A DNA stretch of 64,000 bases from Candidatus Magnetomicrobium cryptolimnococcus (GTDB lineage Bacteria > Nitrospirota > Thermodesulfovibrionia > Thermodesulfovibrionales > Magnetobacteriaceae). Shown piece by piece: positions 1 through 64,000 of the stretch; position 1 is the stretch's first letter, and each line of letters opens with the position of its first letter. The DNA lies in NCBI GenBank assembly GCA_018606805.1, contig JAGYWI010000006.1:1-64000 (forward strand). Reading direction: 5' to 3'. The position numbers and the translations under genes were made by a program. The notes under the pieces are model-generated. The model was given only the letters and a program-made list of their open reading frames with translations. It searched no databases and was not told the DNA's origin.

Positions 1-1
1 T

Positions 2-103
2 GAAAAGTTAGCAATTCCTATAATCCTTACTCCTTCTCCTGTAGCAAATGACATACTTTCTGTATTAAACATACAATTACCTAAGCCTAAAAAAGCCGCT
101 TAA
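2..103 (+). CDS. C-terminal fragment of an unknown protein (5' end outside window)
   Basis: An open frame runs from the window edge for 33 codons to a TAA at 101-103. The peptide is mildly hydrophobic (LAIPIILTPSPVANDILSVL) and ends in a basic, proline-rich tail (LPKPKKAA). Too little remains to name a family. The smooth codon use and clean stop suggest a real gene end, but chance is possible. Confidence 0.4.
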   Translation, partial: EKLAIPIILTPSPVANDILSVLNIQLPKPKKAA

Positions 104-144
104 ATAGTTTTTGCCCACTACCACAATCATTTTAGTTACATAAC

Positions 145-199
145 CAATTGATTTATAATATTTATTTTAATTGATTATATTTTTGTTAGCCAACATCCG
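145..199 (-). repeat. Diverged or truncated MITE end
   Basis: Read on the minus strand, this stretch starts with CGGATGTTGGCTA and continues into AT-rich sequence resembling the left end of the complete elements at 6109-6352 and 8037-8279. No partner right end is visible nearby, so it looks like a decayed or partial third copy. Confidence 0.5.
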
Positions 200-360
200 T
201 TTAAAAATTAGTCTTGGGATTCCATAGGAAAACAAAGTACAGGCTGTACGCAAACTGGTCGCAAAATTGCGTCCAAATGGTGCATTTTGAGGCATTTTGA
301 GGAGTAAGGCATTATTAGAAAATTGTGGCTAAGTTATTGGATTACTGTAGGATTTTGAAA

Positions 361-431
361 GCCGGAGAAGGGATTTGAACCCTCGACCTGCTGATTACGA
401 ATCAGCTGCACTGCCACTGTGCTACTCCGGC
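361..431 (-). tRNA. tRNA-Thr (anticodon CGT)
   Basis: The minus strand folds into a full cloverleaf of 71 nt. The 7-bp acceptor stem is GCCGGAG/CTCCGGC. The D arm is GCAC/GTGC, and the anticodon stem GCTGA/TCAGC holds loop TTCGTAA with anticodon CGT, reading ACG (Thr). The T arm is GAGGG-TTCAAAT-CCCTT. CCA is not encoded. It stands alone, with no other tRNA adjacent. Confidence 0.95.
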
Positions 432-582
432 AAAAGCTCATTTGTTGATTTATCAATTAATTAGTAGGTTATTATAAGCTATTATTATATTTTTTTCAAT
501 GTTTTACTTATTTTAAAAATCTCCATTTTTAAAAAATACTTCTACCGTCTGTTAAGAATTGCTGCCGTTGTAATTATTTATC

Positions 583-611
583 TTGACTTTATGTAATTAA
601 ATAATTATAAA
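583..611 (+). promoter_or_regulatory. Candidate sigma-70-type promoter for citrate synthase
   Basis: TTGACT (583-588) and TATAAA (606-611) are separated by 17 bp, one mismatch each from consensus. The predicted transcript starts near 618, about 155 nt before the citrate synthase start. No obvious hairpin or riboswitch was recognised in the leader. Confidence 0.5.
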
Positions 612-775
612 TATAAGCTATTGAAAATTGGCCTTGAATACATTAAAAGTGGCAGTGTCGTTTGGTTTTGAAACACAGCTTATTGAAAGAGGAGGGGATT
701 TCTGATATATTGCGTAAGGGTGAAGGAACAAAGGTGAGTTTAAACAAAAGTAAAAAAGGCATAGGAGGCTGATTA

Positions 776-2188
776 ATGAAAGAAAAACTCAACGAAATAA
801 AAGAAGTAATTCTTGAAGCTGCCAGAAAAGCCAGACAGGAGACAGGGGATATTCCAGCACCACAAGACCCTGAGCCTTTTACATGGCCAATAAATTGTAC
901 CGTTGGACCGGGTCTAGAGGGTGCTATTGCAAGTGAAAGTAAAATCGGTTACGTTAATGGTTCGAAGGGATGGCTTGTTTACCGCGGTTATGATATATTT
1001 GACCTTTGTGCTTATTCCACTTTTGAGGAAGTCTCTTATCTGCTTTTGCATGGCCACTTACCTACAACTAATGAGCTTAATGAGTTTAAAGGAAAACTTG
1101 CAAAGTACAGGATACTAAATAAAACACTGCGCATTGTGATGAGCTTTCCGGTTGAAGAGATGAACCCTATGGCTGCCCTGCGGCTTGGTACTAATATGAT
1201 GAGACAGGAATACTCATATATGGATAAGGAAGTTGGAAGGCCTAAATTGGATGATGCCATTTCTTCAGATGAGGATTCCATACCCATGGAAACAACCCCA
1301 ATGGGTTACGCTAACGCAATATATGAGTTTAAAACAAACCTATGTAAAAACCCTATCGGGATGCGTAAAACGCTCTGGGATGCTAGTAACACAGAGGCGT
1401 GTTATCAATTAATAGCCGGTGTGTCAACGCTTACGTCTGCCATTGTTAGATTAAAAAATGGCCACATGCCGATAGAACCCCTACCTGGGCTTAGCCATGC
1501 TGCCAATTTACTTTACATGATGACAGGCCATGTACCTGATCCAGTAGAAGAGAGAATTATGGATATAGCACTCATTCTTCATGCTGACCATGGGATGAAT
1601 GCAAGTACCTTTGCGTCATTAGTTGTTGCCTCAACCTTATCTGACATATATTTTTCAGTTGGCGCTGGCATTGCTGCCCTAAACGGTCCTTTGCACGGTG
1701 GGGCTAATGAGCAGGTGGTGCACTCGCTGCTAGATATTGGTGGATTGGATAATGTAAAGGCATGGGTTAAAAATAAAATAGAAAATAAACAAAAGATAGT
1801 AGGTTTTGGTCATAGGGTATATAAGGCTTATGACCCACGTGCACGGATATTGGGGCCACTTGCTGAATATTTAGTTGGTGGACGTAGTGATTGTATGCAG
1901 GTAATTTACCAAACTGCAAAACGTGTTGAAGAAGAGGTGCTTGAGCAATTCGGTAGGGAGAAAAAAATCTTTCCTAACGTGGATTTTTATTCCGGTATTG
2001 TGTATGGTTGTTTAGGTATCCCTGTTGAATTGTATACGCCTATTTTTGCTGTTAGCAGGGTTTCAGGGTGGACGGCTAGGGTTATTGAATACTTGCAAAA
2101 GAATAGAATTTTTAGGCCAAGGGCTATTTATACTGGTGAGTTTAATAAGGAGTACGTACCTATTGAACAGCGCAACCGTGATGTGTAA
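776..2188 (+). CDS. gltA: Citrate synthase
   Basis: A 470-aa citrate synthase condensing acetyl-CoA and oxaloacetate to citrate. The catalytic triad is visible: His272 in HADHGMN, His307 in GPLHGGAN and Asp403 in NVDFYSG, with the CoA-binding region around GFGHRVYKAYDPRA. The N-terminal domain has the family pattern GPGLEGAIASESKIGYV from about residue 44. The protein is about 40 residues longer than common bacterial enzymes, mostly in an N-terminal extension. AGGAGG at 766-771 sets the ATG start. It is the first gene after the tRNA and appears monocistronic. A methylcitrate or Re-type function cannot be fully excluded from sequence alone, but the Re enzyme is an unrelated family. Confidence 0.93.
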   Translation: MKEKLNEIKEVILEAARKARQETGDIPAPQDPEPFTWPINCTVGPGLEGAIASESKIGYVNGSKGWLVYRGYDIFDLCAYSTFEEVSYLLLHGHLPTTNELNEFKGKLAKYRILNKTLRIVMSFPVEEMNPMAALRLGTNMMRQEYSYMDKEVGRPKLDDAISSDEDSIPMETTPMGYANAIYEFKTNLCKNPIGMRKTLWDASNTEACYQLIAGVSTLTSAIVRLKNGHMPIEPLPGLSHAANLLYMMTGHVPDPVEERIMDIALILHADHGMNASTFASLVVASTLSDIYFSVGAGIAALNGPLHGGANEQVVHSLLDIGGLDNVKAWVKNKIENKQKIVGFGHRVYKAYDPRARILGPLAEYLVGGRSDCMQVIYQTAKRVEEEVLEQFGREKKIFPNVDFYSGIVYGCLGIPVELYTPIFAVSRVSGWTARVIEYLQKNRIFRPRAIYTGEFNKEYVPIEQRNRDV

Positions 2189-2335
2189 GTGCTTTTTGGT
2201 GAGCTAAGGAGTAGTTAGCAACAAAGAAGGCAAGGCGCACCTAACTGTAATAGTGCAAAGGTGTGCCTCAGTGTAATCTTTCTGTGGTTATTCTGTGTTA
2301 AGTCAATATAAATTAGATTTTAAGTATTTTAATTA

Positions 2336-2893
2336 GTGAAGGATTTGGATATTTCAAGAAAAAAACTTCTATTATTTGCTTTTTTAACCGAATGTGGGGT
2401 TTGCTTAACCGCCGTAGTTTTGGCATGGATTTATGATATTAAATTTTTTAATGTAAATGAGCATTATAGTACAGATATTTTATGGGGAACTCTTTGGGCA
2501 ATTCCTTTGGCTCTATTTTTTGCTTCATCTATTTCAGATAAGGCCAAGGGGTTTTTTGCTTTTAAATCTCTTAGAAATATTGCAATACATGAGATACAAC
2601 CTCTATTTGCAGAAAGCAAGCTTTTTGATCTTTTGTTAATTTCTCTTTGTGCCGGTTTTTGTGAAGAACTTCTTTTTCGAGGGGTTCTACAGGTTAAATG
2701 TGGGATTTTTATAGCAAGTATCATTTTTGGTCTTGTTCATTTTATAACGCCTTTATACTTTATATCGGCAACTGTTATTGGTTTTTACCTTGGGTACTTA
2801 TTTATTATATATAAAAGTCTAATAGTCCCTATACAAATGCACTTTATCTATGATTTTATTTTATTAGTGTATTTAAGATACTTTTTTAAATGA
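2336..2893 (+). CDS. CPBP-family intramembrane glutamic protease (CAAX protease-like)
   Basis: A 185-aa integral membrane protein starting with GTG. It carries the three CPBP/Abi motifs: EELLFRG (Glu110, Glu111, Arg115), FGLVH about 25 residues later, and HFIYD near the C-terminus. These place the catalytic Glu and His residues inside the membrane helices. In bacteria such proteins act in prenyl-protein processing, bacteriocin immunity or sorting of C-terminal signals; the substrate here is unknown. There is no convincing Shine-Dalgarno before the GTG, so the start is uncertain. Confidence 0.8.
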   Translation: MKDLDISRKKLLLFAFLTECGVCLTAVVLAWIYDIKFFNVNEHYSTDILWGTLWAIPLALFFASSISDKAKGFFAFKSLRNIAIHEIQPLFAESKLFDLLLISLCAGFCEELLFRGVLQVKCGIFIASIIFGLVHFITPLYFISATVIGFYLGYLFIIYKSLIVPIQMHFIYDFILLVYLRYFFK

Positions 2894-2988
2894 TAACTTG
2901 ATTGCATAGCAATATTAGCAAGCTATTAAATCCTTTATCTTTACAGATAGAAGGTTTTTTAATAAATTTTAAACAAGTTGAGATATTA

Positions 2989-4131
2989 ATGGAGCCATAC
3001 CACGAAAAAAATTATAAAAACGAACAACAAAAAGGTAATAAGAAAAAAAAGCCAAGTGTAGATGCCTTATGTAAGGCATATACTGAGTGCAAAAAAAAGA
3101 AGGATTTTTTTAAAATAGCAGCAAGAATACTGCTTTCATATCTGAAGGATGTTTCTTATATATTTGATGAACCTGACTCAGAGGGCTTTAGAGGTACAAT
3201 CAACGAGTTAATAGAAAGTTTCACTATTGCAAAAAATATCGAAAACCTGAAAGCCAGTTTTTTTCAAAAAAAAGCTATTATTGTTTTATACATTAACAAA
3301 GAAAAGGAATATATAAAAAATAAGGAATCGGAATGTAAAGGTATTATAAACTTATTAACCGATGGGATTTCTACTTTAAATACGGATAATGTCGAATTTA
3401 ATAAAAGACTATTTGGTCAAAGCCGCAGATTTGAACAAATATCATATCTTGATAATATAAGACTATTAAGGGCACAATTGGCAAAAGAAATAAAGGAACT
3501 AAAACGCTCTATTATTGAAAAGCAAGAGCAGGATAGGCAAAAAATTGAATTACTTTCTAATGAAATAAAAATGCTGAAAGAAGATTTAGCAAACATTACA
3601 GAGCTATCCAGTAAGGACACTCTAACAGGGGCATATAATCGCCTTGCCTATGATAAATACATGAAGGGATTATTTAAAGATAATACGAATAGAAAATCAG
3701 ACACATTTACAATGCTTATAATAGATATTGACAATTTTAAAAAGATAAACGACGTTTATGGTCATCAGGTAGGTGATATGGTTTTAATTATACTGGTTAA
3801 TAAGTGCAAGGAAAATATTAGAGATAATGATTTCATTGCCCGATATGGTGGAGAAGAATTTATTATAGTATTGCCAGGCTCTACTTTAGATGATGGTTTG
3901 AAAAAAGCTAGTCAAATATGTAAGGATATATATGAATCTAAATATTCTACAAAGGAAATGTTAGGACATAGTGAGAGCAACGAGTTGTTGTCTTTTACGG
4001 TAAGTATAGGGGTAAGTGCCCTAATGGCTAGCGATACTGCTGAGACCATTATGTACCGTGCAGATAAGGCTTTATATAAGGCAAAAAATACAGGGAAAAA
4101 TAGAGCCGTATCAGAGCTTGAGATAGAATAA
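2989..4131 (+). CDS. Diguanylate cyclase (GGDEF domain) with unknown helical N-terminus
   Basis: About 380 aa from the ATG at 2989. The frame stays open to a TTG at 2902, but neither start has a clear ribosome site. The last 170 residues form a GGDEF domain with an intact active site, GGEEF at residues 287-291. An RDND inhibitory I-site sits exactly five residues upstream, so c-di-GMP synthesis with product feedback is expected. The N-terminal part is highly charged and helical, with a coiled coil before the catalytic domain (about residues 150-210) that probably mediates dimerisation. There is no membrane segment or recognised sensor domain. Confidence 0.88.
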   Translation: MEPYHEKNYKNEQQKGNKKKKPSVDALCKAYTECKKKKDFFKIAARILLSYLKDVSYIFDEPDSEGFRGTINELIESFTIAKNIENLKASFFQKKAIIVLYINKEKEYIKNKESECKGIINLLTDGISTLNTDNVEFNKRLFGQSRRFEQISYLDNIRLLRAQLAKEIKELKRSIIEKQEQDRQKIELLSNEIKMLKEDLANITELSSKDTLTGAYNRLAYDKYMKGLFKDNTNRKSDTFTMLIIDIDNFKKINDVYGHQVGDMVLIILVNKCKENIRDNDFIARYGGEEFIIVLPGSTLDDGLKKASQICKDIYESKYSTKEMLGHSESNELLSFTVSIGVSALMASDTAETIMYRADKALYKAKNTGKNRAVSELEIE

Positions 4132-4164
4132 GAAAACACTGGTATTATGTATTGGGAGGCATTT

Positions 4165-5022
4165 ATGAAAAATTTATATGTTTTTATTGCTATTATTGTG
4201 TGTTATTTTTTGTGTGTTGGACCTGTATACGGAATTGAAACGCTCAATAAAACGGATGAAGACATTGTTACTAATGAAGACAGTACAACTGAAGATAATA
4301 ATACAACAGGGGAAAGTGCTAAGCAGGAAAAAAAACAGGAAACACAAGATAAAACTAAGGGAAAATGTGTTGATGGGGATTGTCAAAATGGGGTTGGTGT
4401 GTACGAATGGGGTGATGGTAGTAAATATGAGGGAGACTTCAAAAACGGTGTAATTGATGGTAAGGGAATGTATAACTGGAGTAATGGCAGCAAGTATACA
4501 GGAGACTTTAAAGAGGCTAAAAAAGAGGGGCAGGGCGTTTTTGAGTGGCCTGATGGTTTAAGTTATGAGGGGAAATTTACAAATGGTGAGATGGCTGGTG
4601 AGGGGGTTTTGAAGTGGCCAACTGGTGCTATCTATGAAGGGGAAATAGAACAGGGTAAGATGCACGGAAAGGGCACCTACGTTTTTCCCGATGGGAATCG
4701 CTATGAGGGGGAATTTGAAATGGGGGCTTTTAGTGGCAATGGAACCTTTACCTATACGGATGGACGAGAGTATAGCGGTGAGTTTAAAAACGGTAAAAAG
4801 GAAGGCTCTGGGAAAATGGTTTGGCCTGATGGCAAAACATATGAAGGGCAGTGGAAAGGCGATATAATTTTGGGTAGTGGCACAATGACTCTTCCAAATG
4901 GTGAAATTATGGAAGGAGTATGGGAAAATGGCGTCATGATAAATGAAAATAATGTAAATGAAAATAATGTAAAAGAAAATAATGTAAAAGAAAATAATGT
5001 GAAAGAAAATGACAGTAACTAA
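4165..5022 (+). CDS. Secreted MORN-repeat protein
   Basis: The start is placed at ATG 4165 because GGGAGG lies at 4154-4159; an in-frame ATG at 4147 is less likely. A signal peptide (MKNLYVFIAIIVCYFLC...) covers about residues 1-24. An acidic, Glu/Asn-rich linker follows. From about residue 80, roughly eight tandem 23-residue MORN repeats appear (pattern YEGDFKNGKxxGxGxxxWxxG). The C-terminus is a low-complexity tail of ENNVK/N units encoded by 15-bp tandem repeats (about 4936-5010). MORN repeats commonly bind lipids or act as scaffolds; a periplasmic or surface role is inferred from the signal peptide. Confidence 0.85.
   Translation: MKNLYVFIAIIVCYFLCVGPVYGIETLNKTDEDIVTNEDSTTEDNNTTGESAKQEKKQETQDKTKGKCVDGDCQNGVGVYEWGDGSKYEGDFKNGVIDGKGMYNWSNGSKYTGDFKEAKKEGQGVFEWPDGLSYEGKFTNGEMAGEGVLKWPTGAIYEGEIEQGKMHGKGTYVFPDGNRYEGEFEMGAFSGNGTFTYTDGREYSGEFKNGKKEGSGKMVWPDGKTYEGQWKGDIILGSGTMTLPNGEIMEGVWENGVMINENNVNENNVKENNVKENNVKENDSN
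4936..5010 (+). repeat. In-frame 15-bp tandem repeat in the MORN gene tail
   Basis: About four to five copies of a unit reading AATGTAAAAGAAAAT (variants AATGTAAATGAAAAT and AATGTGAAAGAAAAT) encode successive NNVKE/NNVNE pentapeptides. The unit is a multiple of three, so copy-number change would keep the frame. Confidence 0.8.
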
Positions 5023-5068
5023 GAAAATTGATTGAAAGAAATAAAGAAATACAGAGAAGGAGTTTATT

Positions 5069-5506
5069 ATGATAGATAATAAATATAGTTTAACTGAAAT
5101 TTTTAGAAAATTTCTTGTTAAAATTGACATTATTCTTCATATAGTAGCTGCGTTGCTTTTATTGACTGCATGTTTTTTTATATTATTTTATTCATTTCAA
5201 AATATATTAAATCCAGGTAGAGAGACTATTTTACACTTAATTAATGATGTGTTGATGGCACTTATTATTTTAGAACTTTTGTGGACTGTTATCAGGTTTT
5301 TAAAAAAGCAGCAGTTTTCACTTGGACCATTCCTTGCAATTGGTATTATTGCCGCTATTAGAAGGATTTTGCTAATTGAAGCTCAAACATCCTATATGGA
5401 GCATGTCCCTGTTGAAAAATTGTACGAAATGGGGCTTAGTGCTCTAGTTATATTAATACTGATGGTTGCATATTTTCTGTCTTTTAAAACACAACAACCT
5501 GAATAA
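5069..5506 (+). CDS. PsiE-like inner-membrane protein
   Basis: A 145-aa protein with four predicted membrane helices. Its pattern (a paired helix, then INDVLMALIILELLWTV, then a conserved basic stretch before IAAIRRILL and a final helix) matches the phosphate-starvation-inducible PsiE family. The biochemical role of that family is not established. GGAG upstream (5057-5060) supports the ATG. It follows the MORN gene in the same direction by 46 bp and may be co-transcribed. It is the last gene before the repeat-rich island. Confidence 0.7.
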   Translation: MIDNKYSLTEIFRKFLVKIDIILHIVAALLLLTACFFILFYSFQNILNPGRETILHLINDVLMALIILELLWTVIRFLKKQQFSLGPFLAIGIIAAIRRILLIEAQTSYMEHVPVEKLYEMGLSALVILILMVAYFLSFKTQQPE

Positions 5507-5737
5507 ATTATTATATATCGAATTTTATAGCAAGGTTATAAGGAACATAGGGGATCCTCATAGGTCTGCCCCTACGCATCTATATGTAGTGGCGAACCTA
5601 TGTGATGGAGGTGTGCCTACGTATCTTCGCCCTTATTTTTCAGCAATAGCACATGAGTAACTTAAATTATTTTAAGCACTATTTCATATATAATGCGATT
5701 AGCTCATTGATTAAACGTGTCATAAAAGTCTCTTTAC

Positions 5738-6036
5738 TATAGTACATTTCGATTTGATAAAAACACTGGAACATTAAGACGCCAACCCCATGTCTTGTCA
5801 ATGAGGCTGTGTCGCAAAAGGAGTAATAAAGCAAAAAGTATTATAGTTCAAAAAATAGGGTAATGGAAATATAATAATGATATTAGTAGGTTTAATAGGA
5901 AATAAATAAACAGATTTGTTTTACTTTAAATACGTATGGTTGGTTTTTTGCTTCGAATAAGTCTTTTTTGCTTTTTGCGACACAGCCTCAATGACAAAAG
6001 AGGATATTGTATCTTATCAAATCGAAATGCGCTATA
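5738..6036. repeat. Long palindromic element with IS-like inner ends
   Basis: The outer arms (5738-5760 and 6014-6036) are 23-bp imperfect inverted repeats (core ATTTCGATTTGATAA). Nested inside, GTCAATGAGGCTGTGTCGC at about 5797 is matched in inverse by GCGACACAGCCTCAATGAC ending near 5995. The inner ends resemble IS terminal repeats (GAGGCTGTGTCGCAAAA), but the interior has no coding capacity. It is probably a non-autonomous element. The element at 7637-7930 has the same inner motif with different outer arms. Confidence 0.6.
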
Positions 6037-6108
6037 AATATTATGAATCTATTGAAGAATTTAGAAAAATATGTTTAGATTTTTTTAAAGATATATTTTT
6101 ATATAAAA

Positions 6109-6352
6109 CGGATGTTGGCTAAAATTTTGTATGAATTTTAAAATAATATATATAAATCAATGCTTTATACCATTTTTTATGATTTTAGGTAGACACTATG
6201 ACTTGACTTTTTGAATATCTTTTTTGTAACCGTATTCTTACGGTAAGTGTCTAATTAGTAAGGATAATTTCAATGTAGACACTACTATTTTTAAAAAATG
6301 ATTAAAAATAAAGGGGTTGTCTGGTCTTTTTTTTAAATTTAGCCAACGTCCG
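6109..6352 (+). mobile_element. MITE copy 1 (244 bp) with 6-bp target duplication
   Basis: The element is bounded by CGGATGTTGGCTAAA at the left and its inverse TTTAGCCAACGTCCG at the right. It is flanked on both sides by the direct repeat ATAAAA (6103-6108 and 6353-6358). The interior is AT-rich and lacks an open frame. A nearly identical copy lies at 8037-8279. Short size, terminal inverted repeats, target duplication and no transposase define a MITE that must be moved by an enzyme encoded elsewhere. Confidence 0.88.
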
Positions 6353-6417
6353 ATAAAAATGGACTGTCAACTCTATTATAAGGGAGGAATTTTATATTAT
6401 TGGTAACAATGTTTTGC

Positions 6418-6439
6418 AAACCTAATTTATTTTGGTATA
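6418..6439 (+). repeat. Dispersed repeat, CCTAATTTATTTTGGTAT type
   Basis: A copy of a short repeat family found also at 8283-8304, 34156-34170 (partial), 40770-40790 (inverted) and 49098-49117 (inverted). It lies about 100 bp before the DUF1566 gene. Its function is unknown. Confidence 0.55.
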
Positions 6440-6533
6440 GAATGAACGTATAAAAACGTTGGAACGAAGAAGCATTAGGGACAATATACCTATTTAAGGA
6501 GAAAAAGTCCTATTATTGTTGAGGAGGAATTTA

Positions 6534-6788
6534 ATGAAAGTAAGAAGATTGATGTTTGTCTTTTTTGTGTATGTAGTATTATTAACCAAATTATCTTATG
6601 CAGGGTTGTTTGGCTCTGTTGGCTTGAATAAGGGTGATATTTTCCAGAGCCTCGACAAAGACGGCGGGGCAATAATAAAGATAATATCTTCCACTGAAAT
6701 GGAAGTTGAACAAATAAGGGTAAGTTTATTTGATAGGAGTAGTACTACTGTTGTGTGTAACTACTCAGTGGATGGTGAGATTGTATGA
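6534..6788 (+). CDS. Signal-peptide half of a DUF1566-type secreted protein, ends at an in-frame TGA
   Basis: 84 aa, starting at ATG 6534 behind GAGGAGG (6521-6527). The first 23 residues form a signal peptide (MKVRRLMFVFFVYVVLLTKLSYA). A beta-rich segment follows (SSTTVVCNYSVDGEIV) and stops at TGA 6786-6788. The reading frame continues without any other stop through 7337, and both halves are in the same phase. The two pieces therefore almost certainly derive from one gene of about 267 codons. A CGA (Arg) or TGG (Trp) codon changed to TGA by one substitution would explain the break. Recoding or a sequencing error are alternatives. As it stands, the exported part lacks the ligand-binding domain. 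Confidence 0.7.
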   Translation: MKVRRLMFVFFVYVVLLTKLSYAGLFGSVGLNKGDIFQSLDKDGGAIIKIISSTEMEVEQIRVSLFDRSSTTVVCNYSVDGEIV

Positions 6789-6803
6789 GTAGTCTTTAAT
6801 GCT

Positions 6804-7337
6804 ATGGGGACACAGATTGTAGAATACTATAAAATAGTTCCTGATGGATTGAAATGGAAGAAAAATGGAATAATTTTTTACTCTAAGGCTGCTCTTGAAG
6901 CTGCTGAACAAGAAAAGAAAGCAGCTCTTGAAACAGCTGGTATGGTTGATAATGGTGATGGTACTGTAACAGATAAACAGACAGGCCTTATGTTGGCGAA
7001 AGATGCATCAACCCCCACTGTAGGTTTGTGTGAAGGCGGGCGAATGAATTGGGATGAAGCCCATAAATATATAAAATGTCTAAATAGTGCAAATTATCTT
7101 AGACATAATGATTGGAAGTTACCTACTAAAGAGCAGTGGGAAAGTCTTGTAGAATCAAAAGAGGACGTTGAAAACCTAAAAAAAATATTCAGTGGTATGC
7201 AGTCATGGTACTGGTCGTCTACTACCCACGCCTACTACACTAGCGACGCCTGGTACGTCAGTATGTACAACGGCGACGTGTACTACGACAATAAGAGTTA
7301 CTACAACTATGTGTGGCCAGTACGTCTCGGACAGTAG
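6804..7337 (+). CDS. DUF1566 (C-type-lectin-like) domain protein, candidate DGR target
   Basis: Up to 177 aa from an internal ATG at 6804 without a clear ribosome site; it is more likely the in-frame continuation of the gene starting at 6534. After a short Ala/Glu/Lys helix it carries the DUF1566/Lcl C-terminal pattern: DNGDGTVTDKQTGLMLAKDA, a central NWDEAHKYIKCLN, DWKLPTKEQWESL, and a terminal YWSSTT...AWYVSMYNGDV...YVWPVRLG. This fold is used as a ligand-binding display domain. The last 43 codons are composed very differently from the rest (TAC, GAC and GCC instead of AT-ending codons), as in variable regions rewritten by a diversity-generating retroelement. Without the upstream half it has no export signal. 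Confidence 0.75.
   Translation: MGTQIVEYYKIVPDGLKWKKNGIIFYSKAALEAAEQEKKAALETAGMVDNGDGTVTDKQTGLMLAKDASTPTVGLCEGGRMNWDEAHKYIKCLNSANYLRHNDWKLPTKEQWESLVESKEDVENLKKIFSGMQSWYWSSTTHAYYTSDAWYVSMYNGDVYYDNKSYYNYVWPVRLGQ
7206..7334 (+). other. Putative DGR variable region (VR)
   Basis: The stretch from TGGTACTGG to the last codon before the stop is locally GC-rich. It is full of TAC, GAC, CAC and AGC/AGT codons, interleaved with fixed GCC, GGC, ACT and TGG codons. Each of the unusual codons is one adenine substitution away from AAC or AAT. That is the pattern left by adenine-specific mutagenic retrohoming from a template rich in AAC. It ends in a stretch poor in such codons (TGGCCAGTACGTCTCGG) that could act as the initiation-of-homology end. 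No template repeat or reverse transcriptase is in this window, so any DGR would act from elsewhere. Confidence 0.55.
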
Positions 7338-7360
7338 GTGATTTGGTAATTTGGTAGTTT

Positions 7361-7391
7361 ATGCCCCGAAGTGGCATTTGATTTTTTTTTT
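7361..7391 (+). terminator. Hairpin plus T-run after the DUF1566 gene
   Basis: ATGCC-ccgaagt-GGCAT (7361-7377) is followed by a run of ten T residues up to 7391, the form of a weak intrinsic terminator. It lies 24 bp after the stop codon. In characterised DGRs a hairpin just beyond the variable region assists retrohoming, so a second role is possible but unproven. Confidence 0.5.
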
Positions 7392-7409
7392 GATGTATAG
7401 GAGTAAAAA

Positions 7410-7634
7410 GTGGTTACAATAAAAGTCGTTGATAAAAGTTCTGGAAAACCAGTTGAGGGAAAAAAGGTTTTTATTATTTTTGATGGACTTTTTAGAGGAA
7501 GTACAGACTATCAATATACTGATTCTATTGGAGAAGTTTATTTTAATAATGATCCTGGAAATGGGAAGGTTTCTGTCGGTCATTCGACTGTTTATAGAGG
7601 AGATATACGAGGAAGGGTAGTTGTTTATATATAA
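7410..7634 (+). CDS. Small beta-sandwich protein (carboxypeptidase-regulatory-like)
   Basis: 74 aa from a GTG at 7410, supported by AGGAG at 7399-7403 with 6-nt spacing. The sequence (VTIKVVDKSSGKPVEGKKVF ... TDSIGEVYFNNDPGNGKVSV) has the strand pattern of carboxypeptidase-regulatory/Cna-B-like folds: a 'K.sGKPveGkkV' first hairpin and a 'T.s.GeV.F' turn. There is no signal peptide or membrane segment. It follows the DUF1566 gene and its hairpin. The function is unknown. Confidence 0.6.
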   Translation: MVTIKVVDKSSGKPVEGKKVFIIFDGLFRGSTDYQYTDSIGEVYFNNDPGNGKVSVGHSTVYRGDIRGRVVVYI

Positions 7635-7636
7635 CC

Positions 7637-7930
7637 GTAATAGTTCACCCCACCGTCTCGTCATTGAGGCTTTATTGCGAGAAGCAATAACACTAAGTAA
7701 TGCCGCTTTTTTATGGAGAGAGATTGCTTCGCTGCGCTCGCAATGGGGCAGTGTCGCAATTAAGATTCAACAAAATAATTTTCAACATCCCTCCACTTTG
7801 CACCAATATGGAACGTTATTTAAGAATAACGTACATTATTTGTCTGATTTATGAATATTTCCCTCCACTTTGAGTGCCAACCTTTAATTGCGACATAGCC
7901 TCAATGACAACGTGTGGGCTGAACTATTAC
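7637..7930. repeat. Second long palindromic element
   Basis: The outer arms GTAATAGTTCACCCCAC (7637-7653) and the inverse of GTAATAGTTCAGCCCAC (to 7930) enclose GTCATTGAGGCT at about 7660 and its inverse AGCCTCAATGAC ending at 7908. Together they form terminal inverted repeats of roughly 40 bp. The inner motif is shared with the element at 5738-6036. Direct repeats of TCCCTCCACTTTG occur inside (about 7790 and 7860). An open frame over 7621-7854 lies within the element and is not credible as a gene. Confidence 0.55.
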
Positions 7931-7982
7931 TTTTTATCATACTCATCCAGAAATAATGCTTTTGGGATTCAAGGGTGTGAAG

Positions 7983-8304
7983 GCAGCGCCCTCATTGTGT
8001 ATTTGTTTCCTTATTATTTTTAATGATGCTTTGCAACGGATGTTGGCTAAAATTTTGTATGAATTTTAAAATAATATATATAAATCAATGCTTTATACCA
8101 TTTTTTATGATTTTAGGTAGACACTATGACTTGACTTTTTGAATATCTTTTTTGTAACCTATTCTTACGGTAAGTGTCTAATTAGTAAGGATAATTTCAA
8201 TGTAGACACTACTATTTTTAAAAAATGATTAAAAATAAAGGGGTTGTCTGGTCTTTTTTTTAAATTTAGCCAACGTCCGTTGCAAACCTAATTTGTTTTG
8301 GTAT
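7983..8304 (+). repeat. Dispersed repeat interrupted by MITE copy 2
   Basis: The left part (GGCAGCGCCCTCATTGTG then ATTTGTTTCCTTATTAT) and the right part (CCTAATTTGTTTTGGTAT) are contiguous in the uninterrupted relative at 34104-34170. Here they are separated by the 243-bp MITE. The 34-kb copy therefore shows the empty insertion site. Related inverted copies lie at 48095-48136 and 49098-49150. Confidence 0.65.
8037..8279 (+). mobile_element. MITE copy 2 (243 bp) with 6-bp target duplication
   Basis: Nearly identical to the copy at 6109-6352; the visible difference is one missing base in the middle (AACCTATTC against AACCGTATTC). The termini are CGGATGTTGGCTAAA and its inverse. The direct repeat TTGCAA flanks it on both sides (8031-8036 and 8280-8285). 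Near identity suggests recent movement or copying. Confidence 0.88.
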
Positions 8305-8324
8305 AATTATACAAAAAAAACTGA

Positions 8325-8346
8325 GGGCGAACACACAGGTTCGCCC
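8325..8346. repeat. REP-like hairpin GGGCGAAC/GTTCGCCC
   Basis: Perfect 8-bp arms with a 6-nt loop, followed by CCTAC. The same hairpin, with variable loop, occurs at 42046-42070, and a related form (GGGCAGAC/GTCTGCCC) at 23226-23247. Part of a family at least three copies strong in this window. The flanking stretch 8347-8532 holds nothing recognisable. Confidence 0.6.
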
Positions 8347-8532
8347 CTACAAAGGATACGCATAGATTAAGACCTGTGTAAGTTTAATCAACAGATGTGC
8401 ACTTAAGGTGTCCCGCTTTCATAAATACAAGTAAAAATAGCAATTAACTTTAGTTGACCTACAAGCTATGCTTACCTTTGAACACAAATCGGTATAATGT
8501 AGTAAAAGGTAAGGGAAATAACTCCGCAGGTT

Positions 8533-8624
8533 GCAGGACAAAAGTTTTAGGAAAGGGGGTGCGGGGTTGGGGAGTGCGCCTACGCACCTTTTGCCTAAAA
8601 GGGTTTTCCCCCACATCCTCTATC
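8533..8624 (-). repeat. Gene-3'-end repeat, proS copy
   Basis: On the minus strand the element reads GATAG, GGGGGAAAACCCTTTTAGGC, a GC-rich middle, then CCCCCTTTCCTAAAACTTTTG. It begins at the proS stop codon. Copies in the same sense orientation follow the thioesterase gene (22827), pgk (34180-34245) and the GGDEF-EAL gene (48162). GGGGAAAACCC can pair with flanking runs to form terminator-like hairpins. Confidence 0.6.
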
Positions 8625-10311
8625 TTTTTTTTTCTATATAGTCGTTTTTAATTATTTTTAGTGTATCATCTACACTAACCTTTGTTATCTCTTTAGTTTT
8701 TCTATTTTTGATTTCCACATGGTTTTCTTTAAGACTTTTTGCACCGAGCACCAATTGGTAGGGTATACCGATTAAATCTGCATCTTTAAATTTTACGCCT
8801 GGTCTTTCATTTCTATCATCCACTAATGTATCAATACTGTTGTCATTAAATTGTTTATACAGTTGTTCACATACCTCCATGGTTTGTTTGTCTGCAATAT
8901 TTAATGGTAATAGGTGTACGGTAAAGGGAGCTATGCTAACAGGCCATATAATGCCGTGTTCATCGTGGTTTTGTTCTATGGCAGCGGCAGCAACTCTAGC
9001 TGGTCCGATACCATAGCTACCCATAACGATAGGTTTTTCCTCGCCTTTACTGTTTAAGTATACGGCTTTAAGTGGTTCTGTGTACTTTGTCCCAAGTTGA
9101 AATATATTACCTATTTCAATAACCTTTTCCACTCTTATAGGGGTTTGACAGTTGTGGCATTTTTCGTTATCTTTAGCAACGTGTATGTCGTGCCATAGGG
9201 CATGGAAGTGTACATTTGGTTTTATGCCTTTTGCGTGGTAGTCTTTTTTATTAGCACCGCTTATGTATACGCCTGTGCTTAGGGCAGGGTCTGCTATTAT
9301 TTTAATTTTATGCCCCATTGGACCTATAAAGCCTGCTTCAACTCCTAAAATGTTAGTAATTTCTTCCATTTTAGCAGGTCTGAAATTACCAATTAAATGA
9401 GTAAGCTTTTTTTCATGGAGTGTGTGATCGCCTCTAACTAAGGCTAACACTGGTTCTTCGTTTGAAATCACTAAGAGACTTTTTATGAAATACTCTGGTG
9501 GAAAATTTAAAAACTTAGATACCTCATCAACGGTTTTTTTATTTGGTGTACTTATTTCTTTAAAGTCCATGTCTTCATACTGGGGGATTTCAGGTAGTGT
9601 TTTTGCAAGCTCTACATTAGCAGCATAGCCGCAATTAGGGCAGATGGCAACTTCGTCTTCCCCAGCAGGGCTTGGCGCCATAAATTCGTGGGAAACGCTG
9701 CCGCCCATCATGCCTGTGTCGGATTCCACTTGATAAAAAGTCAAGCCACACCTCTTAAAGATTTTATGATAAGCCTCTGCGTGCTTTGCGTATGATAGAA
9801 CTAGTGCTTCGTTATCAACATCGAAGCTATAACTATCCTTCATAATAAACTCTCTGGTTCTAAGTATACCGCTTTTTGGTCTTGCCTCATCCCTGAGTTT
9901 GGTTTGAATCTGGTACCATGACTGAGGCATATCCCTGTAAGAGCGTATTTCTCTTGCAGCCAGCCACGCCATGATTTCCTCATGTGTCATCGCCAGACAC
10001 ATGTCGCGCTTTGTCCTATCTTTTAGACGAAACATCTCATCACCGATAGCGTGCCATCTGCCTGTTTTTTGCCATACCTCTGCTGGGTGCAGTACTGGCA
10101 TTGATAGTTCCTGAGCCTCTATGGCGTTCATTTCTTGCCGAATTATATTATTAATCTTATTTATCACTCTCCATGCAAGTGGCAGGTAGATGTAAAGACC
10201 TGTAGCTAGTTGTCTAATGTATCCGGCACGAAGCATTAATTGGTGGCTAATGGCTTCAGCATCTGAGGGGACTTCTTTTAGGGTTGGTATTAATGTTTTA
10301 GAATAATACAT
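8620..10311 (-). CDS. proS: Prolyl-tRNA synthetase
   Basis: A 563-aa class II synthetase that charges tRNA-Pro. It has the bacterial architecture: catalytic motifs 1-3 in the first part (motif 2 region FRLKDRTKRDMCLAMTHEEI; LRDEARPKSGILRTREFIMKD), an editing (INS/YbaK-like) insertion around residues 230-380, and motif 3 GSYGIGPARV followed by the anticodon-binding domain (HLLPLN...DDRNERPGVKFKDADLIGIP). Length and insertion match the E. coli-type enzyme, which clears Ala-tRNA-Pro. The gene stands alone, facing a divergent psd gene. The 3' end runs directly into a dispersed repeat. Confidence 0.96.
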   Translation of the reverse strand: MYYSKTLIPTLKEVPSDAEAISHQLMLRAGYIRQLATGLYIYLPLAWRVINKINNIIRQEMNAIEAQELSMPVLHPAEVWQKTGRWHAIGDEMFRLKDRTKRDMCLAMTHEEIMAWLAAREIRSYRDMPQSWYQIQTKLRDEARPKSGILRTREFIMKDSYSFDVDNEALVLSYAKHAEAYHKIFKRCGLTFYQVESDTGMMGGSVSHEFMAPSPAGEDEVAICPNCGYAANVELAKTLPEIPQYEDMDFKEISTPNKKTVDEVSKFLNFPPEYFIKSLLVISNEEPVLALVRGDHTLHEKKLTHLIGNFRPAKMEEITNILGVEAGFIGPMGHKIKIIADPALSTGVYISGANKKDYHAKGIKPNVHFHALWHDIHVAKDNEKCHNCQTPIRVEKVIEIGNIFQLGTKYTEPLKAVYLNSKGEEKPIVMGSYGIGPARVAAAAIEQNHDEHGIIWPVSIAPFTVHLLPLNIADKQTMEVCEQLYKQFNDNSIDTLVDDRNERPGVKFKDADLIGIPYQLVLGAKSLKENHVEIKNRKTKEITKVSVDDTLKIIKNDYIEKKR

Positions 10312-10422
10312 AGATACACCTCACTTATTGTAATATTTTTAAAAATCAATTGGCTTTTGATGAGTATTATATAATATAATAAAAGACTAAAATATTATTT
10401 TTTCGTAAGTGGGGGGATATAT

Positions 10423-11061
10423 ATGCCTGGATTTGCTCCTGAAGGCTATCCGTTTATAGGTGGTGCTTTTATTCTTTTTACAATAGTTCTATATTTTACT
10501 GGTAATGTTTTTTATAATGCTGTACCTTTTACAGTGTTTTTGTTTATGTTGTATTTTTTTAGGGACCCAGATAGAGACATCCCGCCTGATGAGTTTGCAA
10601 TAGTAAGCCCGGCTGATGGTAAGATTTTGGCGATAACTGAGGTGTTTGAGGACACTTTTTTAAAAGAACAGGTAAGAAAGATAAGTATATTTATGTCTCC
10701 ATTAAATGTGCATGTAAATAGGGCGCCTTTGGCTGGCAAGGTAAAAACAGTAGTGCACAAAGCGGGGAGTTTTAAGAAGGCTTTTTTGGAGGAGGCATCC
10801 ATAAAGAATGAAAACATTTCGATGGTTATTGAAACTAAGATAGGTAATATACTTGTAAGGCAGGTAGCTGGGGCTTTGGCACGGAGGGCTGTTTGTAGGG
10901 TAAGCCCCGGTGATTTGTTAGAAAGAGGCCAGCGGTATGGAATCATCAAATTTAGCTCAAGGGTAGACCTTTATTTACCTTTAAACGTGGACGTGGTGGT
11001 TAGAAAGGATATGAAGGTTTTGGCAGGGGAAACTATAATAGCGAGGTTTGACAAAAAATAG
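10423..11061 (+). CDS. psd: Phosphatidylserine decarboxylase, short type
   Basis: 212 aa, matching the short Psd family that makes phosphatidylethanolamine at the inner membrane. Two N-terminal membrane segments (to about residue 45) precede the catalytic part: FRDPDR..P, VSPADGKI, MSPLNVHVNRAP and GLLERG-type RYGIIKF. The family's self-cleavage site is normally Gly-Ser in FGSRVD; here it reads Phe-Ser-Ser-Arg-Val-Asp (Ser178-Ser179). The pyruvoyl-forming Ser is kept, but the preceding Gly is replaced. GGGGGG before the ATG supports the start. pssA follows 14 bp downstream and makes its substrate. Confidence 0.88.
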   Translation: MPGFAPEGYPFIGGAFILFTIVLYFTGNVFYNAVPFTVFLFMLYFFRDPDRDIPPDEFAIVSPADGKILAITEVFEDTFLKEQVRKISIFMSPLNVHVNRAPLAGKVKTVVHKAGSFKKAFLEEASIKNENISMVIETKIGNILVRQVAGALARRAVCRVSPGDLLERGQRYGIIKFSSRVDLYLPLNVDVVVRKDMKVLAGETIIARFDKK

Positions 11062-11075
11062 TAGGGGATAGCGGT

Positions 11076-11876
11076 ATGAAAAGGGGCGTTTATTTATTAC
11101 CAAATGGATTGACGTTAGGGGGGATGTTTTTTGGTTTTTACTCTATAATTGCATCAATAAACGGCAGTTATACGGTAGCAGCATGGTCTATACTGATAGC
11201 AACGGTGTTTGATGGTCTTGATGGTTGGGTTGCAAGGCTTACGAATACGTCAACGCGATTTGGCATAGAGCTTGACTCGTTGTCTGACCTTGTAGCTTTT
11301 GGTGTTGCACCGGCAGTTATGGTATTTAATTGGGCGTTTGCACCTTTTGGAAGAGTAGGGTGGGTTGTTGCATTTTTATATGTAAGTTGTGGGGCTTTGC
11401 GGCTTGCACGTTATAATGTACAGATGGTTTCAACTGAAAAGAAATATTTTACAGGGATGCCTATTCCGGGGGCTGCTATGGTGCTTTGTAGTGTGGTGAT
11501 TTTTTATCATAACACATGGCAGGTGCCGCCCGGTAAGAGCGTTTTGTTGTTGATTTTAACAGTTGTGCTGGCAGCGCTTATGATAAGTACGCTGCGGTTT
11601 CATGGGTTTAAAGAGCTTGACTTAACGAAAAGAAAGCCCTTTGTGCTTTTAGTTCTATTGGTAATTTTTGTAATGTTAGTGGTGGTGCATCCGCCTTATA
11701 TGATTTTTGGATTTGCCATGATATATTTAACATGGGGAATTATTGAAAATATGTATACTTTTTATAGAAGAAAAAGAAGGGATAACAATTTACCCCCTTT
11801 AAGTGGGGGGGGTAATGATGAATTTAATAAAGATGAACCTAATAAAACCGAACAGGTAAAAGGTACGGACACATGA
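11076..11876 (+). CDS. pssA: CDP-diacylglycerol-serine O-phosphatidyltransferase
   Basis: A 266-aa membrane enzyme that joins CDP-diacylglycerol and serine to give phosphatidylserine, the substrate of the adjacent decarboxylase. The CDP-alcohol phosphotransferase signature DGWVAR-x8-GxxxDxxxD is complete (DGWVARLTNTSTRFGIELD, then SLSD). Around seven hydrophobic helices follow, then a polar tail rich in Asn, Glu and Lys. It is 14 bp after psd and 44 bp before leuA, in one transcription direction. This psd-pssA-leuA order is seen in several bacterial phyla. Confidence 0.93.
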   Translation: MKRGVYLLPNGLTLGGMFFGFYSIIASINGSYTVAAWSILIATVFDGLDGWVARLTNTSTRFGIELDSLSDLVAFGVAPAVMVFNWAFAPFGRVGWVVAFLYVSCGALRLARYNVQMVSTEKKYFTGMPIPGAAMVLCSVVIFYHNTWQVPPGKSVLLLILTVVLAALMISTLRFHGFKELDLTKRKPFVLLVLLVIFVMLVVVHPPYMIFGFAMIYLTWGIIENMYTFYRRKRRDNNLPPLSGGGNDEFNKDEPNKTEQVKGTDT

Positions 11877-11920
11877 ATATATAAATTAAAAAGAAAGATA
11901 AAATGGAGTTAAATAGATAA

Positions 11921-13450
11921 ATGAAGATTATTAGAATCTTTGATACAACGCTAAGGGATGGTGAACAATCCCCAGGCGCTACTATGAGTGTGGAGGAAAA
12001 GGTTCAAATAGCAAAACAGCTTGCTAAATTGAATGTGGATATAATAGAGGCTGGTTTTCCGATAGCTTCGCAAGGGGATTTTGAAGCAGTTAAGCGGATA
12101 GCAGAAGAGGTACGGGGGATTTCAGTTTGTGGATTGTCAAGGGCTGTTTATGGTGATATTGATAGGGTGGGGGAAGCTATAAAAAATACTGATAGAGGGA
12201 TTATTCATATATTTCTTGCTACTTCAGATATACACCTAAAGCATAAGCTTAAAATAGATAGAGCTGCAGCGCTTGATACGGCTATACAGTCGGTTAAGTA
12301 TGCAAGAAAATATACCGATACGATTGAGTTTACGGCTGAGGATGCAACCCGCTCGGATTGGGACTATCTGTGTAAAGTTACGGAGGCAGTTATTGACGCT
12401 GGGGCTTCGACTGTGAATATGCCGGATACGGTTGGTTATACCGTTCCCTTTGAATACGGTGAGCTTATTGAGTATTTGATGAATAAGGTGCCAAACATTG
12501 ATAAAGCCGTTATTTCAGTGCATTGCCACAATGACCTTGGGCTTGCTGTAGCCAACTCGCTCTCTGCTGTGTTGAAGGGGGCAGGACAAGTGGAGTGTAC
12601 TATTAATGGAATTGGTGAGCGTGCCGGTAATGCCTCGTTGGAGGAAATTGTTATGGCTATAAAGACGCGCCAGAAATACTTTAGCGTTGATACCAAGGTA
12701 AATACTCGTGAAATCTATAGAACGAGCCGTTTGGTTTCAAAAATAACAGGTATGAGGGTGCAGCCCAATAAGGCAATAGTTGGGGATAATGCCTTTGCAC
12801 ATGAGGCAGGTATTCATCAAGATGGTATTCTAAAGGAGCGTTCCACTTATGAGATATTGAAGCCAGAGGAGGTTGGTATACCGCAGAGTAAACTTGTACT
12901 GGGTAAGCATTCAGGAAGGCACGCCTTTAAAGAGCGTCTAAAGGAGCTTGGATACGAGTTTTCAGATGATGAGGATTTCAATAAGGCCTTTGATAAATTT
13001 AAGGAGCTTGCCGATCAGAAGAAGTCTGTTTTTGATGAGGATATTGAAACTATTCTAACAGGCTATATTATAGATTCTTGTGATACATATTGTTTGAAGA
13101 GTATGCACGTTATTTGTGGTACGCAACAAAAACATGTTGCGCGTGTGGCTATTACAGTACGCGGTGAGGAAAAGGAATTTGAAAGTTATGGAGATGGGCC
13201 GGTTGATTCTACATATAATGCAATTGTAAAACTCACGGGCACTGACAGCACACTAAAAAAATACGAGGTGAAAAGTATCACAGGCGGTACTGATGCCTTG
13301 GGTGAGGTGGTTGTAACATTGGAAAAAAATGGTCGGGTTGTCAATGGTACTGGTTCGGATACGGATATAATCGTGGCATCTGCAAAGGCGTATATTAATG
13401 CCCTTAATAAGCTTGAAGAAAGAAAACGGATAGCGCAAAGAGGGATTTAA
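11921..13450 (+). CDS. leuA: 2-isopropylmalate synthase
   Basis: A 509-aa first enzyme of leucine synthesis (acetyl-CoA + 2-oxoisovalerate). The N-terminal TIM barrel carries FDTTLRDGEQSPGATM and the metal-binding HCHNDLGLAVAN; residues about 270-370 hold the linker with HEAGIHQDG and GKHSGRHAF. The last 130 residues form the LeuA dimerisation/leucine-feedback domain. Length fits the bacterial LeuA1 type; homocitrate or citramalate synthases are the main alternatives, but the pattern favours LeuA. An intrinsic terminator follows. Confidence 0.93.
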   Translation: MKIIRIFDTTLRDGEQSPGATMSVEEKVQIAKQLAKLNVDIIEAGFPIASQGDFEAVKRIAEEVRGISVCGLSRAVYGDIDRVGEAIKNTDRGIIHIFLATSDIHLKHKLKIDRAAALDTAIQSVKYARKYTDTIEFTAEDATRSDWDYLCKVTEAVIDAGASTVNMPDTVGYTVPFEYGELIEYLMNKVPNIDKAVISVHCHNDLGLAVANSLSAVLKGAGQVECTINGIGERAGNASLEEIVMAIKTRQKYFSVDTKVNTREIYRTSRLVSKITGMRVQPNKAIVGDNAFAHEAGIHQDGILKERSTYEILKPEEVGIPQSKLVLGKHSGRHAFKERLKELGYEFSDDEDFNKAFDKFKELADQKKSVFDEDIETILTGYIIDSCDTYCLKSMHVICGTQQKHVARVAITVRGEEKEFESYGDGPVDSTYNAIVKLTGTDSTLKKYEVKSITGGTDALGEVVVTLEKNGRVVNGTGSDTDIIVASAKAYINALNKLEERKRIAQRGI

Positions 13451-13453
13451 AAC

Positions 13454-13493
13454 AAAAAAAGAGGGAGAAATCATAAATTCTTCCTCTTTTTTT
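13454..13493 (+). terminator. Terminator between leuA and the GT9 gene
   Basis: A-rich arm AAAAAAAGAGGGAGAA (13454-13469) pairs with TTCTTCCTCTTTTTTT (13478-13493) across an 8-nt loop, with one mismatch. The A and T tracts make it potentially bidirectional. It ends 7 bp before the next start codon. Confidence 0.75.
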
Positions 13494-13500
13494 CCTAATA

Positions 13501-14634
13501 ATGGAAATAGTTAGAAATATTTTACTTATAAAATTAAGGCATCTGGGAGATGTTTTGCTTGTAACGCCCGTCATTGCTATCCTTAAAGAGAAGTATCCAG
13601 ATGCACAGATAACAGCTCTTGTAAATGCTGGCACTGAGGGTGTACTTAAGGGTAATCCTTTATTGGCCAAAGTGATTACCTATGATAGAAGGACAAAGGA
13701 ATTTTTCTTTGTCAAAAGGTATGCAAAAGAGTTGGGTTTTTTGTTGTCTTTGCGTCGTGGTTTCTATGATTTATCTATTGATTTTACAGGGGGAGATAGG
13801 GCTGCTTTGGCTTCTTTTATAAGTGGTGCAGCGTATAGGATTGGTAAGAAGATGCGGCACAAAGGGTTTTTTAAAAAACAAATACTCTACAATCAATGTG
13901 TTCAATTAAGTAATAGGCATGTGGTTTTGCAAAATATGGAGCTTTTAAAACCACTTGGTATTGCTGAAGAAGGTAGCCAGCCCATAAATTATGCTGTTAA
14001 TTTTTGTATACCTGAAGATGTTAAGGAAAAAATGAAGAGGGTATTATTTCCAAATACTGATAAGTTAATACACGTTCATCCGGTGTCCCGATGGTTTTTC
14101 AAATGCTGGAGGGATGATTATATGGCTGAGTGTATTAGTGCCCTAATATGTGAGGGTTACAAGGTGGTGGTAACCTCAGCACCTGATGAAAAGGAAATCA
14201 AGAGGGTAAACAGTATATTGTCTTTTGTAGAGAAGATAACGCCTCATTCATATAGAAATATGGTTATGCGCCTTGATGGTAAAACCAGTATAGAGGAGCT
14301 TTCGCAAATTTCATCAATGAGTATGCTATTTTTTGGTGTGGATTCAGCCCCTATGCACATAGCAGCAAGCGTTGGTACGCCGGTTTTAGCCTTATTTGGC
14401 CCATCTGGAGCATTTAACTGGGGACCTTGGGATAACGACGAACCCCCATTGGCGCAATATACGAAACGCAATGGTATTCAAATAAGTGGTAGGCATACCG
14501 TTATACAACGTAACTGGGACTGTGTACCTTGTGGGTGCGATGGATGTGATGGGTCAAAATTAAGTAAATGCTTATATGATATTACACCCGATGAGGTTCT
14601 CCCTATAATATTTGAAAAGCTAAGGGCATTATGA
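13501..14634 (+). CDS. Family 9 glycosyltransferase (heptosyltransferase-like, RfaQ type)
   Basis: 377 aa. The GT9 fold is shown by the N-terminal ILLIKLRHLGDVLLVTPVI and a C-terminal ADP-sugar site: FFGVDSAPMHIAASVGTPVLALFGPSG with the typical D-S-x-x-x-H. Such enzymes add heptose to the LPS inner core. The Cys-rich tail (CVPCGCDGCDGSKLSKCL) occurs in RfaQ-like members. The ATG lies 7 bp after a terminator and has no Shine-Dalgarno, so either a promoter overlaps the terminator or the start is used from a leaderless or read-through transcript. It overlaps the next GT9 gene by 4 bp (ATGA). Confidence 0.88.
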   Translation: MEIVRNILLIKLRHLGDVLLVTPVIAILKEKYPDAQITALVNAGTEGVLKGNPLLAKVITYDRRTKEFFFVKRYAKELGFLLSLRRGFYDLSIDFTGGDRAALASFISGAAYRIGKKMRHKGFFKKQILYNQCVQLSNRHVVLQNMELLKPLGIAEEGSQPINYAVNFCIPEDVKEKMKRVLFPNTDKLIHVHPVSRWFFKCWRDDYMAECISALICEGYKVVVTSAPDEKEIKRVNSILSFVEKITPHSYRNMVMRLDGKTSIEELSQISSMSMLFFGVDSAPMHIAASVGTPVLALFGPSGAFNWGPWDNDEPPLAQYTKRNGIQISGRHTVIQRNWDCVPCGCDGCDGSKLSKCLYDITPDEVLPIIFEKLRAL

Positions 14635-15776
14635 AACTTTTGCCAATAGAAGGTGCGATTTATCTAATTCTTAAAATTATACATAAAGTTAGCAGACAAA
14701 AGAAGGCCAACATGTCTTTGTCTGATATTAAAAATATTTTAATAATATCAAATACAGCCATAGGGGACACTCTATTTTCAACGCCTGCCATACGTGCCGT
14801 AAGGCAGTGTTTTAAGGATTCACGAATTATCGCTTGCTTTAGCGTAAAAAATATGGCACTTTTTACGAATAACCCACACGTAGATACCGTAATTACATAC
14901 TATGGTGGCTATAAGAGGTTTTTACGAACCATCCTTGCCTTAAGGGCGAAACATATTGATCTTGCCTTCATACTCCACGGCAACGAACCACAGGCAACGC
15001 CAATGGCATATTTAAGCGGTGCTAAGTATATCTTTAAAGTGCCTCGGACACAAAAATATGCATTCTTATTGACTAATCCTACGGATGGATTTGGTGATAA
15101 AAGTCCGTGGGAACACCACGCCATAGATGTTCGTCTTAAGACAGTGTCATTTGCTGGTTGTTTTGCTGATGATAAGAAAATGCAGCTCATTGTCGCAGCC
15201 GATGCTGTTCAATCTATAGAAGGTCGTTTGACCAAAATATATGGGGTAGTATATAGCAATATTGTTTTAATAGGGTTTCAGTGTGGGGCGGCAAATGAGT
15301 ATAAGATGTGGCCCAAAGGACGTTTTGAAGCCCTTGGTAGGCAACTTGTTTTGGCAAATCCAAACGTGCGTATTGTATTGATTGGCAGTGTACAGGAAAA
15401 GCAGTACTGTATGGACATCTGTAAAAATATAGGTACAGGTGCTGTATCCCTCGCTGGTGAGTTAATGCTTCCAGAGCTTGCCGCCATTATAAGTAAACTC
15501 CATTGTTTGGTAACAAACGATACCGGACCACTTCATATGGCTGTTGCCCTTGGTATAAAAACGGTATCGCTTTTTTGCCCAACAAACTCGTGGGGGGTTG
15601 GACCCATCTATGATCAACATCTCCACACCGTTATTTCTAAAAAAAGACCGTGCAACCCATGTGTTACTAAGAAATGTAAAGCTCCTTTTTGTATGGCATC
15701 AATTGATGTAGAAGAGGTATTTAGTGCGGTGATGGAGAAGGTTAAAAATAATTACATTTATGATAACTACTTATAA
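14631..15776 (+). CDS. Family 9 glycosyltransferase (heptosyltransferase-like), second copy
   Basis: 381 aa, translationally coupled to the preceding GT9 through an ATGA overlap. Residues about 34-55 carry NILIISNTAIGDTLFSTPAIRAV; the sugar-nucleotide site near residue 285 reads LVTNDTGPLHMAVALGIKTVSLF, the GT9 D-T-G-x-x-H motif. A Cys-rich C-terminus (CNPCVTKKCKAPFC) is present. It probably adds the next heptose of the LPS core. An N-terminal hydrophobic/basic leader of about 25 residues precedes the fold. Its 3' end overlaps the convergent anti-sigma gene by 10 bp. Confidence 0.87.
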   Translation: MKLLPIEGAIYLILKIIHKVSRQKKANMSLSDIKNILIISNTAIGDTLFSTPAIRAVRQCFKDSRIIACFSVKNMALFTNNPHVDTVITYYGGYKRFLRTILALRAKHIDLAFILHGNEPQATPMAYLSGAKYIFKVPRTQKYAFLLTNPTDGFGDKSPWEHHAIDVRLKTVSFAGCFADDKKMQLIVAADAVQSIEGRLTKIYGVVYSNIVLIGFQCGAANEYKMWPKGRFEALGRQLVLANPNVRIVLIGSVQEKQYCMDICKNIGTGAVSLAGELMLPELAAIISKLHCLVTNDTGPLHMAVALGIKTVSLFCPTNSWGVGPIYDQHLHTVISKKRPCNPCVTKKCKAPFCMASIDVEEVFSAVMEKVKNNYIYDNYL

Positions 15777-16588
15777 TATAATTCTATCCTTAACGTAACA
15801 ACTTCGCTATTGCCTTTCGTAATAGGTATACTATTATTAATACTACCTATGTTGCTAAGAGATGCTGCAAGTGTTTGTATATTACTATATTGAATTTTAA
15901 TGTCAATATAAATAGTAGTATCTGATTCAGTGTTAACGGCAATAGTTTGTCCGCCTGCCTTAGTAATAAGTCTGTTGGCACTGCTAAGCAGTGTTTTATC
16001 TAAATTATCAGAGGTATTAGTTTCAGGAGCTAATTTAGCAGTGCGCAAGCCTTTTGAAAGAGAACCTACACCATTAACAGTTTTATCTGTGTCTTGATTT
16101 GGACTTATAGGTAAAATACGTATAAATGGTTTAGTTATGGCTGGCATGGGTGGGGCTGATGTCTCTGTTTGTTTATAATCATTTTTGGCTTTGGCTTTAG
16201 ATTGTATGGTATGTTCCTCTGTACTCATAATAGCCACCTCTTTATAAGGTTTATGTAACGGTTCATAGGTGTTTGAAATTAATATAATAACAGCTATGGC
16301 TACGCCTAAGGCACTCATTGGAATATAAATTAGATTAAATCTGGAAAAGGGGTTTTTAAGGGTTTTTTTGGTATTGATTTTTGTCTGTATATTTTGTGCA
16401 AGTCCAACTGGTGCATTTAAGCGTTGAAGATGTCCCATAGCATTTGTTAGTTTTTTGAATGATTCAAGCGTATGCTGACACCTGCTGCAAGAGTGCAAAT
16501 GTTCCTCAAGTAGCAGAGCCCGTTTATCTTCTAATCTGCCATCTATAAGCAGTGATATATCTTTTGCTCTAAATTTATGGTAAAACAT
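15767..16588 (-). CDS. Membrane-anchored anti-sigma factor (zinc-finger type)
   Basis: 273 aa. The N-terminus has the zf-HC2/anti-sigma zinc-binding pattern (HLHSCSRC, i.e. H-x3-C-x2-C near residues 30-37). One transmembrane helix follows (YIPMSALGVAIAVIILI, about residues 88-106). The rest would lie in the periplasm as a low-complexity linker and a terminal alpha-beta domain (TTIYIDIKIQYSNIQTLAASL). The start codon directly abuts the sigma-factor stop (no gap), so the two are coupled. The expected role is to hold the ECF sigma factor inactive until an envelope signal arrives. Confidence 0.85.
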   Translation of the reverse strand: MFYHKFRAKDISLLIDGRLEDKRALLLEEHLHSCSRCQHTLESFKKLTNAMGHLQRLNAPVGLAQNIQTKINTKKTLKNPFSRFNLIYIPMSALGVAIAVIILISNTYEPLHKPYKEVAIMSTEEHTIQSKAKAKNDYKQTETSAPPMPAITKPFIRILPISPNQDTDKTVNGVGSLSKGLRTAKLAPETNTSDNLDKTLLSSANRLITKAGGQTIAVNTESDTTIYIDIKIQYSNIQTLAASLSNIGSINNSIPITKGNSEVVTLRIELYYK

Positions 16589-17206
16589 CTATAAAGATGC
16601 CTCTAATTTTTTTCTAAGTCGCACTCTTGCCCTAAACAGCCTTGATTTAATTGTTCCAGTATTTAAGCCAGTGATTTTAGCAATCTCTTCATAGTTAAAC
16701 CCCTCCACATCTCTAAGTACAACGACTATTTTTTGTATTGGGGGCAGTGAATTGATAGCCCGTTGAATTGTTAGCTCTTTTTCCTTATATTCAAGTAGTG
16801 TTAAAGGGGATGGTTTGCCGTTTGGTAGGTTTTGTATATATTCGTCTAAACTATTTTTGTTAGGTTTGCCTTGGCAATCTTTTTTTATTATGATGCCCAT
16901 TTTTCTAAATAAACGATACTCTATTGAGTTAAGCTTGTTTTTACATGTATTAACCGTGATCTTGTAAAGCCATGTATAAAAAGATGAATCCCCACGAAAC
17001 TTATTTAAAGAATCGTAAACTTTTAGGAAAACGTCCTGAGACGCATCTTTAGCGTCTTCGTAATCGCCTAAAAACCGATAACACACGTTAAATATCCTAT
17101 CCATGTATTTTTCTAAAAGTCTATTGAAAGCGTTTATATCGCCTGCCCTAAATGCCTTTATAGATTTAGCATCTTCATCAGTAGCACTGTTTAGTTCTGT
17201 ACCCAT
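16589..17206 (-). CDS. ECF-type RNA polymerase sigma factor
   Basis: 205 aa with region 2 (LLEKYMDRIFNVCYRFLGDYEDAKDASQDVFLKVYDSL...FYTWLYKITVNTCKN) and region 4 (LPPIQKIVVVLRDVEGFNYEEIAKITGLNTGTIKSRLFRARVRLRKKL), the hallmark pair of RpoE-like factors. A non-conserved linker of about 60 residues separates them. It is encoded immediately before its likely anti-sigma partner. Target promoters cannot be told from this window. No autoregulatory promoter was recognised with confidence in the 54 bp before it. Confidence 0.93.
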   Translation of the reverse strand: MGTELNSATDEDAKSIKAFRAGDINAFNRLLEKYMDRIFNVCYRFLGDYEDAKDASQDVFLKVYDSLNKFRGDSSFYTWLYKITVNTCKNKLNSIEYRLFRKMGIIIKKDCQGKPNKNSLDEYIQNLPNGKPSPLTLLEYKEKELTIQRAINSLPPIQKIVVVLRDVEGFNYEEIAKITGLNTGTIKSRLFRARVRLRKKLEASL

Positions 17207-17260
17207 ACTTATAGACAGTTATTTAGTAAGAAAAGTTCCATTTTTATTAACAGACAAGTG

Positions 17261-19288
17261 TTAAGGGCTTTTAACGAGCTCGTCAAGTCTATTGAGTGAA
17301 TCAGTATCTCCAATTGCATATAGTTTATCGTCTTTTTTAAATATAAAATTAGCATCCGGATTCATTATAAGTTTATATTGCCTTTTAACGGCAACTATAC
17401 AATATCCAAGGTCGTATGAAATTTTTATTTCCTGAAACTGGTTGTCATCAAAAAAAGACCCCTCTTCAACGAGATACATTTTAGACTCTTGTCCTGGCAT
17501 CAAGGCAACAGCCCCATAAATTAGTCTAGCGTGAGTGTCTTTTTTGGTAAAAATCCTGTAATGGTCTTGGCGTATCCTTTCAGCATAACTTTTAATAAGT
17601 GTAGGTGGCATGTGAAAGTATTTAAGCACCCTTGAAAATATTTCTATTGAAGTTTCAAACTCCTCCGGTATTACCTCATCAGCGCCCATTTCATGTAAAG
17701 CCTCCACTTCTGCCATAAATCTTGTCCTTACTACAATATACACATGTGGATTCATGGCTTTGGCTGTTTGCACAATATTTCGCATACCAACCGGATCAGG
17801 TATGGTTACAACAAGCACTCTGGCTTTTTCTATGTTTACCTTATGAAGGATTTCCATGCTTGTGCCATCGCCAAAGTAAATGGGCTGTCCAGAGTCTCTC
17901 ATCTTATTTACAGTACTAATGTTTAGTTCAAGTATGACATATGGAATATCCAGCTCTTTTAAAACGCTAGCTAAGTTTTTACCGTTTATGCCAAAGCCAA
18001 CTATTATAACGTGGTCAGTCTTTTTCCCTTCATCCTTTTTGTCTGTCTCATGCTTTTTTTCTTCTTTTGGTTTTGTTTCCTTTGTATGGGTACGCATTTG
18101 TTCAAGTCTTTGACGTGATTTTTTGGATGTAACCCATTTAGATATTTGTGATGACATAGATATTAAAAACGGTGTTAATACCATAGTTATTATAGCTGAT
18201 GCCAAGAACACTTGGTAGTAAGTGTTGTTGAGGATTGATTCCTTAAGAGCAGATATGGATAAAACAAAAGAAAACTCTCCCACTTGTGCCAATATGATAG
18301 AGCTGTGAAGTGCTATGCGCAGGTTCCTTATCAGTATGTATATGGCGAGATTGCAGGCAAGTACTTTTATAAATATTATGGCTGCAACTATAAGTAAAAT
18401 ATTGATATAATGAGCAAATAAAAAATTTACATTAAGGAGCATTCCTATTGATACAAAAAAAAGGGCATTAAAGCTTTCCTTAAATGGAAGCACATCTGAT
18501 GTTGCTTGATAAGCGTAGTTTGATTCAGAGATAATTAAGCCTGCTAAAAAAGCACCAAGTGCTAAGGAAAGACCTAATTTATAAGTAAAAAAAGCAGCTC
18601 CAAGACATAAAAACATAATACTAATTACGAAAAGCTCTCGCTTTCTTGTCTTTGCTATCTCATCAAGTGCCTTTGGTATAAGCCAGTGGGCAGATACAAG
18701 CACAATACCTACAATAAAAAAAGACTTCAGTAGTACAAATATGACATCGGCAAGCTGCCTGTTGCTGCCAGCTTCTGAAAGTAACGGAATAGCCAGTATA
18801 AAAAGCACAGCACTTAAATCCTGAAATATAAGCACCCCAACCGTTATACGTCCGTGGGGGGATTCCATTTCTGCGCGCTCTAACAAGATTTTAAGCACTA
18901 TGGCCGTACTGCTTAATGACACCAGCATAGCAAACACTATGGCTGTGTTATATTTTATCCCAAATAGCATTGATATTAGGACAACAGCGCCAAGTGTAAT
19001 AAATATTTGTAAAAATCCGCCAACAAATATAGATTTTCGTAACGCATAAATATGTCTTAGTGAAAATTCAAGCCCTATGGTAAATAGTAGCAGTATTACC
19101 CCGATTTCAGCCATCAGCTCGACAAGTTCCACATCACTTACCAACTGAAGCCCATGCGGACCTAAAAACACGCCAGCTATCAGAAACCCTATTATCGAGG
19201 GCACCTTCAGCTTACCAAGTAGAAACACCACTAACACTGATATGCCAAATATTATTACTAACGGTGTTAAAAAATTGAAATCATGCAT
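17261..19288 (-). CDS. KefB-type cation:proton antiporter with RCK domains
   Basis: 675 aa. Residues 1-385 form a CPA2 Na+/H+-exchanger domain with about 12 membrane helices (start FLTPLVIIFGISVLVVFLLG; GLSLALGAFLAGLIIS). A charged Lys/Glu linker (about 390-422) leads to a TrkA-N Rossmann domain with the nucleotide loop GFGINGKNLA (from about residue 431), then a TrkA-C domain in the last 80 residues. Such systems move K+ or Na+ against protons under control of NAD(H) or other ligands. It is separated by 54 bp from the sigma gene and reads in the same direction, so co-transcription is possible. Confidence 0.92.
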   Translation of the reverse strand: MHDFNFLTPLVIIFGISVLVVFLLGKLKVPSIIGFLIAGVFLGPHGLQLVSDVELVELMAEIGVILLLFTIGLEFSLRHIYALRKSIFVGGFLQIFITLGAVVLISMLFGIKYNTAIVFAMLVSLSSTAIVLKILLERAEMESPHGRITVGVLIFQDLSAVLFILAIPLLSEAGSNRQLADVIFVLLKSFFIVGIVLVSAHWLIPKALDEIAKTRKRELFVISIMFLCLGAAFFTYKLGLSLALGAFLAGLIISESNYAYQATSDVLPFKESFNALFFVSIGMLLNVNFLFAHYINILLIVAAIIFIKVLACNLAIYILIRNLRIALHSSIILAQVGEFSFVLSISALKESILNNTYYQVFLASAIITMVLTPFLISMSSQISKWVTSKKSRQRLEQMRTHTKETKPKEEKKHETDKKDEGKKTDHVIIVGFGINGKNLASVLKELDIPYVILELNISTVNKMRDSGQPIYFGDGTSMEILHKVNIEKARVLVVTIPDPVGMRNIVQTAKAMNPHVYIVVRTRFMAEVEALHEMGADEVIPEEFETSIEIFSRVLKYFHMPPTLIKSYAERIRQDHYRIFTKKDTHARLIYGAVALMPGQESKMYLVEEGSFFDDNQFQEIKISYDLGYCIVAVKRQYKLIMNPDANFIFKKDDKLYAIGDTDSLNRLDELVKSP

Positions 19289-19363
19289 GCTTACAGTTTA
19301 TCATAAAGAGGGTAGGGTTATGATTATTTTTTACCCTAAAATTTATAAAAAGGTGGTGTTTAA

Positions 19364-19654
19364 ATGTCTAGTGTCTTGGTTTTTATAGGTAAGCATTCAA
19401 TTTTTGAGATAATCATGCTCCTTTGTTTTGGATGCGCATGGCCTGTTTCTATTTACAAATCATATACCTCAAGGAAGAATAACGGTAAGAGTATACTGTT
19501 TTTGTATTTAATCTTGATTGGTTATGTTGCAGGTTTTTTACATAAAATTTTATTTAACTACGATAGGGTTATTTATCTTTATGTGTTCATTGGGTCTTTG
19601 GTGTGTATAGATATTTTGCTCTATTACAGAAATAAGATAAAGTATGATAGGTAA
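19364..19654 (+). CDS. Small membrane protein, PQ-loop/SemiSWEET-like
   Basis: 96 aa with three hydrophobic helices. The first has the pattern GCAWPVSIYKSYTSRKNNGKS, close to the PQ-loop signature of SemiSWEET-type half transporters (Pro followed by a polar 'S..S.k.nGkSi' stretch). The following helix (ILFLYLILIGYVAGFLHKILF) fits as well. AGGTGGTG before the ATG supports the start. It is divergent from the antiporter gene. The substrate and even transport function are unproven. Confidence 0.65.
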   Translation: MSSVLVFIGKHSIFEIIMLLCFGCAWPVSIYKSYTSRKNNGKSILFLYLILIGYVAGFLHKILFNYDRVIYLYVFIGSLVCIDILLYYRNKIKYDR

Positions 19655-19739
19655 TTTATAGTGTATGTTGTAGAATTATTAATTTACCATTATTAAAGAT
19701 ACGTTTAAAAACATACTTGCTAATTTGCAAAATAATTAG

Positions 19740-20624
19740 CTATTTATGAGCATTAGGGGGTAATGAAATAATAGGCAGAGTAATCTTAAAGTGTGCACCA
19801 AAACCTTCTTTATTTGTAACAGAGATGCTGCCCTTCATGTTATTGATGATTTCACGGCTAACGTAAAGCCCAAGACCAGTGCCTTTTGATATAGGTTTTG
19901 TGGTAAAGAAAGGGTTGAATATCTTTTCTATTAAATCTTTATCAATGCCCGGACCGGTATCCATAATGGATGCCTCTACAATATTGCTATCAGCAATATG
20001 TCTTGTGTTTACATAGATTTTACCTCTTAGTTCCATGGCATCAGCTGCATTCATTAAAATATTAATGAATACTTGCTCAAGCTGCAATGGATCACAAACT
20101 ATTAGCGGGATGTTTTCTTCAAATTGGCGCTCTATTATGATATTGTGAAAGCTAACGTGATTTGCCAATATGAACAACGTTTTTTCTATTAGATGATTTA
20201 GATTAACAGAGACCTGTTTAGCATTACCATGACGGCTGTAGCCAACAAGGTTTGATACTATATTAGAGCATTTTTGTGCTTGTTCTATAATAATGTTTAG
20301 GTCATCCCTTGTGGATATATCATCTTTTGGGGTTTTATCGTAAAGTAGTCTTGAAAATATAATGATGCCAGTCAGTGGGCTATTTAGCTCATGGGCAACA
20401 CCTGCGGCAAGCCGCCCTATAGATGCTAACTTTTCTGTGTGCATATACTGAAGTCTATCCTTATTTTCTGTACCTTCCTTCCTTGTTTTAGTTACTTGTA
20501 ATTTGTTCGTCTTAATAATAATAAAAATGCCTATTATCGCTATGAACATGCCGGCACCTGTAGCTACCACAAATAGCAAAATCAGAATTAATATATATTT
20601 GATAAACAGTTTTTCCTTTATCAT
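19740..20624 (-). CDS. Membrane-bound sensor histidine kinase
   Basis: 294 aa. One N-terminal membrane helix (YILILILLFVVATGAGMFIAIIGIFIII) is followed directly by a HisKA domain with the phospho-acceptor H-box KLASIGRLAAGVAHELNSP, then a HATPase domain: N-box NILMNAADAM, G1 DTGPGIDK, F-box FNPFFTTK and G2 GTGLGL. There is no periplasmic or PAS sensor, so it may sense through the membrane or a partner. No response regulator gene is adjacent (an orphan). Confidence 0.9.
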   Translation of the reverse strand: MIKEKLFIKYILILILLFVVATGAGMFIAIIGIFIIIKTNKLQVTKTRKEGTENKDRLQYMHTEKLASIGRLAAGVAHELNSPLTGIIIFSRLLYDKTPKDDISTRDDLNIIIEQAQKCSNIVSNLVGYSRHGNAKQVSVNLNHLIEKTLFILANHVSFHNIIIERQFEENIPLIVCDPLQLEQVFINILMNAADAMELRGKIYVNTRHIADSNIVEASIMDTGPGIDKDLIEKIFNPFFTTKPISKGTGLGLYVSREIINNMKGSISVTNKEGFGAHFKITLPIISLPPNAHK

Positions 20625-21108
20625 GATTTTATAAATAATAACAAATTTATTCAGTTTTTTTGAAATAATATTATTGACAACTAAAACAAATTTAATGTAT
20701 TGTTAATCAGATAGTAGAAGTTGCTCATTAATAATCATTAAGTGTTTCAGTGTATCTTTTGGTCATTTACATAATAGCCGGTAAAATCGTTGAAAAATAA
20801 GAAAATAAGTGTTTTAGCCTTTTTAACAAAAAAAATAGTGAGCCGCTTAGTATAAAATATAATAGTTAATGGATAGTTAGTAGGCACGAGGTGGTGCGGT
20901 CGTTTTCTTTGATTAACAATCACAAAATTTAATAATCAAAAAGTTTAATTAACCTTAATGCTTAAATTAAAAAGCCTGTATACCGATAAATAATATACCA
21001 CTATTAGTGTATCGAAAATAATAAACTTATTAATTAAGATATAGAATAAAACATCAAGTAAAATATGAGGTTAATTAGCTTGCATATCATAAATAAGGAG
21101 TTAATTCA
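20625..21108. other. AT-rich intergenic region before rho
   Basis: 484 bp without a credible gene. TTGACA (20674-20679) and TATTGT (20698-20703), 18 bp apart, form a candidate plus-strand promoter that would give a rho leader of about 400 nt. A second TATAAT-like hexamer is near 20858. Rho genes are commonly autoregulated through long leaders, so the length is plausible. No defined RNA structure was recognised. Confidence 0.35.
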
Positions 21109-22368
21109 ATGGGTAATATTGCTATTACTGAGTTACAGGAAAAAAATATAGAAGAATTAACAAATGTAGCTCAAGGGTTAAGTGTTGAAGCGGCATCAAG
21201 CATGAGGAAACAAGACTTGATATTTGCCATATTGCAAGCCCAGGCTGAAAAAACAGGTAATCTGTTTGCCGAAGGCGTGCTCGAAATACTCTCCGATGGG
21301 TTTGGGTTTTTAAGAAGCCCGGACTATAGTTATTTGCCAGGCCCTGATGATATTTATGTATCACCATCGCAAATAAGACGATTTAACCTACGCACCGGTG
21401 AACTTGTCTCCGGTCAGGTAAGACCACCAAAGGAAAATGAACGGTATTTCGCCCTATTAAAGGTTGAGGCTATTAATCATAAGGCACCAGAGGAAAACAT
21501 CAGCCGCCTGCTCTTTGATAATTTAACACCATACTACCCAACAGAACGCATTAAACTTGAATATGACGGTACGGATTATTCAACTCGCGTTATGGACCTA
21601 ATTACACCAATAGGTAAGGGACAAAGAGGACTTATCGTGGCAGCCCCAAGAACTGGTAAAACCATGCTGTTACAGTCTATCGCTAAGGCTATTAAGGTTA
21701 ATCATAGGGAAATCCACTTAATAATACTATTAATAGATGAAAGACCAGAAGAAGTTACCGACTGGAAACGACAGGTGGAACAGTCCGAAATAATAAGCTC
21801 TACCTTTGATGAGCCACCACACAGACATTGTCAGGTGGCTGAAATGGTTATAAACCGTGCTAAGCGACTTGTTGAATGTAAACGAGATGTGGTCATATTA
21901 CTTGATAGTATAACCCGTCTGGCAAGGGCATATAATGCTGTAATACCAGCAAGTGGCAAGGTACTATCAGGCGGTCTTGATTCAAATGCCCTGCAAAAAC
22001 CAAAACGGTTCTTTGGTACTGCTAGAAATATTGAAAACGGAGGTAGCCTCACTATAATAGCAACAGCACTCGTTGACACTGGCAGTAGGATGGATGATGT
22101 TATCTTTGAAGAATTCAAAGGTACTGGCAATATGGAACTTCATCTAGACAGAAAACTTGTTGATAAACGTATATTCCCAAGTATAGATATAAACACCTCC
22201 GGCACAAGAAAAGAGGAGCTTCTTGTAACTAAAGAGGTACTTAACAAAATGTGGATTCTTAGAAAGGTGCTTAATAATTTAAGTAGTGTGGAAAGTATGG
22301 AATTCTTATTAGCAAAACTAAAAAATACAAAGACTAATCAGGATTTTCTTGATATGATGAATAAATAA
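21109..22368 (+). CDS. rho: Transcription termination factor Rho
   Basis: 419 aa, the usual length. The N-terminal Rho domain ([19 protein letters not shown]) is followed by the RNA-binding cold-shock-like domain ([16 protein letters not shown]...[19 protein letters not shown]-type) and the hexameric RecA-like ATPase. The ATPase carries the P-loop [15 protein letters not shown], Walker [15 protein letters not shown] and the Q/R loops ([14 protein letters not shown]). It unwinds RNA:DNA at Rho-dependent terminators. The bicyclomycin-site region looks standard. AAGGAG before the ATG sets the start. A thioesterase gene follows after 2 bp. Confidence 0.97.
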
Positions 22369-22370
22369 GT

Positions 22371-22763
22371 ATGGAAACATTAGAGGATGATTCACAGTGT
22401 TTTATTTGTGGGCAGCAAAACGAGGCCGGCCTTAGATTGGATTTTCAGCTAAATGATTCTGTTGTGATGGCACCATTTACTGCTAAAAAAATACACCAAG
22501 GTTATAAAAATGTGTTGCACGGTGGTATTGTCTGTGCAATTTTGGATGAAGCCTCTGTCAAGGCTGTCAATTTTGAAGGAAGAAATGCTGTAACGGCAGA
22601 ACTCACTGTAAGATTTAAAAATCCTATGAAAGTTGATACTACTGCTATTGTTAGTGCTAAGGTTATAAAAAGGCGCGGTAGCTTCTATGAAACAGAAGCT
22701 AAAGTAGAACTCGAAAATGGTACTTTAATAGCCCTTGGACAAGCTAAATTATTTGCTATATAG
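22371..22763 (+). CDS. PaaI-like hotdog thioesterase
   Basis: 130 aa, a single hotdog domain. The pattern QCFICGQQNEAGLRLDF, HQGYKNVLHGGIVCAILDEA (HGG motif with the catalytic acid nearby) and TAELTVRFKNPM matches acyl-CoA thioesterases of the PaaI/4HBT class, including the members with an N-terminal C-x2-C 'CFVCG' signature. The substrate is unknown. It starts 2 bp after rho and lacks its own ribosome site, so it is probably translated by coupling. A dispersed 3'-end repeat begins about 60 bp after the stop. Confidence 0.85.
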   Translation: METLEDDSQCFICGQQNEAGLRLDFQLNDSVVMAPFTAKKIHQGYKNVLHGGIVCAILDEASVKAVNFEGRNAVTAELTVRFKNPMKVDTTAIVSAKVIKRRGSFYETEAKVELENGTLIALGQAKLFAI

Positions 22764-22826
22764 AGGAGATGAAGAAAAGAGTGGGGGACAACCCTTTTGA
22801 GCAAAAGAAAAAGAAAAAAGACAAAA

Positions 22827-22905
22827 GATAGAAGAGCTGGGGAAAACCCTTTTAGGCAAAAGGGTTCTTCCCCAGCACCCCCTTTCCTAAAACTTTTGTC
22901 CTAAC
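22827..22905 (+). repeat. Gene-3'-end repeat, thioesterase copy
   Basis: GATAG, then CTGGGGAAAACCCTTTTAGGC, whose complement AAAGGGTTCTTCCCCAG follows directly and makes a near-perfect hairpin of about 17 bp. The element ends in CCCCCTTTCCTAAAACTTTTG. Sense-oriented relative to the upstream gene, as are the other three copies. Confidence 0.6.
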
Positions 22906-22978
22906 AATAAGTGCTAAATGTTATACACTATGGCAGAATGGCACTTTTTTTCCCAAAATCTGTGCAGGCATAACGAGT

Positions 22979-23041
22979 AAATCGGCGAATGGAAAGACAA
23001 CCCCCTAAAAAAATGGGGGTTGTCTTTCCATTCGCCGATTT
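22979..23041. repeat. Perfect 27-bp inverted repeat with 9-nt loop
   Basis: The arms at 22979-23005 and 23015-23041 are exact complements (outer end AAATCGGCGAATGG, inner end GACAACCCCC) around the loop TAAAAAAAT. It is GC-rich relative to its surroundings and would form a very stable hairpin or cruciform. There is no T-run, so it is not a classical terminator. Confidence 0.9.
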
Positions 23042-23388
23042 GGCGCTGAAAGGGGGAGGAAAAGACTCCCCCTTTAAATCCCCCTCTCACTACTTTGGAG
23101 CCACGCAGAAACTTTACAACTAACCATGTGTTGTACATAATGGCGAAGATGCGTAGGTACACAGGGAGGTATGCCTCACACCCTCCCTCACATAGGTTCC
23201 CCTACAAATGAAAATGGATGCGTAGGGGCAGACCTATGTGTCTGCCCTTTGCTTCTAATTATCGAGTGGAGACAGTGTTGCAAGTGGTAGCACTATGGTG
23301 CGCCTCCGCACCCTTGCAGGTAGGCAGTGAAAAGGGGAAGGACAGAGTCCTTCCCCTTTTCTATATCTTTTATTTTTTTATCTTCAAC

Positions 23389-23994
23389 TTAGTAACTAGT
23401 CTTAGACTCTACAGTACCATCCAAGCCCACCACATTCAAGTAGTTAGTGCGGTTTGAGTACTTAGCGCCGCCAACTTCGCTGCTTTTAGTAACTTCAGAG
23501 GTGGTAACGTATATTTTGCCACCAACAACTGACGGTTTTGATGTAATGAGACCGGTGAACGATACTGTTATAGGTGTTACACCAGCAGAAAGTGGCAGGC
23601 TAACTATGTACAATGAAGATGTCGAATTATATGAAGCTTCATCAGACACTTTGCCCTTTTGGCCGCTTTTACTTGCAGCTACTAAAACACTATACTCTTC
23701 ACTTAAGGCATATTCAGTTACAGTATCACTTAGGCTCAGTACAGTGCTTGTTCCATCTGCGGTTATCTCTACTATGTTAGTTACAGGCACGCCTGAATAA
23801 TTGTTTTGTCCTGCTGCGTTACTTGGATACAAAATGTATGCAGTGCCAGCAGAGGAAACCACTAAGTCATTTTGTTTATTTACAGAAAAACCTACTGATG
23901 AGTTTTGGCCATCGTCATCCTTTGCGTATGCAACATTTCCAGCTAAAACTGTTACTAACAATAGTACCAATATTATATTTATTGTCCTTTTCAT
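23389..23994 (-). CDS. Secreted protein of unknown function
   Basis: 201 aa. AGGAGGGG upstream of the ATG (about 23999-24006) and a clear signal peptide (MKRTINIILVLLLVTVLAGNVAYA) make it a real exported protein. The mature part is rich in Ser, Thr and Val with a strand-heavy pattern, e.g. FSVNKQNDLVVSSAGTAYIL and TPITVSFTGLITSKPSVVGG. The pattern is reminiscent of short beta-propeller-like or extracellular sheet proteins. No family recognised. It stands alone between two repeat-rich or AT-rich gaps. Confidence 0.75.
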   Translation of the reverse strand: MKRTINIILVLLLVTVLAGNVAYAKDDDGQNSSVGFSVNKQNDLVVSSAGTAYILYPSNAAGQNNYSGVPVTNIVEITADGTSTVLSLSDTVTEYALSEEYSVLVAASKSGQKGKVSDEASYNSTSSLYIVSLPLSAGVTPITVSFTGLITSKPSVVGGKIYVTTSEVTKSSEVGGAKYSNRTNYLNVVGLDGTVESKTSY

Positions 23995-24329
23995 ATTACC
24001 CCTCCTAATATTAGGTTGTTTTTATACTTAGCACAAGCTTAAGTATTCAATATTTTACTTGACATTATGTAGTTTTGTATGTATTCTTTATTACATTTTT
24101 AAGTTAACCTCCAAGTTTGTCTTATTAAATTATTATAATGCACAATACATGCCAAAGGATTATTCCTTTGTTTTCCAAGTAAGTCTTAGAAATAAGTTGA
24201 TGTTATATTATTATTGTGATTATATTTCGTTATTTTGATTTTATTTAATCAGGCAAGTCTTAGGTGATTATATTATTACAAATGTGTTAGACTGAAATAT
24301 TATGTACGACATGGAGGTAATGATAGAAT
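23995..24329. other. Intergenic region with candidate promoter and three direct repeats
   Basis: TTGACA (24059-24064) and TATTCT (24082-24087), 17 bp apart, read toward the flavoprotein gene. Downstream, GTCTTA preceded by AAG occurs at about 24119, 24183 and 24257. The last two are in CAAG-type contexts, and all are followed by AT-rich TATTATTA-like stretches. They could be operator repeats or chance in AT-rich DNA. Confidence 0.35.
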
Positions 24330-24989
24330 ATGAAAGTGCTTGGTGTATCCGGCTCTCCGGTAAATAATAGTAATACAGATAGGGCGCTTAAGGCAGCATT
24401 AGAGGCTACTGGTTGTGAGACAGAGTATGTAAAGTTGGTTGATTACGATGTAGCCCCCTGTAAAGCGTGTCTTGGATGTGTTGGGACAAACGTATGTGTA
24501 CAAAAGGATGATGGCGTGATGCTTGCGCAAAAGGCAAAGGAGGCAAGTGCGCTGATTATTGCAGCTTATACGCCATACTCTTCAATTGATGCCCGCACGA
24601 AGGCATTTATTGAAAGGCTATATCAGTTACGCCACTTTCACGCTTATATGAGCGGTAAGCCGGGAGGTGCTATTGTTACCACGAGTATTCCGGACAATAA
24701 TGCTATCTTGCCGCAGGCGGGCGACCTTGTTGTTAATTCCATCATGTACTATATGATTGAAGAAGGGATGAATTTTGTTGGTGCAGTTAATGTGTTAGGT
24801 AATGTGCCTTGTGTTCGTTGTGGAATACCGGATTGTAATATGAATGGTGTTAAGATGATTTTTGGTGAAGGGATTAGTTTAAAATCTGTTGGTATTAATA
24901 ATTTTGAAATGCAGCACAAGGCTGTTGAATCAGCAATGGCGCTTGGTGTTAAAATTGGTAAGACATTAAAAAAACAGATTAATATTTAG
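24330..24989 (+). CDS. Iron-sulfur flavoprotein (NADPH-dependent FMN reductase family)
   Basis: 219 aa with a flavodoxin-like fold. The FMN phosphate loop GVSGSPVNNSNTDRAL is at residues 4-19. A compact cysteine motif, C-x2-C-x2-C-x5-C (CKACLGCVGTNVC, about residues 47-59), is typical of archaeal Isf-type iron-sulfur flavoproteins carrying a 4Fe-4S cluster. Two more Cys (CVRCGIPDC) occur near residue 165. It probably shuttles electrons from ferredoxin to small acceptors such as oxygen or peroxide; the physiological partner is unknown. GGAGGTAATG precedes the start. A ferredoxin gene follows in the same direction. Confidence 0.85.
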   Translation: MKVLGVSGSPVNNSNTDRALKAALEATGCETEYVKLVDYDVAPCKACLGCVGTNVCVQKDDGVMLAQKAKEASALIIAAYTPYSSIDARTKAFIERLYQLRHFHAYMSGKPGGAIVTTSIPDNNAILPQAGDLVVNSIMYYMIEEGMNFVGAVNVLGNVPCVRCGIPDCNMNGVKMIFGEGISLKSVGINNFEMQHKAVESAMALGVKIGKTLKKQINI

Positions 24990-25034
24990 GGTGGTGTATT
25001 ATTATTTTTTTCATTTTTTTTTTACTATATGTGT

Positions 25035-25040
25035 TATAAT
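25035..25040 (+). promoter_or_regulatory. Candidate extended -10 element directly before ferredoxin gene
   Basis: TGTTATAAT (hexamer at 25035-25040) lies 8 bp before the ATG at 25049. Transcription would begin at or next to the start codon, giving a leaderless mRNA. No Shine-Dalgarno sequence is present. Confidence 0.4.
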
Positions 25041-25048
25041 TTTAAATT

Positions 25049-25234
25049 ATGAAAGTTATCGTAGATCAAGATAAATGTATTGGGTGTGGTAATTGTGAGG
25101 AACTGTGTCCGGCGGTTTTTCACGTAGATGAGACCATCGGTAAGGCTCTAGTAATAGATGCAGAGGCTTGTGAGTTTGCAGCTTGCTGTGAGGCAGCAGA
25201 GGAAAATTGTCCACAAGACGCTATTAGTCTCTAA
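25049..25234 (+). CDS. Small ferredoxin (single 4Fe-4S type)
   Basis: 61 aa. Cluster ligands are C-x2-C-x4-CP-type (DKCIGCGNCEELCPAVF) plus a late CP (ENCPQDAISL), as in monocluster ferredoxins where the second cluster's cysteines are partly lost (CEFAACCEAAEENCP). It acts as a soluble one-electron carrier. Placement between an iron-sulfur flavoprotein and the isomerase-dikinase fusion suggests a shared transcript; the next gene starts 5 bp after the stop. Confidence 0.93.
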   Translation: MKVIVDQDKCIGCGNCEELCPAVFHVDETIGKALVIDAEACEFAACCEAAEENCPQDAISL

Positions 25235-25239
25235 AAGCA

Positions 25240-28200
25240 ATGAATCCCTACGACAATAACCGCATACGTATAGGTAATCAGACTGCTTTTAGTTCCAAAG
25301 CGGTTATGGACCCTTTTTCTTATTGTATATCAAAAGGGTTTGATGCCTTTGAATGGTTTCCGGACAAAAAACCATGGGGGGAGGGGTGGCTTGAAGAAGA
25401 TATTTCGAAGGCTGAACGTTGTAGTATCAGGCTTACTTCCGCTATGCACAACATACGCCTATCAGTACATGCGGAGGTGCGTGCCAACCCGCTAAAGGCG
25501 GAGTCCTATGGTTTAATCTTTAAAAGCGTTGAATTTGCATCACACATTGGGGCTGTTTTACTGAATATCCATCTCCATACGGAAGAGGGGGTGGAAAGGT
25601 ATGTGGAATCCGTAAAACCCATAATAAAGCTTACGGCAGAGGCTGGGTTATTGCTTTCAATAGAAAACACAGTCATTACTGGTCCTGGGGATTTTAATCA
25701 TGCCTTTTATCTCATACGCAATCTACAGGACGTACCAACAAACCACGTGGGTATGTGTTTTGATTTTGGACATGCCAATATTTGGCATGAGACAAGGAAT
25801 GATTACATTAAGTATTTAGACCGTCTTGACGTTGAAGTGCCAATTATACATATTCATATGCACGAAAACTATGGTGATAAGGACGCTCACTTACCGCTTT
25901 TTAGTGGACCTGCCGGACAAAATGCAGGGGGCGTTGCTGTCTTTACTGAGCGTATCACTAAACGTGGGTTTAATGGCTCTATTATACTTGAGCAGTGGCC
26001 AGAGCCTCCAGAACTCCTTGATAAGGCACGCAGTGGTTTAAATAGTTTGATTAATACATTAAAAGTAAACGATACTTTACAGCAAAAAAAAACTGTACCC
26101 TTACAACAAGTAGAGATTGTATTAAAAAAAGAGCAAGTTAGTAGTAAGCAGGCTTTTGGTGGAGGGGAAGTAGATTTTGCAGATATTGTAGTGGAAGCCA
26201 ATAAAACAAACCGCAGTTGGCGCAATAAACTGAACTGGATATCCTCACTTTTTGATTCAAATACACTTAATGTTAATACTCAAGAAAAGCTGATTTATTT
26301 AGCAATCTATCTACATTTTTTAAATACAGGACAGATTAAATGCCAAGAAGACGGTAGCCACTATCGTCCATCGCATCACGCACGGGCTGCTATGAAAATA
26401 TACAAAGCACTTGTGAACCTCATGAACTCTGATAATGCCTTTATAATAAGGAAAATGCTACTTCGGTTGCCATCCTATGACGATGCTTACACAAGGGCTG
26501 AACCGCTTACAAGGATACGGGACATTGCACACAGGAATGATATTCCGAAAGAGCTTAAAAAGGAAATCAAGGATACCTTACAAAACAAACTCCACAGGTG
26601 CGCAGGTCCTGAGGACATGGAGACATCAAAAGACATATTAAGTCGTATAACTGCACCGGGGGCTTCGTACTCTATAGGCTTTGTTGAACAATTTAAGATA
26701 TTCCATAAGGAGCTTACCGAGTTTTTTAATGCCACTACGCTTATAGAAAGGCTTACTGGTATAAAAGATGATTGCAATAGATTGTACGATACTGAAAGTG
26801 CTGACTTAATAAATAAGCTGCTTTTATCCTTAAAAGATGGTGGGCAACGAACCCCTGAAACTATTATTAATACCGTTACTGTGCTTACGGATTTAAGGGA
26901 GATATTTTTGACCTATAGTCAAAAGGATACTGAGGCACGCAGCCAACGGATTTTAATAGCTGAAATATCTCTTGAAGATTTTGCATTCATACTTTTTAGT
27001 GAGCTTTTTAATAAATTAGAGCATGAAGGGCAAAGCGTACATTTATTTTTGCAAACATTAAGTTTACTTATAAAAAATATTATTTTAACTACAAAGGGCA
27101 AAGAGGAAGTTCAATATATTTTAAAAGAAATAGATACGTGGCAAGAAGATTTTACGGAAACTAATTACATTCATGTACTGCGTCTAAAGGCAACATTGGA
27201 GCGAGCACTGCGTTTTACACACGAATATGGCAGCAACGTCATAGCAATGTTTTATGACAAGGCGGTTAAGCTTGGTAGTGCACTTGACATTGATGAGCAT
27301 GCGGTTACTGTATATTGTGAGGACGATATACGTAGCAATCTGGTTTTTCAGCTTTCAAAGTTTCTTGTCTTTGTCATAAAATATTTACGCAATAAGGCAG
27401 GTCTGCAGTTTTGGGACACACTCGTGCCAGGTAGTGTTATAGGATATGTGCAGCATTTTGAAAGGCTAGAGTACTACGTTTTTGATACTATTAAAGGCAG
27501 CGTAATTGCACTCGTTGATAAAATTGATGGGGATGAATATATAAAAGAAGGTATTGCTGCAGTAGTGATTCCACATGATTTGCCGCATCTTTCGCATTTT
27601 GCTATACGCGCAAGACAGTCGGGTACTACTCTTGTTTGTCTGCAAGAAATAGAAAAATTTTCTAATTATTTAACACTTGTTGGGCAAAAGGCTTTTATAT
27701 CTGCATTTGAATCAGAATTTACATTTGACACTAATTTAACAAATATATCTGCCGCAGTTAATAAACCAAACGCTTTGCACAAAGAAGCTATAAGCATTGA
27801 ACATAGCATTATTGATGATAACAATAAAGAGGATTTTTACTTTTTATCAGAGATAAACATACAAAATGGTGGTCAAAAGGCAGGTAATTTAAAAATGCTA
27901 TATCAGGCATCTCAATTACCCGGTGCTATTTATAAAACTCCAAATGCCATTGTGCTTCCCTTTGGGCTAATGCACAAAGCGCTAAATGCCTACTCGCCAC
28001 AGCTTTTTGATGAATACATAAGCGTAGTAAACACGTTAGAAAAAGGCGTTTATGAAAAAGGTGCTGAGCCTTTACTTTTGCGCTTAAAAGCTATTATTTC
28101 TGAAATTCCAATTGCTAAGTCTATCGTAGATAACATTAAGTCATTTTTTCATGGCGATGGTTTATTGGTTGTGCGTTCAAGCTCTAACTGTGAAGACCTT

Positions 28201-28776
28201 GAGACGATGTCAGGGGCTGGGTTATATGAGTCAGTAGTGGGTGTAAAGCATGAAGGCATAGAGGATGCTGTTAGATACGTTTGGGCTTCTTTGTGGTTAA
28301 CAAGGGCTTTTAATTCACGTGTGCAGTATGGGATTAGTCAAATGTATGCGCGTATGGCAGTTATAGTGCAAAAATTGATTATGCCAGATTATGCCTTTAT
28401 AATGCACAGCGTTAACCCAATAAATAGAAATAGTGATGAGGTGTATGTTGAGCTTGCCCCAGGTCTTGGTGAAACTCTTACATCTTCTAAAGCCAACGGT
28501 AGTGCGTACAGAATTGTGTGTAAGGCAAATAAAGATAAAACTGATTTGCTAAACTTAAAGATGCTCTCTTTTGCGAATTATAGTAATATAGGTAAAAAAA
28601 CTATTGATTATACGAAAGAACCCCTTACAATAAATGATTTATACCGTAAAAATATTGCAAGACGGCTTTTTCAAATTGCTATATGTGTAGAAGAAACATT
28701 TGATAACAAACCGCAGGACATAGAAGGCGTTATTGTTGGTGATGATATTTATGTAGTTCAAAGCCGTAACTTTTAA
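25240..28776 (+). CDS. Fusion of AP2-type sugar isomerase-like TIM barrel with glucan-water-dikinase-like C-terminus
   Basis: 1178 aa. Residues 1-265 form an AP-endonuclease-2/xylose-isomerase-like barrel with metal ligands Glu142 (SIENT), Asp175 and His178 (FDFGHAN), the HIHMHENYGDKDAHLP loop and Glu251 (ILEQW). Residues about 325-740 are helical and unrecognised. The C-terminal part follows plant glucan, water dikinase order: a phosphohistidine segment around HDLPHLSHFAIRARQ (His786), then an ATP-binding domain with VVRSSSNCEDLETMSGAG (Arg979), VWASLWLTRAF, VELAPGLGETL and the closing IEGVIVGDDIYVVQSR. PEP synthase has the reverse order of these two domains. A role in phosphorylating glycogen-like glucan with ATP is an inference. 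The plant carbohydrate-binding modules are absent. Confidence 0.8.
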   Translation: MNPYDNNRIRIGNQTAFSSKAVMDPFSYCISKGFDAFEWFPDKKPWGEGWLEEDISKAERCSIRLTSAMHNIRLSVHAEVRANPLKAESYGLIFKSVEFASHIGAVLLNIHLHTEEGVERYVESVKPIIKLTAEAGLLLSIENTVITGPGDFNHAFYLIRNLQDVPTNHVGMCFDFGHANIWHETRNDYIKYLDRLDVEVPIIHIHMHENYGDKDAHLPLFSGPAGQNAGGVAVFTERITKRGFNGSIILEQWPEPPELLDKARSGLNSLINTLKVNDTLQQKKTVPLQQVEIVLKKEQVSSKQAFGGGEVDFADIVVEANKTNRSWRNKLNWISSLFDSNTLNVNTQEKLIYLAIYLHFLNTGQIKCQEDGSHYRPSHHARAAMKIYKALVNLMNSDNAFIIRKMLLRLPSYDDAYTRAEPLTRIRDIAHRNDIPKELKKEIKDTLQNKLHRCAGPEDMETSKDILSRITAPGASYSIGFVEQFKIFHKELTEFFNATTLIERLTGIKDDCNRLYDTESADLINKLLLSLKDGGQRTPETIINTVTVLTDLREIFLTYSQKDTEARSQRILIAEISLEDFAFILFSELFNKLEHEGQSVHLFLQTLSLLIKNIILTTKGKEEVQYILKEIDTWQEDFTETNYIHVLRLKATLERALRFTHEYGSNVIAMFYDKAVKLGSALDIDEHAVTVYCEDDIRSNLVFQLSKFLVFVIKYLRNKAGLQFWDTLVPGSVIGYVQHFERLEYYVFDTIKGSVIALVDKIDGDEYIKEGIAAVVIPHDLPHLSHFAIRARQSGTTLVCLQEIEKFSNYLTLVGQKAFISAFESEFTFDTNLTNISAAVNKPNALHKEAISIEHSIIDDNNKEDFYFLSEINIQNGGQKAGNLKMLYQASQLPGAIYKTPNAIVLPFGLMHKALNAYSPQLFDEYISVVNTLEKGVYEKGAEPLLLRLKAIISEIPIAKSIVDNIKSFFHGDGLLVVRSSSNCEDLETMSGAGLYESVVGVKHEGIEDAVRYVWASLWLTRAFNSRVQYGISQMYARMAVIVQKLIMPDYAFIMHSVNPINRNSDEVYVELAPGLGETLTSSKANGSAYRIVCKANKDKTDLLNLKMLSFANYSNIGKKTIDYTKEPLTINDLYRKNIARRLFQIAICVEETFDNKPQDIEGVIVGDDIYVVQSRNF

Positions 28777-28954
28777 GGCTTATAATACAGTATACCCCGT
28801 TGTCAAGACAATTTTAATATCTTTTTGTTACTCCTAATTTATTTGGACATAATTATGCCATAATTTTTTCCCCTTGACAGCTCTGAAACGTTGTGGGATA
28901 ATTGGGTTAAGACAATTTCCTTTTTTATAATCAACGGTACAAAGGAGTACGAGT

Positions 28955-30361
28955 ATGTTAGTGGATACTATTAATGAAGAGCTTTGCGCAGATTTGCTAA
29001 AAAAAACACTTTCAAATGGTGGTGAATATGCCGATGTTTTTTTTGAATTTAAAAAACCGATGAGTATTATTTTAGAAGACAATAAAATCGAAAAAATCCT
29101 CTCAGGTTCGGATTGTGGGGTTGGCATAAGGCTTATTTATAATGGTAAAACGTCTTATGCCTATACAAATGAATTAAGCAAAGAAACACTTAAAGAAACA
29201 GCATTATCGGTAAGTAAGGCGGCTAAGTACAAAATAGGGCAAGAAACCACTGTTAATTTGATGAAGCTGCGACCTGAGACTGAATTTAACATATTAAAAA
29301 GACCTGAAGATGTCCCTATGGAAATAAAGCTACAAAGGCTTCTAAGTGCCAATATTGTTGCCAGAAATATCAGTAATAAAATACGCCAAGTAAGGGTACA
29401 ATACGCAGACACTACGCAACATGTGTATATTGCAAATTCAACAGGTGCTTACTGTGAAGATAGGCGCGTTTATATGCTTTTATTAGTACACGTCATAGCC
29501 GAAGATAGCGGTGTGATACAAACAGGTTTTGAAACCATCGGTGGCTTTACAGGGTTTGAACTCATTGAAAACACCGATACGGATGCTATAGCTACAGAGG
29601 CGGCTAAAAGGGCTGTTCGTATGTTAAAGGCACAAAAAATCAATGGAGGTACTATGCCAGTTGTTATATCCTCAGCCGCTGGCGGTACTATGATTCATGA
29701 GGCTATAGGTCATGGGCTTGAGGCAGACCTTGCTCAACAGGGGGTCTCCGTATATGCAAATAAGCTTGGACAGCAAATTGCCTCATCGAATATTACTGTT
29801 ATAGATAATGGTACATTAGCTGGCAAACGCGGCTCTTATACCTTTGATGATGAGGCAACGCCTTCAAAGGAAAACATACTTGTTGAAAAGGGTGTTTTGA
29901 TAAAATACATGAACGATAGGCTTACATCACTAAAAGATGGAGCACCATTAACAGGTAATGGACGCAGACAGTCATACCAAAATCGCCCTATCCCCAGAAT
30001 GACAAATACATACTTAGCCAGCGGCAATGACATACCGGCAGATATACTAAAAAGCACAGACAGTGGGCTTTTTGTCAAAAAAATGGGTGGTGGACAAGTC
30101 AATACTCTAACAGGGGATTTTGTGTTTGAAGTACAGGAGGGATTTTTAATAGAAAAAGGGGCAATCTCAGTCCCTGTGCGTGGTGCTACACTTACAGGAA
30201 ATGGTCCACAAGTGCTGCAAAGTATTGATGCCATTGGCCTAGACCTTGGGTTTGCCATTGGCACGTGTGGTAAAGACGGTCAAGGTGTACCGGTTACTGA
30301 TGCCCTGCCTACAATAAGGATACCGGCTATTGTGGTCGGTGGGGTAGTTGGTGGTAATTAG
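28955..30361 (+). CDS. tldD: Metalloprotease TldD
   Basis: 468 aa. The zinc site HEAIGH (in TMIHEAIGHGLEADL) defines the TldD subunit of the TldD/TldE protease, which degrades leader or antitoxin peptides (e.g. microcin maturation, CcdA turnover). N-terminal pattern GGEYADVFFEF and the C-terminal TGNGPQVLQSIDAIG ... GKDGQGVPVTDALPTIRI are typical. AAAGGAG before the ATG sets the start. A TldE partner is not in this window. Confidence 0.93.
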   Translation: MLVDTINEELCADLLKKTLSNGGEYADVFFEFKKPMSIILEDNKIEKILSGSDCGVGIRLIYNGKTSYAYTNELSKETLKETALSVSKAAKYKIGQETTVNLMKLRPETEFNILKRPEDVPMEIKLQRLLSANIVARNISNKIRQVRVQYADTTQHVYIANSTGAYCEDRRVYMLLLVHVIAEDSGVIQTGFETIGGFTGFELIENTDTDAIATEAAKRAVRMLKAQKINGGTMPVVISSAAGGTMIHEAIGHGLEADLAQQGVSVYANKLGQQIASSNITVIDNGTLAGKRGSYTFDDEATPSKENILVEKGVLIKYMNDRLTSLKDGAPLTGNGRRQSYQNRPIPRMTNTYLASGNDIPADILKSTDSGLFVKKMGGGQVNTLTGDFVFEVQEGFLIEKGAISVPVRGATLTGNGPQVLQSIDAIGLDLGFAIGTCGKDGQGVPVTDALPTIRIPAIVVGGVVGGN

Positions 30362-30470
30362 GTGTGTCATTAATACTACAATTATTACATTTTTTATACA
30401 TATGCTATTACCTAAATGCCCATTAAAGCTTTGTTAAGGCATGGCATATTATTTGCTAATAGTATAAATT

Positions 30471-31364
30471 ATGAGATACCAAAGGACGATTAAAAAAGAT
30501 ATATACATAAGCGGTATTGGCCTTCATTGTGGCCAACTGAGTACGTTAGTGTTAAAACCAGCGCCCGAGGACACAGGGGTTGTGTTTTATAGAAAAGACA
30601 AAAACGTCTATCTTCAAGCCCACGTAGGACAGGTGCTTGACACTACTTTTGCTACAACCATTGGTAATGAACGGGCTAAAGTGCGCACCGTTGAACACCT
30701 TCTGGCCTCGCTGTATGCTTTAGGTATTGACAATGTTTATATAGAAGTGGATGGGCCAGAAATTCCTATATTAGATGGCAGTGCTATTGAGTTTGCAACC
30801 CATATTATAACGGCAGGCATTAAAAAACAAAAAGAAAAGATGCCTTTTATCAAAATTACAAAGCCTGTTACATTAAATGACGGGGATAAAGGGAATGTTT
30901 CTATATACCCATATGAAGGGTTGAGGATTACCTTTAGGCTGCTTTTTGAAAACCACTTTTTAGGCGAACAGGTGCTTACTGTTGACTTAAATGAAGAGGT
31001 TTTTGTTACCGACATAGCACCAGCTAGGACGTTTGGGTTTTTAAAGGATATACAGTATTTTAGGAAAATGGGGCTCGCAAAAGGTGGCTCACTTGAAAAT
31101 GCTGTTGTTTTTAGCGAATCGGCAGTATTAAACGAATCTGGCCTGCGCTTTACTGATGAGTGTGTAAGGCATAAAATCTTAGATAGTATAGGGGATTTTT
31201 CGCTGATTGGATTTCCAATTCAAGGGCATATTATTGCCAACAAATCAGGACACACGATGAACGTAGGGTTTCTTAAGAGGCTTTTAATGTGCTCTGAGTG
31301 TTGGGAAGTTGTTACAGAGCGTGAATTTATGAAAATGCCTGTGCTTAGTTATAGTTATGTCTAA
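30471..31364 (+). CDS. lpxC: UDP-3-O-acyl-N-acetylglucosamine deacetylase
   Basis: 297 aa, the committed zinc enzyme of lipid A synthesis. Zinc ligands and catalytic residues are visible in RTVEHLLASLYALGIDN (first His), ECVRHKILDSIGDFSLIG (His and Asp) and KSGHTMN (catalytic His). It confirms an LPS-containing outer membrane. There is no Shine-Dalgarno; TATAAA lies only a few bases before the ATG, so the transcript may be leaderless. Confidence 0.95.
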   Translation: MRYQRTIKKDIYISGIGLHCGQLSTLVLKPAPEDTGVVFYRKDKNVYLQAHVGQVLDTTFATTIGNERAKVRTVEHLLASLYALGIDNVYIEVDGPEIPILDGSAIEFATHIITAGIKKQKEKMPFIKITKPVTLNDGDKGNVSIYPYEGLRITFRLLFENHFLGEQVLTVDLNEEVFVTDIAPARTFGFLKDIQYFRKMGLAKGGSLENAVVFSESAVLNESGLRFTDECVRHKILDSIGDFSLIGFPIQGHIIANKSGHTMNVGFLKRLLMCSECWEVVTEREFMKMPVLSYSYV

Positions 31365-31411
31365 GTAATTAATGGTTTATACATATTTGTTGTTATATTA
31401 TCAAGTTATAT

Positions 31412-31417
31412 TATAAT
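31412..31417 (+). promoter_or_regulatory. Candidate -10 element close to the cytochrome start
   Basis: TATAAT at 31412-31417 ends 11 bp before the ATG at 31429. A transcript starting about 7 bp downstream would have a leader of roughly five bases. No ribosome site is seen. Confidence 0.35.
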
Positions 31418-31428
31418 ATACTATATTG

Positions 31429-33399
31429 ATGAAAAAATTAAGACCGGGTGCATTAAGTGCGTATTTTAATAAAAGGGCCATAGTCCTTTTTCTTTTGTTG
31501 TCCACGTCATTAGTAGTTGTTTTTGCGTATAAGTTCTGGAGAGAAGATACGTCAGAAGGCTGTGTTACGTGTCATGGAAATAAGGAACTTATGGAAAAAG
31601 TGGGCTATCCCTATATGTATACCACAAATGAGATAGTGCAAAAAGAAAGTAAGCACCCAAATGTTCAGTGCAGAGACTGCCACCTTGGTGATGGGCGTAC
31701 GTTGAACTCTAAGAAGGCACATAAAGGTATGCTGAAGGCCATTTTAGTTACGGAAAAGGGTGGGGTGGCAGAAAGAGGAAAGTATTACGATGGACCGATA
31801 CTGCAAACAGGAAATAATAAAATTTTTGACTTATTACCAAAGGTAAGTGAAAATAATCAGCTATACGTTTCGGATGAGGTAAGAAATCTGCTTTGGCATG
31901 ACCGGGACCTAAACACATTTAATTTTGACCCTGAAATAGCAAAAAAAACCTGTAGTAAATCCAACTGCCATCCGCAGGAGTTAAAACAGTTTAAGAAGTC
32001 TATTATGGGACGCAATTACCGTCAACGTTATATGAAAACGTGGACCAAACCTTATGGACCACACAATTGTGGGCCATCTTTTGCAGACCTTCCACCCATT
32101 GAAGAACTAAACGGGGCAGGCTTTGACTATAAAAACACTGAGGAAATCATCAAAGACCTAAACGTGCCTTTTACTAAAGAACAAGCTGAAGTTAAGCAGA
32201 AATTTTGCAATATATGCCACGCTGGTTGCCTTGATTGCCATTATACACCATCCCGTGAAGAAGGTGTCCACTCATTTAAGAAAACGCCAACGCCTGAAAG
32301 CTGTAGCGGCTTTGGCAGAGGGACAAGTATTTGTCATCCGGGGGCTTTGCAGGCAAGGCGCGGGGAAACATACATTGGTGGGGACTATTCCATCCCCTTT
32401 GGTATGAAACCAGATGTACATTATAAAAAAGGTATTAACTGCGTTGACTGTCATCCAACAGGTAAGGCCGGTATGGGAGATATTGAACGAAACGCAAACT
32501 GTGGCGACTGCCATATGGAAATAGAAGATGCGCATGCAAACAGTATTCATAAGAAGTTAGACTGTGCTACCTGCCACATTGAGGAGCTTGGCGGTTATCA
32601 GCTTACTGTTTGGGGACCGGGTACGGTATCCAAGAAACCAAATCCATTTAAAAAGTACTCCCTTTACTACGGTATTCAAAAACCTCCAATTATCGTAAAG
32701 GATCAAAAAGGCATTTGGCGACCATATAAGATATGGCCTCATAGTGTTGGAAATATTAAAAACCCAGTGCTGCCGTCTCCAGCGCTCCAGTATCGTTGGC
32801 CTGAAGGACAGACAAAGGACGCATACTTTATAGTTGGTACGTTTGATGGGCTTCCGCAAAACAATAATCACCTGCTGTGGATACAGTTTGATCAGGCCTC
32901 GCACCCATACGGTAAGGCACGGAATTGCAACTCTTGTCATGAAAGTAAAACGCAAGTGTCTGAATCAACATGGGAGTTTTTCGACAACTATGGTGCTGAA
33001 CCTTTTACGGGTAAACATAATATAGTGGCAGATAGCGAAAGCCTTCGCATTACTGACCTTGAAAATACCTCACCTATAGTATTGTTGGAAGGGGCTAATA
33101 TGTCTGACTTTGCCTCTTGGGTATATTTAAAAGATAAGTGGAAGGCAACTGGCGATTTTTCAATAAATATAGATTATGAAAAATACAAAAAATATTTGTC
33201 AATATCTACTGAAATAAATAACCTACTTCAAAGTACAAATATAGATGCTTTATCCTTGAAGACTCAAAAACAGTTTAAAGCCATAAAGGGTATAGCCTTA
33301 CATAATGAAGATGAAGGGTTACAGGAAATCAACAGGTTCTATACAAAAACAGGTTTACATTTGGAAAAATCAGGCTTAATAGAACAAAACAAGCAGTAG
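31429..33399 (+). CDS. Membrane-anchored multiheme c-type cytochrome
   Basis: About 656 aa from ATG 31429 (a TTG lies one codon earlier). An uncleaved N-terminal helix (AIVLFLLLSTSLVVVFAY) anchors a periplasmic domain. Eight CXXCH heme sites are present (CVTCH, CRDCH, CNICH, CLDCH, CVDCH, CGDCH, CATCH, CNSCH). Two irregular sites also occur: CSKSNCH (CX4CH) and a CX9CH in the stretch starting CSGFGRG. Up to ten hemes are therefore possible. A C-terminal region of about 140 residues lacks hemes. It most likely relays electrons in anaerobic respiration; the partner and acceptor are not encoded nearby. Alternatives include a reductase subunit. Confidence 0.88.
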   Translation: MKKLRPGALSAYFNKRAIVLFLLLSTSLVVVFAYKFWREDTSEGCVTCHGNKELMEKVGYPYMYTTNEIVQKESKHPNVQCRDCHLGDGRTLNSKKAHKGMLKAILVTEKGGVAERGKYYDGPILQTGNNKIFDLLPKVSENNQLYVSDEVRNLLWHDRDLNTFNFDPEIAKKTCSKSNCHPQELKQFKKSIMGRNYRQRYMKTWTKPYGPHNCGPSFADLPPIEELNGAGFDYKNTEEIIKDLNVPFTKEQAEVKQKFCNICHAGCLDCHYTPSREEGVHSFKKTPTPESCSGFGRGTSICHPGALQARRGETYIGGDYSIPFGMKPDVHYKKGINCVDCHPTGKAGMGDIERNANCGDCHMEIEDAHANSIHKKLDCATCHIEELGGYQLTVWGPGTVSKKPNPFKKYSLYYGIQKPPIIVKDQKGIWRPYKIWPHSVGNIKNPVLPSPALQYRWPEGQTKDAYFIVGTFDGLPQNNNHLLWIQFDQASHPYGKARNCNSCHESKTQVSESTWEFFDNYGAEPFTGKHNIVADSESLRITDLENTSPIVLLEGANMSDFASWVYLKDKWKATGDFSINIDYEKYKKYLSISTEINNLLQSTNIDALSLKTQKQFKAIKGIALHNEDEGLQEINRFYTKTGLHLEKSGLIEQNKQ

Positions 33400-33457
33400 A
33401 CATATTGTTTTTACAATATACATAGTATAACGTATTTGACGGAGGCTTAGGTTAACA

Positions 33458-33994
33458 GTGGAAGAGCATAGAGGTTCAGAGGTAGAAGATATACATGAGG
33501 CTCTCATTAAAAGGGGACTTAAAAAGGCAAACGTTAGCTTTGAAGAGATAGGTCAAATGCTTGATAATAGTTATTTAACAAAAGATATGGACTGGGCATC
33601 TATTAAAACGTTAGGGAAGGCTGTTAAAGTATATAATGCTAAAAAAGATACTATTATATTTACAGAAGGGGATATGGATGCCTTTTTATGTTTAATAGTA
33701 AAGGGGAAGGTTAATATAGTGAAGCGTGATATTAATAATCAAGAAAAAGTAATAGCCTCCATTAATCATGGTAGAACCTTTGGCGAAATGTCTGTTATAG
33801 ATGGTGAGCCTCGCTCGGCAACAGCAGTGGCTGCTATGGATACCCTTCTTATAATGCTTTCACGTGAAGACTTTTTAATTCTTAGTGAGGAAACACCGCG
33901 TTTGGCTGTTATTTTGGTTATGAATGTGGCAAAACTCATGAGTCAAAAGCTAAGAATGGCAAGTGGGATATTGGTTGATCATATTAATAAATAA
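33458..33994 (+). CDS. Cyclic-nucleotide-binding domain protein without DNA-binding domain
   Basis: 178 aa from a GTG with GGAGG 12 bp upstream. Residues about 50-165 form a cNMP-binding beta-roll: IIFTEGDMDAFLCLIVKGKVNIV and the phosphate-binding cassette GRTFGEMSVIDGEPRSATA (canonical G-E-x7-R-S/T-A). No helix-turn-helix follows, so it is not a Crp-type regulator but a stand-alone ligand sensor or regulatory subunit. It follows the cytochrome gene by 58 bp in the same direction. Confidence 0.85.
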   Translation: MEEHRGSEVEDIHEALIKRGLKKANVSFEEIGQMLDNSYLTKDMDWASIKTLGKAVKVYNAKKDTIIFTEGDMDAFLCLIVKGKVNIVKRDINNQEKVIASINHGRTFGEMSVIDGEPRSATAVAAMDTLLIMLSREDFLILSEETPRLAVILVMNVAKLMSQKLRMASGILVDHINK

Positions 33995-34103
33995 AGAAAA
34001 AAGGTAACTATTTAGAGGTTGTGTAAAAGCAGTATTTTTTATTATGTCTCATGAAATAGTGTTTTTGGGGTTCAAGGGACGAGTCCCTTTGGCGGAAGTG
34101 TGA

Positions 34104-34245
34104 GGGCAGTGCCCTCACTGTGTATTTGTTTCCTTATTATTTAATAATGCCTTGTAAACCTAATTTGTGGGGTGTGAGGGAAGAACAGGGGAGGTACACC
34201 TTCGCACCCCTTTTGTCTAAAAGTGTTTTCCCCCGCTCTTCTATT
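34104..34245 (-). repeat. Two adjoining dispersed repeats after pgk
   Basis: From 34245 down to about 34180 is the sense-oriented gene-3'-end repeat (GCGGGGGAAAACACTTTTAG) following pgk. From 34170 to 34104 is the CCTAATTTG / TTTGTTTCCTTATTA / GGCAGTGCCCTCAC repeat. The junction CCTTGTAAACC here is the unoccupied form of the site holding MITE copy 2 at 8 kb. The rest of the 33995-34252 gap contains GGGACGAGTCCC and nothing else recognisable. Confidence 0.6.
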
Positions 34246-34252
34246 TCTTTAA

Positions 34253-35446
34253 CTATTTGTCTGTCAAAGCTGCGACACCGGGGAGCACTTTACCTTCAAG
34301 CAACTCAAGGGAAGCGCCTCCTCCTGTTGATATAAAAGATACTTCCTTTTCAACACCGGCGTTTTTTACAGCCAGTACGGAATCGCCGCCGCCTATTATG
34401 CTTATAGCGTCAGACTTAGCTACGGCTTTTGCTAAATCATATGTACCACTAGAGAACTCTTTGATTTCAAAAAGCCCCATTGGTCCGTTCCACACTATGG
34501 TCTTTGTATCAGCAAGGGCATCAGCGTATAATTTTGATGACTCAGGGCCTATATCCAGTATGCTCCAGCCAGCAGGTACTGATTTTGCAGATACTACCTT
34601 AGTCTCAGCGCCGCTTTCAACCTTCTGGGCAATTACGCAATCCACAGGTAGAAGGAGTTTTACATTTTTTTGTTCCATCTTTGCAATTATACCCTTTGCT
34701 GTATCCAGCATTTCGTTTTCACAAAGGGAACTTCCTATTTCGTATCCTTGTGCCTTAAGAAACGTATTAGCCATACCGCCGCCAATAAGTACCTTATCTA
34801 CCTTTTCCGCTAGATTATCAAGTACGGCTATCTTTGTAGATACCTTAGCACCACCAACTATTGCAGCAAATGGTCTTTTTGGGTCTTCCACATTGCCAAT
34901 TAAGTACTCAAGCTCTTTTTGCATTAAAAATCCAGCAGCCGCTTTAGATATATGCTTAGTGATACCCTCTGTTGTGGCGTGAGCCCTATGCGCTGCTCCA
35001 AAGGCATCATTTACGTATACATCTGCAAGCTTTGCGAGGGATTTTGCAAATTCAGGGTCGTTTTTTTCCTCTTCTGCGTGAAATCTCACGTTTTCAAGTA
35101 ACACAACATCCCCTTCCTTCATATCTGCAACCATCTTTTCTACTTCTGCCCCTATGCAATCCGGTGCTAATGCTACAGGCTTACCCATCAGTTGTTGGAG
35201 CTTATCGGCAACAGGCTTTAATGAGTACTTTGGATTAGGCTTACCCTTTGGCCTTCCCAGATGGGAGGCAAGTATAACCTTTCCACCCATTTCTATTGCC
35301 TTATTTATTGTAGGCAGGGCAGACGTTATCCGAGTATCGTCGGAGACGTTACCTTTATCATCAAATGGAACATTAAAATCCACTCTGATAAATACCCTTT
35401 TCCCTTTTAAGTCAAGATCGGTAATGACAAGTTTGTTAATTGCCAT
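34253..35446 (-). CDS. pgk: Phosphoglycerate kinase
   Basis: 397 aa. Transfers phosphate from 1,3-bisphosphoglycerate to ADP in glycolysis, or the reverse in gluconeogenesis/CO2 fixation. Diagnostic stretches: RVFIRVDFNVP, LASHLGRPKG, ENVRFHAEEE, VDVYVNDAFGAAHRAHAT (family form), AIVGGAKVSTKI and the C-terminal STGGGASLELLEGK. It lies 7 bp downstream of gap on the same strand. The 3' end abuts a dispersed repeat. Confidence 0.97.
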   Translation of the reverse strand: MAINKLVITDLDLKGKRVFIRVDFNVPFDDKGNVSDDTRITSALPTINKAIEMGGKVILASHLGRPKGKPNPKYSLKPVADKLQQLMGKPVALAPDCIGAEVEKMVADMKEGDVVLLENVRFHAEEEKNDPEFAKSLAKLADVYVNDAFGAAHRAHATTEGITKHISKAAAGFLMQKELEYLIGNVEDPKRPFAAIVGGAKVSTKIAVLDNLAEKVDKVLIGGGMANTFLKAQGYEIGSSLCENEMLDTAKGIIAKMEQKNVKLLLPVDCVIAQKVESGAETKVVSAKSVPAGWSILDIGPESSKLYADALADTKTIVWNGPMGLFEIKEFSSGTYDLAKAVAKSDAISIIGGGDSVLAVKNAGVEKEVSFISTGGGASLELLEGKVLPGVAALTDK

Positions 35447-35453
35447 AGTGGCA

Positions 35454-36479
<1,026 letters not shown>

Positions 36480-36530
36480 TTATATTTCTTATAATTTAGA
36501 ATTATTAGGGACCATGCCCCCCTCCGTAAT

Positions 36531-37850
36531 TTATGTACTAAACAAACAATTTATAACAAGTCCTGTCGGAATTTTTGGATAAAAATACGTTGACTTTGGT
36601 GGCATTCTGCGGCCTGATTTAGCTATACGTTCCACGTCGCTTATGTTTGTTGGATTTAAGAAAATAGCTGCCTCAAACTTCCCGTCATTAACCAGCCCTA
36701 TTGATTTTGCCATATCCATTTCATATGCAAAATCATTTATTTGATAGAGTTTATTTAATAGTAATTCGTGCAGTATGAACACGTCTATTTCTTCCAACCC
36801 GGTAACGTGTCCTTTGTACTGTAATATATAAAATCCTTCTCTACCATTTATATATAAGCCAAATGCGTGTTTTTTATTTTCAAGCGCCTGCTTAATATTT
36901 ACTGTAGAGTCAACGTGTTCGGTATCGAAATACTCCGTTAGCTGACCTATCGGGTCTTTTGGAAGCCCATGTAAGAGGCGATGGGTTGGTAGCACCGTTA
37001 AGCCTCCATCGTCTGTGTTAACAAGGTACATCATGACGTAGTCTGGATTAATCCCATCTATACTATCGCTTGGCCTATCGCTTGGCCTATCGCTTGGCCT
37101 ATCGCTTAGCCTATCGCTTAGCCTATCGCTTAGCCTATCGCTTAGCCTATCGCTTAGGCTAGCATCTCTTTTAATTTTCTTTTGATATTCAAGGGATGTT
37201 TCATACCTGTGATGACCATCAGCGATAAAAACATCAACCCCTTTAAGGCCTGTACGTAATACAACGACATCTTCTGCCTTATCAATTATCCAAAATTTGT
37301 GTCCTATCCCCTGCCACGTAAATTCATAATAAGGAGGAGTTTTTTCAGTATTATCAAGAATTTGTTTAAATTGCGTATCTGTATTTCTATAAAGTGAAAA
37401 AATCGGACTCGTATTAGCCTTACACTCATTTAGCAAATTCAGTCTGTCTTCCTTGGCCTTTTTTTGTGTCATTTCATGGGGATATACACCGTCTCCATGA
37501 TTAACGACTTTAACGTTGCCAAAAATCCCGCGCATCTTTTTTTTCTGGCCTTCTATCTCATATTCTTGCACATATAAATAATAAGCAGGTGCTGGTGCTA
37601 TCTTCATAACCCCTTCAGACAACCACCTGTTAAGTTCTTTAGATGCCCTTTTATACTTATTATTGTTGGCATCGTCTGTGTCATAGTCTTTGCCAAAGTC
37701 CACTCGTACTATATTGTACTGGCTCAAATCGTACAGCTTATCTTGCATTTGCCCGCTTATGATGTCATATGGCGGTGCAATCACTGTTTCAATAGTAACT
37801 CTTGATTTTTCGTAAAACAAGCCCTTAAAAGGCAATACTTCAGTGGCCAC
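36531..37850 (-). CDS. DUF1015 family protein with Ser-Asp-Arg repeats
   Basis: About 439 aa from GTG at 37850, chosen because GGAG lies 6 nt upstream and the DUF1015 pattern begins directly after (VLPFKGLFYE...VIAPPYDIIS). The frame is open 12 codons further up. Other family motifs are VDGVFIADGHHRYETSLEYQ-type VFIADGHHRYET and the C-terminal SGRRMPPKSTYFYPKIPTGL. The domain is named SerC-associated because it is often near serine/glycolytic genes; here it lies upstream of gap-pgk. Between residues about 230 and 262 an insert of repeated SDRL/SDRP units interrupts the domain. The function is unknown; kinase-like chemistry has been suggested for relatives. Confidence 0.8.
   Translation of the reverse strand: MATEVLPFKGLFYEKSRVTIETVIAPPYDIISGQMQDKLYDLSQYNIVRVDFGKDYDTDDANNNKYKRASKELNRWLSEGVMKIAPAPAYYLYVQEYEIEGQKKKMRGIFGNVKVVNHGDGVYPHEMTQKKAKEDRLNLLNECKANTSPIFSLYRNTDTQFKQILDNTEKTPPYYEFTWQGIGHKFWIIDKAEDVVVLRTGLKGVDVFIADGHHRYETSLEYQKKIKRDASLSDRLSDRLSDRLSDRLSDRPSDRPSDRPSDSIDGINPDYVMMYLVNTDDGGLTVLPTHRLLHGLPKDPIGQLTEYFDTEHVDSTVNIKQALENKKHAFGLYINGREGFYILQYKGHVTGLEEIDVFILHELLLNKLYQINDFAYEMDMAKSIGLVNDGKFEAAIFLNPTNISDVERIAKSGRRMPPKSTYFYPKIPTGLVINCLFST
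37061..37166 (-). repeat. 12-bp tandem repeat inside the DUF1015 gene
   Basis: About eight consecutive copies of a unit reading, on the plus strand, TATCGCTTAGCC or TATCGCTTGGCC (the two forms grouped at opposite ends of the array). They encode LSDR and PSDR. Copy number can vary without frameshift. Confidence 0.9.
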
Positions 37851-38006
37851 TTGTATCTCCAAAATTAGTTTTCTGTAGTTTATCATTTTTAGTTCATTTT
37901 ATTCAAATAATAATTATTTTATTAAGAATATAAAACTAATGTTGTAAGTGTGTTATGATAGGGGGCTTTTAGTTTTTACATAGAGGATTTTAGAAAAAGA
38001 AATAGT

Positions 38007-38948
38007 ATGTACAACCAAGCCAAATGGTTTTTTGATTGGAAAAGGCAACTGCAAGAAGAGCTTGACTCTGGCAGTAAGATAGCTAAAACGGAAAAAGGTC
38101 CAGTAGAATATGCTATTTATGGTGATAGTGGGCCTGTGCTTGCCTGTTTACATGGAGCCCCTGGTGGATACGATCAGGTATTGCCATTTTTTTCTGAACT
38201 AGTGCAAGAGGGGTTTAGAATTTTAGCATGGTCAAGACCCGGATATTTAAAAACACCTCTTTCTGTAGGCAGAACGGTTGATGAACAAGTAGAAGTGCTT
38301 GCAAGCCTTTTAGATAGTCTTGATATAGATAAGGTGTTTATTGTTGGTGTGTCTGCTGGAGGCCCGCCAGCTATACAATTTGCTGCCCATTACCCGAATC
38401 GCACGAAGGCTCTTGTTACCGTTTGTGCAGTAAGTAAGAGATATGACATGGGGCCTGAGAAAAAGTTGATTCAGGTAGTTACGCATATGGTTGCATGCGA
38501 CCCGGTTTCTTGGTTATATAATCTCTTTGTAGACCACTGGGCTTCAGGTGCTTTTTATATGATGATTCGTACGGAAAGTACACTTGATGAGCTTAAAATC
38601 CAAGAACTTGTTGACACCATTATGAGGGATGAAAAAAAGTACAACATAATGATGTCTTTGATTAAATCAATGAGCCCTATTAGTATGAGAAAACCGGGTT
38701 TTGATAACGATTTTGAACAATATACAAAACTGGAAGACCTTGATTTTCAACGCATACAAGCGCCGGCGCTTGTTGTGCATGGCACACATGATGCCATGGT
38801 ACCGCTTTCCCATGCTGAGAATATTATTAAAAATGTTCCCTCTGCTGAACTGTATAAGGTTGAAGAGGGTATACACATATTGTTAGTATCGAAAAAAGCG
38901 GATGAAATGACTAAAAAGGTTTTGGCGTTTTTAAATAGATATGTTTAG
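38007..38948 (+). CDS. Alpha/beta hydrolase
   Basis: 313 aa, single alpha/beta-hydrolase domain. Oxyanion loop region LACLHGAPGGYDQV, nucleophile elbow GVSAGGPPAIQFAA (G-x-S-x-G), acid in HGTHDAMVPLSHAE and the last His in EEGIHILLVSK. Substrate unknown; the HGAPGG motif is common in proline-iminopeptidase-like and lipase-like members. Divergent from the DUF1015 gene and isolated. No strong ribosome site (AGAAAAAGAAATAGT before ATG). Confidence 0.87.
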   Translation: MYNQAKWFFDWKRQLQEELDSGSKIAKTEKGPVEYAIYGDSGPVLACLHGAPGGYDQVLPFFSELVQEGFRILAWSRPGYLKTPLSVGRTVDEQVEVLASLLDSLDIDKVFIVGVSAGGPPAIQFAAHYPNRTKALVTVCAVSKRYDMGPEKKLIQVVTHMVACDPVSWLYNLFVDHWASGAFYMMIRTESTLDELKIQELVDTIMRDEKKYNIMMSLIKSMSPISMRKPGFDNDFEQYTKLEDLDFQRIQAPALVVHGTHDAMVPLSHAENIIKNVPSAELYKVEEGIHILLVSKKADEMTKKVLAFLNRYV

Positions 38949-39052
38949 GTTTATTTATCCTCCACACCATTTTTCAAACTATTTTCTCTTGGGTATTTTC
39001 TCTTGGCGTTTACATTCCCCCCGGCTTTTATATTCCCGTTTATATTCCAATG

Positions 39053-40264
39053 TTAGGTTGGTTGTACATTCAAAAACCGTCTTTTCCCAACTTTAAATAG
39101 ATATTCGCCCTTGGCGAGGGTTTCCTTTGGATTAGTTACAGCTTTACCGTTAATATGGACTCCGCCTTGATTTATAAGCCTAATAGCTTGCCCGGTGCTT
39201 TCTACAAGACCGACTTCTTTCATGATGTATGCAATCCATACTTCACCGTCTTGCCAATTGTAGCTTGCCTGCGGGATATTGTCTGGCAGTTCCTTGGATT
39301 TAAATACCTTGTCGAAATTTTCTTTTGCTCCTAAAGCTGCTTCTTTAGTGTGAAATCTTTCAGTAAGTTCCAATGCTAAGTTTTCTTTAGCCTTTTTTGG
39401 ATGTACACTGCCGTCCTTGATGCCTTTTTGTAGGCTTGATAGTTCATCGTTGGTTATACGGCTTAAAAGCTCGTAGTAGCGAATCATTAACTCGTCTGTT
39501 ATGGACATGATTTTCCCATACATATCAGTAGGGGATTCATTTATACCAATATAGTTGCCGAGGCTTTTTGACATTTTATTAACGCCATCGAGTCCTTCTA
39601 ATATTGGTAGCATAATTAAAGCCTGTTCAAGCACGCCATATTTTCTTTGAAGGTGTCTGCCCATAAGCAGATTAAAGCGCTGATCTGTACCGCCTAGTTC
39701 AACGTCTGCCCGTAGATGGACTGAATCGTAGGCTTGAAACAGCGGATAGTAAAACTCAAGGATTGTAATATCGTTATGGTTTTCAAAGCGTTTTCTAAAA
39801 TCCTCTCTTTCAAGCATCCGGGCTACTGTTTGCATTGCGCCAAGACGCACGATTTCCATAGCGCTCATAGCACTAAGCCAGTGACTATTAAACACTATCT
39901 TTGTTTTCTCAGGTATAAGGATTTTATATATTTGTTCTTCGTAGGTTTTAGCATTTTCGAGAACCTCTTCTTGGGAGAGCGGTTTTCTTAGCTCATTTTT
40001 GCCGGTAGGGTCGCCTATCATACCGGTAAAATCACCTATTAAAAATATAACGTCATGTCCTAAGTCTTGGAATTGACGCATTTTTTGAATTAATACTGTG
40101 TGCCCTATATGCAAGTCCGGAGCTGTTGGATCAAAACCAGCCTTAATTTTAAGTGGGATATTTTTCTCGTAAGAATATTCCAATTTTTTTAGTAGGTCAG
40201 CTTCTTCTATGATTTCAGCAACTCCACGTCGTATGATTTCCATTTGTTCTATTGGTTTTATCAT
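39053..40264 (-). CDS. tyrS: Tyrosyl-tRNA synthetase
   Basis: 403 aa class I synthetase of the TyrRS group lacking the GxDQ variation of the E. coli type. HIGH motif [19 protein letters not shown], tyrosine-site [14 protein letters not shown] and [11 protein letters not shown] are all present. The C-terminal 60 residues form an S4 RNA-binding domain ([22 protein letters not shown]). Length fits the TyrZ-type family. Stands alone. Confidence 0.96.
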
Positions 40265-40368
40265 AAGTATAGCTATATTATATCTTAAATAGACGATAGG
40301 TCAAGATAAAAAAAACAGATACGGTAAATTATTTTGATAATAGTGCAGTATACCATTTTGGCGGTCAT

Positions 40369-40686
40369 TTAGAGTAATTGAATCCCATATTTTTTGATTT
40401 CCCACACTAAAGGGTTTTCATCAACAAAGTCTTCAGGTCTAAATGGTACAGGCTCTAATCTGTGATCTATATCAGCAGCAATTAGCATCAACCGTGTTCT
40501 TTCTTTGATACGGTCATCGGAAATATCTGATGATATAATTGCTATGTCAATATCACTCCAGTTATTTTCATTGCCTTTTGCAAAAGAACCAAATAGATAG
40601 GCAGAAATTATATTTATACCTTCTTCAATTGTTTTACTAAGAAACTGATTAATTTCATTTATTATCAAAGCATTGATTTGAGCCAT
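40369..40686 (-). CDS. Small nucleotidyltransferase (MNT-type)
   Basis: 105 aa with the minimal nucleotidyltransferase signature AYLFGSFAKGNENNWSDIDIAIIS (G-S-x9-11-D-x-D), about residues 29-51. Such proteins are often antitoxins that AMPylate a HEPN toxin partner. No HEPN gene is adjacent, so this is either an orphan or a remnant of a HEPN/MNT module. The protein ends after EDFVDENPLVWEIKKYGIQLL, the usual family ending. Confidence 0.8.
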   Translation of the reverse strand: MAQINALIINEINQFLSKTIEEGINIISAYLFGSFAKGNENNWSDIDIAIISSDISDDRIKERTRLMLIAADIDHRLEPVPFRPEDFVDENPLVWEIKKYGIQLL

Positions 40687-41030
40687 GTGAATACCTCATC
40701 TAAGTGAATTTATAATTTTTTTTAAGACAATGTACTTTACGATAATAATATATCGTCTTTTTATTATTATACCCAAATAAATTAGGTTTGCGGAAGAACC
40801 TTTCCAACTACAGTGAACATATTTTCCTGTGCAATAGGAAAATATTGCTATGTAGATGGGGAGAGGGGTATTAAAGGGTATTGAATAATTCAGCTGTGAA
40901 AACGTTTTTTTTATATAGCATGAGGTTGGCACGTTTGTTGCTTTTAGTTAAGTGTTAGGAAATGAGAGGTTGGTTAGTAAGAGTGTGTAAGGGTTTATGA
41001 GTAATATGAAGATAATCGGGAGGGGTAGAT
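40687..41030. other. Intergenic region with dispersed repeat and sigma-54 site
   Basis: 344 bp. Holds an inverted copy of the CCTAATTTATTTGGGTA repeat at 40770-40790 and the sigma-54-type promoter at 40926-40943. A minus-strand open frame over 40696-40932 runs through the repeat and is not credible. Confidence 0.55.
40926..40943 (+). promoter_or_regulatory. Sigma-54 (RpoN) type promoter
   Basis: TTGGCACGTTTGTTGCTT matches the -24/-12 consensus TGGCAC-N5-TTGC exactly. Transcription would begin near 40954, giving a leader of about 77 nt to the ATG at 41031. Activation needs an enhancer-binding protein; no enhancer site was recognised. Confidence 0.75.
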
Positions 41031-41486
41031 ATGAATGGCATAGGGAAGTTTAATCCTTTGGATTATGTAATGAAGGGGCCTGATGTAAGTGAATTAATAG
41101 AAAAACAGATAAAGGCGGATTATAAAAAGTATCACATGAATAATGATGAATCTTTTAAAGTGAAAAATTTTGAACCAGGTTATGCAGAGGTGGCGGATAA
41201 AACTACGGCTGATTCTACTAACAGTGATACTAATAATATAGATACGCATTACGCACAGATAAATGATGTTGACTCTGTAGCAAAAACAATAGAAAATGCC
41301 AACAAGCATGGTTTAAGAGGTAAGGTGTACAGTGAAAGCGGTCATACTTATAACAGCACTATTGAGATTAACAATAAGGCAAAGGATGACCGCCTTTTTG
41401 GAGGTGTGCAGCATATAAAGAAGACAATGGAAGAGCATGGATTGTATATGGCGAAAACTGGGATACAGTTTAGGATTTATGTTTAA
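41031..41486 (+). CDS. Unrecognised soluble protein under sigma-54 promoter
   Basis: 151 aa. GGGAGGGG about 7 nt before the ATG gives a strong start. No signal peptide or membrane segment. Composition is polar with a Thr/Asn/Asp-rich middle (DKTTADSTNSDTNNIDT). The C-terminal half reads like an alpha-beta domain with EINNKAKDDRLFGGVQHIKK. No family recognised. Shared expression with the EF-hand gene 70 bp downstream is likely. Sigma-54 control would fit a motility, surface or nitrogen-related role, but that is only suggestion. Confidence 0.7.
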   Translation: MNGIGKFNPLDYVMKGPDVSELIEKQIKADYKKYHMNNDESFKVKNFEPGYAEVADKTTADSTNSDTNNIDTHYAQINDVDSVAKTIENANKHGLRGKVYSESGHTYNSTIEINNKAKDDRLFGGVQHIKKTMEEHGLYMAKTGIQFRIYV

Positions 41487-41556
41487 ATCAAACATATTAA
41501 TGGTTAACTTTTAATTATTATATAATTTTTGGCTTTAAAAAGGAGAAAATAAAGCT

Positions 41557-42024
41557 ATGATTGAAACAGTAGGGTATAGTAATCCTTTATCATTAGGTGT
41601 AGAAAACGTTAATTTAATGACTAATAAGATGATTCAGTTTAATGACTTGGATGGAGATAGTGAGTTAACAGCCAGTGAATTGAAGTATACGGATGACGTA
41701 TTTAGCAAACTTGACAGTGATGGAAGTGGTGCGGCTTCAATGAGTGAATTAGTAAATGTATTTCATGAATATCAAATGAGTATGATTGAGGATATGACAG
41801 CAAATAAGATAGCAGAAGAAGATACTGATGGTGATGGCATGTTAAGTGCAGATGAAGCCGGCGTTACACAAGAGATGGTTGATGAGCTTGATAGCGATGG
41901 TGATGGGCTTCTTAGCGAGGCTGAGTTAAATGAAGGGCATCCTTTTGCTGTTCAGTATAAAAACCTGACAGAAAGTCTTGGTGCAGATTTATCAGAAGTC
42001 TCGGTTAAGGATTTGGTAGCGTAG
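41557..42024 (+). CDS. Calmodulin-like four-EF-hand protein
   Basis: 155 aa. Four calcium-binding loops of DxDxDG type: DLDGDSELTASE (about residues 29-40), DSDGSGAASMSE, DTDGDGMLSADE and DSDGDGLLSEAE, arranged as two pairs separated by a helix. No signal peptide is seen, so a cytoplasmic calcium sensor or buffer is likely. AAGGAG before the ATG supports the start. It follows the sigma-54-driven gene in the same direction. Confidence 0.88.
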   Translation: MIETVGYSNPLSLGVENVNLMTNKMIQFNDLDGDSELTASELKYTDDVFSKLDSDGSGAASMSELVNVFHEYQMSMIEDMTANKIAEEDTDGDGMLSADEAGVTQEMVDELDSDGDGLLSEAELNEGHPFAVQYKNLTESLGADLSEVSVKDLVA

Positions 42025-42045
42025 TTATTAGGTACAAAAAAGTAA

Positions 42046-42070
42046 GGGCGAACACGCGAAAGGTTCGCCC
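42046..42070. terminator. GGGCGAAC/GTTCGCCC hairpin between convergent genes
   Basis: Perfect 8-bp arms around a 9-nt loop, 22 bp after the EF-hand stop and shortly before the convergent manC end. Member of the same family as 8325-8346. A terminator role is plausible but there is no clear T-run. Confidence 0.45.
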
Positions 42071-42118
42071 CTACGAACTGATATGTATGGGTAGTGGTTC
42101 TTTGCTCTAATGCCATTT

Positions 42119-43528
42119 TTATATCAAACGAGCATATTTATCATCGTAGCGTATAATATCATCTTCTTCCAGATATTCGCCATTTTGTACTTCAATGAGT
42201 GCAAGAGGGATTTTGCCGGGATTTTCAAGCCTGTGTTTAGTGGATTTCGGTACGTATACGGACTCATTTTCGTGTACAAACATTTCTTTATCAGCAATTG
42301 TAACCTTTGCAGTGCCAGCAACAATTATCCAGTGTTCTGATCTGTGGTGGTGCATTTGTAGACTTAGTGCCTCACCGGGTATGACTACTACTTGTTTTAT
42401 CTTAAAACGATTACCTTCTTCTAATACGGTGAAGTGTCCCCATGGTTTATACATAGTGGTATGTTCTGACACTTCCTTTTTATTTTGTTCTTTTAGGTAA
42501 GTTACCATGTCTTTGACTTTTTGAGCCTGCCCCCTTTTTGATACCAAGATGGCATCATCGGTTTCAACGATAAGGCAGTCTTCAAGACCAATCGTTGCCA
42601 TTAATCGTTTACCGCCAATTATCATACTGCCTTTGGTTTCCAAGGTTATGACGTTTCCAGTTGTGCTGTTACCGTCCGTATCTTGCTCAAGTATTTCATA
42701 TACGGAATCCCACGAGCCTATATCATTCCAATATATGTCCATAGGTAAGACTGCAATTTTATCTGTTTTTTCCATAACGGCGTAATCAATGGATTTATCC
42801 GGTATTTGTGCAAATTGCTCTATAAATTCATTATATTTTAAATCATAATACTGCCATAGGTTTGGAACATACTTTTTAAGTTCTTCCTTCATAACTCCTA
42901 TTTGAAATGTAAACATGCCGGAGTTCCAGAAGTGATTACCACCGTCTATATATTGCTTTGCTGTATCAGTGTTTGGTTTTTCTGTAAATGCCCGCACCAA
43001 AAAGCACTCCATGGATGCCGACAGGCCGTTAAGCTTATCGCCTCTTTCAATATATCCATAGCCGGTTTCTGGTCTTACTGGGGTTATACCGAAGGTTACT
43101 ATGTATCCGTTTTTAGCTGCTATTTCAGCATTTTTTAAATAATCAATGAACTTGCCGTTTGGTTTTATCACGTGGTCGGATGGACAGATGAACATGATTT
43201 CATCATCGTTTACGCCTATAATTTCTTCACAGTATTTAATGCCAAGTAAAATGGCAGGGGCTGTGTTTCTACCGGTAGGCTCGTAGAGTACGTGTGCTTT
43301 GTGGCCGCCTTCTGTCATATTTTTTAGTTCACTTTTTACATAAAACATATATTCCTTATTGGTTATTATAAGGACATCTTCCATCTGTAAATAGCCAGAC
43401 AGCCTGTCCACCGATTGTTGCAAAAGAGAAGTGTTAGAGTTTAATTTCAAAAACTGTTTTGGATAGCTCTTCCTGCTCAATGGCCAAAGCCTTGTGCCTG
43501 AGCCTCCTGCTAATATTATTGCCTTCAT
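42119..43528 (-). CDS. manC: Mannose-1-phosphate guanylyltransferase / mannose-6-phosphate isomerase
   Basis: 469 aa bifunctional enzyme supplying GDP-mannose. The N-terminal nucleotidyltransferase has AIILAGGSGTRLWPLSR, EPTGRNTAPAI, FICPSDHVI and FTEKPN. The C-terminal type II PMI cupin reads YKPWGHFTVLEEGNRFKIKQVVV...LSLQMHHHRSEHWIIVAGTAKVT (metal-binding His and Glu). Product feeds O-antigen, exopolysaccharide or mannosylation. It follows a histidine kinase gene by 12 bp on the same strand. Confidence 0.95.
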   Translation of the reverse strand: MKAIILAGGSGTRLWPLSRKSYPKQFLKLNSNTSLLQQSVDRLSGYLQMEDVLIITNKEYMFYVKSELKNMTEGGHKAHVLYEPTGRNTAPAILLGIKYCEEIIGVNDDEIMFICPSDHVIKPNGKFIDYLKNAEIAAKNGYIVTFGITPVRPETGYGYIERGDKLNGLSASMECFLVRAFTEKPNTDTAKQYIDGGNHFWNSGMFTFQIGVMKEELKKYVPNLWQYYDLKYNEFIEQFAQIPDKSIDYAVMEKTDKIAVLPMDIYWNDIGSWDSVYEILEQDTDGNSTTGNVITLETKGSMIIGGKRLMATIGLEDCLIVETDDAILVSKRGQAQKVKDMVTYLKEQNKKEVSEHTTMYKPWGHFTVLEEGNRFKIKQVVVIPGEALSLQMHHHRSEHWIIVAGTAKVTIADKEMFVHENESVYVPKSTKHRLENPGKIPLALIEVQNGEYLEEDDIIRYDDKYARLI

Positions 43529-43540
43529 AATTTGTCCTTT

Positions 43541-44524
43541 TTATATTTTTTTTATAGGTATCTTCACCTTTGCGTAATAGCTGTCTTGTACCGTTATTGT
43601 AAGGGTTCCTTTGTATTTTTTTAATATCTTTCTTATTATATCAATACCAATGCCTGTGCCTTGTTTTGCATCCTTGGCTATATCATTTTCAATTGTTACT
43701 ACGGCATATCTCTTATCGCCATAAATTTGTATTTTTATTATAGATGTGCTGTATTTGACCGCATTATCTATAAGATTATATAAAATGTCCTCAATATCAG
43801 TGGTATTTGCAAGGATTGTAACAGCCTTGTAATTGCAAGAAATTTGTTTATTATAAAGCTCACTATGCAGCATGCCAAGTATATTGGTTGCAATCAAGGG
43901 TAAATCAATCTCCTCGTAAACATATGCCGCCCTTTCTTTTACAAGGTGAAGTGTACGCCGTACGTCATTTTCTATCCTAACGTAGGCGTCTTCCAAGCGT
44001 TTGATGGCATTAGATACCCATTTTGAGCACTCGCTGCCTTTTATTATTTCAAGGTTTATATGTTGAAGGCTTAGAAAATTGCCTATCTTGTGATTTAAGG
44101 AAATTAGCAATAGGTTTAAAAATCTCTCATTTGCCTTTATATTACTGATAAAGCTTGATATTGTTAGATAAGTAAAAAATATAAGACTCAAGAAAAAAAA
44201 TGATTCAATAGCAAAGAGGTGTATGGCAAATTTATATAATTCTTCATTAATAAATTTATCTTTAAGATAAAAATATACATTGTGATGTTCTGTGTTAATT
44301 GGTAAAAGCCCTTTATCAAATAAAGGTTTCTTGCTTATTACTATAAAATCAGGCAGCATTTTTTCTTTATTTATCATATATAATTTAGCATATAAAGTGC
44401 TTTGTTTTGTATATAGTTCTTCTATGTTATTGCTGTAATTATTTATGGCTATTATGTTTAATATTGAAAACCATATAATGTTTATTATCACAAAAAGAAA
44501 TATTATTTTAATTATTTTGCTCAT
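43541..44524 (-). CDS. Two-helix membrane histidine kinase with a divergent ATPase domain
   Basis: 327 aa. Two membrane helices (about residues 7-25 and 105-127) enclose a periplasmic sensor of about 80 residues. The cytoplasmic part has a possible phospho-acceptor His (LISLNHKIGNFLSL), an N-box (NLIDNAVKYSTSIIK) and a G2-like GTGIGIDIIRK. The G1 box, normally DxGxG, reads ENDIAKDAKQ and is degenerate, as is the F box. Activity may be weak, unusual or phosphatase-biased. No response regulator is adjacent. The gene sits just upstream of manC and downstream of an outer-membrane-type gene. Confidence 0.75.
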   Translation of the reverse strand: MSKIIKIIFLFVIINIIWFSILNIIAINNYSNNIEELYTKQSTLYAKLYMINKEKMLPDFIVISKKPLFDKGLLPINTEHHNVYFYLKDKFINEELYKFAIHLFAIESFFFLSLIFFTYLTISSFISNIKANERFLNLLLISLNHKIGNFLSLQHINLEIIKGSECSKWVSNAIKRLEDAYVRIENDVRRTLHLVKERAAYVYEEIDLPLIATNILGMLHSELYNKQISCNYKAVTILANTTDIEDILYNLIDNAVKYSTSIIKIQIYGDKRYAVVTIENDIAKDAKQGTGIGIDIIRKILKKYKGTLTITVQDSYYAKVKIPIKKI

Positions 44525-44609
44525 AGAGTCTCCTTTATTATAACAACTATAAGAAAAGATTTTTGAGACAGTTGTTTTTTTGGGCTATACTATCAGGAGA
44601 AAAGTAAAG

Positions 44610-45572
44610 TTATTTAAAAAATATCAGATTTATTGAAAAATCAGGAGCACCACTTGTGTTTATGTCCTCAGCAAAGGAAAGCTCCAGATGAGAATTATTA
44701 AACGAATACCTGCCACCAACTGCTAATTGGATGGAAGCGTTGTCTATTTGTCTGATTCCAGTGTGTGGATAGGGAGAGCTTTGTATATATAGATTAATAG
44801 GAATGGTTAAACTCTTTGATAGAGTATATTCAATGGCTGCAGCGCCAAAGAAGTAGGTTTTTAGGTCAAGTTTTTCATAGGCATTGAGGTTGCCAGGGAA
44901 AACTACCCCGGTGTTACTGTATAGTTTAAAATATTGTCCTAAGTCCTTATCTATAAGTAATGTTAGTGCACCGTCTATGGATTCATTGCCAAAGCCGGAT
45001 TTAGCCTCACCTGTTGGTAATTCCAAGTCTCCTCTTATGCTTATAGCAGGGTCATTGCTAAAGAGCTCTGTCTTTGCAGAAAACCTTACATCGCCAACAT
45101 CAATCTTACCGTTTTTTCCCTTTATAAGTATTTTCCCGTTTCTTTTAACTTCATAGAGGAATTCGTTTGTTGGTCTTTTACTTCTACCGTAATCGGGAAA
45201 GTCGAAGGTGTTGTGGTAGGAGTTTATAAAATCATCCATAAAGCCGCTATGAAAAGAATGAATTGGAATACCTAAAGATAACTCTATGAGGTCGTTTATT
45301 GTTTTATTATACATTATTGTTAATGTAGATATTTCCATATCTAAGCCTAAAGACCAGTTTTCTGAGTATCGTATTTCATTAATTGATGAGTAAGATAGAG
45401 ATATGGACAAACCACGGTTAGACAGTTTTGCTGATTCTATGGTTGGTGCATTTGTGTGCAAAAATAGTGGAAACTGGTTTTTATAATGTAGTGGTCCACT
45501 AAATGCGAAGCTTATATGACAATGGAAAAGTGCTGTTATTGTAATAATTATGATGTTACATGTTTTTTTCAT
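44610..45572 (-). CDS. Secreted or outer-membrane beta-barrel-like protein (possibly DUF3187)
   Basis: 320 aa with a signal peptide (MKKTCNIIIITITALFHCHISFAFSG). The mature part starts PLHYKNQFPLFL and alternates polar and hydrophobic residues in strands, with ENWSLGLDMEISTLTIMYNKTINDLIELSLGIP and repeated 'GD..' turns. It ends in a Phe-containing strand (FSINLIFFK) as outer-membrane barrels do. The pattern recalls DUF3187 proteins; I am only moderately sure. It is in line with the kinase and manC genes. Confidence 0.65.
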   Translation of the reverse strand: MKKTCNIIIITITALFHCHISFAFSGPLHYKNQFPLFLHTNAPTIESAKLSNRGLSISLSYSSINEIRYSENWSLGLDMEISTLTIMYNKTINDLIELSLGIPIHSFHSGFMDDFINSYHNTFDFPDYGRSKRPTNEFLYEVKRNGKILIKGKNGKIDVGDVRFSAKTELFSNDPAISIRGDLELPTGEAKSGFGNESIDGALTLLIDKDLGQYFKLYSNTGVVFPGNLNAYEKLDLKTYFFGAAAIEYTLSKSLTIPINLYIQSSPYPHTGIRQIDNASIQLAVGGRYSFNNSHLELSFAEDINTSGAPDFSINLIFFK

Positions 45573-45631
45573 CTATTAAAAATATTGTAACATCTTTATC
45601 CCTATAATTGCATGTATTTTGATTACGGTAC

Positions 45632-45661
45632 TTGTTTTATCTAATATAGGTTAGCTATAAT
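45632..45661 (+). promoter_or_regulatory. Candidate promoter giving a leaderless transcript for the GGDEF-EAL gene
   Basis: TTGTTT (45632-45637) and TATAAT (45656-45661) are 18 bp apart. Transcription would start near 45668, two or three bases before the ATG at 45671. No Shine-Dalgarno sequence is present. Confidence 0.45.
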
Positions 45662-45670
45662 TTTTATAAC

Positions 45671-48064
45671 ATGACTCTTTATAAGAAGACTGTTGTAATA
45701 TTTATTTTGGCCTTTATACTGCTTTTTAGTATGTTTTATATACTATCGCAAAGTGTCATATTAGATAGTTATAGGGTTTTGGAAAGTGAGCGTGCTATGG
45801 AAAGTGTAAAAAGGGCAAACAAAGCGCTGGGGTTGTTGATTATAAATATCCAAAAGCAGTGTGTTGATTGGGCAAGCTGGGATGATTTATATGAGTATGT
45901 AAAGCATCCGTCAGAAGCCTTTGAAAAGAGCAACCTGCAAGAGGCAACATTTTCGGGAACAAAGCTGCATTTTATTATTATTACAGATATTAATTTCAAT
46001 ATTATATTTGGAAGATACTATGATATAGCTAATGATGAGCTCATGGAGGTTCCGGAGTCTGTATTAAAGCTGCTTACTTCAAAGAGTGTTATTTTAAATA
46101 AAGGACTTAAAGATATAACTTCAGGGGTTATTATGGTTGATAATAAGCCGCTTTTGCTAAGTGCTCAACCTATCACAACTACTGATACGACGGCTCCACA
46201 TAATGGTGTTATAATATTTGCTAATTTTCTTGATGATGAATTAATTGATGATGGCATAAAGGCAGTTACCTCCTTGAGGGTTACTATAAAACCATTAAAT
46301 GAGATAGGCAGCAAAGATGAGTATAACCAAAGGCAGCAGATTGAGGTAAAAGGTGAGCCATTGGATATTCATATAAACCAAGATAATCTGTTGGTATACG
46401 ATATAATAAATGACATAGATGATAAGCCCATTCTTCTAATGACAATTGATATACCACGTTATGTATTTAAACAGGGTCAAAAAACTGTTAATTATTTAAT
46501 GGCAATAGTGGGGCTTAGTGCTTTGATTTTTGGGCTTATAACAATATTAATTTTAAATAATACGGTGTTATTGCGCCTATCGAAGGTTGTGGAATATATA
46601 AAGACGGATGTTAAGGGCATTGGAGAAAGTGGGGATTTGTCAAAGCGAATAGAGGTTAAGGGAAATGATGAGATAGCACGGCTTGTAGGGGCTGTTAATG
46701 AGATGTTAGATGTGTTAGAGGAATCACACAATAAATTACACTATTTGTCCTACTATGATGCGCTAACTGGGCTGCCGAATCGTCTAATGCTTTCTCAAAA
46801 CATATATCTGGCCATAGCTGCTGCGAGGAGGCGTCAAAGTGCCTTTGCATTACTATTTATAGATATTGATAATTTTAAAAACGTTAATGATACCATGGGG
46901 CATGACGTTGGAGATATGCTTATAAATGAAGTAGCTCAGATACTTAAAAGCTATATAAGAGATGAAGATACGCTAGCGCGCATCGGTGGTGATGAGTTTG
47001 TAATACTTTTACCAAATACGGACAATGCTGATGGTGCGAAGACCTTAGCAGATAGGATATTTCACGGTATTACGTTATCCCCACTTAGTATTAATGAGTG
47101 TGGGTTTCAAAGTAGTACTATTGATTGCAACTTTTTTGTATCCTTAAGTGCTGGCATAGTAATGTACCCTAATGATGGTGAGGATATATCAACGCTTATA
47201 AAAAATGCTGATACGGCCATGTATTTTGCTAAATCGCAGGGCAAGAATAATTACCAATTTTATGTAAATTATATGCACAAGACGGCGGCAGAGAGGCTTG
47301 AGATGGAAAATAGCATACGCCGGGCTATAGAACATAAGGAATTTTACCTATTTTATCAGCCACAAATAAATCTGCAAACAGGGAAAATCATAGGTGCTGA
47401 GGCTTTAATCCGCTGGAATCACCCACAGTGGGGTAATGTCCCGCCGGACAAATTTATACCAGTAGCTGAAGACTCAGGCCTTATTATACCAATCAGTGAG
47501 TGGGTCATTGAGCATGCTATGTTGCAAACAAAGGAGTTTTTTGCTGTCAAGCATTTGAAGCTTGCCGTTAATGTTTCAATGCAGCATTTTAATATTGGAT
47601 TATATAATTGTATTGAAAAGGGGATAGCGCGGACTGGTTTTAGTCCGGGACTTTTTGAAATAGAGCTAACTGAGCGCATCTTTATGAAAGATATAGATAA
47701 TACTATTGGTTCTTTAAATAAATTTAAGCAAAAGGATATATCCATATCTATAGATGACTTTGGCACTGGGTATTCGTCATTACAGTATTTAAAGAAGCTC
47801 CCCATAGATAAAATCAAGATTGATAAATCTTTTGTAATGGATATAACTGCGAATGAAGAGGGCAGGACTATAGTTAGTGCAATTGTTTCTATGGCAAAGA
47901 GCTTGAATCTAAATATAATAGCCGAGGGTATAGAAACGCGTGAGCAGTTATTGTTTTTAAAATCTATTGGATGTTTTGGTGGTCAAGGATACCTATTTAG
48001 CAAGCCGCTGAGTTATGACAATTTTAGAGATTTTGTAATGAGGGGTTCGGATATTATTATATAG
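45671..48064 (+). CDS. CHASE4-HAMP-GGDEF-EAL c-di-GMP turnover protein
   Basis: 797 aa. Two membrane helices (about residues 7-29 and 275-300) flank a periplasmic CHASE4-type sensor, recognised from QCVDWASWDDLYEYV. A HAMP region follows, then a GGDEF domain with intact GGDEF and an RDED I-site five residues upstream. The EAL domain is also complete (EALIRWNHPQWG, ELTERIFMKD, IDDFGTGYSSLQYLK, IDKSFV). Both cyclase and phosphodiesterase activities are therefore possible and probably switched by the sensor. Likely role: control of motility or biofilm state. Confidence 0.93.
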   Translation: MTLYKKTVVIFILAFILLFSMFYILSQSVILDSYRVLESERAMESVKRANKALGLLIINIQKQCVDWASWDDLYEYVKHPSEAFEKSNLQEATFSGTKLHFIIITDINFNIIFGRYYDIANDELMEVPESVLKLLTSKSVILNKGLKDITSGVIMVDNKPLLLSAQPITTTDTTAPHNGVIIFANFLDDELIDDGIKAVTSLRVTIKPLNEIGSKDEYNQRQQIEVKGEPLDIHINQDNLLVYDIINDIDDKPILLMTIDIPRYVFKQGQKTVNYLMAIVGLSALIFGLITILILNNTVLLRLSKVVEYIKTDVKGIGESGDLSKRIEVKGNDEIARLVGAVNEMLDVLEESHNKLHYLSYYDALTGLPNRLMLSQNIYLAIAAARRRQSAFALLFIDIDNFKNVNDTMGHDVGDMLINEVAQILKSYIRDEDTLARIGGDEFVILLPNTDNADGAKTLADRIFHGITLSPLSINECGFQSSTIDCNFFVSLSAGIVMYPNDGEDISTLIKNADTAMYFAKSQGKNNYQFYVNYMHKTAAERLEMENSIRRAIEHKEFYLFYQPQINLQTGKIIGAEALIRWNHPQWGNVPPDKFIPVAEDSGLIIPISEWVIEHAMLQTKEFFAVKHLKLAVNVSMQHFNIGLYNCIEKGIARTGFSPGLFEIELTERIFMKDIDNTIGSLNKFKQKDISISIDDFGTGYSSLQYLKKLPIDKIKIDKSFVMDITANEEGRTIVSAIVSMAKSLNLNIIAEGIETREQLLFLKSIGCFGGQGYLFSKPLSYDNFRDFVMRGSDIII

Positions 48065-48094
48065 AGGAGACGGTAACACTGTTTTAAAACCGTA

Positions 48095-48205
48095 TTAAAA
48101 ATAATAAGGAAACAAATACAAATTGAGGGCGCTGCTACTATGCCATTAAGTTAAGAAAAAAGATAGCGGGGGAAAACCCTTTTCCTAAAACTTTTGGCTT
48201 GTAAC
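48095..48205. repeat. Two dispersed repeats after the GGDEF-EAL gene
   Basis: 48095-48136 is the inverted copy of the GGCAGCGCCCTC / TTTGTTTCCTTATTA repeat. 48162-48205 is a shortened sense copy of the gene-3'-end repeat (GATAGCGGGGGAAAACCC followed directly by CCTAAAACTTTTGG). The order matches that seen after pgk, so the two families travel or were fixed together. The rest of 48065-48274 holds nothing recognisable. Confidence 0.55.
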
Positions 48206-48274
48206 GGTATTGGTACTAATTTTGATATTATAAAATTTATGTGTCCATTATACCGTAAATGCTGTTTTATCTAT

Positions 48275-49048
48275 CTATTGCCATGTAGATAGTTTATTTT
48301 GGATAAATGAAATAACATATTGATGCTCATCTGTGCCTCGGCCAGTTACAACGCGTGGTGTATCGAAGGCAAAATATACTGTTTTTTTAGTATCAAGAGG
48401 CCCGAAATCTTTTAAGATTTTTCCATTGCCGCAGACATCTGTTTTAAGTGCAACTGGCACAATCGGTACATTTGCCTTTAGTGCTAATTTAATACCAATA
48501 GTGTTAAATTTTGCAGGGACAAACGTAGTTGTCCTTGTTGATTGGGGAAACACGATTAAAGATGTACCAGCTTTAAGCATGTTGACACCTTCAGTGAAAA
48601 CTGCCTGCAAATCCTTTCTGGGGTTTTCACGACTTACAACAATGGCACCTACCGCTCTTAGCGTATTTCCCAAAAACGGATATTGCATAAGGCTTTTCTT
48701 TACTATAAATGTAACCTTTTTATAGGGTAAAATCATACATGGTATTACGTATGTTTCAAGTATGCTCATGTGGTTTGCAATAAAGACGCATGGACCATCT
48801 ACCTTATTTATGTTGTTTAACCCAGTAATGTCAAATTTAGCCCCTACGCTTTCAAGGGCACGTATTGCGTCAATGGATGATTTATAGAAACTGCTATCGC
48901 CGTATCTGCCTCTTTGTGCTATATTGCCTGCTTGTATGGTTACATCTATTACATTTAAGTAAAATCTTAATGAGGTGAGTACCTTTAAAACACCTTTTCT
49001 TTCTTTAGTTTTATAGGTATCTCCACTGTAGAAGGGTTGTATATTCAC
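48275..49048 (-). CDS. PlsC-like lysophospholipid acyltransferase
   Basis: 257 aa, 1-acylglycerol-3-phosphate acyltransferase family. The catalytic H-x4-D motif is present as NHMSILE (His93, Glu98), i.e. Glu replaces Asp. Motif III reads FPQSTRT instead of FPEGTRS. The remaining blocks (VSRENPRKDL, NVPIVPVALKTD) are intact. A GTG start is supported by GGAG about 9 nt upstream. The start codon lies inside the 83-bp duplication. It is likely the last gene of the lipid operon whose upstream part lies beyond the inserted restriction-modification genes, but it now has a new upstream sequence. Confidence 0.82.
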   Translation of the reverse strand: MNIQPFYSGDTYKTKERKGVLKVLTSLRFYLNVIDVTIQAGNIAQRGRYGDSSFYKSSIDAIRALESVGAKFDITGLNNINKVDGPCVFIANHMSILETYVIPCMILPYKKVTFIVKKSLMQYPFLGNTLRAVGAIVVSRENPRKDLQAVFTEGVNMLKAGTSLIVFPQSTRTTTFVPAKFNTIGIKLALKANVPIVPVALKTDVCGNGKILKDFGPLDTKKTVYFAFDTPRVVTGRGTDEHQYVISFIQNKLSTWQ

Positions 49049-49111
49049 TTTGATTTGCTCCTAATTAGTATTTGTTTATTAAGTACATGAGAAATTATAC
49101 CAAAACAGATT
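49029..49111 (-). repeat. Left copy of 83-bp direct repeat flanking the RM genes
   Basis: Identical to 51759-51841 over 83 bp (from TAGAAGGGTTG to AACAGATT). It contains the start codon and ribosome site of the plsC-like gene plus upstream DNA. Beyond both ends the two copies diverge at once. This is the copy attached to the intact gene. Confidence 0.93.
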
Positions 49112-49249
49112 AGGTTTATAAAACATTATTAGCAATAATAAGAAACAAATAAATGAAAGAGGACTATCATGGTATGAAAGCATACATTCCTCTCCTGCCA
49201 GATGGACTGGTCTCAGGGCATGTATGTCTTTATACCTTTTTAAATCCCA

Positions 49250-50196
49250 TCAGAGAGAACATAGCCATTGTGCAATAGAAGCAATTTGGTTTTCGTTGGT
49301 AAGGTTTGCTGCATTTTCCAAAATAGATTGGTCGAGCATTTCCCAAATTTCCGTGGCCATTTTGGTTTCAATAGCTGCTCCGATAAAAAAAGTGTATGGT
49401 TTGAGTTTTTTCTTAGAAAAAGCCTCGTGAATTCTGTTGAGTGTTGTGCGAGCCGTCTTCCAATGTTCATCTGCTCCTGCTGGATCAATGCCCCCTTTAA
49501 GTTCACCAAGTGCGATATAAATTGAAGGTGTTTTGATGATTTCACGTGTCAGGTCTTCGGTGGAACAGTTAAACAGAACCAAATCCACATTGTTTTTGAA
49601 AAAAGGAACTGTTATATTATATAAAAGTGTACGAGGTCTTTTATCAGAATCCCAGTAAAGACCTCTCAACGATAATTCGACATCGGCATCATCGTCAGGT
49701 AACTCAGCCCACGCGCTATTTTTATTGTGAAGCCATTGGCATTTCTGTTTTGTAAGTTTTAAGTAAGCAATAATAGCTCGCGTAATCTTTTTTTGAGCTA
49801 TAAAACCACCGATGTTTCGCATAGAACCGCCAAGCGTGTCCCCGCGCGTTAGCAGAAAGCGGCAGACAAGTTCCTCGACAAAATTAGTGCCTGCTGGTTC
49901 GAGAAAGTTCTTGATAAGGTTACCGATGGCTTCATGTTTATCAGAATCTTGTAAATGATTTGCTGCTTTGTCAGATACTCCAGCTGCTGTCAGTAATGCG
50001 GCTTGAATCTCTGGAATCTGCCATTGGCTGATTTGGCTTTGTTTGCAACAGTCTTCAAGGCACGTGCTTGAGCAACAAATGGTGTTGCACGACGATTTTT
50101 CTCAAGCGCAAGGGCGACGAAGCCTGCTCGCACGGCATCATAGCTGGTCTCAAGGCTTTTGCTGGATTTCAGGTGCTGCAAATATGGTTTAATCAT
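49250..50196 (-). pseudogene. AvaI/BsoBI-like type II restriction endonuclease, frameshifted
   Basis: The first piece (50196 to the TGA at 49990) reads [25 protein letters not shown]-type and [20 protein letters not shown], the start of the AvaI/BsoBI family (recognition CYCGRG). A one-base loss near 50015-50021 sends the frame to the stop. In the neighbouring frame the protein continues without stop ([16 protein letters not shown] ... [26 protein letters not shown]) to 49250. It includes the family's [17 protein letters not shown] segment with the Asp/Glu/Lys catalytic pattern. The repaired product would be about 315 aa, the family's length. The ATG lies 3 bp after the methyltransferase stop. 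Mutation or assembly error cannot be separated here. Confidence 0.85.
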
Positions 50197-50199
50197 TTA

Positions 50200-51600
50200 T
50201 TATTCCTTTCGCCATATATATACACATTTGCGTAATGCCTCGCGTCCATGTGTGCCCATTTGCTGACTGCTATTTCCTTTGGTGCTTGGTAGTACTAAAA
50301 TCTGCTCTACCATAAAACCTAACTGCTCAGCAATTTCAGAAAGAATCATGTCTACTGAAATGCTAGCCCCAGCGTATCGTACGTTGTCGTTGACCATTAT
50401 AAGTGGTGCGCCCCTTTTTAGAACTCTATATAACTCAAAAATGACACACGCCATTTCGTAGAAGTAGCCTCGCACCATTCGAGGAATTCCACTATTGTTG
50501 AGTAGGTTGCGCTCTTTCTGTGAATCCAAGTAGTCAAGTATGTTTTGTAATAGTACATTTTGGTCAGCTGCAAGAACAGCTTGTTTCCATTTGGGATTCA
50601 ATGTAAGAAGGTCTTTGGCTCTGTTTTCAACAGTGCAACTTAACATTTCTTGTCTAAGCTTCATCAACTCTTCCTCACCAACACCAAGTAATGCTAGTTC
50701 CAGTGCGTAGGTGCGTGTGTAGTCGTAGCGATTACAATATGGCGGCGAGGTAATCAGGCAATCGTAAGATTCATTTGAGAGGTGAGGCAGAACTTCCATA
50801 CAATTGCCACCGTAAAGACGGACATCTGCCATAGAGCGAGTTGTGGCAAATAAATCCTTTGGCAGTTTGACAGCAAGTAAATCGTTAATGATTTCATGTA
50901 GTTTATCTGTTATGGCCTTTTCAAAAGGCAAAATCTCCCCTTTGTTGAAAACGTTTCTCCCTTGTTGGCGTCCAGCGCGGTAATCCCAACGGAGATATTG
51001 TCCATCTTTTCGTGTGTAACTAATACTCTCAAGTATACACAGTAAAGCAAATAGCAGGATAGCCCTTACTCTCTTTTCCTCTTGTTCGGATGCTTTGAGA
51101 AAACGCCCTATTGCCGAAAGTGTTTCTAACGGATATGCGCCGCGTGTAATCCGTAGTTCAATAATGTGTTTTTCCAGCATATTTTGACGCCAAGGACGTT
51201 GCTCACGCCAAAAGACTAACCGTTCAATAGTCCTATCATCCAAATTCCTTTCAATAATCTGCCTTGTTTCGATGATAGTCTGTCCTATTGGAAGTAATTC
51301 AATACCTTCGGCCTTCATTCCAAACCCGCCTGCTACAAATAAAGCTGTCCCACTGCCCGCAAATGGGTCAAGCATAATGCCGGTAGTAATTCGATGTCTT
51401 TTTAACAAATACTCAATGAGGTCAGCGGAAAATGCTTCCTTGTATTTAAACCAACGATAAACTGCTTTGCCTTTATTGGCCTGAAAACTTACAAGTGAGC
51501 GTCTGAGTGAGCTGTCAACCTGGGTTCTGGTTGCCCACCTCAGTTCGGCATCTCGCTCATACTTTCTAATGTCGTTAAGTTTTATTGATGCTATAGACAA
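50200..51600 (-). CDS. DNA methyltransferase of the AvaI/BsoBI-like RM system
   Basis: 466 aa, beta-class (N4-cytosine/N6-adenine) methyltransferase. The catalytic motif IV reads TSPPY (CLITSPPYCNRYDYTRTYALEL). The AdoMet motif I, DPFAGSGTALFVAG, lies near residue 78, in front of the catalytic motif in linear order. TSPPY rather than DPPY favours N4-cytosine. A target of CYCGRG is inferred from the adjacent nuclease family. The gene is intact and would protect the host DNA. It lies 3 bp upstream of the nuclease start and reads in the lipid operon's direction, so it may be transcribed from that promoter. Confidence 0.88.
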   Translation of the reverse strand: MSIASIKLNDIRKYERDAELRWATRTQVDSSLRRSLVSFQANKGKAVYRWFKYKEAFSADLIEYLLKRHRITTGIMLDPFAGSGTALFVAGGFGMKAEGIELLPIGQTIIETRQIIERNLDDRTIERLVFWREQRPWRQNMLEKHIIELRITRGAYPLETLSAIGRFLKASEQEEKRVRAILLFALLCILESISYTRKDGQYLRWDYRAGRQQGRNVFNKGEILPFEKAITDKLHEIINDLLAVKLPKDLFATTRSMADVRLYGGNCMEVLPHLSNESYDCLITSPPYCNRYDYTRTYALELALLGVGEEELMKLRQEMLSCTVENRAKDLLTLNPKWKQAVLAADQNVLLQNILDYLDSQKERNLLNNSGIPRMVRGYFYEMACVIFELYRVLKRGAPLIMVNDNVRYAGASISVDMILSEIAEQLGFMVEQILVLPSTKGNSSQQMGTHGREALRKCVYIWRKE

Positions 51601-51758
51601 TACTTTTTGTATCTTTCAACTTACTATTTATATATTCCATTAAGTTGTTTATCAGCTTTGCTCCTTGCATCACGCTAAAGTGTACATCATAATAGCAGCA
51701 AAGTCAATCACTTATTTCCATGGTAATGACAAACTTGTTGACTATGAATTTACCATTA

Positions 51759-51841
51759 TAGAAGGGTTGTATATTCACTTTGATTTGCTCCTAATTAGTA
51801 TTTGTTTATTAAGTACATGAGAAATTATACCAAAACAGATT
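51759..51841 (-). repeat. Right copy of 83-bp direct repeat
   Basis: Identical to 49029-49111. It carries GTG and the first six codons of the plsC-like gene (GTG AAT ATA CAA CCC TTC), after which the sequence turns to unrelated DNA. This copy directly follows the lgt-like gene, marking the original operon junction. Confidence 0.93.
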
Positions 51842-51854
51842 TTAAACATCAAAC

Positions 51855-52892
51855 TCATTTGATAAAAAGTCTAACTGTAGCTCCAGTAACATTGCTTTTA
51901 CCGAAATACAAAAAAATGGTTAGCCAAGTTATACCTATAAATAAAATCACAAGATTATATTTAAGGTATCTAACACCAACAACAATATCAACATTTATAC
52001 CAACAATTGTAGTAGGCAAAAATATTGCGTATAATACTGCAAACCCCATTGCTAAAATAGAAAGCTTTTGATAGGCTGAAAACTTACCCTCCCCACGATA
52101 ATCTGCCCGTAAAAATTCGGATATTAACCGCCAACCATAAACTAATAATATTGCAAACAAAAATGCTAATAACAACTGCCCTGCAGTAAACATTAAGATA
52201 GCCAATAACCCACCCGTTACATACACTAACGCAGTAACACCTTGTATCGGGATGACACTCACCCCCTCTAAACCACCTTCATAGGCTATTTTTTTAGTAC
52301 TCCCCAAAAACGTGAAATTAAACCGTTTAAAAATATTCTGTAGTATGGTGGGACTAGCTTTTAGTGGTTTGCCGTAGCAACAACCAAAACTTATGCACGA
52401 TAGCCTACCAAGTCCCTCACCTATACAGTATGCTATAGAAATGCAAGTAAGCACCCCTATATAGTCCATGTGATAGCGCTCGCTTAATAAATTATACAGG
52501 TATATAACAAGAGGTGTTATTAAAAATCCAAAAAAAGAAGCCCCTCCTGTTGTAAAGGTATATTGCTTCTTTTCAACCACCCTTGCTATTATCTTTGATG
52601 CTGGTAGGGATACCATTAGCATAATAAACATAAATACCAATGAATTTATAATAGGGATTCCGATACTGCCCATCAATATGAAAAAAACAGCAAGCGCTAC
52701 TGCCAGTGAGTTTGCCATTAATAAACCATAATAAGTGAAATTGATGCCTTCCCACGTACCGTCATCCTTTTTTTGGGTTGGTACTACTGCAAGAATCTGA
52801 CGATTTTCAGCAGTCAAGCTTTTAAACCCTATGAATAAGTAAAGATAAAACACAATAGCAATTGATACTATAAATAAAATGTTTAAAGACAT
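51855..52892 (-). CDS. Lgt-superfamily membrane protein (prolipoprotein diacylglyceryl transferase-like)
   Basis: 345 aa with about seven or eight membrane helices. The central motif GEGLGRLSCISFGCCYGKPL aligns with the Lgt signature GRIGNFxNGELYG in the variant used by Lgt-like paralogues (GRxGCFxxGCCYG). True Lgt moves a diacylglyceryl group from phosphatidylglycerol to lipoprotein cysteines. The altered motif and the surrounding lipid genes suggest a related transfer from a phospholipid to another acceptor. Substrate unknown. It precedes the RM insertion. Confidence 0.75.
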   Translation of the reverse strand: MSLNILFIVSIAIVFYLYLFIGFKSLTAENRQILAVVPTQKKDDGTWEGINFTYYGLLMANSLAVALAVFFILMGSIGIPIINSLVFMFIMLMVSLPASKIIARVVEKKQYTFTTGGASFFGFLITPLVIYLYNLLSERYHMDYIGVLTCISIAYCIGEGLGRLSCISFGCCYGKPLKASPTILQNIFKRFNFTFLGSTKKIAYEGGLEGVSVIPIQGVTALVYVTGGLLAILMFTAGQLLLAFLFAILLVYGWRLISEFLRADYRGEGKFSAYQKLSILAMGFAVLYAIFLPTTIVGINVDIVVGVRYLKYNLVILFIGITWLTIFLYFGKSNVTGATVRLFIK

Positions 52893-52967
52893 TATTATAT
52901 TTACACTCCTTTGAAAATTCTGCGGGCAGTGCCCTTATTTTTTTCTCTTTTGTCTTACTTCAATCAC

Positions 52968-53978
52968 TTATTTTGCAACTGCTACAAGTGAACGTACCTT
53001 GACATCTGTCTCAACAATAGGTAGATTAAAGGAAGCACAGTAACGGCTTTTGGCATAGGGGTTTCGCATATTTAAAAGTATATCCTCTGCAAAGTGAATC
53101 TTGTCTCTTTGAAAAAACACTATGTTTGTACTTGCGCCAGGGCGAAACAGACTTTTTGGATTACCTTTTTTAAGGAACATACCCGGCATCATACCTTGTG
53201 GGTTTTCATACCTGTGCTCACTGTAACATTGAACAATATCGCCTATCATTAGTGCTGCTATTTCTATAAATGCCACAAAACCAACCTTAGTACCACCCTC
53301 TACATCGGTATCTATAATTGTTACGGAGCGCCTGTTTTTTGAAAAAGGCGTTATGGTTTTAATAATGGCGCAGGGATTACAGGAGTGGTATTTGCCCTCT
53401 ATTTCATAGAAGTCTATCACCTGGCCAGAAACGGGGTTATGATTGTAGTGATATTTGTCCGGTGTTAGGCGGAAAACCATAAAATCCCCTCCTTTAAATG
53501 CCTTAAGCCACTGGGGTTTATCTATGCCAAACAGCTCATCATAATTAAAGAACTTCCCCTTTATCAAAATCTCCGAATGCCCACACAGCGAACCAAAAAG
53601 TACCCGTGAATCAGACGGGCTGGTTACCGTCCATGGCTCCTTTGGCATCGGGCGTCTTTGCCAGTAGCGTATTTGCCGCTCAAAGACCTTTGCTGGTGTT
53701 GACAAATTTTGTACCGGTTCAAGGCACTCGCTAAAATCCACACCTAATGCCTTTAAAAACTCTAAACCTCCGGTTAACCTAGCGCTTAGTACATGTTTAT
53801 AATTTAAAAACCCTATTGCCTTTGAAAATTGCCGCCCAGTTAATGCACTAAAAATAGCCGGCGCATTTTCCTTTATAGCTCCATAGAGGACATTTACTGT
53901 GAAATCTGCAAACATGCTCTCATCCACAATTTTACCGCTTTCTCTATCAATGTACTGATGGGGATAGTTTTTCATCAC
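52968..53978 (-). CDS. Phosphatidylserine decarboxylase-like protein
   Basis: 336 aa, long Psd type. Recognisable blocks: WQRRPMPKEPWTVTSPSDSRVLFGS, FRLTPDKYHYNHNPVSGQV and KVGFVAFIEIAALMIGDIVQCYSE. The self-cleavage site, usually GGST, reads PGAST (Ala282-Ser283), so the pyruvoyl-forming Ser is retained after Ala. Whether it self-processes or has a new substrate is open. Overlaps the upstream 797-aa gene by 32 bp, which implies tight coupling. A second Psd (10423-11061) is the likely housekeeping enzyme. Confidence 0.8.
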   Translation of the reverse strand: MMKNYPHQYIDRESGKIVDESMFADFTVNVLYGAIKENAPAIFSALTGRQFSKAIGFLNYKHVLSARLTGGLEFLKALGVDFSECLEPVQNLSTPAKVFERQIRYWQRRPMPKEPWTVTSPSDSRVLFGSLCGHSEILIKGKFFNYDELFGIDKPQWLKAFKGGDFMVFRLTPDKYHYNHNPVSGQVIDFYEIEGKYHSCNPCAIIKTITPFSKNRRSVTIIDTDVEGGTKVGFVAFIEIAALMIGDIVQCYSEHRYENPQGMMPGMFLKKGNPKSLFRPGASTNIVFFQRDKIHFAEDILLNMRNPYAKSRYCASFNLPIVETDVKVRSLVAVAK

Positions 53979-56340
53979 AATTAAAGGACTCCACTTTGTG
54001 CGCCAAGCGCTCTATTTCTTCGTATATGTTTATTAGTAGGACATAAATAAGGCTTATTAAATCCCTTTCCGATATGGTCTCTTTAAAAATCCCTTGCAAG
54101 CAGCTTTCAAGTAATTCCCCTATTTGACGGTTGCCAAGCACCTGCTTTAACACATATAATGATGAATGCGATAAGTCCTCAATACGACAAATGCCAGTTT
54201 CAAAATCTGCTCTAAGTGCCGTCAGACCTTCTTTTATGTGCTTTAAGCGGAGGGGTTCACGGTAGTACTCCTCTAAAGCCGTATTGTATTCAAAGGCACT
54301 TAACTTAAAGGGCGAGGATACACCTGCTACATTTAAAATGCCTGTCGTTAGTTTTGAAAACACCGAGTTTTCTTTATAAAACACTATACGATTATACAAA
54401 TCTTTTATCGTATCTTCCATATTATAAAGCTCTATAAGACCTGAGCCGTCTTCCTTGATTAAGTTAAGAAGCGCCCTTTGGTAGTCGTTAACTCGCACCT
54501 TAAGGTAACCAGCGTAGCGTTTGCTAGCCCTTGAAGATACGGTGTTTTTTAAAATCCTTTGAAGAAACAGATTATCTGTATTTGCCTTTACATAAAAAGC
54601 CGGTATGCCGCAAGCAGCAGCAAAGATTATGTGTCGCCGTTCACTTTCAACAAAAGGTGTATCCGGTATGTGGTGATAGTGTACTTCGCCACTTGCCATA
54701 TACTTATAAGCAAGTGCTGTTATGAGCACCTGAAGGTTAGCCGCATGGGATAAATCGCCAGTAATGCTTTCAAATAGTGAATAATGTCTGCCCTCAAAAC
54801 CGCAGTAACCTATATCTTTGCGCCTACGCAGCCTATAAAGCAGATAAAGGGACATCTTGTCGTGAAAAACACCTGTGTGCATAAGGTCTTTTTTCAATCT
54901 TTCCCCGTTACCCTCAGCACCGTCGAGGGCTGGACTATTTTCAGTGCTAAGGAGGCTTACTAGGTAGTCAAGAAGCCTATAGTCAGGGACATAGTCGCCT
55001 TTAAAATTTAAAAAATTTGCTATTAATCTATCTATCCATGGAGGGCCAAAGGGGGTTATCGGTTTATTTAAAAATCGAATATTAGCCTTTTTAAGCCACT
55101 GCTGCCAAAACATTCTAAGATGACGGTAGTGCAGTTCATGAGAAAGTGGGGCAAGCAGGCGTTCAGGATGAAAATCGGCAAAGCCAAGTCTGTACGGTGC
55201 TGCCGTGTACGTAGCCGTAAATAGTGGTAAAAAGTGCTCTACAATCTTTATAGCAAGGTCTCCTGTGTATTTTTCAAACCCCTCTGCCATATTACGCGCA
55301 CCTGTTAGCTTTTTACTACCTATACTTAGGTGCGTACCATTATTTGCAAGGCAGATACTTGATGTATTTGGCAATACTACAAGATTATTGGCAACTATCC
55401 CCGCCTCTTTAAGTTTATACATACCATTTAGCAAACTTTTACTCAATACCTCATGGCATAGGTGCATGTACTTGTGCTTTTCCTCACCCTTTGACCAGCC
55501 AGCAAGACAGGGGTTCATGAAAAGTTCCCTATAAAAGGAATCAGGGATACAGTCATTTAGGAGCTTTTGTCTTATTGGTGGATGAGGAGAGTTAAATACC
55601 TTTACATGCTGGCCACTCATATCAAGTCTGAATTTCTTGTTTGCATACATTGCCAGCAGGTTTGTAAGTAGAAACCTCTTGGCATTTTCATGTGCAAGCC
55701 CCAAACCTAAACCTGACGCAAGCCCCATGTTTGTTATATAAAACGAGTGCGTTTCAGGGGAGGTGTTATCGCTTATAAAACAAGTCACAACCCGCTCGTA
55801 CACCTTTAACAGGACATCTGGAGCGTCAGTTACAACATCACAAAGTGCTAATTTCAAAAGATAGCTTACAGGTACCCGCACGTACTCACCTTCGTATTTA
55901 TTTAAAAGGTATCTATGGGCGTCTTTTCTACTACCTGCTGAGATGTCATCTTTATCTGCCCTTAGGTCATTCATAAATGTCCTAACTGCCCATTGATTCA
56001 TAAGCTTCAAAGGAAAACACACCCAACTATTTTCCCAAACGCCATCTTTGTTAGAGTCTAAGTAAGTCTCTATATCGGAGATAGCCTTACGTGGTGCCTC
56101 TGCGGATTCATAACGTTTTTTTAAATTCAAAAAATACTTTGAATGTAATATGGAAAGTGCAAGGTCTACTGTATTTTTTTCACCAATGACCACAGTCTGT
56201 AGTTCTGTTTCAGTACCTGCGGTTACATCATCTAAAGAAAACGGTAGGCTTTTAACAAGTTTTTCCTCTTTACCTGTCTCCACACCTATACTTTCAAACA
56301 TATACACAAGCTCAGATTTACTATACAAATGATTTTTCAT
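53947..56340 (-). CDS. Large unrecognised protein in the lipid operon
   Basis: 797 aa, no signal peptide and no clear membrane helix. It is mostly alpha-helical by composition, with many Leu, His, Tyr and Arg. Conserved-looking patches include ITNMGLASGLGLGLAHENAK, FNSPHPPIRQKLLNDCIP, KWIDRLIANF-like PPWIDRLIANFLNF and HELHYRHLRMFWQQWLKKA. I recognise no family. Translational coupling to the Psd-like gene (32-bp overlap) and a 23-bp gap from the PHP-GT4 gene indicate a shared pathway. It could be a scaffold, an acyl- or glycosyl-transfer enzyme of a new family, or a regulator. Confidence 0.8.
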   Translation of the reverse strand: MKNHLYSKSELVYMFESIGVETGKEEKLVKSLPFSLDDVTAGTETELQTVVIGEKNTVDLALSILHSKYFLNLKKRYESAEAPRKAISDIETYLDSNKDGVWENSWVCFPLKLMNQWAVRTFMNDLRADKDDISAGSRKDAHRYLLNKYEGEYVRVPVSYLLKLALCDVVTDAPDVLLKVYERVVTCFISDNTSPETHSFYITNMGLASGLGLGLAHENAKRFLLTNLLAMYANKKFRLDMSGQHVKVFNSPHPPIRQKLLNDCIPDSFYRELFMNPCLAGWSKGEEKHKYMHLCHEVLSKSLLNGMYKLKEAGIVANNLVVLPNTSSICLANNGTHLSIGSKKLTGARNMAEGFEKYTGDLAIKIVEHFLPLFTATYTAAPYRLGFADFHPERLLAPLSHELHYRHLRMFWQQWLKKANIRFLNKPITPFGPPWIDRLIANFLNFKGDYVPDYRLLDYLVSLLSTENSPALDGAEGNGERLKKDLMHTGVFHDKMSLYLLYRLRRRKDIGYCGFEGRHYSLFESITGDLSHAANLQVLITALAYKYMASGEVHYHHIPDTPFVESERRHIIFAAACGIPAFYVKANTDNLFLQRILKNTVSSRASKRYAGYLKVRVNDYQRALLNLIKEDGSGLIELYNMEDTIKDLYNRIVFYKENSVFSKLTTGILNVAGVSSPFKLSAFEYNTALEEYYREPLRLKHIKEGLTALRADFETGICRIEDLSHSSLYVLKQVLGNRQIGELLESCLQGIFKETISERDLISLIYVLLINIYEEIERLAHKVESFNCDEKLSPSVH

Positions 56341-56363
56341 TTTTTAACCTTAGAAAGAGTCTA

Positions 56364-58781
56364 TCAAACACTAACAACCTTTCCCTTACTTTTAAAATTA
56401 AAAATTGTACTATAGTGTTGCGTGCTATCAATCCCATTATCATTAATATACTTTAAAGCATTATGGCTCATTGTACAAAGACCATCCTTATTGTTAAGGA
56501 AAAACGACATTGCCTCAACAAAGGCATCAACGCTATCGTGCTTAATAACAAAACCAGTCTCCCTATCAACCATAAGCTCCTTAGGGCCTCCTTCGTTTGT
56601 AACAATAACGGGCAAACCGGAGGCTTGTGCCTCAAGTACAACATTTCCAAACGTATCAGTTGTGCTTGGAAACACGAACACATCCGCCGAGGCATATAGT
56701 GTGCATAGTTGTTGGCCGGATTTAAAACCTGTAAAAATAACTGGATAACCCTCTAAAAGCCGTTCAAACTCCTCTTTAAATGGACCATCACCAACCATAA
56801 TTAGTACTGCTTCAGCTCCTTTATCTATTAGCCTTTTAAAAGCCTCTGCTAAAAATGCAAGGTTTTTTTCTTTAGAAATCCTGCCAACATACAAAAACTT
56901 CGTACGACAACCAATATCATATTTATCCCAAATACTTATATCTTTATTTTCAGGTTTAAACACCTCCCTATCCACCCACCTAGGTAGTGGTTTCACCTTA
57001 GTTTCCTCAAGTCCCTTTTCAATTAATTGACGTCTTGTACTTGATGATGGTACAGTTACCTCATCCATCATATTATAAAACCACACCATATAGTTCCACG
57101 CTACATCCTCGATAAAGGCATCATCAGTTAACTGCCTAATATAATTTGGAATATCCGTGTGATATGTGCCTGTTATTGGCAAGTTCAAAAGCTTGGAAAT
57201 AAGTAAACCGGTAAGCCCCATAGAGCCCGGTGTACTTATGTGGATTCTGTTAAATCCCTCCTTGTGAAAATATTGCAAAAGGTCAAGAATAGGCGGAAAA
57301 CCCATCTTAAGTTCCGGATATTCAGGCAGGGCAAAATCCCCAACTGATTTAAAGTTAGTTACGCCACCGAAACTACCGCTTGTTTCATTTGTTGATGTTA
57401 TTATTACAAGCTCAATGCCTTGTTTTTTAGCATTTTGGAGCATGCGTTTTATCGTTACGGAAACACCATTGATTTCATGAAGTGTATCTGTAAAAAGAGC
57501 AGTCTTGCAGGGTACATCTTCAATATCAACTCCTAAAAAACTATAGGAAAATTGACTCAATAATTCCTTATTTTTGCTTTGATGGTAAAAGGAAATGTAA
57601 TATGGACTAATCAGTAAATGAGACAAGGCTATCGAGCTTAAGGAGTTAATTATATCAAAAATTCCCCGTGAAATAGCATCGTTTAAAAGCCTTTGCGTGT
57701 ATACGTAAAGAATGCGATTTGCTAAATGACTGATAGCAGCAAATATCTTTTGATTAAACCCCTCAAACTGAAGGTTTTTTAAAAACTCCTTATCATTTAA
57801 AAGGTTTCTTGCCTCCATATCCAAGATGTCTTCAAAACTTGAGCTTTTAGTTTCTCCACCAGTTGAAACAAAATAATAATTTTTTATAAAAAAGCGTACC
57901 TTCTCACCTATGGTCGGTTTTTTAGTGTTTGTGCCAAAGAGCCTATCTGCAACCATATTTATAAATTTATGTGAACTGTTGTTTTTATTATTTAACTTAT
58001 CTTTTAAAAAACGGTATCCAATTGCATATATACTGTGTGATAAAGTAAGTGGGTCGCCATCTTCTCCCCCGGCCCATGTTTGCATATTTTCTATGGCATC
58101 AAGAAACTCCGTTAAGGTCTCCCCTTTTCTTGAAAGTGTATATGCCCTTGATATGAAAAACCCACCATGATCATCAGAGCCACCAACCATGCCCTTTATC
58201 CATGGCGTTTCACCAATTGGTGAGAGGTTATGTTTATTTACGAGCTCCTCTATCTTTTGATGGCTTAAGTTTAACACAGCCCTTTCTATTACACTATTTA
58301 ATTTATTAGAGCGTGCTCCATTTTTAACCTCAAAAATATTAAATAACAAAAACATCTTTTCTAAGACTTCCATAGTAAGCTTACCGTTTAGATCATAAAA
58401 TGGGTGGGCTATAAAATGCACTATATGATTTTGCCTTAGATAAACAACCAGCTCATATACGTTTTGTCTTAAAGATAAAATGTCCTTAAACTCTGTCTCA
58501 GAAATATTCAAAACAACTACATGGATTTTACAACTATTTTCAGGAAAATAGGTGGTTATCTCTGAACTGACAAATGCCCTTGGCAATCCTGCAATTTCCA
58601 TAGCACCATCAATAGAGTTATGGTCTGTTATTGTTACATAATCCATCCCATTTTCAATAGCTTTGCGGTATATCTCTTTCGGTGTTGTCAAACTTTCTGG
58701 ACAGTTGATCTTTCTTAATGCCCAAATCGAGGGCTTATTGGAGTACTTCGAATGTACGTGTAAATCTGTTTTATATATCAT
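56364..58781 (-). CDS. PHP phosphoesterase-like domain fused to GT4 glycosyltransferase
   Basis: 805 aa. Residues 1-240 are a PHP domain: TDLHVHSKYS (metal-binding HVH), TITDHNSIDGA, HFIAHPFYD and GGSDDHGGF. A linker of about 200 residues follows. From about residue 440 the protein is a GT-B family 4 glycosyltransferase with GRISKEKNLAFLAEAF, MVGDGPFKEEF, FPSTTDTFGNVVLEAQASGLPVIV (the E-x7-E donor-site motif) and EGGPKELM. The GT4 part resembles enzymes that glycosylate lipids (MgtA/SQD2-like). It is the first gene of the operon. The PHP part might remove a phosphate from a lipid or sugar substrate. Confidence 0.88.
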   Translation of the reverse strand: MIYKTDLHVHSKYSNKPSIWALRKINCPESLTTPKEIYRKAIENGMDYVTITDHNSIDGAMEIAGLPRAFVSSEITTYFPENSCKIHVVVLNISETEFKDILSLRQNVYELVVYLRQNHIVHFIAHPFYDLNGKLTMEVLEKMFLLFNIFEVKNGARSNKLNSVIERAVLNLSHQKIEELVNKHNLSPIGETPWIKGMVGGSDDHGGFFISRAYTLSRKGETLTEFLDAIENMQTWAGGEDGDPLTLSHSIYAIGYRFLKDKLNNKNNSSHKFINMVADRLFGTNTKKPTIGEKVRFFIKNYYFVSTGGETKSSSFEDILDMEARNLLNDKEFLKNLQFEGFNQKIFAAISHLANRILYVYTQRLLNDAISRGIFDIINSLSSIALSHLLISPYYISFYHQSKNKELLSQFSYSFLGVDIEDVPCKTALFTDTLHEINGVSVTIKRMLQNAKKQGIELVIITSTNETSGSFGGVTNFKSVGDFALPEYPELKMGFPPILDLLQYFHKEGFNRIHISTPGSMGLTGLLISKLLNLPITGTYHTDIPNYIRQLTDDAFIEDVAWNYMVWFYNMMDEVTVPSSSTRRQLIEKGLEETKVKPLPRWVDREVFKPENKDISIWDKYDIGCRTKFLYVGRISKEKNLAFLAEAFKRLIDKGAEAVLIMVGDGPFKEEFERLLEGYPVIFTGFKSGQQLCTLYASADVFVFPSTTDTFGNVVLEAQASGLPVIVTNEGGPKELMVDRETGFVIKHDSVDAFVEAMSFFLNNKDGLCTMSHNALKYINDNGIDSTQHYSTIFNFKSKGKVVSV

Positions 58782-59168
58782 AATTATTAATTATATAGTT
58801 TATATTTTAATGTTTGATGAAGGATTATTTAAGATATTGTGAAATTAGATGTAACATAATATATGCAGTTCTTTTGAAGAGGAGGAAAGAGTTGCAAGTA
58901 AAGTTTAAGCCAAAGAGCTCTGGGGGATAGTGATGAGTGATTGACGGTATTTGATAAATGGGTAATAACATCCTAAGGTGGACTGATTTGTCAAGACCGT
59001 TTTTTTTATTTTTAGTTTCCCTCTAAACTTTATTTGTTTAGAAAGGAAACCGTTTTTCATTTTCCCTGTCCAAACTCTTCAGTCCATTATAGATGAGAAG
59101 ATTAAAGATAAAGTAAAGAAGAAGCTCAAAATTGCCGAAAGAGCAATTAAGCACTTAGGAGGGCTTCA
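58782..59168. other. Intergenic region with possible gene remnant before xerC
   Basis: 387 bp. GGAAACCG is repeated in inverse near CGGTTTCC-like TTAGTTTCCC (about 59015-59055), giving a weak hairpin. A plus-strand frame from about 59030 to the TGA at 59170-59172 ends in a lysine-rich helix (IIDEKIKDKVKKKLKIAERA). It overlaps the xerC start by 3 bp but has no usable start codon, so it may be the remnant of a gene once coupled to xerC. Confidence 0.3.
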
Positions 59169-60083
59169 TTGAAAGGGCATATAGATAGTTTTTTGAAGTT
59201 TTTAAAAGTAGAAAGAAATTTCTCTGCACATACGCTAAGAGCCTATGGTAAGGATTTGGATGTTTTTAATGAGTTTCTTGGTAAACCCTCAGATGTTGTG
59301 ATTGACATTTACGATGTGCGCGGCTTTATTGCCGAGCAGGTAAAGGCGGGGCTTACAAAAAAGACTATAGCCAGAAGGCACAGTGCTGTTAATTCCTTCT
59401 ATAACTATCTAAAGACAGAAGGGCTTATAGATATAAACGTTGTACGCCTTATTTCTGCGCCAAAGGTGCCAGAGAAACTACCATCGTTTCTTACAATTGA
59501 TGAGATGCGCTTGTTGCTTGAAAAAGAAGAAGGTACTAACTTTAAGACGATACGGGCTAATGCAATACTTGAGCTATTGTACGCAAGCGGTTTGCGTGTA
59601 GGGGAGCTTGTCCGGCTTAATAGAGGGGATGTTCACCTGACGCAAGAAACAGCGCTTGTTCACGGTAAAGGGAAAAAGGAACGAATTGTCATTATTGGTT
59701 CGAAGGCTATTGAGGCTATTAAACAATATATACCACATTGGTTTTTTATTATGAAAACAGAGGCGGGGGAGAGTCCTTTTTTCATTAATGAACATGGAAA
59801 AAGGCTGACAGACCGTACCATTCATCGTATAGTGTTAAAATATGCTAAACTTGTAGAAATCCACAGTAACGTTAGTCCGCACACCTTTAGACATTCTTTT
59901 GCCACACATCTTTTGGGTAACGGGGCAGACCTGCGCTTTATACAGGAACTCCTTGGCCATGCCTCGTTATCAACGACACAAAAATATACCCATCTAAACA
60001 TATCTGATTTGATAAACGTTTATGAAAAGAGCCATCCCCTTAGCAATGAACAACCTAACGCAGTTCAAGAAGATAAAATATAA
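59169..60083 (+). CDS. xerC: Tyrosine recombinase XerC
   Basis: 304 aa. N-terminal SAM-like core-binding domain (FLKFLKVERNFSAHTLRAYGKDL) and catalytic domain with the R-K-H-R-H-Y set: Arg in ASGLRVGEL, Lys in HGKGKKER, HTFRHSFATHLLGNGADLRFIQ and the tyrosine in TTQKYTHL. Resolves chromosome dimers with a partner. The TTG start is supported by AGGAGG (59157-59162), six bases away. Upstream of hslVU, the same order as the xerC-hslVU (codV-clpQY) group in other bacteria. Not an integrase of a mobile element by context. Confidence 0.93.
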   Translation: MKGHIDSFLKFLKVERNFSAHTLRAYGKDLDVFNEFLGKPSDVVIDIYDVRGFIAEQVKAGLTKKTIARRHSAVNSFYNYLKTEGLIDINVVRLISAPKVPEKLPSFLTIDEMRLLLEKEEGTNFKTIRANAILELLYASGLRVGELVRLNRGDVHLTQETALVHGKGKKERIVIIGSKAIEAIKQYIPHWFFIMKTEAGESPFFINEHGKRLTDRTIHRIVLKYAKLVEIHSNVSPHTFRHSFATHLLGNGADLRFIQELLGHASLSTTQKYTHLNISDLINVYEKSHPLSNEQPNAVQEDKI

Positions 60084-60170
60084 AAAAAGTTTTTTAAACT
60101 ATGCCAATAACTCCACTTTTTTTGTTACTATATAGACTAATTAAAAAACTGTTCCTAATAAGGAGGACAT

Positions 60171-60704
60171 TTGATAAGAGGAACAACTGTTTTATGTGTA
60201 AGAAGAGATGGTGAGGTAGCCATTGGAGGGGATGGACAGGTTACGTTTGGCAATACGACCTTAAAGCGAAACGCAAAAAAAATAAGAAGGATGTACAACA
60301 ATAAAATACTGGCTGGCTTTGCAGGCTCAACGGCGGATGCCTTTACACTATTTGAAAAATTTGAAGGCAAGGTGGAAACCTATCGGGGCAATCTTGCAAG
60401 GGCGGCTGTTGAACTAGCTAAGGAGTGGCGCACAGATAAAATACTTAGACGTCTTGAGGCCATGCTTATAGTTGCCGATAAGGAGCAGTCCCTTCTTATT
60501 TCAGGTAATGGTGATGTGCTTGAGCCGGATAAGGGGATTTTGGCAATAGGCTCAGGTGGGGCATACGCCCAAGCAGCTGCCACGGCTCTTTATGAAAACA
60601 CTGCGCTTAGTGTACGAGACATTGTTCAAAAGTCTATGGAGATTGCCGCTGAGATATGTATTTATACTAATAATAATATTATCATTGAGGACTTAGATGG
60701 ATAA
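60171..60704 (+). CDS. hslV: ATP-dependent protease subunit HslV
   Basis: 177 aa, the threonine protease ring of HslUV. The catalytic N-terminal Thr appears within [25 protein letters not shown], exposed after processing. TTG start with AAGGAGGA 6 bp upstream. Sequence [18 protein letters not shown] is diagnostic. Overlaps hslU by 8 bp, so the two are coupled. Confidence 0.95.
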
Positions 60705-62034
60705 CATAACGCCAAGAAAAATACTCGAAGAACTTGATAAATATATAGTAGGGCAGGGCAACGCCAAAAAAGCTGTGGCTATAGCGTTAAGAAATAGATG
60801 GCGGCGTCAGCAGTTACCGCCTGAACTTAAAGACGAAGTGCTTCCAAAAAACATTATAATGATAGGTCCAACTGGTGTTGGTAAAACCGAAATAGCCAGA
60901 CGCCTTGCTAAGCTAGCCAATGCCCCTTTCATCAAAGTGGAAGCCTCTAAGTTTACAGAGGTTGGATACGTTGGCCGTGATGTTGAGTCTATGATAAGAG
61001 ACCTCATGGAAATCGGCTTTAACATAGTAAAGCAGGAGCACATTAATAAGATTCAGGAAAAAGCCCAGATGCTAGCAGAAGAAAGGATACTTGACATGCT
61101 CTTACCAATTGTAAAGGCTAATAAGTCCGGTATAACGGATGAGGAAAGGCAGCGTACAATAGACACACGGGAAAAACTTCGTGAAAGGCTTCGGGAGGGT
61201 AAACTTGATAATAAGTACGTTGATATTGAAATAAAGGAAAAGATCATGCCCTTTGGGGTTATCTCCAATATGGGAATGGAGGACCTAGAGATTAATATTA
61301 AAGAGATGCTTGGCAGTTTTTTGCCGGAAAAACAAAAAAGAAAAAAGATGAAAGTCCCCGATGCCCTTAATCAACTGAAAAATGAAGAGGCTAATAAACT
61401 TATTGATATTGATAAGGTAACAAAGGAGGCGGTTGCTCGCACTGAGCAAACTGGTATAGTCTTTGTTGATGAAATAGATAAAATAGTCAGTAGAGGCTCA
61501 TCGCACGGACCGGATGTCTCACGAGAGGGCGTGCAAAGAGACCTCTTACCTATAGTTGAAGGTACTACCGTTACAACCAAACACAGTCCAGTTAAGACTG
61601 ATCACATATTGTTCATAGCGGCAGGCGCTTTTCATTTGGCAAAGCCCTCAGACCTCATACCGGAACTTCAGGGACGTTTCCCAATCAGAGTTGAGCTTAC
61701 ACATCTTGGCAAAGAAGAGTTTATTCGCATACTGACGGAGCCTTCAAATGCCCTTATTAAACAGTATGTTGCATTGCTTGCAACGGAGACTTTTACGCTT
61801 TCCTTTACCGAGGATGCCATTGATGAAATAGCGGAAATAGCTTATACGGTTAACGAAAAAACTGAAAATATAGGAGCACGCCGTCTGCACACTATTTTAG
61901 AAAAACTCCTTGAAGACGTTTCCTTTGACGCACCTGAAAAGCCGGGCTCGGAGCTTGTTGTGGATAGGACTTATGTAAACGATAAACTTGCTAACATAAT
62001 TAAGGATGAAGACCTAAGCAGGTATATTTTATAG
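60697..62034 (+). CDS. hslU: ATPase subunit HslU (ClpY)
   Basis: 445 aa AAA+ unfoldase that feeds HslV. N-terminal [26 protein letters not shown], Walker [10 protein letters not shown], pore loop [10 protein letters not shown], the I-domain insertion (about residues 110-235), Walker [11 protein letters not shown], sensor 2 [21 protein letters not shown] and the C-terminal LSRYIL that docks into HslV. All expected parts are present. Confidence 0.97.
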
Positions 62035-62052
62035 AGTGAGGGGTGGTTTTTA

Positions 62053-62760
62053 GTGGAACTCAAAAAAATAATTGTTTGCTTTTTGGTGGCTATTTTTTTA
62101 ACCTCCTGTTCTACAGCTAAACCGAAAACACCGTTGCAACCGGATGTCTCAGACATCGCCTCGTTTATACAGTTAAACCAAAAACCGGAGAGGAAAAATA
62201 TGGTGGCATCATGGTACGGACCGGGTTTTCATGGAAAACTAACGGCCTCCGGTGAAGTTTATGACATGTACTCATTTAGCGCTGCTCATAAAACGCTACC
62301 ATTTGGTACTATTTTGTGTGTTAAAAACCAGTTTTCAGGCCGGGCTGCTGCTATAACTATAAACGACCGGGGTCCATTTATAGACGGTAGAGACCTTGAT
62401 TTGTCTTATAAGGCTGCTGAAAGACTCGGTATTGTTCACCCCGGTACGTCAAAGGTAAAGGTGTCTATACTTGGCCGCGATATGCGGTACGTTAAATACA
62501 TACGTCTATCAGGCACGGTTGATAGTGGACCTTACACCGTACAGGTTGCAGCATTTATAGATGCAGAAAAGGCGGTTAGATTAAAAAAATCCCTCGAACT
62601 TGAATACAAGGCGGTATACCTAAAGCCAGCTGAAATTAAAGGTACTCAGGTCTATAGGGTAAGGGTAGGGAAGTTTGGGAATAAATCGAGCGCTATTGAT
62701 TTAGCTAAAACGTTAGCGCAGGTTGGTTACAATACGCTTATAACAAAATACGATTCTTAA
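62053..62760 (+). CDS. rlpA: RlpA-family septal ring lipoprotein
   Basis: 235 aa from a GTG start. Lipobox LTSC (Cys about residue 18) after a signal helix (KKIIVCFLVAIFLTSC). The double-psi beta-barrel (MVASWYGPGFHGKLTASGEVYDMYSFSAAHKTLPFGT and NDRGPF.DGRDLDLS) is the lytic transglycosylase domain acting on denuded glycan. A SPOR domain closes the protein (PYTVQVAAFIDAEKAVRLKKSLE), binding septal peptidoglycan. 18 bp after hslU. Confidence 0.93.
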   Translation: MELKKIIVCFLVAIFLTSCSTAKPKTPLQPDVSDIASFIQLNQKPERKNMVASWYGPGFHGKLTASGEVYDMYSFSAAHKTLPFGTILCVKNQFSGRAAAITINDRGPFIDGRDLDLSYKAAERLGIVHPGTSKVKVSILGRDMRYVKYIRLSGTVDSGPYTVQVAAFIDAEKAVRLKKSLELEYKAVYLKPAEIKGTQVYRVRVGKFGNKSSAIDLAKTLAQVGYNTLITKYDS

Positions 62761-62782
62761 AAAATATGGATAAAGGCAATCA

Positions 62783-63376
62783 ATGACTATGAATGAAGAC
62801 TTGATAATGGCCGTAGAGTTTCACGGGCATTTGTGTCCTGGTATAGCGTATGGTGTGCGGGCAGCACAAATAGCGATAAAGGAACTTATCGAAAAACGGG
62901 CTGAAGATGAGGAGATTGTTGCTATTGTTGAAAACGATTCCTGTGCCGTAGACGCCATACAGGCATTGACAGGTTGCACCTTTGGTAAGGGCAATCTCAT
63001 ATTCAAAGATTATGGTAAACAGGTCTATACATTTATAAAAAGGCCATCCGGTGAGGCTATTAGAATAGCGCTTACTTGGGAGCCGCCACCGGAAACGCCG
63101 GAGGAGCAGTGCCTTTGGCAGCGGCATATGAAGGGCGATATATCGCCAGAGGTTATTAAGTGCATACAGGAACGGAAAACCAAAAAGGTTAATCTTATAA
63201 TGGAAGTGGCGGAAAGTGAGCTATTTACGGTTGATAAGTTTACAACTATACTGCCAAAGACGGCGCGGATATTTCCGTCAATTAAGTGCGCTATGTGTGG
63301 CGAAAAGGTAATGGAGCCACGCTCAAGGGTTAAAAATAGGCAAATTGTATGCCTACCATGCTTTGAGGATGAGTAG
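62783..63376 (+). CDS. FmdE-family protein (formylmethanofuran dehydrogenase subunit E-like)
   Basis: 197 aa. The FmdE domain shows FHGHLCPGIAYGVRAAQIAI and ENDSCAVDAIQALTGCTFGKGNL, followed by a C-terminal zinc finger (CAMCGEKV...CLPC). In non-methanogens such proteins are of uncertain function, sometimes linked to molybdenum or tungsten enzymes. A second in-frame ATG lies two codons later. It starts 22 bp after rlpA and precedes argB by 3 bp, so all are probably in one transcript. Confidence 0.9.
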   Translation: MTMNEDLIMAVEFHGHLCPGIAYGVRAAQIAIKELIEKRAEDEEIVAIVENDSCAVDAIQALTGCTFGKGNLIFKDYGKQVYTFIKRPSGEAIRIALTWEPPPETPEEQCLWQRHMKGDISPEVIKCIQERKTKKVNLIMEVAESELFTVDKFTTILPKTARIFPSIKCAMCGEKVMEPRSRVKNRQIVCLPCFEDE

Positions 63377-63379
63377 GAT

Positions 63380-64000
63380 ATGGAAAAATTGTTGCAAAAA
63401 GCAGAAGTCCTTATAGAGGCACTTCCTTATATACGGAATTTCTATAAACGTACTTTTGTGATAAAATACGGTGGTGCTGCACAAGTCAGTGAACAATTAA
63501 CAGAGGCCTTTGCAAAGGATATAGTGCTTTTCAACTATGTGGGCATTAATACGGTAATAGTGCACGGCGGTGGTCCTCGAATTTCAAAGATAATGGAAAG
63601 GCTTGGCAAAATTCCTCAATTTATTGATGGCCAACGCGTAACAGATGCTGAAACTATGGAAATAGCGGAAATGGTACTCTGTGGCTCTATCAATAAGGAG
63701 ATAGTTATGCTTTTGCACCGTTACGGAGGAAAGGCGGTAGGGTTAAGCGGTAAAGATGGTGGATTAATCGAAGCGAAAAAAAGGCAAGGTACGGTTGACT
63801 TAGGATACGTGGGGGAGGTTGACAATGTAAACCCTGTAATTTTAACCTCGCTCGATGAAAAGGGATTTATACCAGTGATAGCGCCTATTGGGTTTAACCA
63901 GTTAGGGGAGACTTTTAACATAAATGCAGATGCTGTAGCAGGTGCCGTAGCTGGTGCAATTAAGGCAGAAAAACTTATTTTACTTACCGATGTGCCGGGC
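63380..64000 (+). CDS. argB: Acetylglutamate kinase (3' end outside window)
   Basis: The first 207 codons are present. Amino-acid kinase signatures: FVIKYGGAA, VIVHGGGPRISKIMERLGK, FIDGQRVTDAETMEIAEMVL, GLSGKDGGLI and FNINADAVAGAVAGA ... LILLTDVPG. Second step of arginine synthesis. FIDGQRVTD-type N-terminal features match the hexameric, arginine-sensitive class in part, which cannot be settled without the rest. Starts 3 bp after the fmdE stop with GAGGATGAG upstream. Confidence 0.95.
   Translation, partial: MEKLLQKAEVLIEALPYIRNFYKRTFVIKYGGAAQVSEQLTEAFAKDIVLFNYVGINTVIVHGGGPRISKIMERLGKIPQFIDGQRVTDAETMEIAEMVLCGSINKEIVMLLHRYGGKAVGLSGKDGGLIEAKKRQGTVDLGYVGEVDNVNPVILTSLDEKGFIPVIAPIGFNQLGETFNINADAVAGAVAGAIKAEKLILLTDVPG

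Follow-up and report, generated by a model that had tools for sequence, protein, structure and literature searches.

Results

A TIM barrel and a dikinase share one unbroken frame

The window analyzed here, a 64,000-nucleotide stretch of the Candidatus Magnetomicrobium cryptolimnococcus assembly, contains at 25240–28776 on the forward strand a single unbroken frame of 1178 codons; the reverse strand at this place is rich in stops. The gene has a GC content of 0.38, compared with 0.376 for the window. Its product, P0001, gave three Pfam matches, all above the curated cut-offs and in the order AP_endonuc_2 (residues 31–263, 3e-19), GWD1_pHisD (PF22973, residues 725–817, 7e-17) and PPDK_N (PF01326, residues 953–1177, 2e-28). 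A preliminary description of this DNA had proposed a barrel, a phosphohistidine domain of the glucan, water dikinase (GWD) type, and an order in which the latter precedes the ATP-binding domain, and all three were confirmed. The features of the locus are as follows:

25240..28776, + strand: barrel-PWD fusion gene P0001, 1178 aa (intact ORF, Pfam, homologous fusions)
25240..26085, + strand: AP_endonuc_2 TIM barrel B, residues 1–282 (Pfam, model, fold match)
25468..25992, + strand: span with nine endonuclease IV-type metal ligands (Nfo alignment, invariance in 68 barrels)
26062..26169, + strand: flexible linker, residues 275–310 (pLDDT <50 in the full-length model)
26173..27399, + strand: all-helical PWD/GWD central region, residues 312–720 (model helices, 9ha9 profile match, comparison with an Arabidopsis PWD sequence, see below)
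27412..27729, + strand: GWD-type phosphohistidine domain, residues 725–830 (PF22973, 7e-17; His786 at 27595–27597)
27823..28773, + strand: C-terminal ATP-binding domain, residues 862–1178 (PF01326, 2e-28; 5hv1 fold; residue conservation)

About 30 genomes, assigned to several phyla in their records, contain the barrel-dikinase fusion, and 28 of the fusions align over their full length. In the window, the gene is surrounded by genes for Rho, a thioesterase, an FMN reductase, TldD, LpxC and a multihaem cytochrome. No glycogen gene was seen among these neighbors; glycogen synthase and phosphorylase are encoded elsewhere in the genome. Further along the window, an 805-aa protein (56364–58781, − strand) unites a PHP domain with a family 4 glycosyltransferase, and its gene adjoins that of a 797-aa protein (53947–56340) without any Pfam match.

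The dikinase half is of the PWD type

Judged by its sequence, the part of P0001 spanning residues 312–1178 is well supported as a bacterial homologue of the plant phosphoglucan, water dikinase PWD/GWD3 (EC 2.7.9.5), with which it shares helical, phosphohistidine and ATP-binding domains in the same order. The earlier reading of the C-terminal half as a GWD/PWD-type engine was sound and can be made more precise: all of residues 312–1178 is PWD-like. The helical region of 400 residues, which had been considered unplaceable, is indeed present and corresponds to the PWD middle region.

We compared P0001 with an Arabidopsis PWD sequence that served as a lead and was not a database record. The alignment of the two takes in the whole helical region; it spans 927 columns at 35% identity and scores 463 bits. 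A paralogue encoded on another contig of the same genome (L096:6657-10055, 1132 aa, the sole clear one) reached 150 bits with the same Arabidopsis sequence. In a tree of bacterial PWD-type (P) and GWD1-type (G) proteins, the Arabidopsis PWD was found on the P side (100/100), where it branches either within the bacterial P proteins or next to them. We hence assign the helical region to the PWD rather than the GWD1 type, an assignment that depends in part on this Arabidopsis sequence, which is not a database record. Moreover, a profile of the 28 fusions matched the potato GWD fragment 9ha9, weakly but significantly (E 9e-11).

The paralogue contains PF23166, PF22973 and PPDK_N, and it matched the central portion of potato GWD for which a structure exists with E 1e-76. 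By its sequence it is GWD1-like and a clear homologue of plant GWD1 (EC 2.7.9.4). P0001 has the same engine in the same order as plant GWD1 but is its PWD-type paralogue. It also differs from plant PWD. No CBM20 or other carbohydrate-binding module (CBM) was detected in P0001 with Pfam; as claimed in the preliminary description, a TIM barrel, here residues 1–282, stands in place of the plant modules. We therefore regard P0001 as a variant and not a typical PWD, i.e., a bacterial protein with an N-terminal metallo-barrel and, presumably, glycogen instead of starch as its substrate.

The GWD-like block VELAPGLGETL, His786 and Arg979, all noted before, are present, as are K880, E1162, Q1174 and R1176 in the ATP-binding domain. 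H786, K880, R979 and E1162 are invariant in all 28 fusions, and Q1174 and R1176 are kept in 27 of them. In fold searches with the full model, which barely probed residues 280–860, the ATP-binding domain matched rifampin phosphotransferase 5hv1 (Z 32.9, rmsd 2.3, 296 aligned residues). Taken alone, this domain lies nearest to structures of PEP synthase, pyruvate phosphate dikinase (PPDK) and rifampin phosphotransferase because no GWD ATP-binding domain was among the solved matches. The shared fold does not extend to the architecture: PEP synthase and PPDK have the order ATP-binding domain, phosphohistidine domain, PEP-binding barrel, whereas P0001 has the first two reversed and no PEP-binding barrel, and no PEP-utilizers C-terminal domain was matched by Pfam. 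The NCBIfam models for PEP synthase and rifampin phosphotransferase covered the ATP-binding domain only, with scores far below their cut-offs. Domain order and these scores rule out membership in the PEP synthase, PPDK or rifampin phosphotransferase families, in agreement with the original argument against PEP synthase and PPDK.

A relative from the same family contains a second PWD fragment (G006:C103:9727-10707) with two internal TAG stops, apparently a decaying copy.

The barrel has a complete set of endonuclease IV-type metal ligands

Barrel B modelled alone had a mean pLDDT of 94.9. Its nearest solved fold was MJ1311 (3wqo; Z 27.0, rmsd 2.5, 246 aligned residues), followed by a family IV AP endonuclease (Z 24.4, rmsd 2.7, 251 aligned residues) and, after it, D-tagatose 3-epimerases (Z about 23–24). 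In a MAFFT alignment, the barrel ligands H77, H111, E142, D175, H178, H206, D215, H217 and E251 corresponded one to one to H69, H109, E145, D179, H182, H216, D229, H231 and E261 of E. coli Nfo, and all nine were invariant in 68 barrels. The metal ligands are hence complete, as the preliminary description had stated, but nine are present where an isomerase would have four. The same nine residues were reportedly noted in MJ1311. Further invariant elements of the 68 barrels are the motifs FEWFPDKK..G.GW and EQWP and the aromatic residues W39, F40, W50, F221 and W253. These motifs, together with the link to glucan dikinases and not to DNA repair, set the barrel apart from MJ1311 and endonuclease IV, with which it shares fold and ligands.

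As a comparison set for mononuclear barrels we used E. coli Hyi, UlaE and YcjR. The nine-ligand set was not kept in Hyi and UlaE and partly kept in YcjR. A mononuclear isomerase would have only E, D, H and E fixed; in barrel B, five extra ligands are invariant, which sets it apart from the usual mononuclear sugar isomerases. The full endonuclease IV-type set points to phosphoester hydrolysis rather than isomerization, and the earlier suggestion of an isomerase-like domain that perhaps rearranges a sugar is probably wrong.

Other barrels of the phylum were unsuitable as mononuclear controls because the trinuclear set is also present in uncharacterized barrels from genomes without GWD. One such barrel family (L102-L111) has most or all of the trinuclear ligands and the motifs FHAPFM, FHSGYE, IENIFE and CFDTGHF. 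With E. coli Nfo as query, no match was obtained in the genome of P0001, an empty answer that carries little weight.

In relatives the barrel gene follows GWD1 in glycogen operons

We surveyed 60 named loci for the barrel and found it either as a stand-alone protein of about 270–275 aa or as part of a PWD fusion of about 1150 aa. The records name Nitrospirota, Deltaproteobacteria/Desulfobacterales, anammox Planctomycetota, Verrucomicrobiota, Omnitrophota and Nitrospinota. Most same-family relatives encode the barrel by a gene of its own, and at two loci (L066, L093) barrel and PWD are encoded by two adjoining genes. A GWD1 gene lies directly upstream in 26 of the 30 fused loci with more than 900 b of upstream sequence, often at a spacing of −4 to 0 b. 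Among relatives, GWD1 is immediately followed by the barrel gene, whether PWD is present or absent, and genes for glycogen synthase, GH57 branching enzyme and GH13 adjoin. The operon order is GWD1 (G), barrel or barrel-PWD (B or B-PWD), a second barrel termed c0, GH13, DUF4912, GH57 branching enzyme and GlgA; the GH13 member is a GH13/debranching-like protein termed c1. The recurrence of the fusion beside glycogen genes, proposed earlier as a check, is thus seen in relatives and not in the window. DUF4912 proteins (L036:7394-8122, L050:1634-2755) are encoded near GH13, GH57 and GlgA genes, which suggests a role of DUF4912 in glycogen metabolism.

Four barrel-PWD proteins, all from Desulfobacterales (L058:3509-5593, L059:9730-12105, L060:1091-3181, L061:10318-12387), keep the barrel and the helical region and end before the phosphohistidine and ATP-binding domains, i.e., they have lost the kinase part. 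No c0 gene was seen at these four loci, where some contigs end soon after. A barrel fused to a kinase-less PWD argues for a barrel role that is independent of a working PWD.

A second barrel family accompanies PWD-type dikinases

The c0 cluster, an AP_endonuc_2-like barrel family, was seen at 25 loci (example L036:4903-5958) and only with PWD-type dikinases; at four of these loci c0 is part of a fusion. c0 had no match in Pfam, NCBIfam or PDB sequences. Its kinship to the barrel became visible by profile comparison only (hhalign probability 95.7, E 9e-9). The invariant residues of c0 are H68, H101, E136, D164, H167, H231, D248, H249 and E298; seven of them match barrel ligands in the MAFFT alignment, and H101 and E298 were matched by eye only.

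The barrel was present in 33 of 396 genomes of the phylum, and all 33 were among the 39 genomes with a GWD phosphohistidine domain (Fisher 2e-42, a value overstated because genomes were treated as independent); the other six of the 39 had the GWD-type domain without barrel B. The PWD middle region was found in 12 of the 396 genomes and c0 in nine, all nine with PWD (4e-16, overstated for the same reason). Of the three PWD genomes lacking c0, one stops at a contig edge; the other two are the window genome and a second genome from its family. One genome has G-B-GH13-GlgA at one site and a PWD-c0 pair about 2 Mb away; in this separate pair, c0 overlaps PWD by 4 b. At L057, PWD and c0 are a single polypeptide. 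The separate pairing of G with B and of PWD with c0 suggests that each dikinase has a barrel partner of its own.

In the tree, the branch that leads to the window PWD is long (1.14, its sister's being 0.47), and linkage to GWD1 and c0 has been lost. This PWD possibly has a changed function or is under relaxed selection.

Discussion

Plants need phosphatases after GWD has phosphorylated C6 and PWD C3 of starch, namely SEX4, acting mainly on C6, and LSF2, acting on C3 (PMC12892837). A dikinase fused to a metallo-barrel, with relatives in glycogen operons, indicates that some bacteria probably phosphorylate and dephosphorylate glycogen as plants do starch. We propose a reversible glycogen phosphorylation cycle with a PWD-type dikinase and barrels that would be metal-dependent phosphoglucan phosphatases, a reading to which we give an even chance of being right in full.

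The phosphorylation chemistry, which belongs to the well-supported half of this reading, follows established GWD/PWD biochemistry (PMC12892837, PMC7569903). ATP would be bound by the C-terminal ATP-grasp domain, and its β-phosphate would pass to His786 on the swivelling phosphohistidine domain and from there to a glucosyl hydroxyl of glycogen gripped by the helical domain. The acceptor would probably be C3, on a glucan that had received a C6 phosphate from the separate GWD1 homologue beforehand; we infer both glycogen as substrate and this C6/C3 assignment. The barrel fused to the PWD half is probably the phosphate-removing partner, a phosphohydrolase predicted from its metal ligands to strip phosphate off the glucan. 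In relatives, B would be the partner of GWD1 and c0 that of PWD. Such a cycle would make densely packed glucan chains accessible to degradation, and later removal of the phosphate, an obstacle to exo-acting enzymes, would free their path.

The barrel would thereby fill the role of SEX4 and LSF2 in plants, and a phosphoester hydrolase-type metal site in dikinase-linked barrels fits this role. The likeness to SEX4, LSF2 and animal laforin lies solely in the proposed job, the removal of C6 and C3 phosphate after GWD and PWD (PMC12892837). Those enzymes are cysteine-based dual-specificity phosphatases, whereas the barrel has an unrelated, metal-dependent fold, and Pfam found no dual-specificity phosphatase domain in P0001. 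One protein with such a domain (DSPc) is encoded in the same genome and was considered as the missing partner; since E. coli and other controls match this family too, it decides nothing. Counting against the proposed reading, the trinuclear set also occurs in the uncharacterized MJ1311 and in uncharacterized barrels from genomes without GWD. The window genome has PWD and yet no c0, and glycogen genes do not adjoin its fusion gene; six of the 39 genomes with a GWD-type domain lack B; and Desulfobacterales keep the barrel on a PWD whose kinase domains are gone.

The barrel might instead be non-catalytic, a glucan-binding or scaffold module that brings the dikinases to the polymer in the stead of CBM20. 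Its position where the plant carbohydrate-binding module sits, its many invariant aromatics and its retention on PWD remnants without kinase domains would agree with this, but a pure binding module would not be expected to keep nine metal ligands in 68 of 68 sequences or to occur so often as a separate 270-aa gene, and we consider it unlikely. Rather improbable, too, is a reading in which the PWD-type dikinase has a working sugar isomerase or epimerase as its fusion partner, one that rearranges a glycogen-derived sugar or sugar phosphate. The Pfam name (AP_endonuc_2/xylose isomerase-like) and D-tagatose and D-psicose 3-epimerases as nearly top structural matches (Z about 22–24) speak for it. 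Against it, H77, H111, H178, D215 and H217 are jointly invariant, as in endonuclease IV, and missing from Hyi and UlaE, and the nearest fold, MJ1311, is no epimerase of demonstrated activity. We see little probability that the target of the system is not glycogen but another polymer or a metabolite: the genes in the window genome do not adjoin glycogen genes, but operons of relatives unite the same genes with GlgA, GH57 branching enzyme and GH13, and the GWD1 partner has the GWD Ig-like N-terminal domain. A false joining of two genes through an error of assembly or frame, as the preliminary description had considered, might fit the separate barrel gene of most same-family relatives but is refuted by the recurrence of the fusion in about 30 independent genomes.

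GWD has long been linked to plastid-bearing, starch-making eukaryotes; bacterial copies were mentioned in passing as possible lateral transfers and were already present in one tree (PMC6260743). Phosphorylation of bacterial glycogen has been a matter of open speculation (PMC13011383). In the open-licence papers covered by our search, we found no earlier description of a bacterial PWD, of the barrel fusion or of the pairing with c0. More tentatively than for the cycle itself, and with somewhat less than an even chance, we suggest that several phyla may have reversible glycogen phosphorylation with the pairs GWD-B and PWD-c0, that the barrels may be new, non-cysteine phosphatases, and that the plant enzyme pair may have old bacterial counterparts. 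Should the barrels prove to be phosphatases, new tools for changing starch phosphate would also be at hand. A dikinase pair and two linked metallo-barrel families in glycogen operons make bacterial glycogen phosphorylation directly testable with soluble proteins, and the same operons do so for the search for bacterial phosphoglucan phosphatases and for the origin of plant GWD and PWD.
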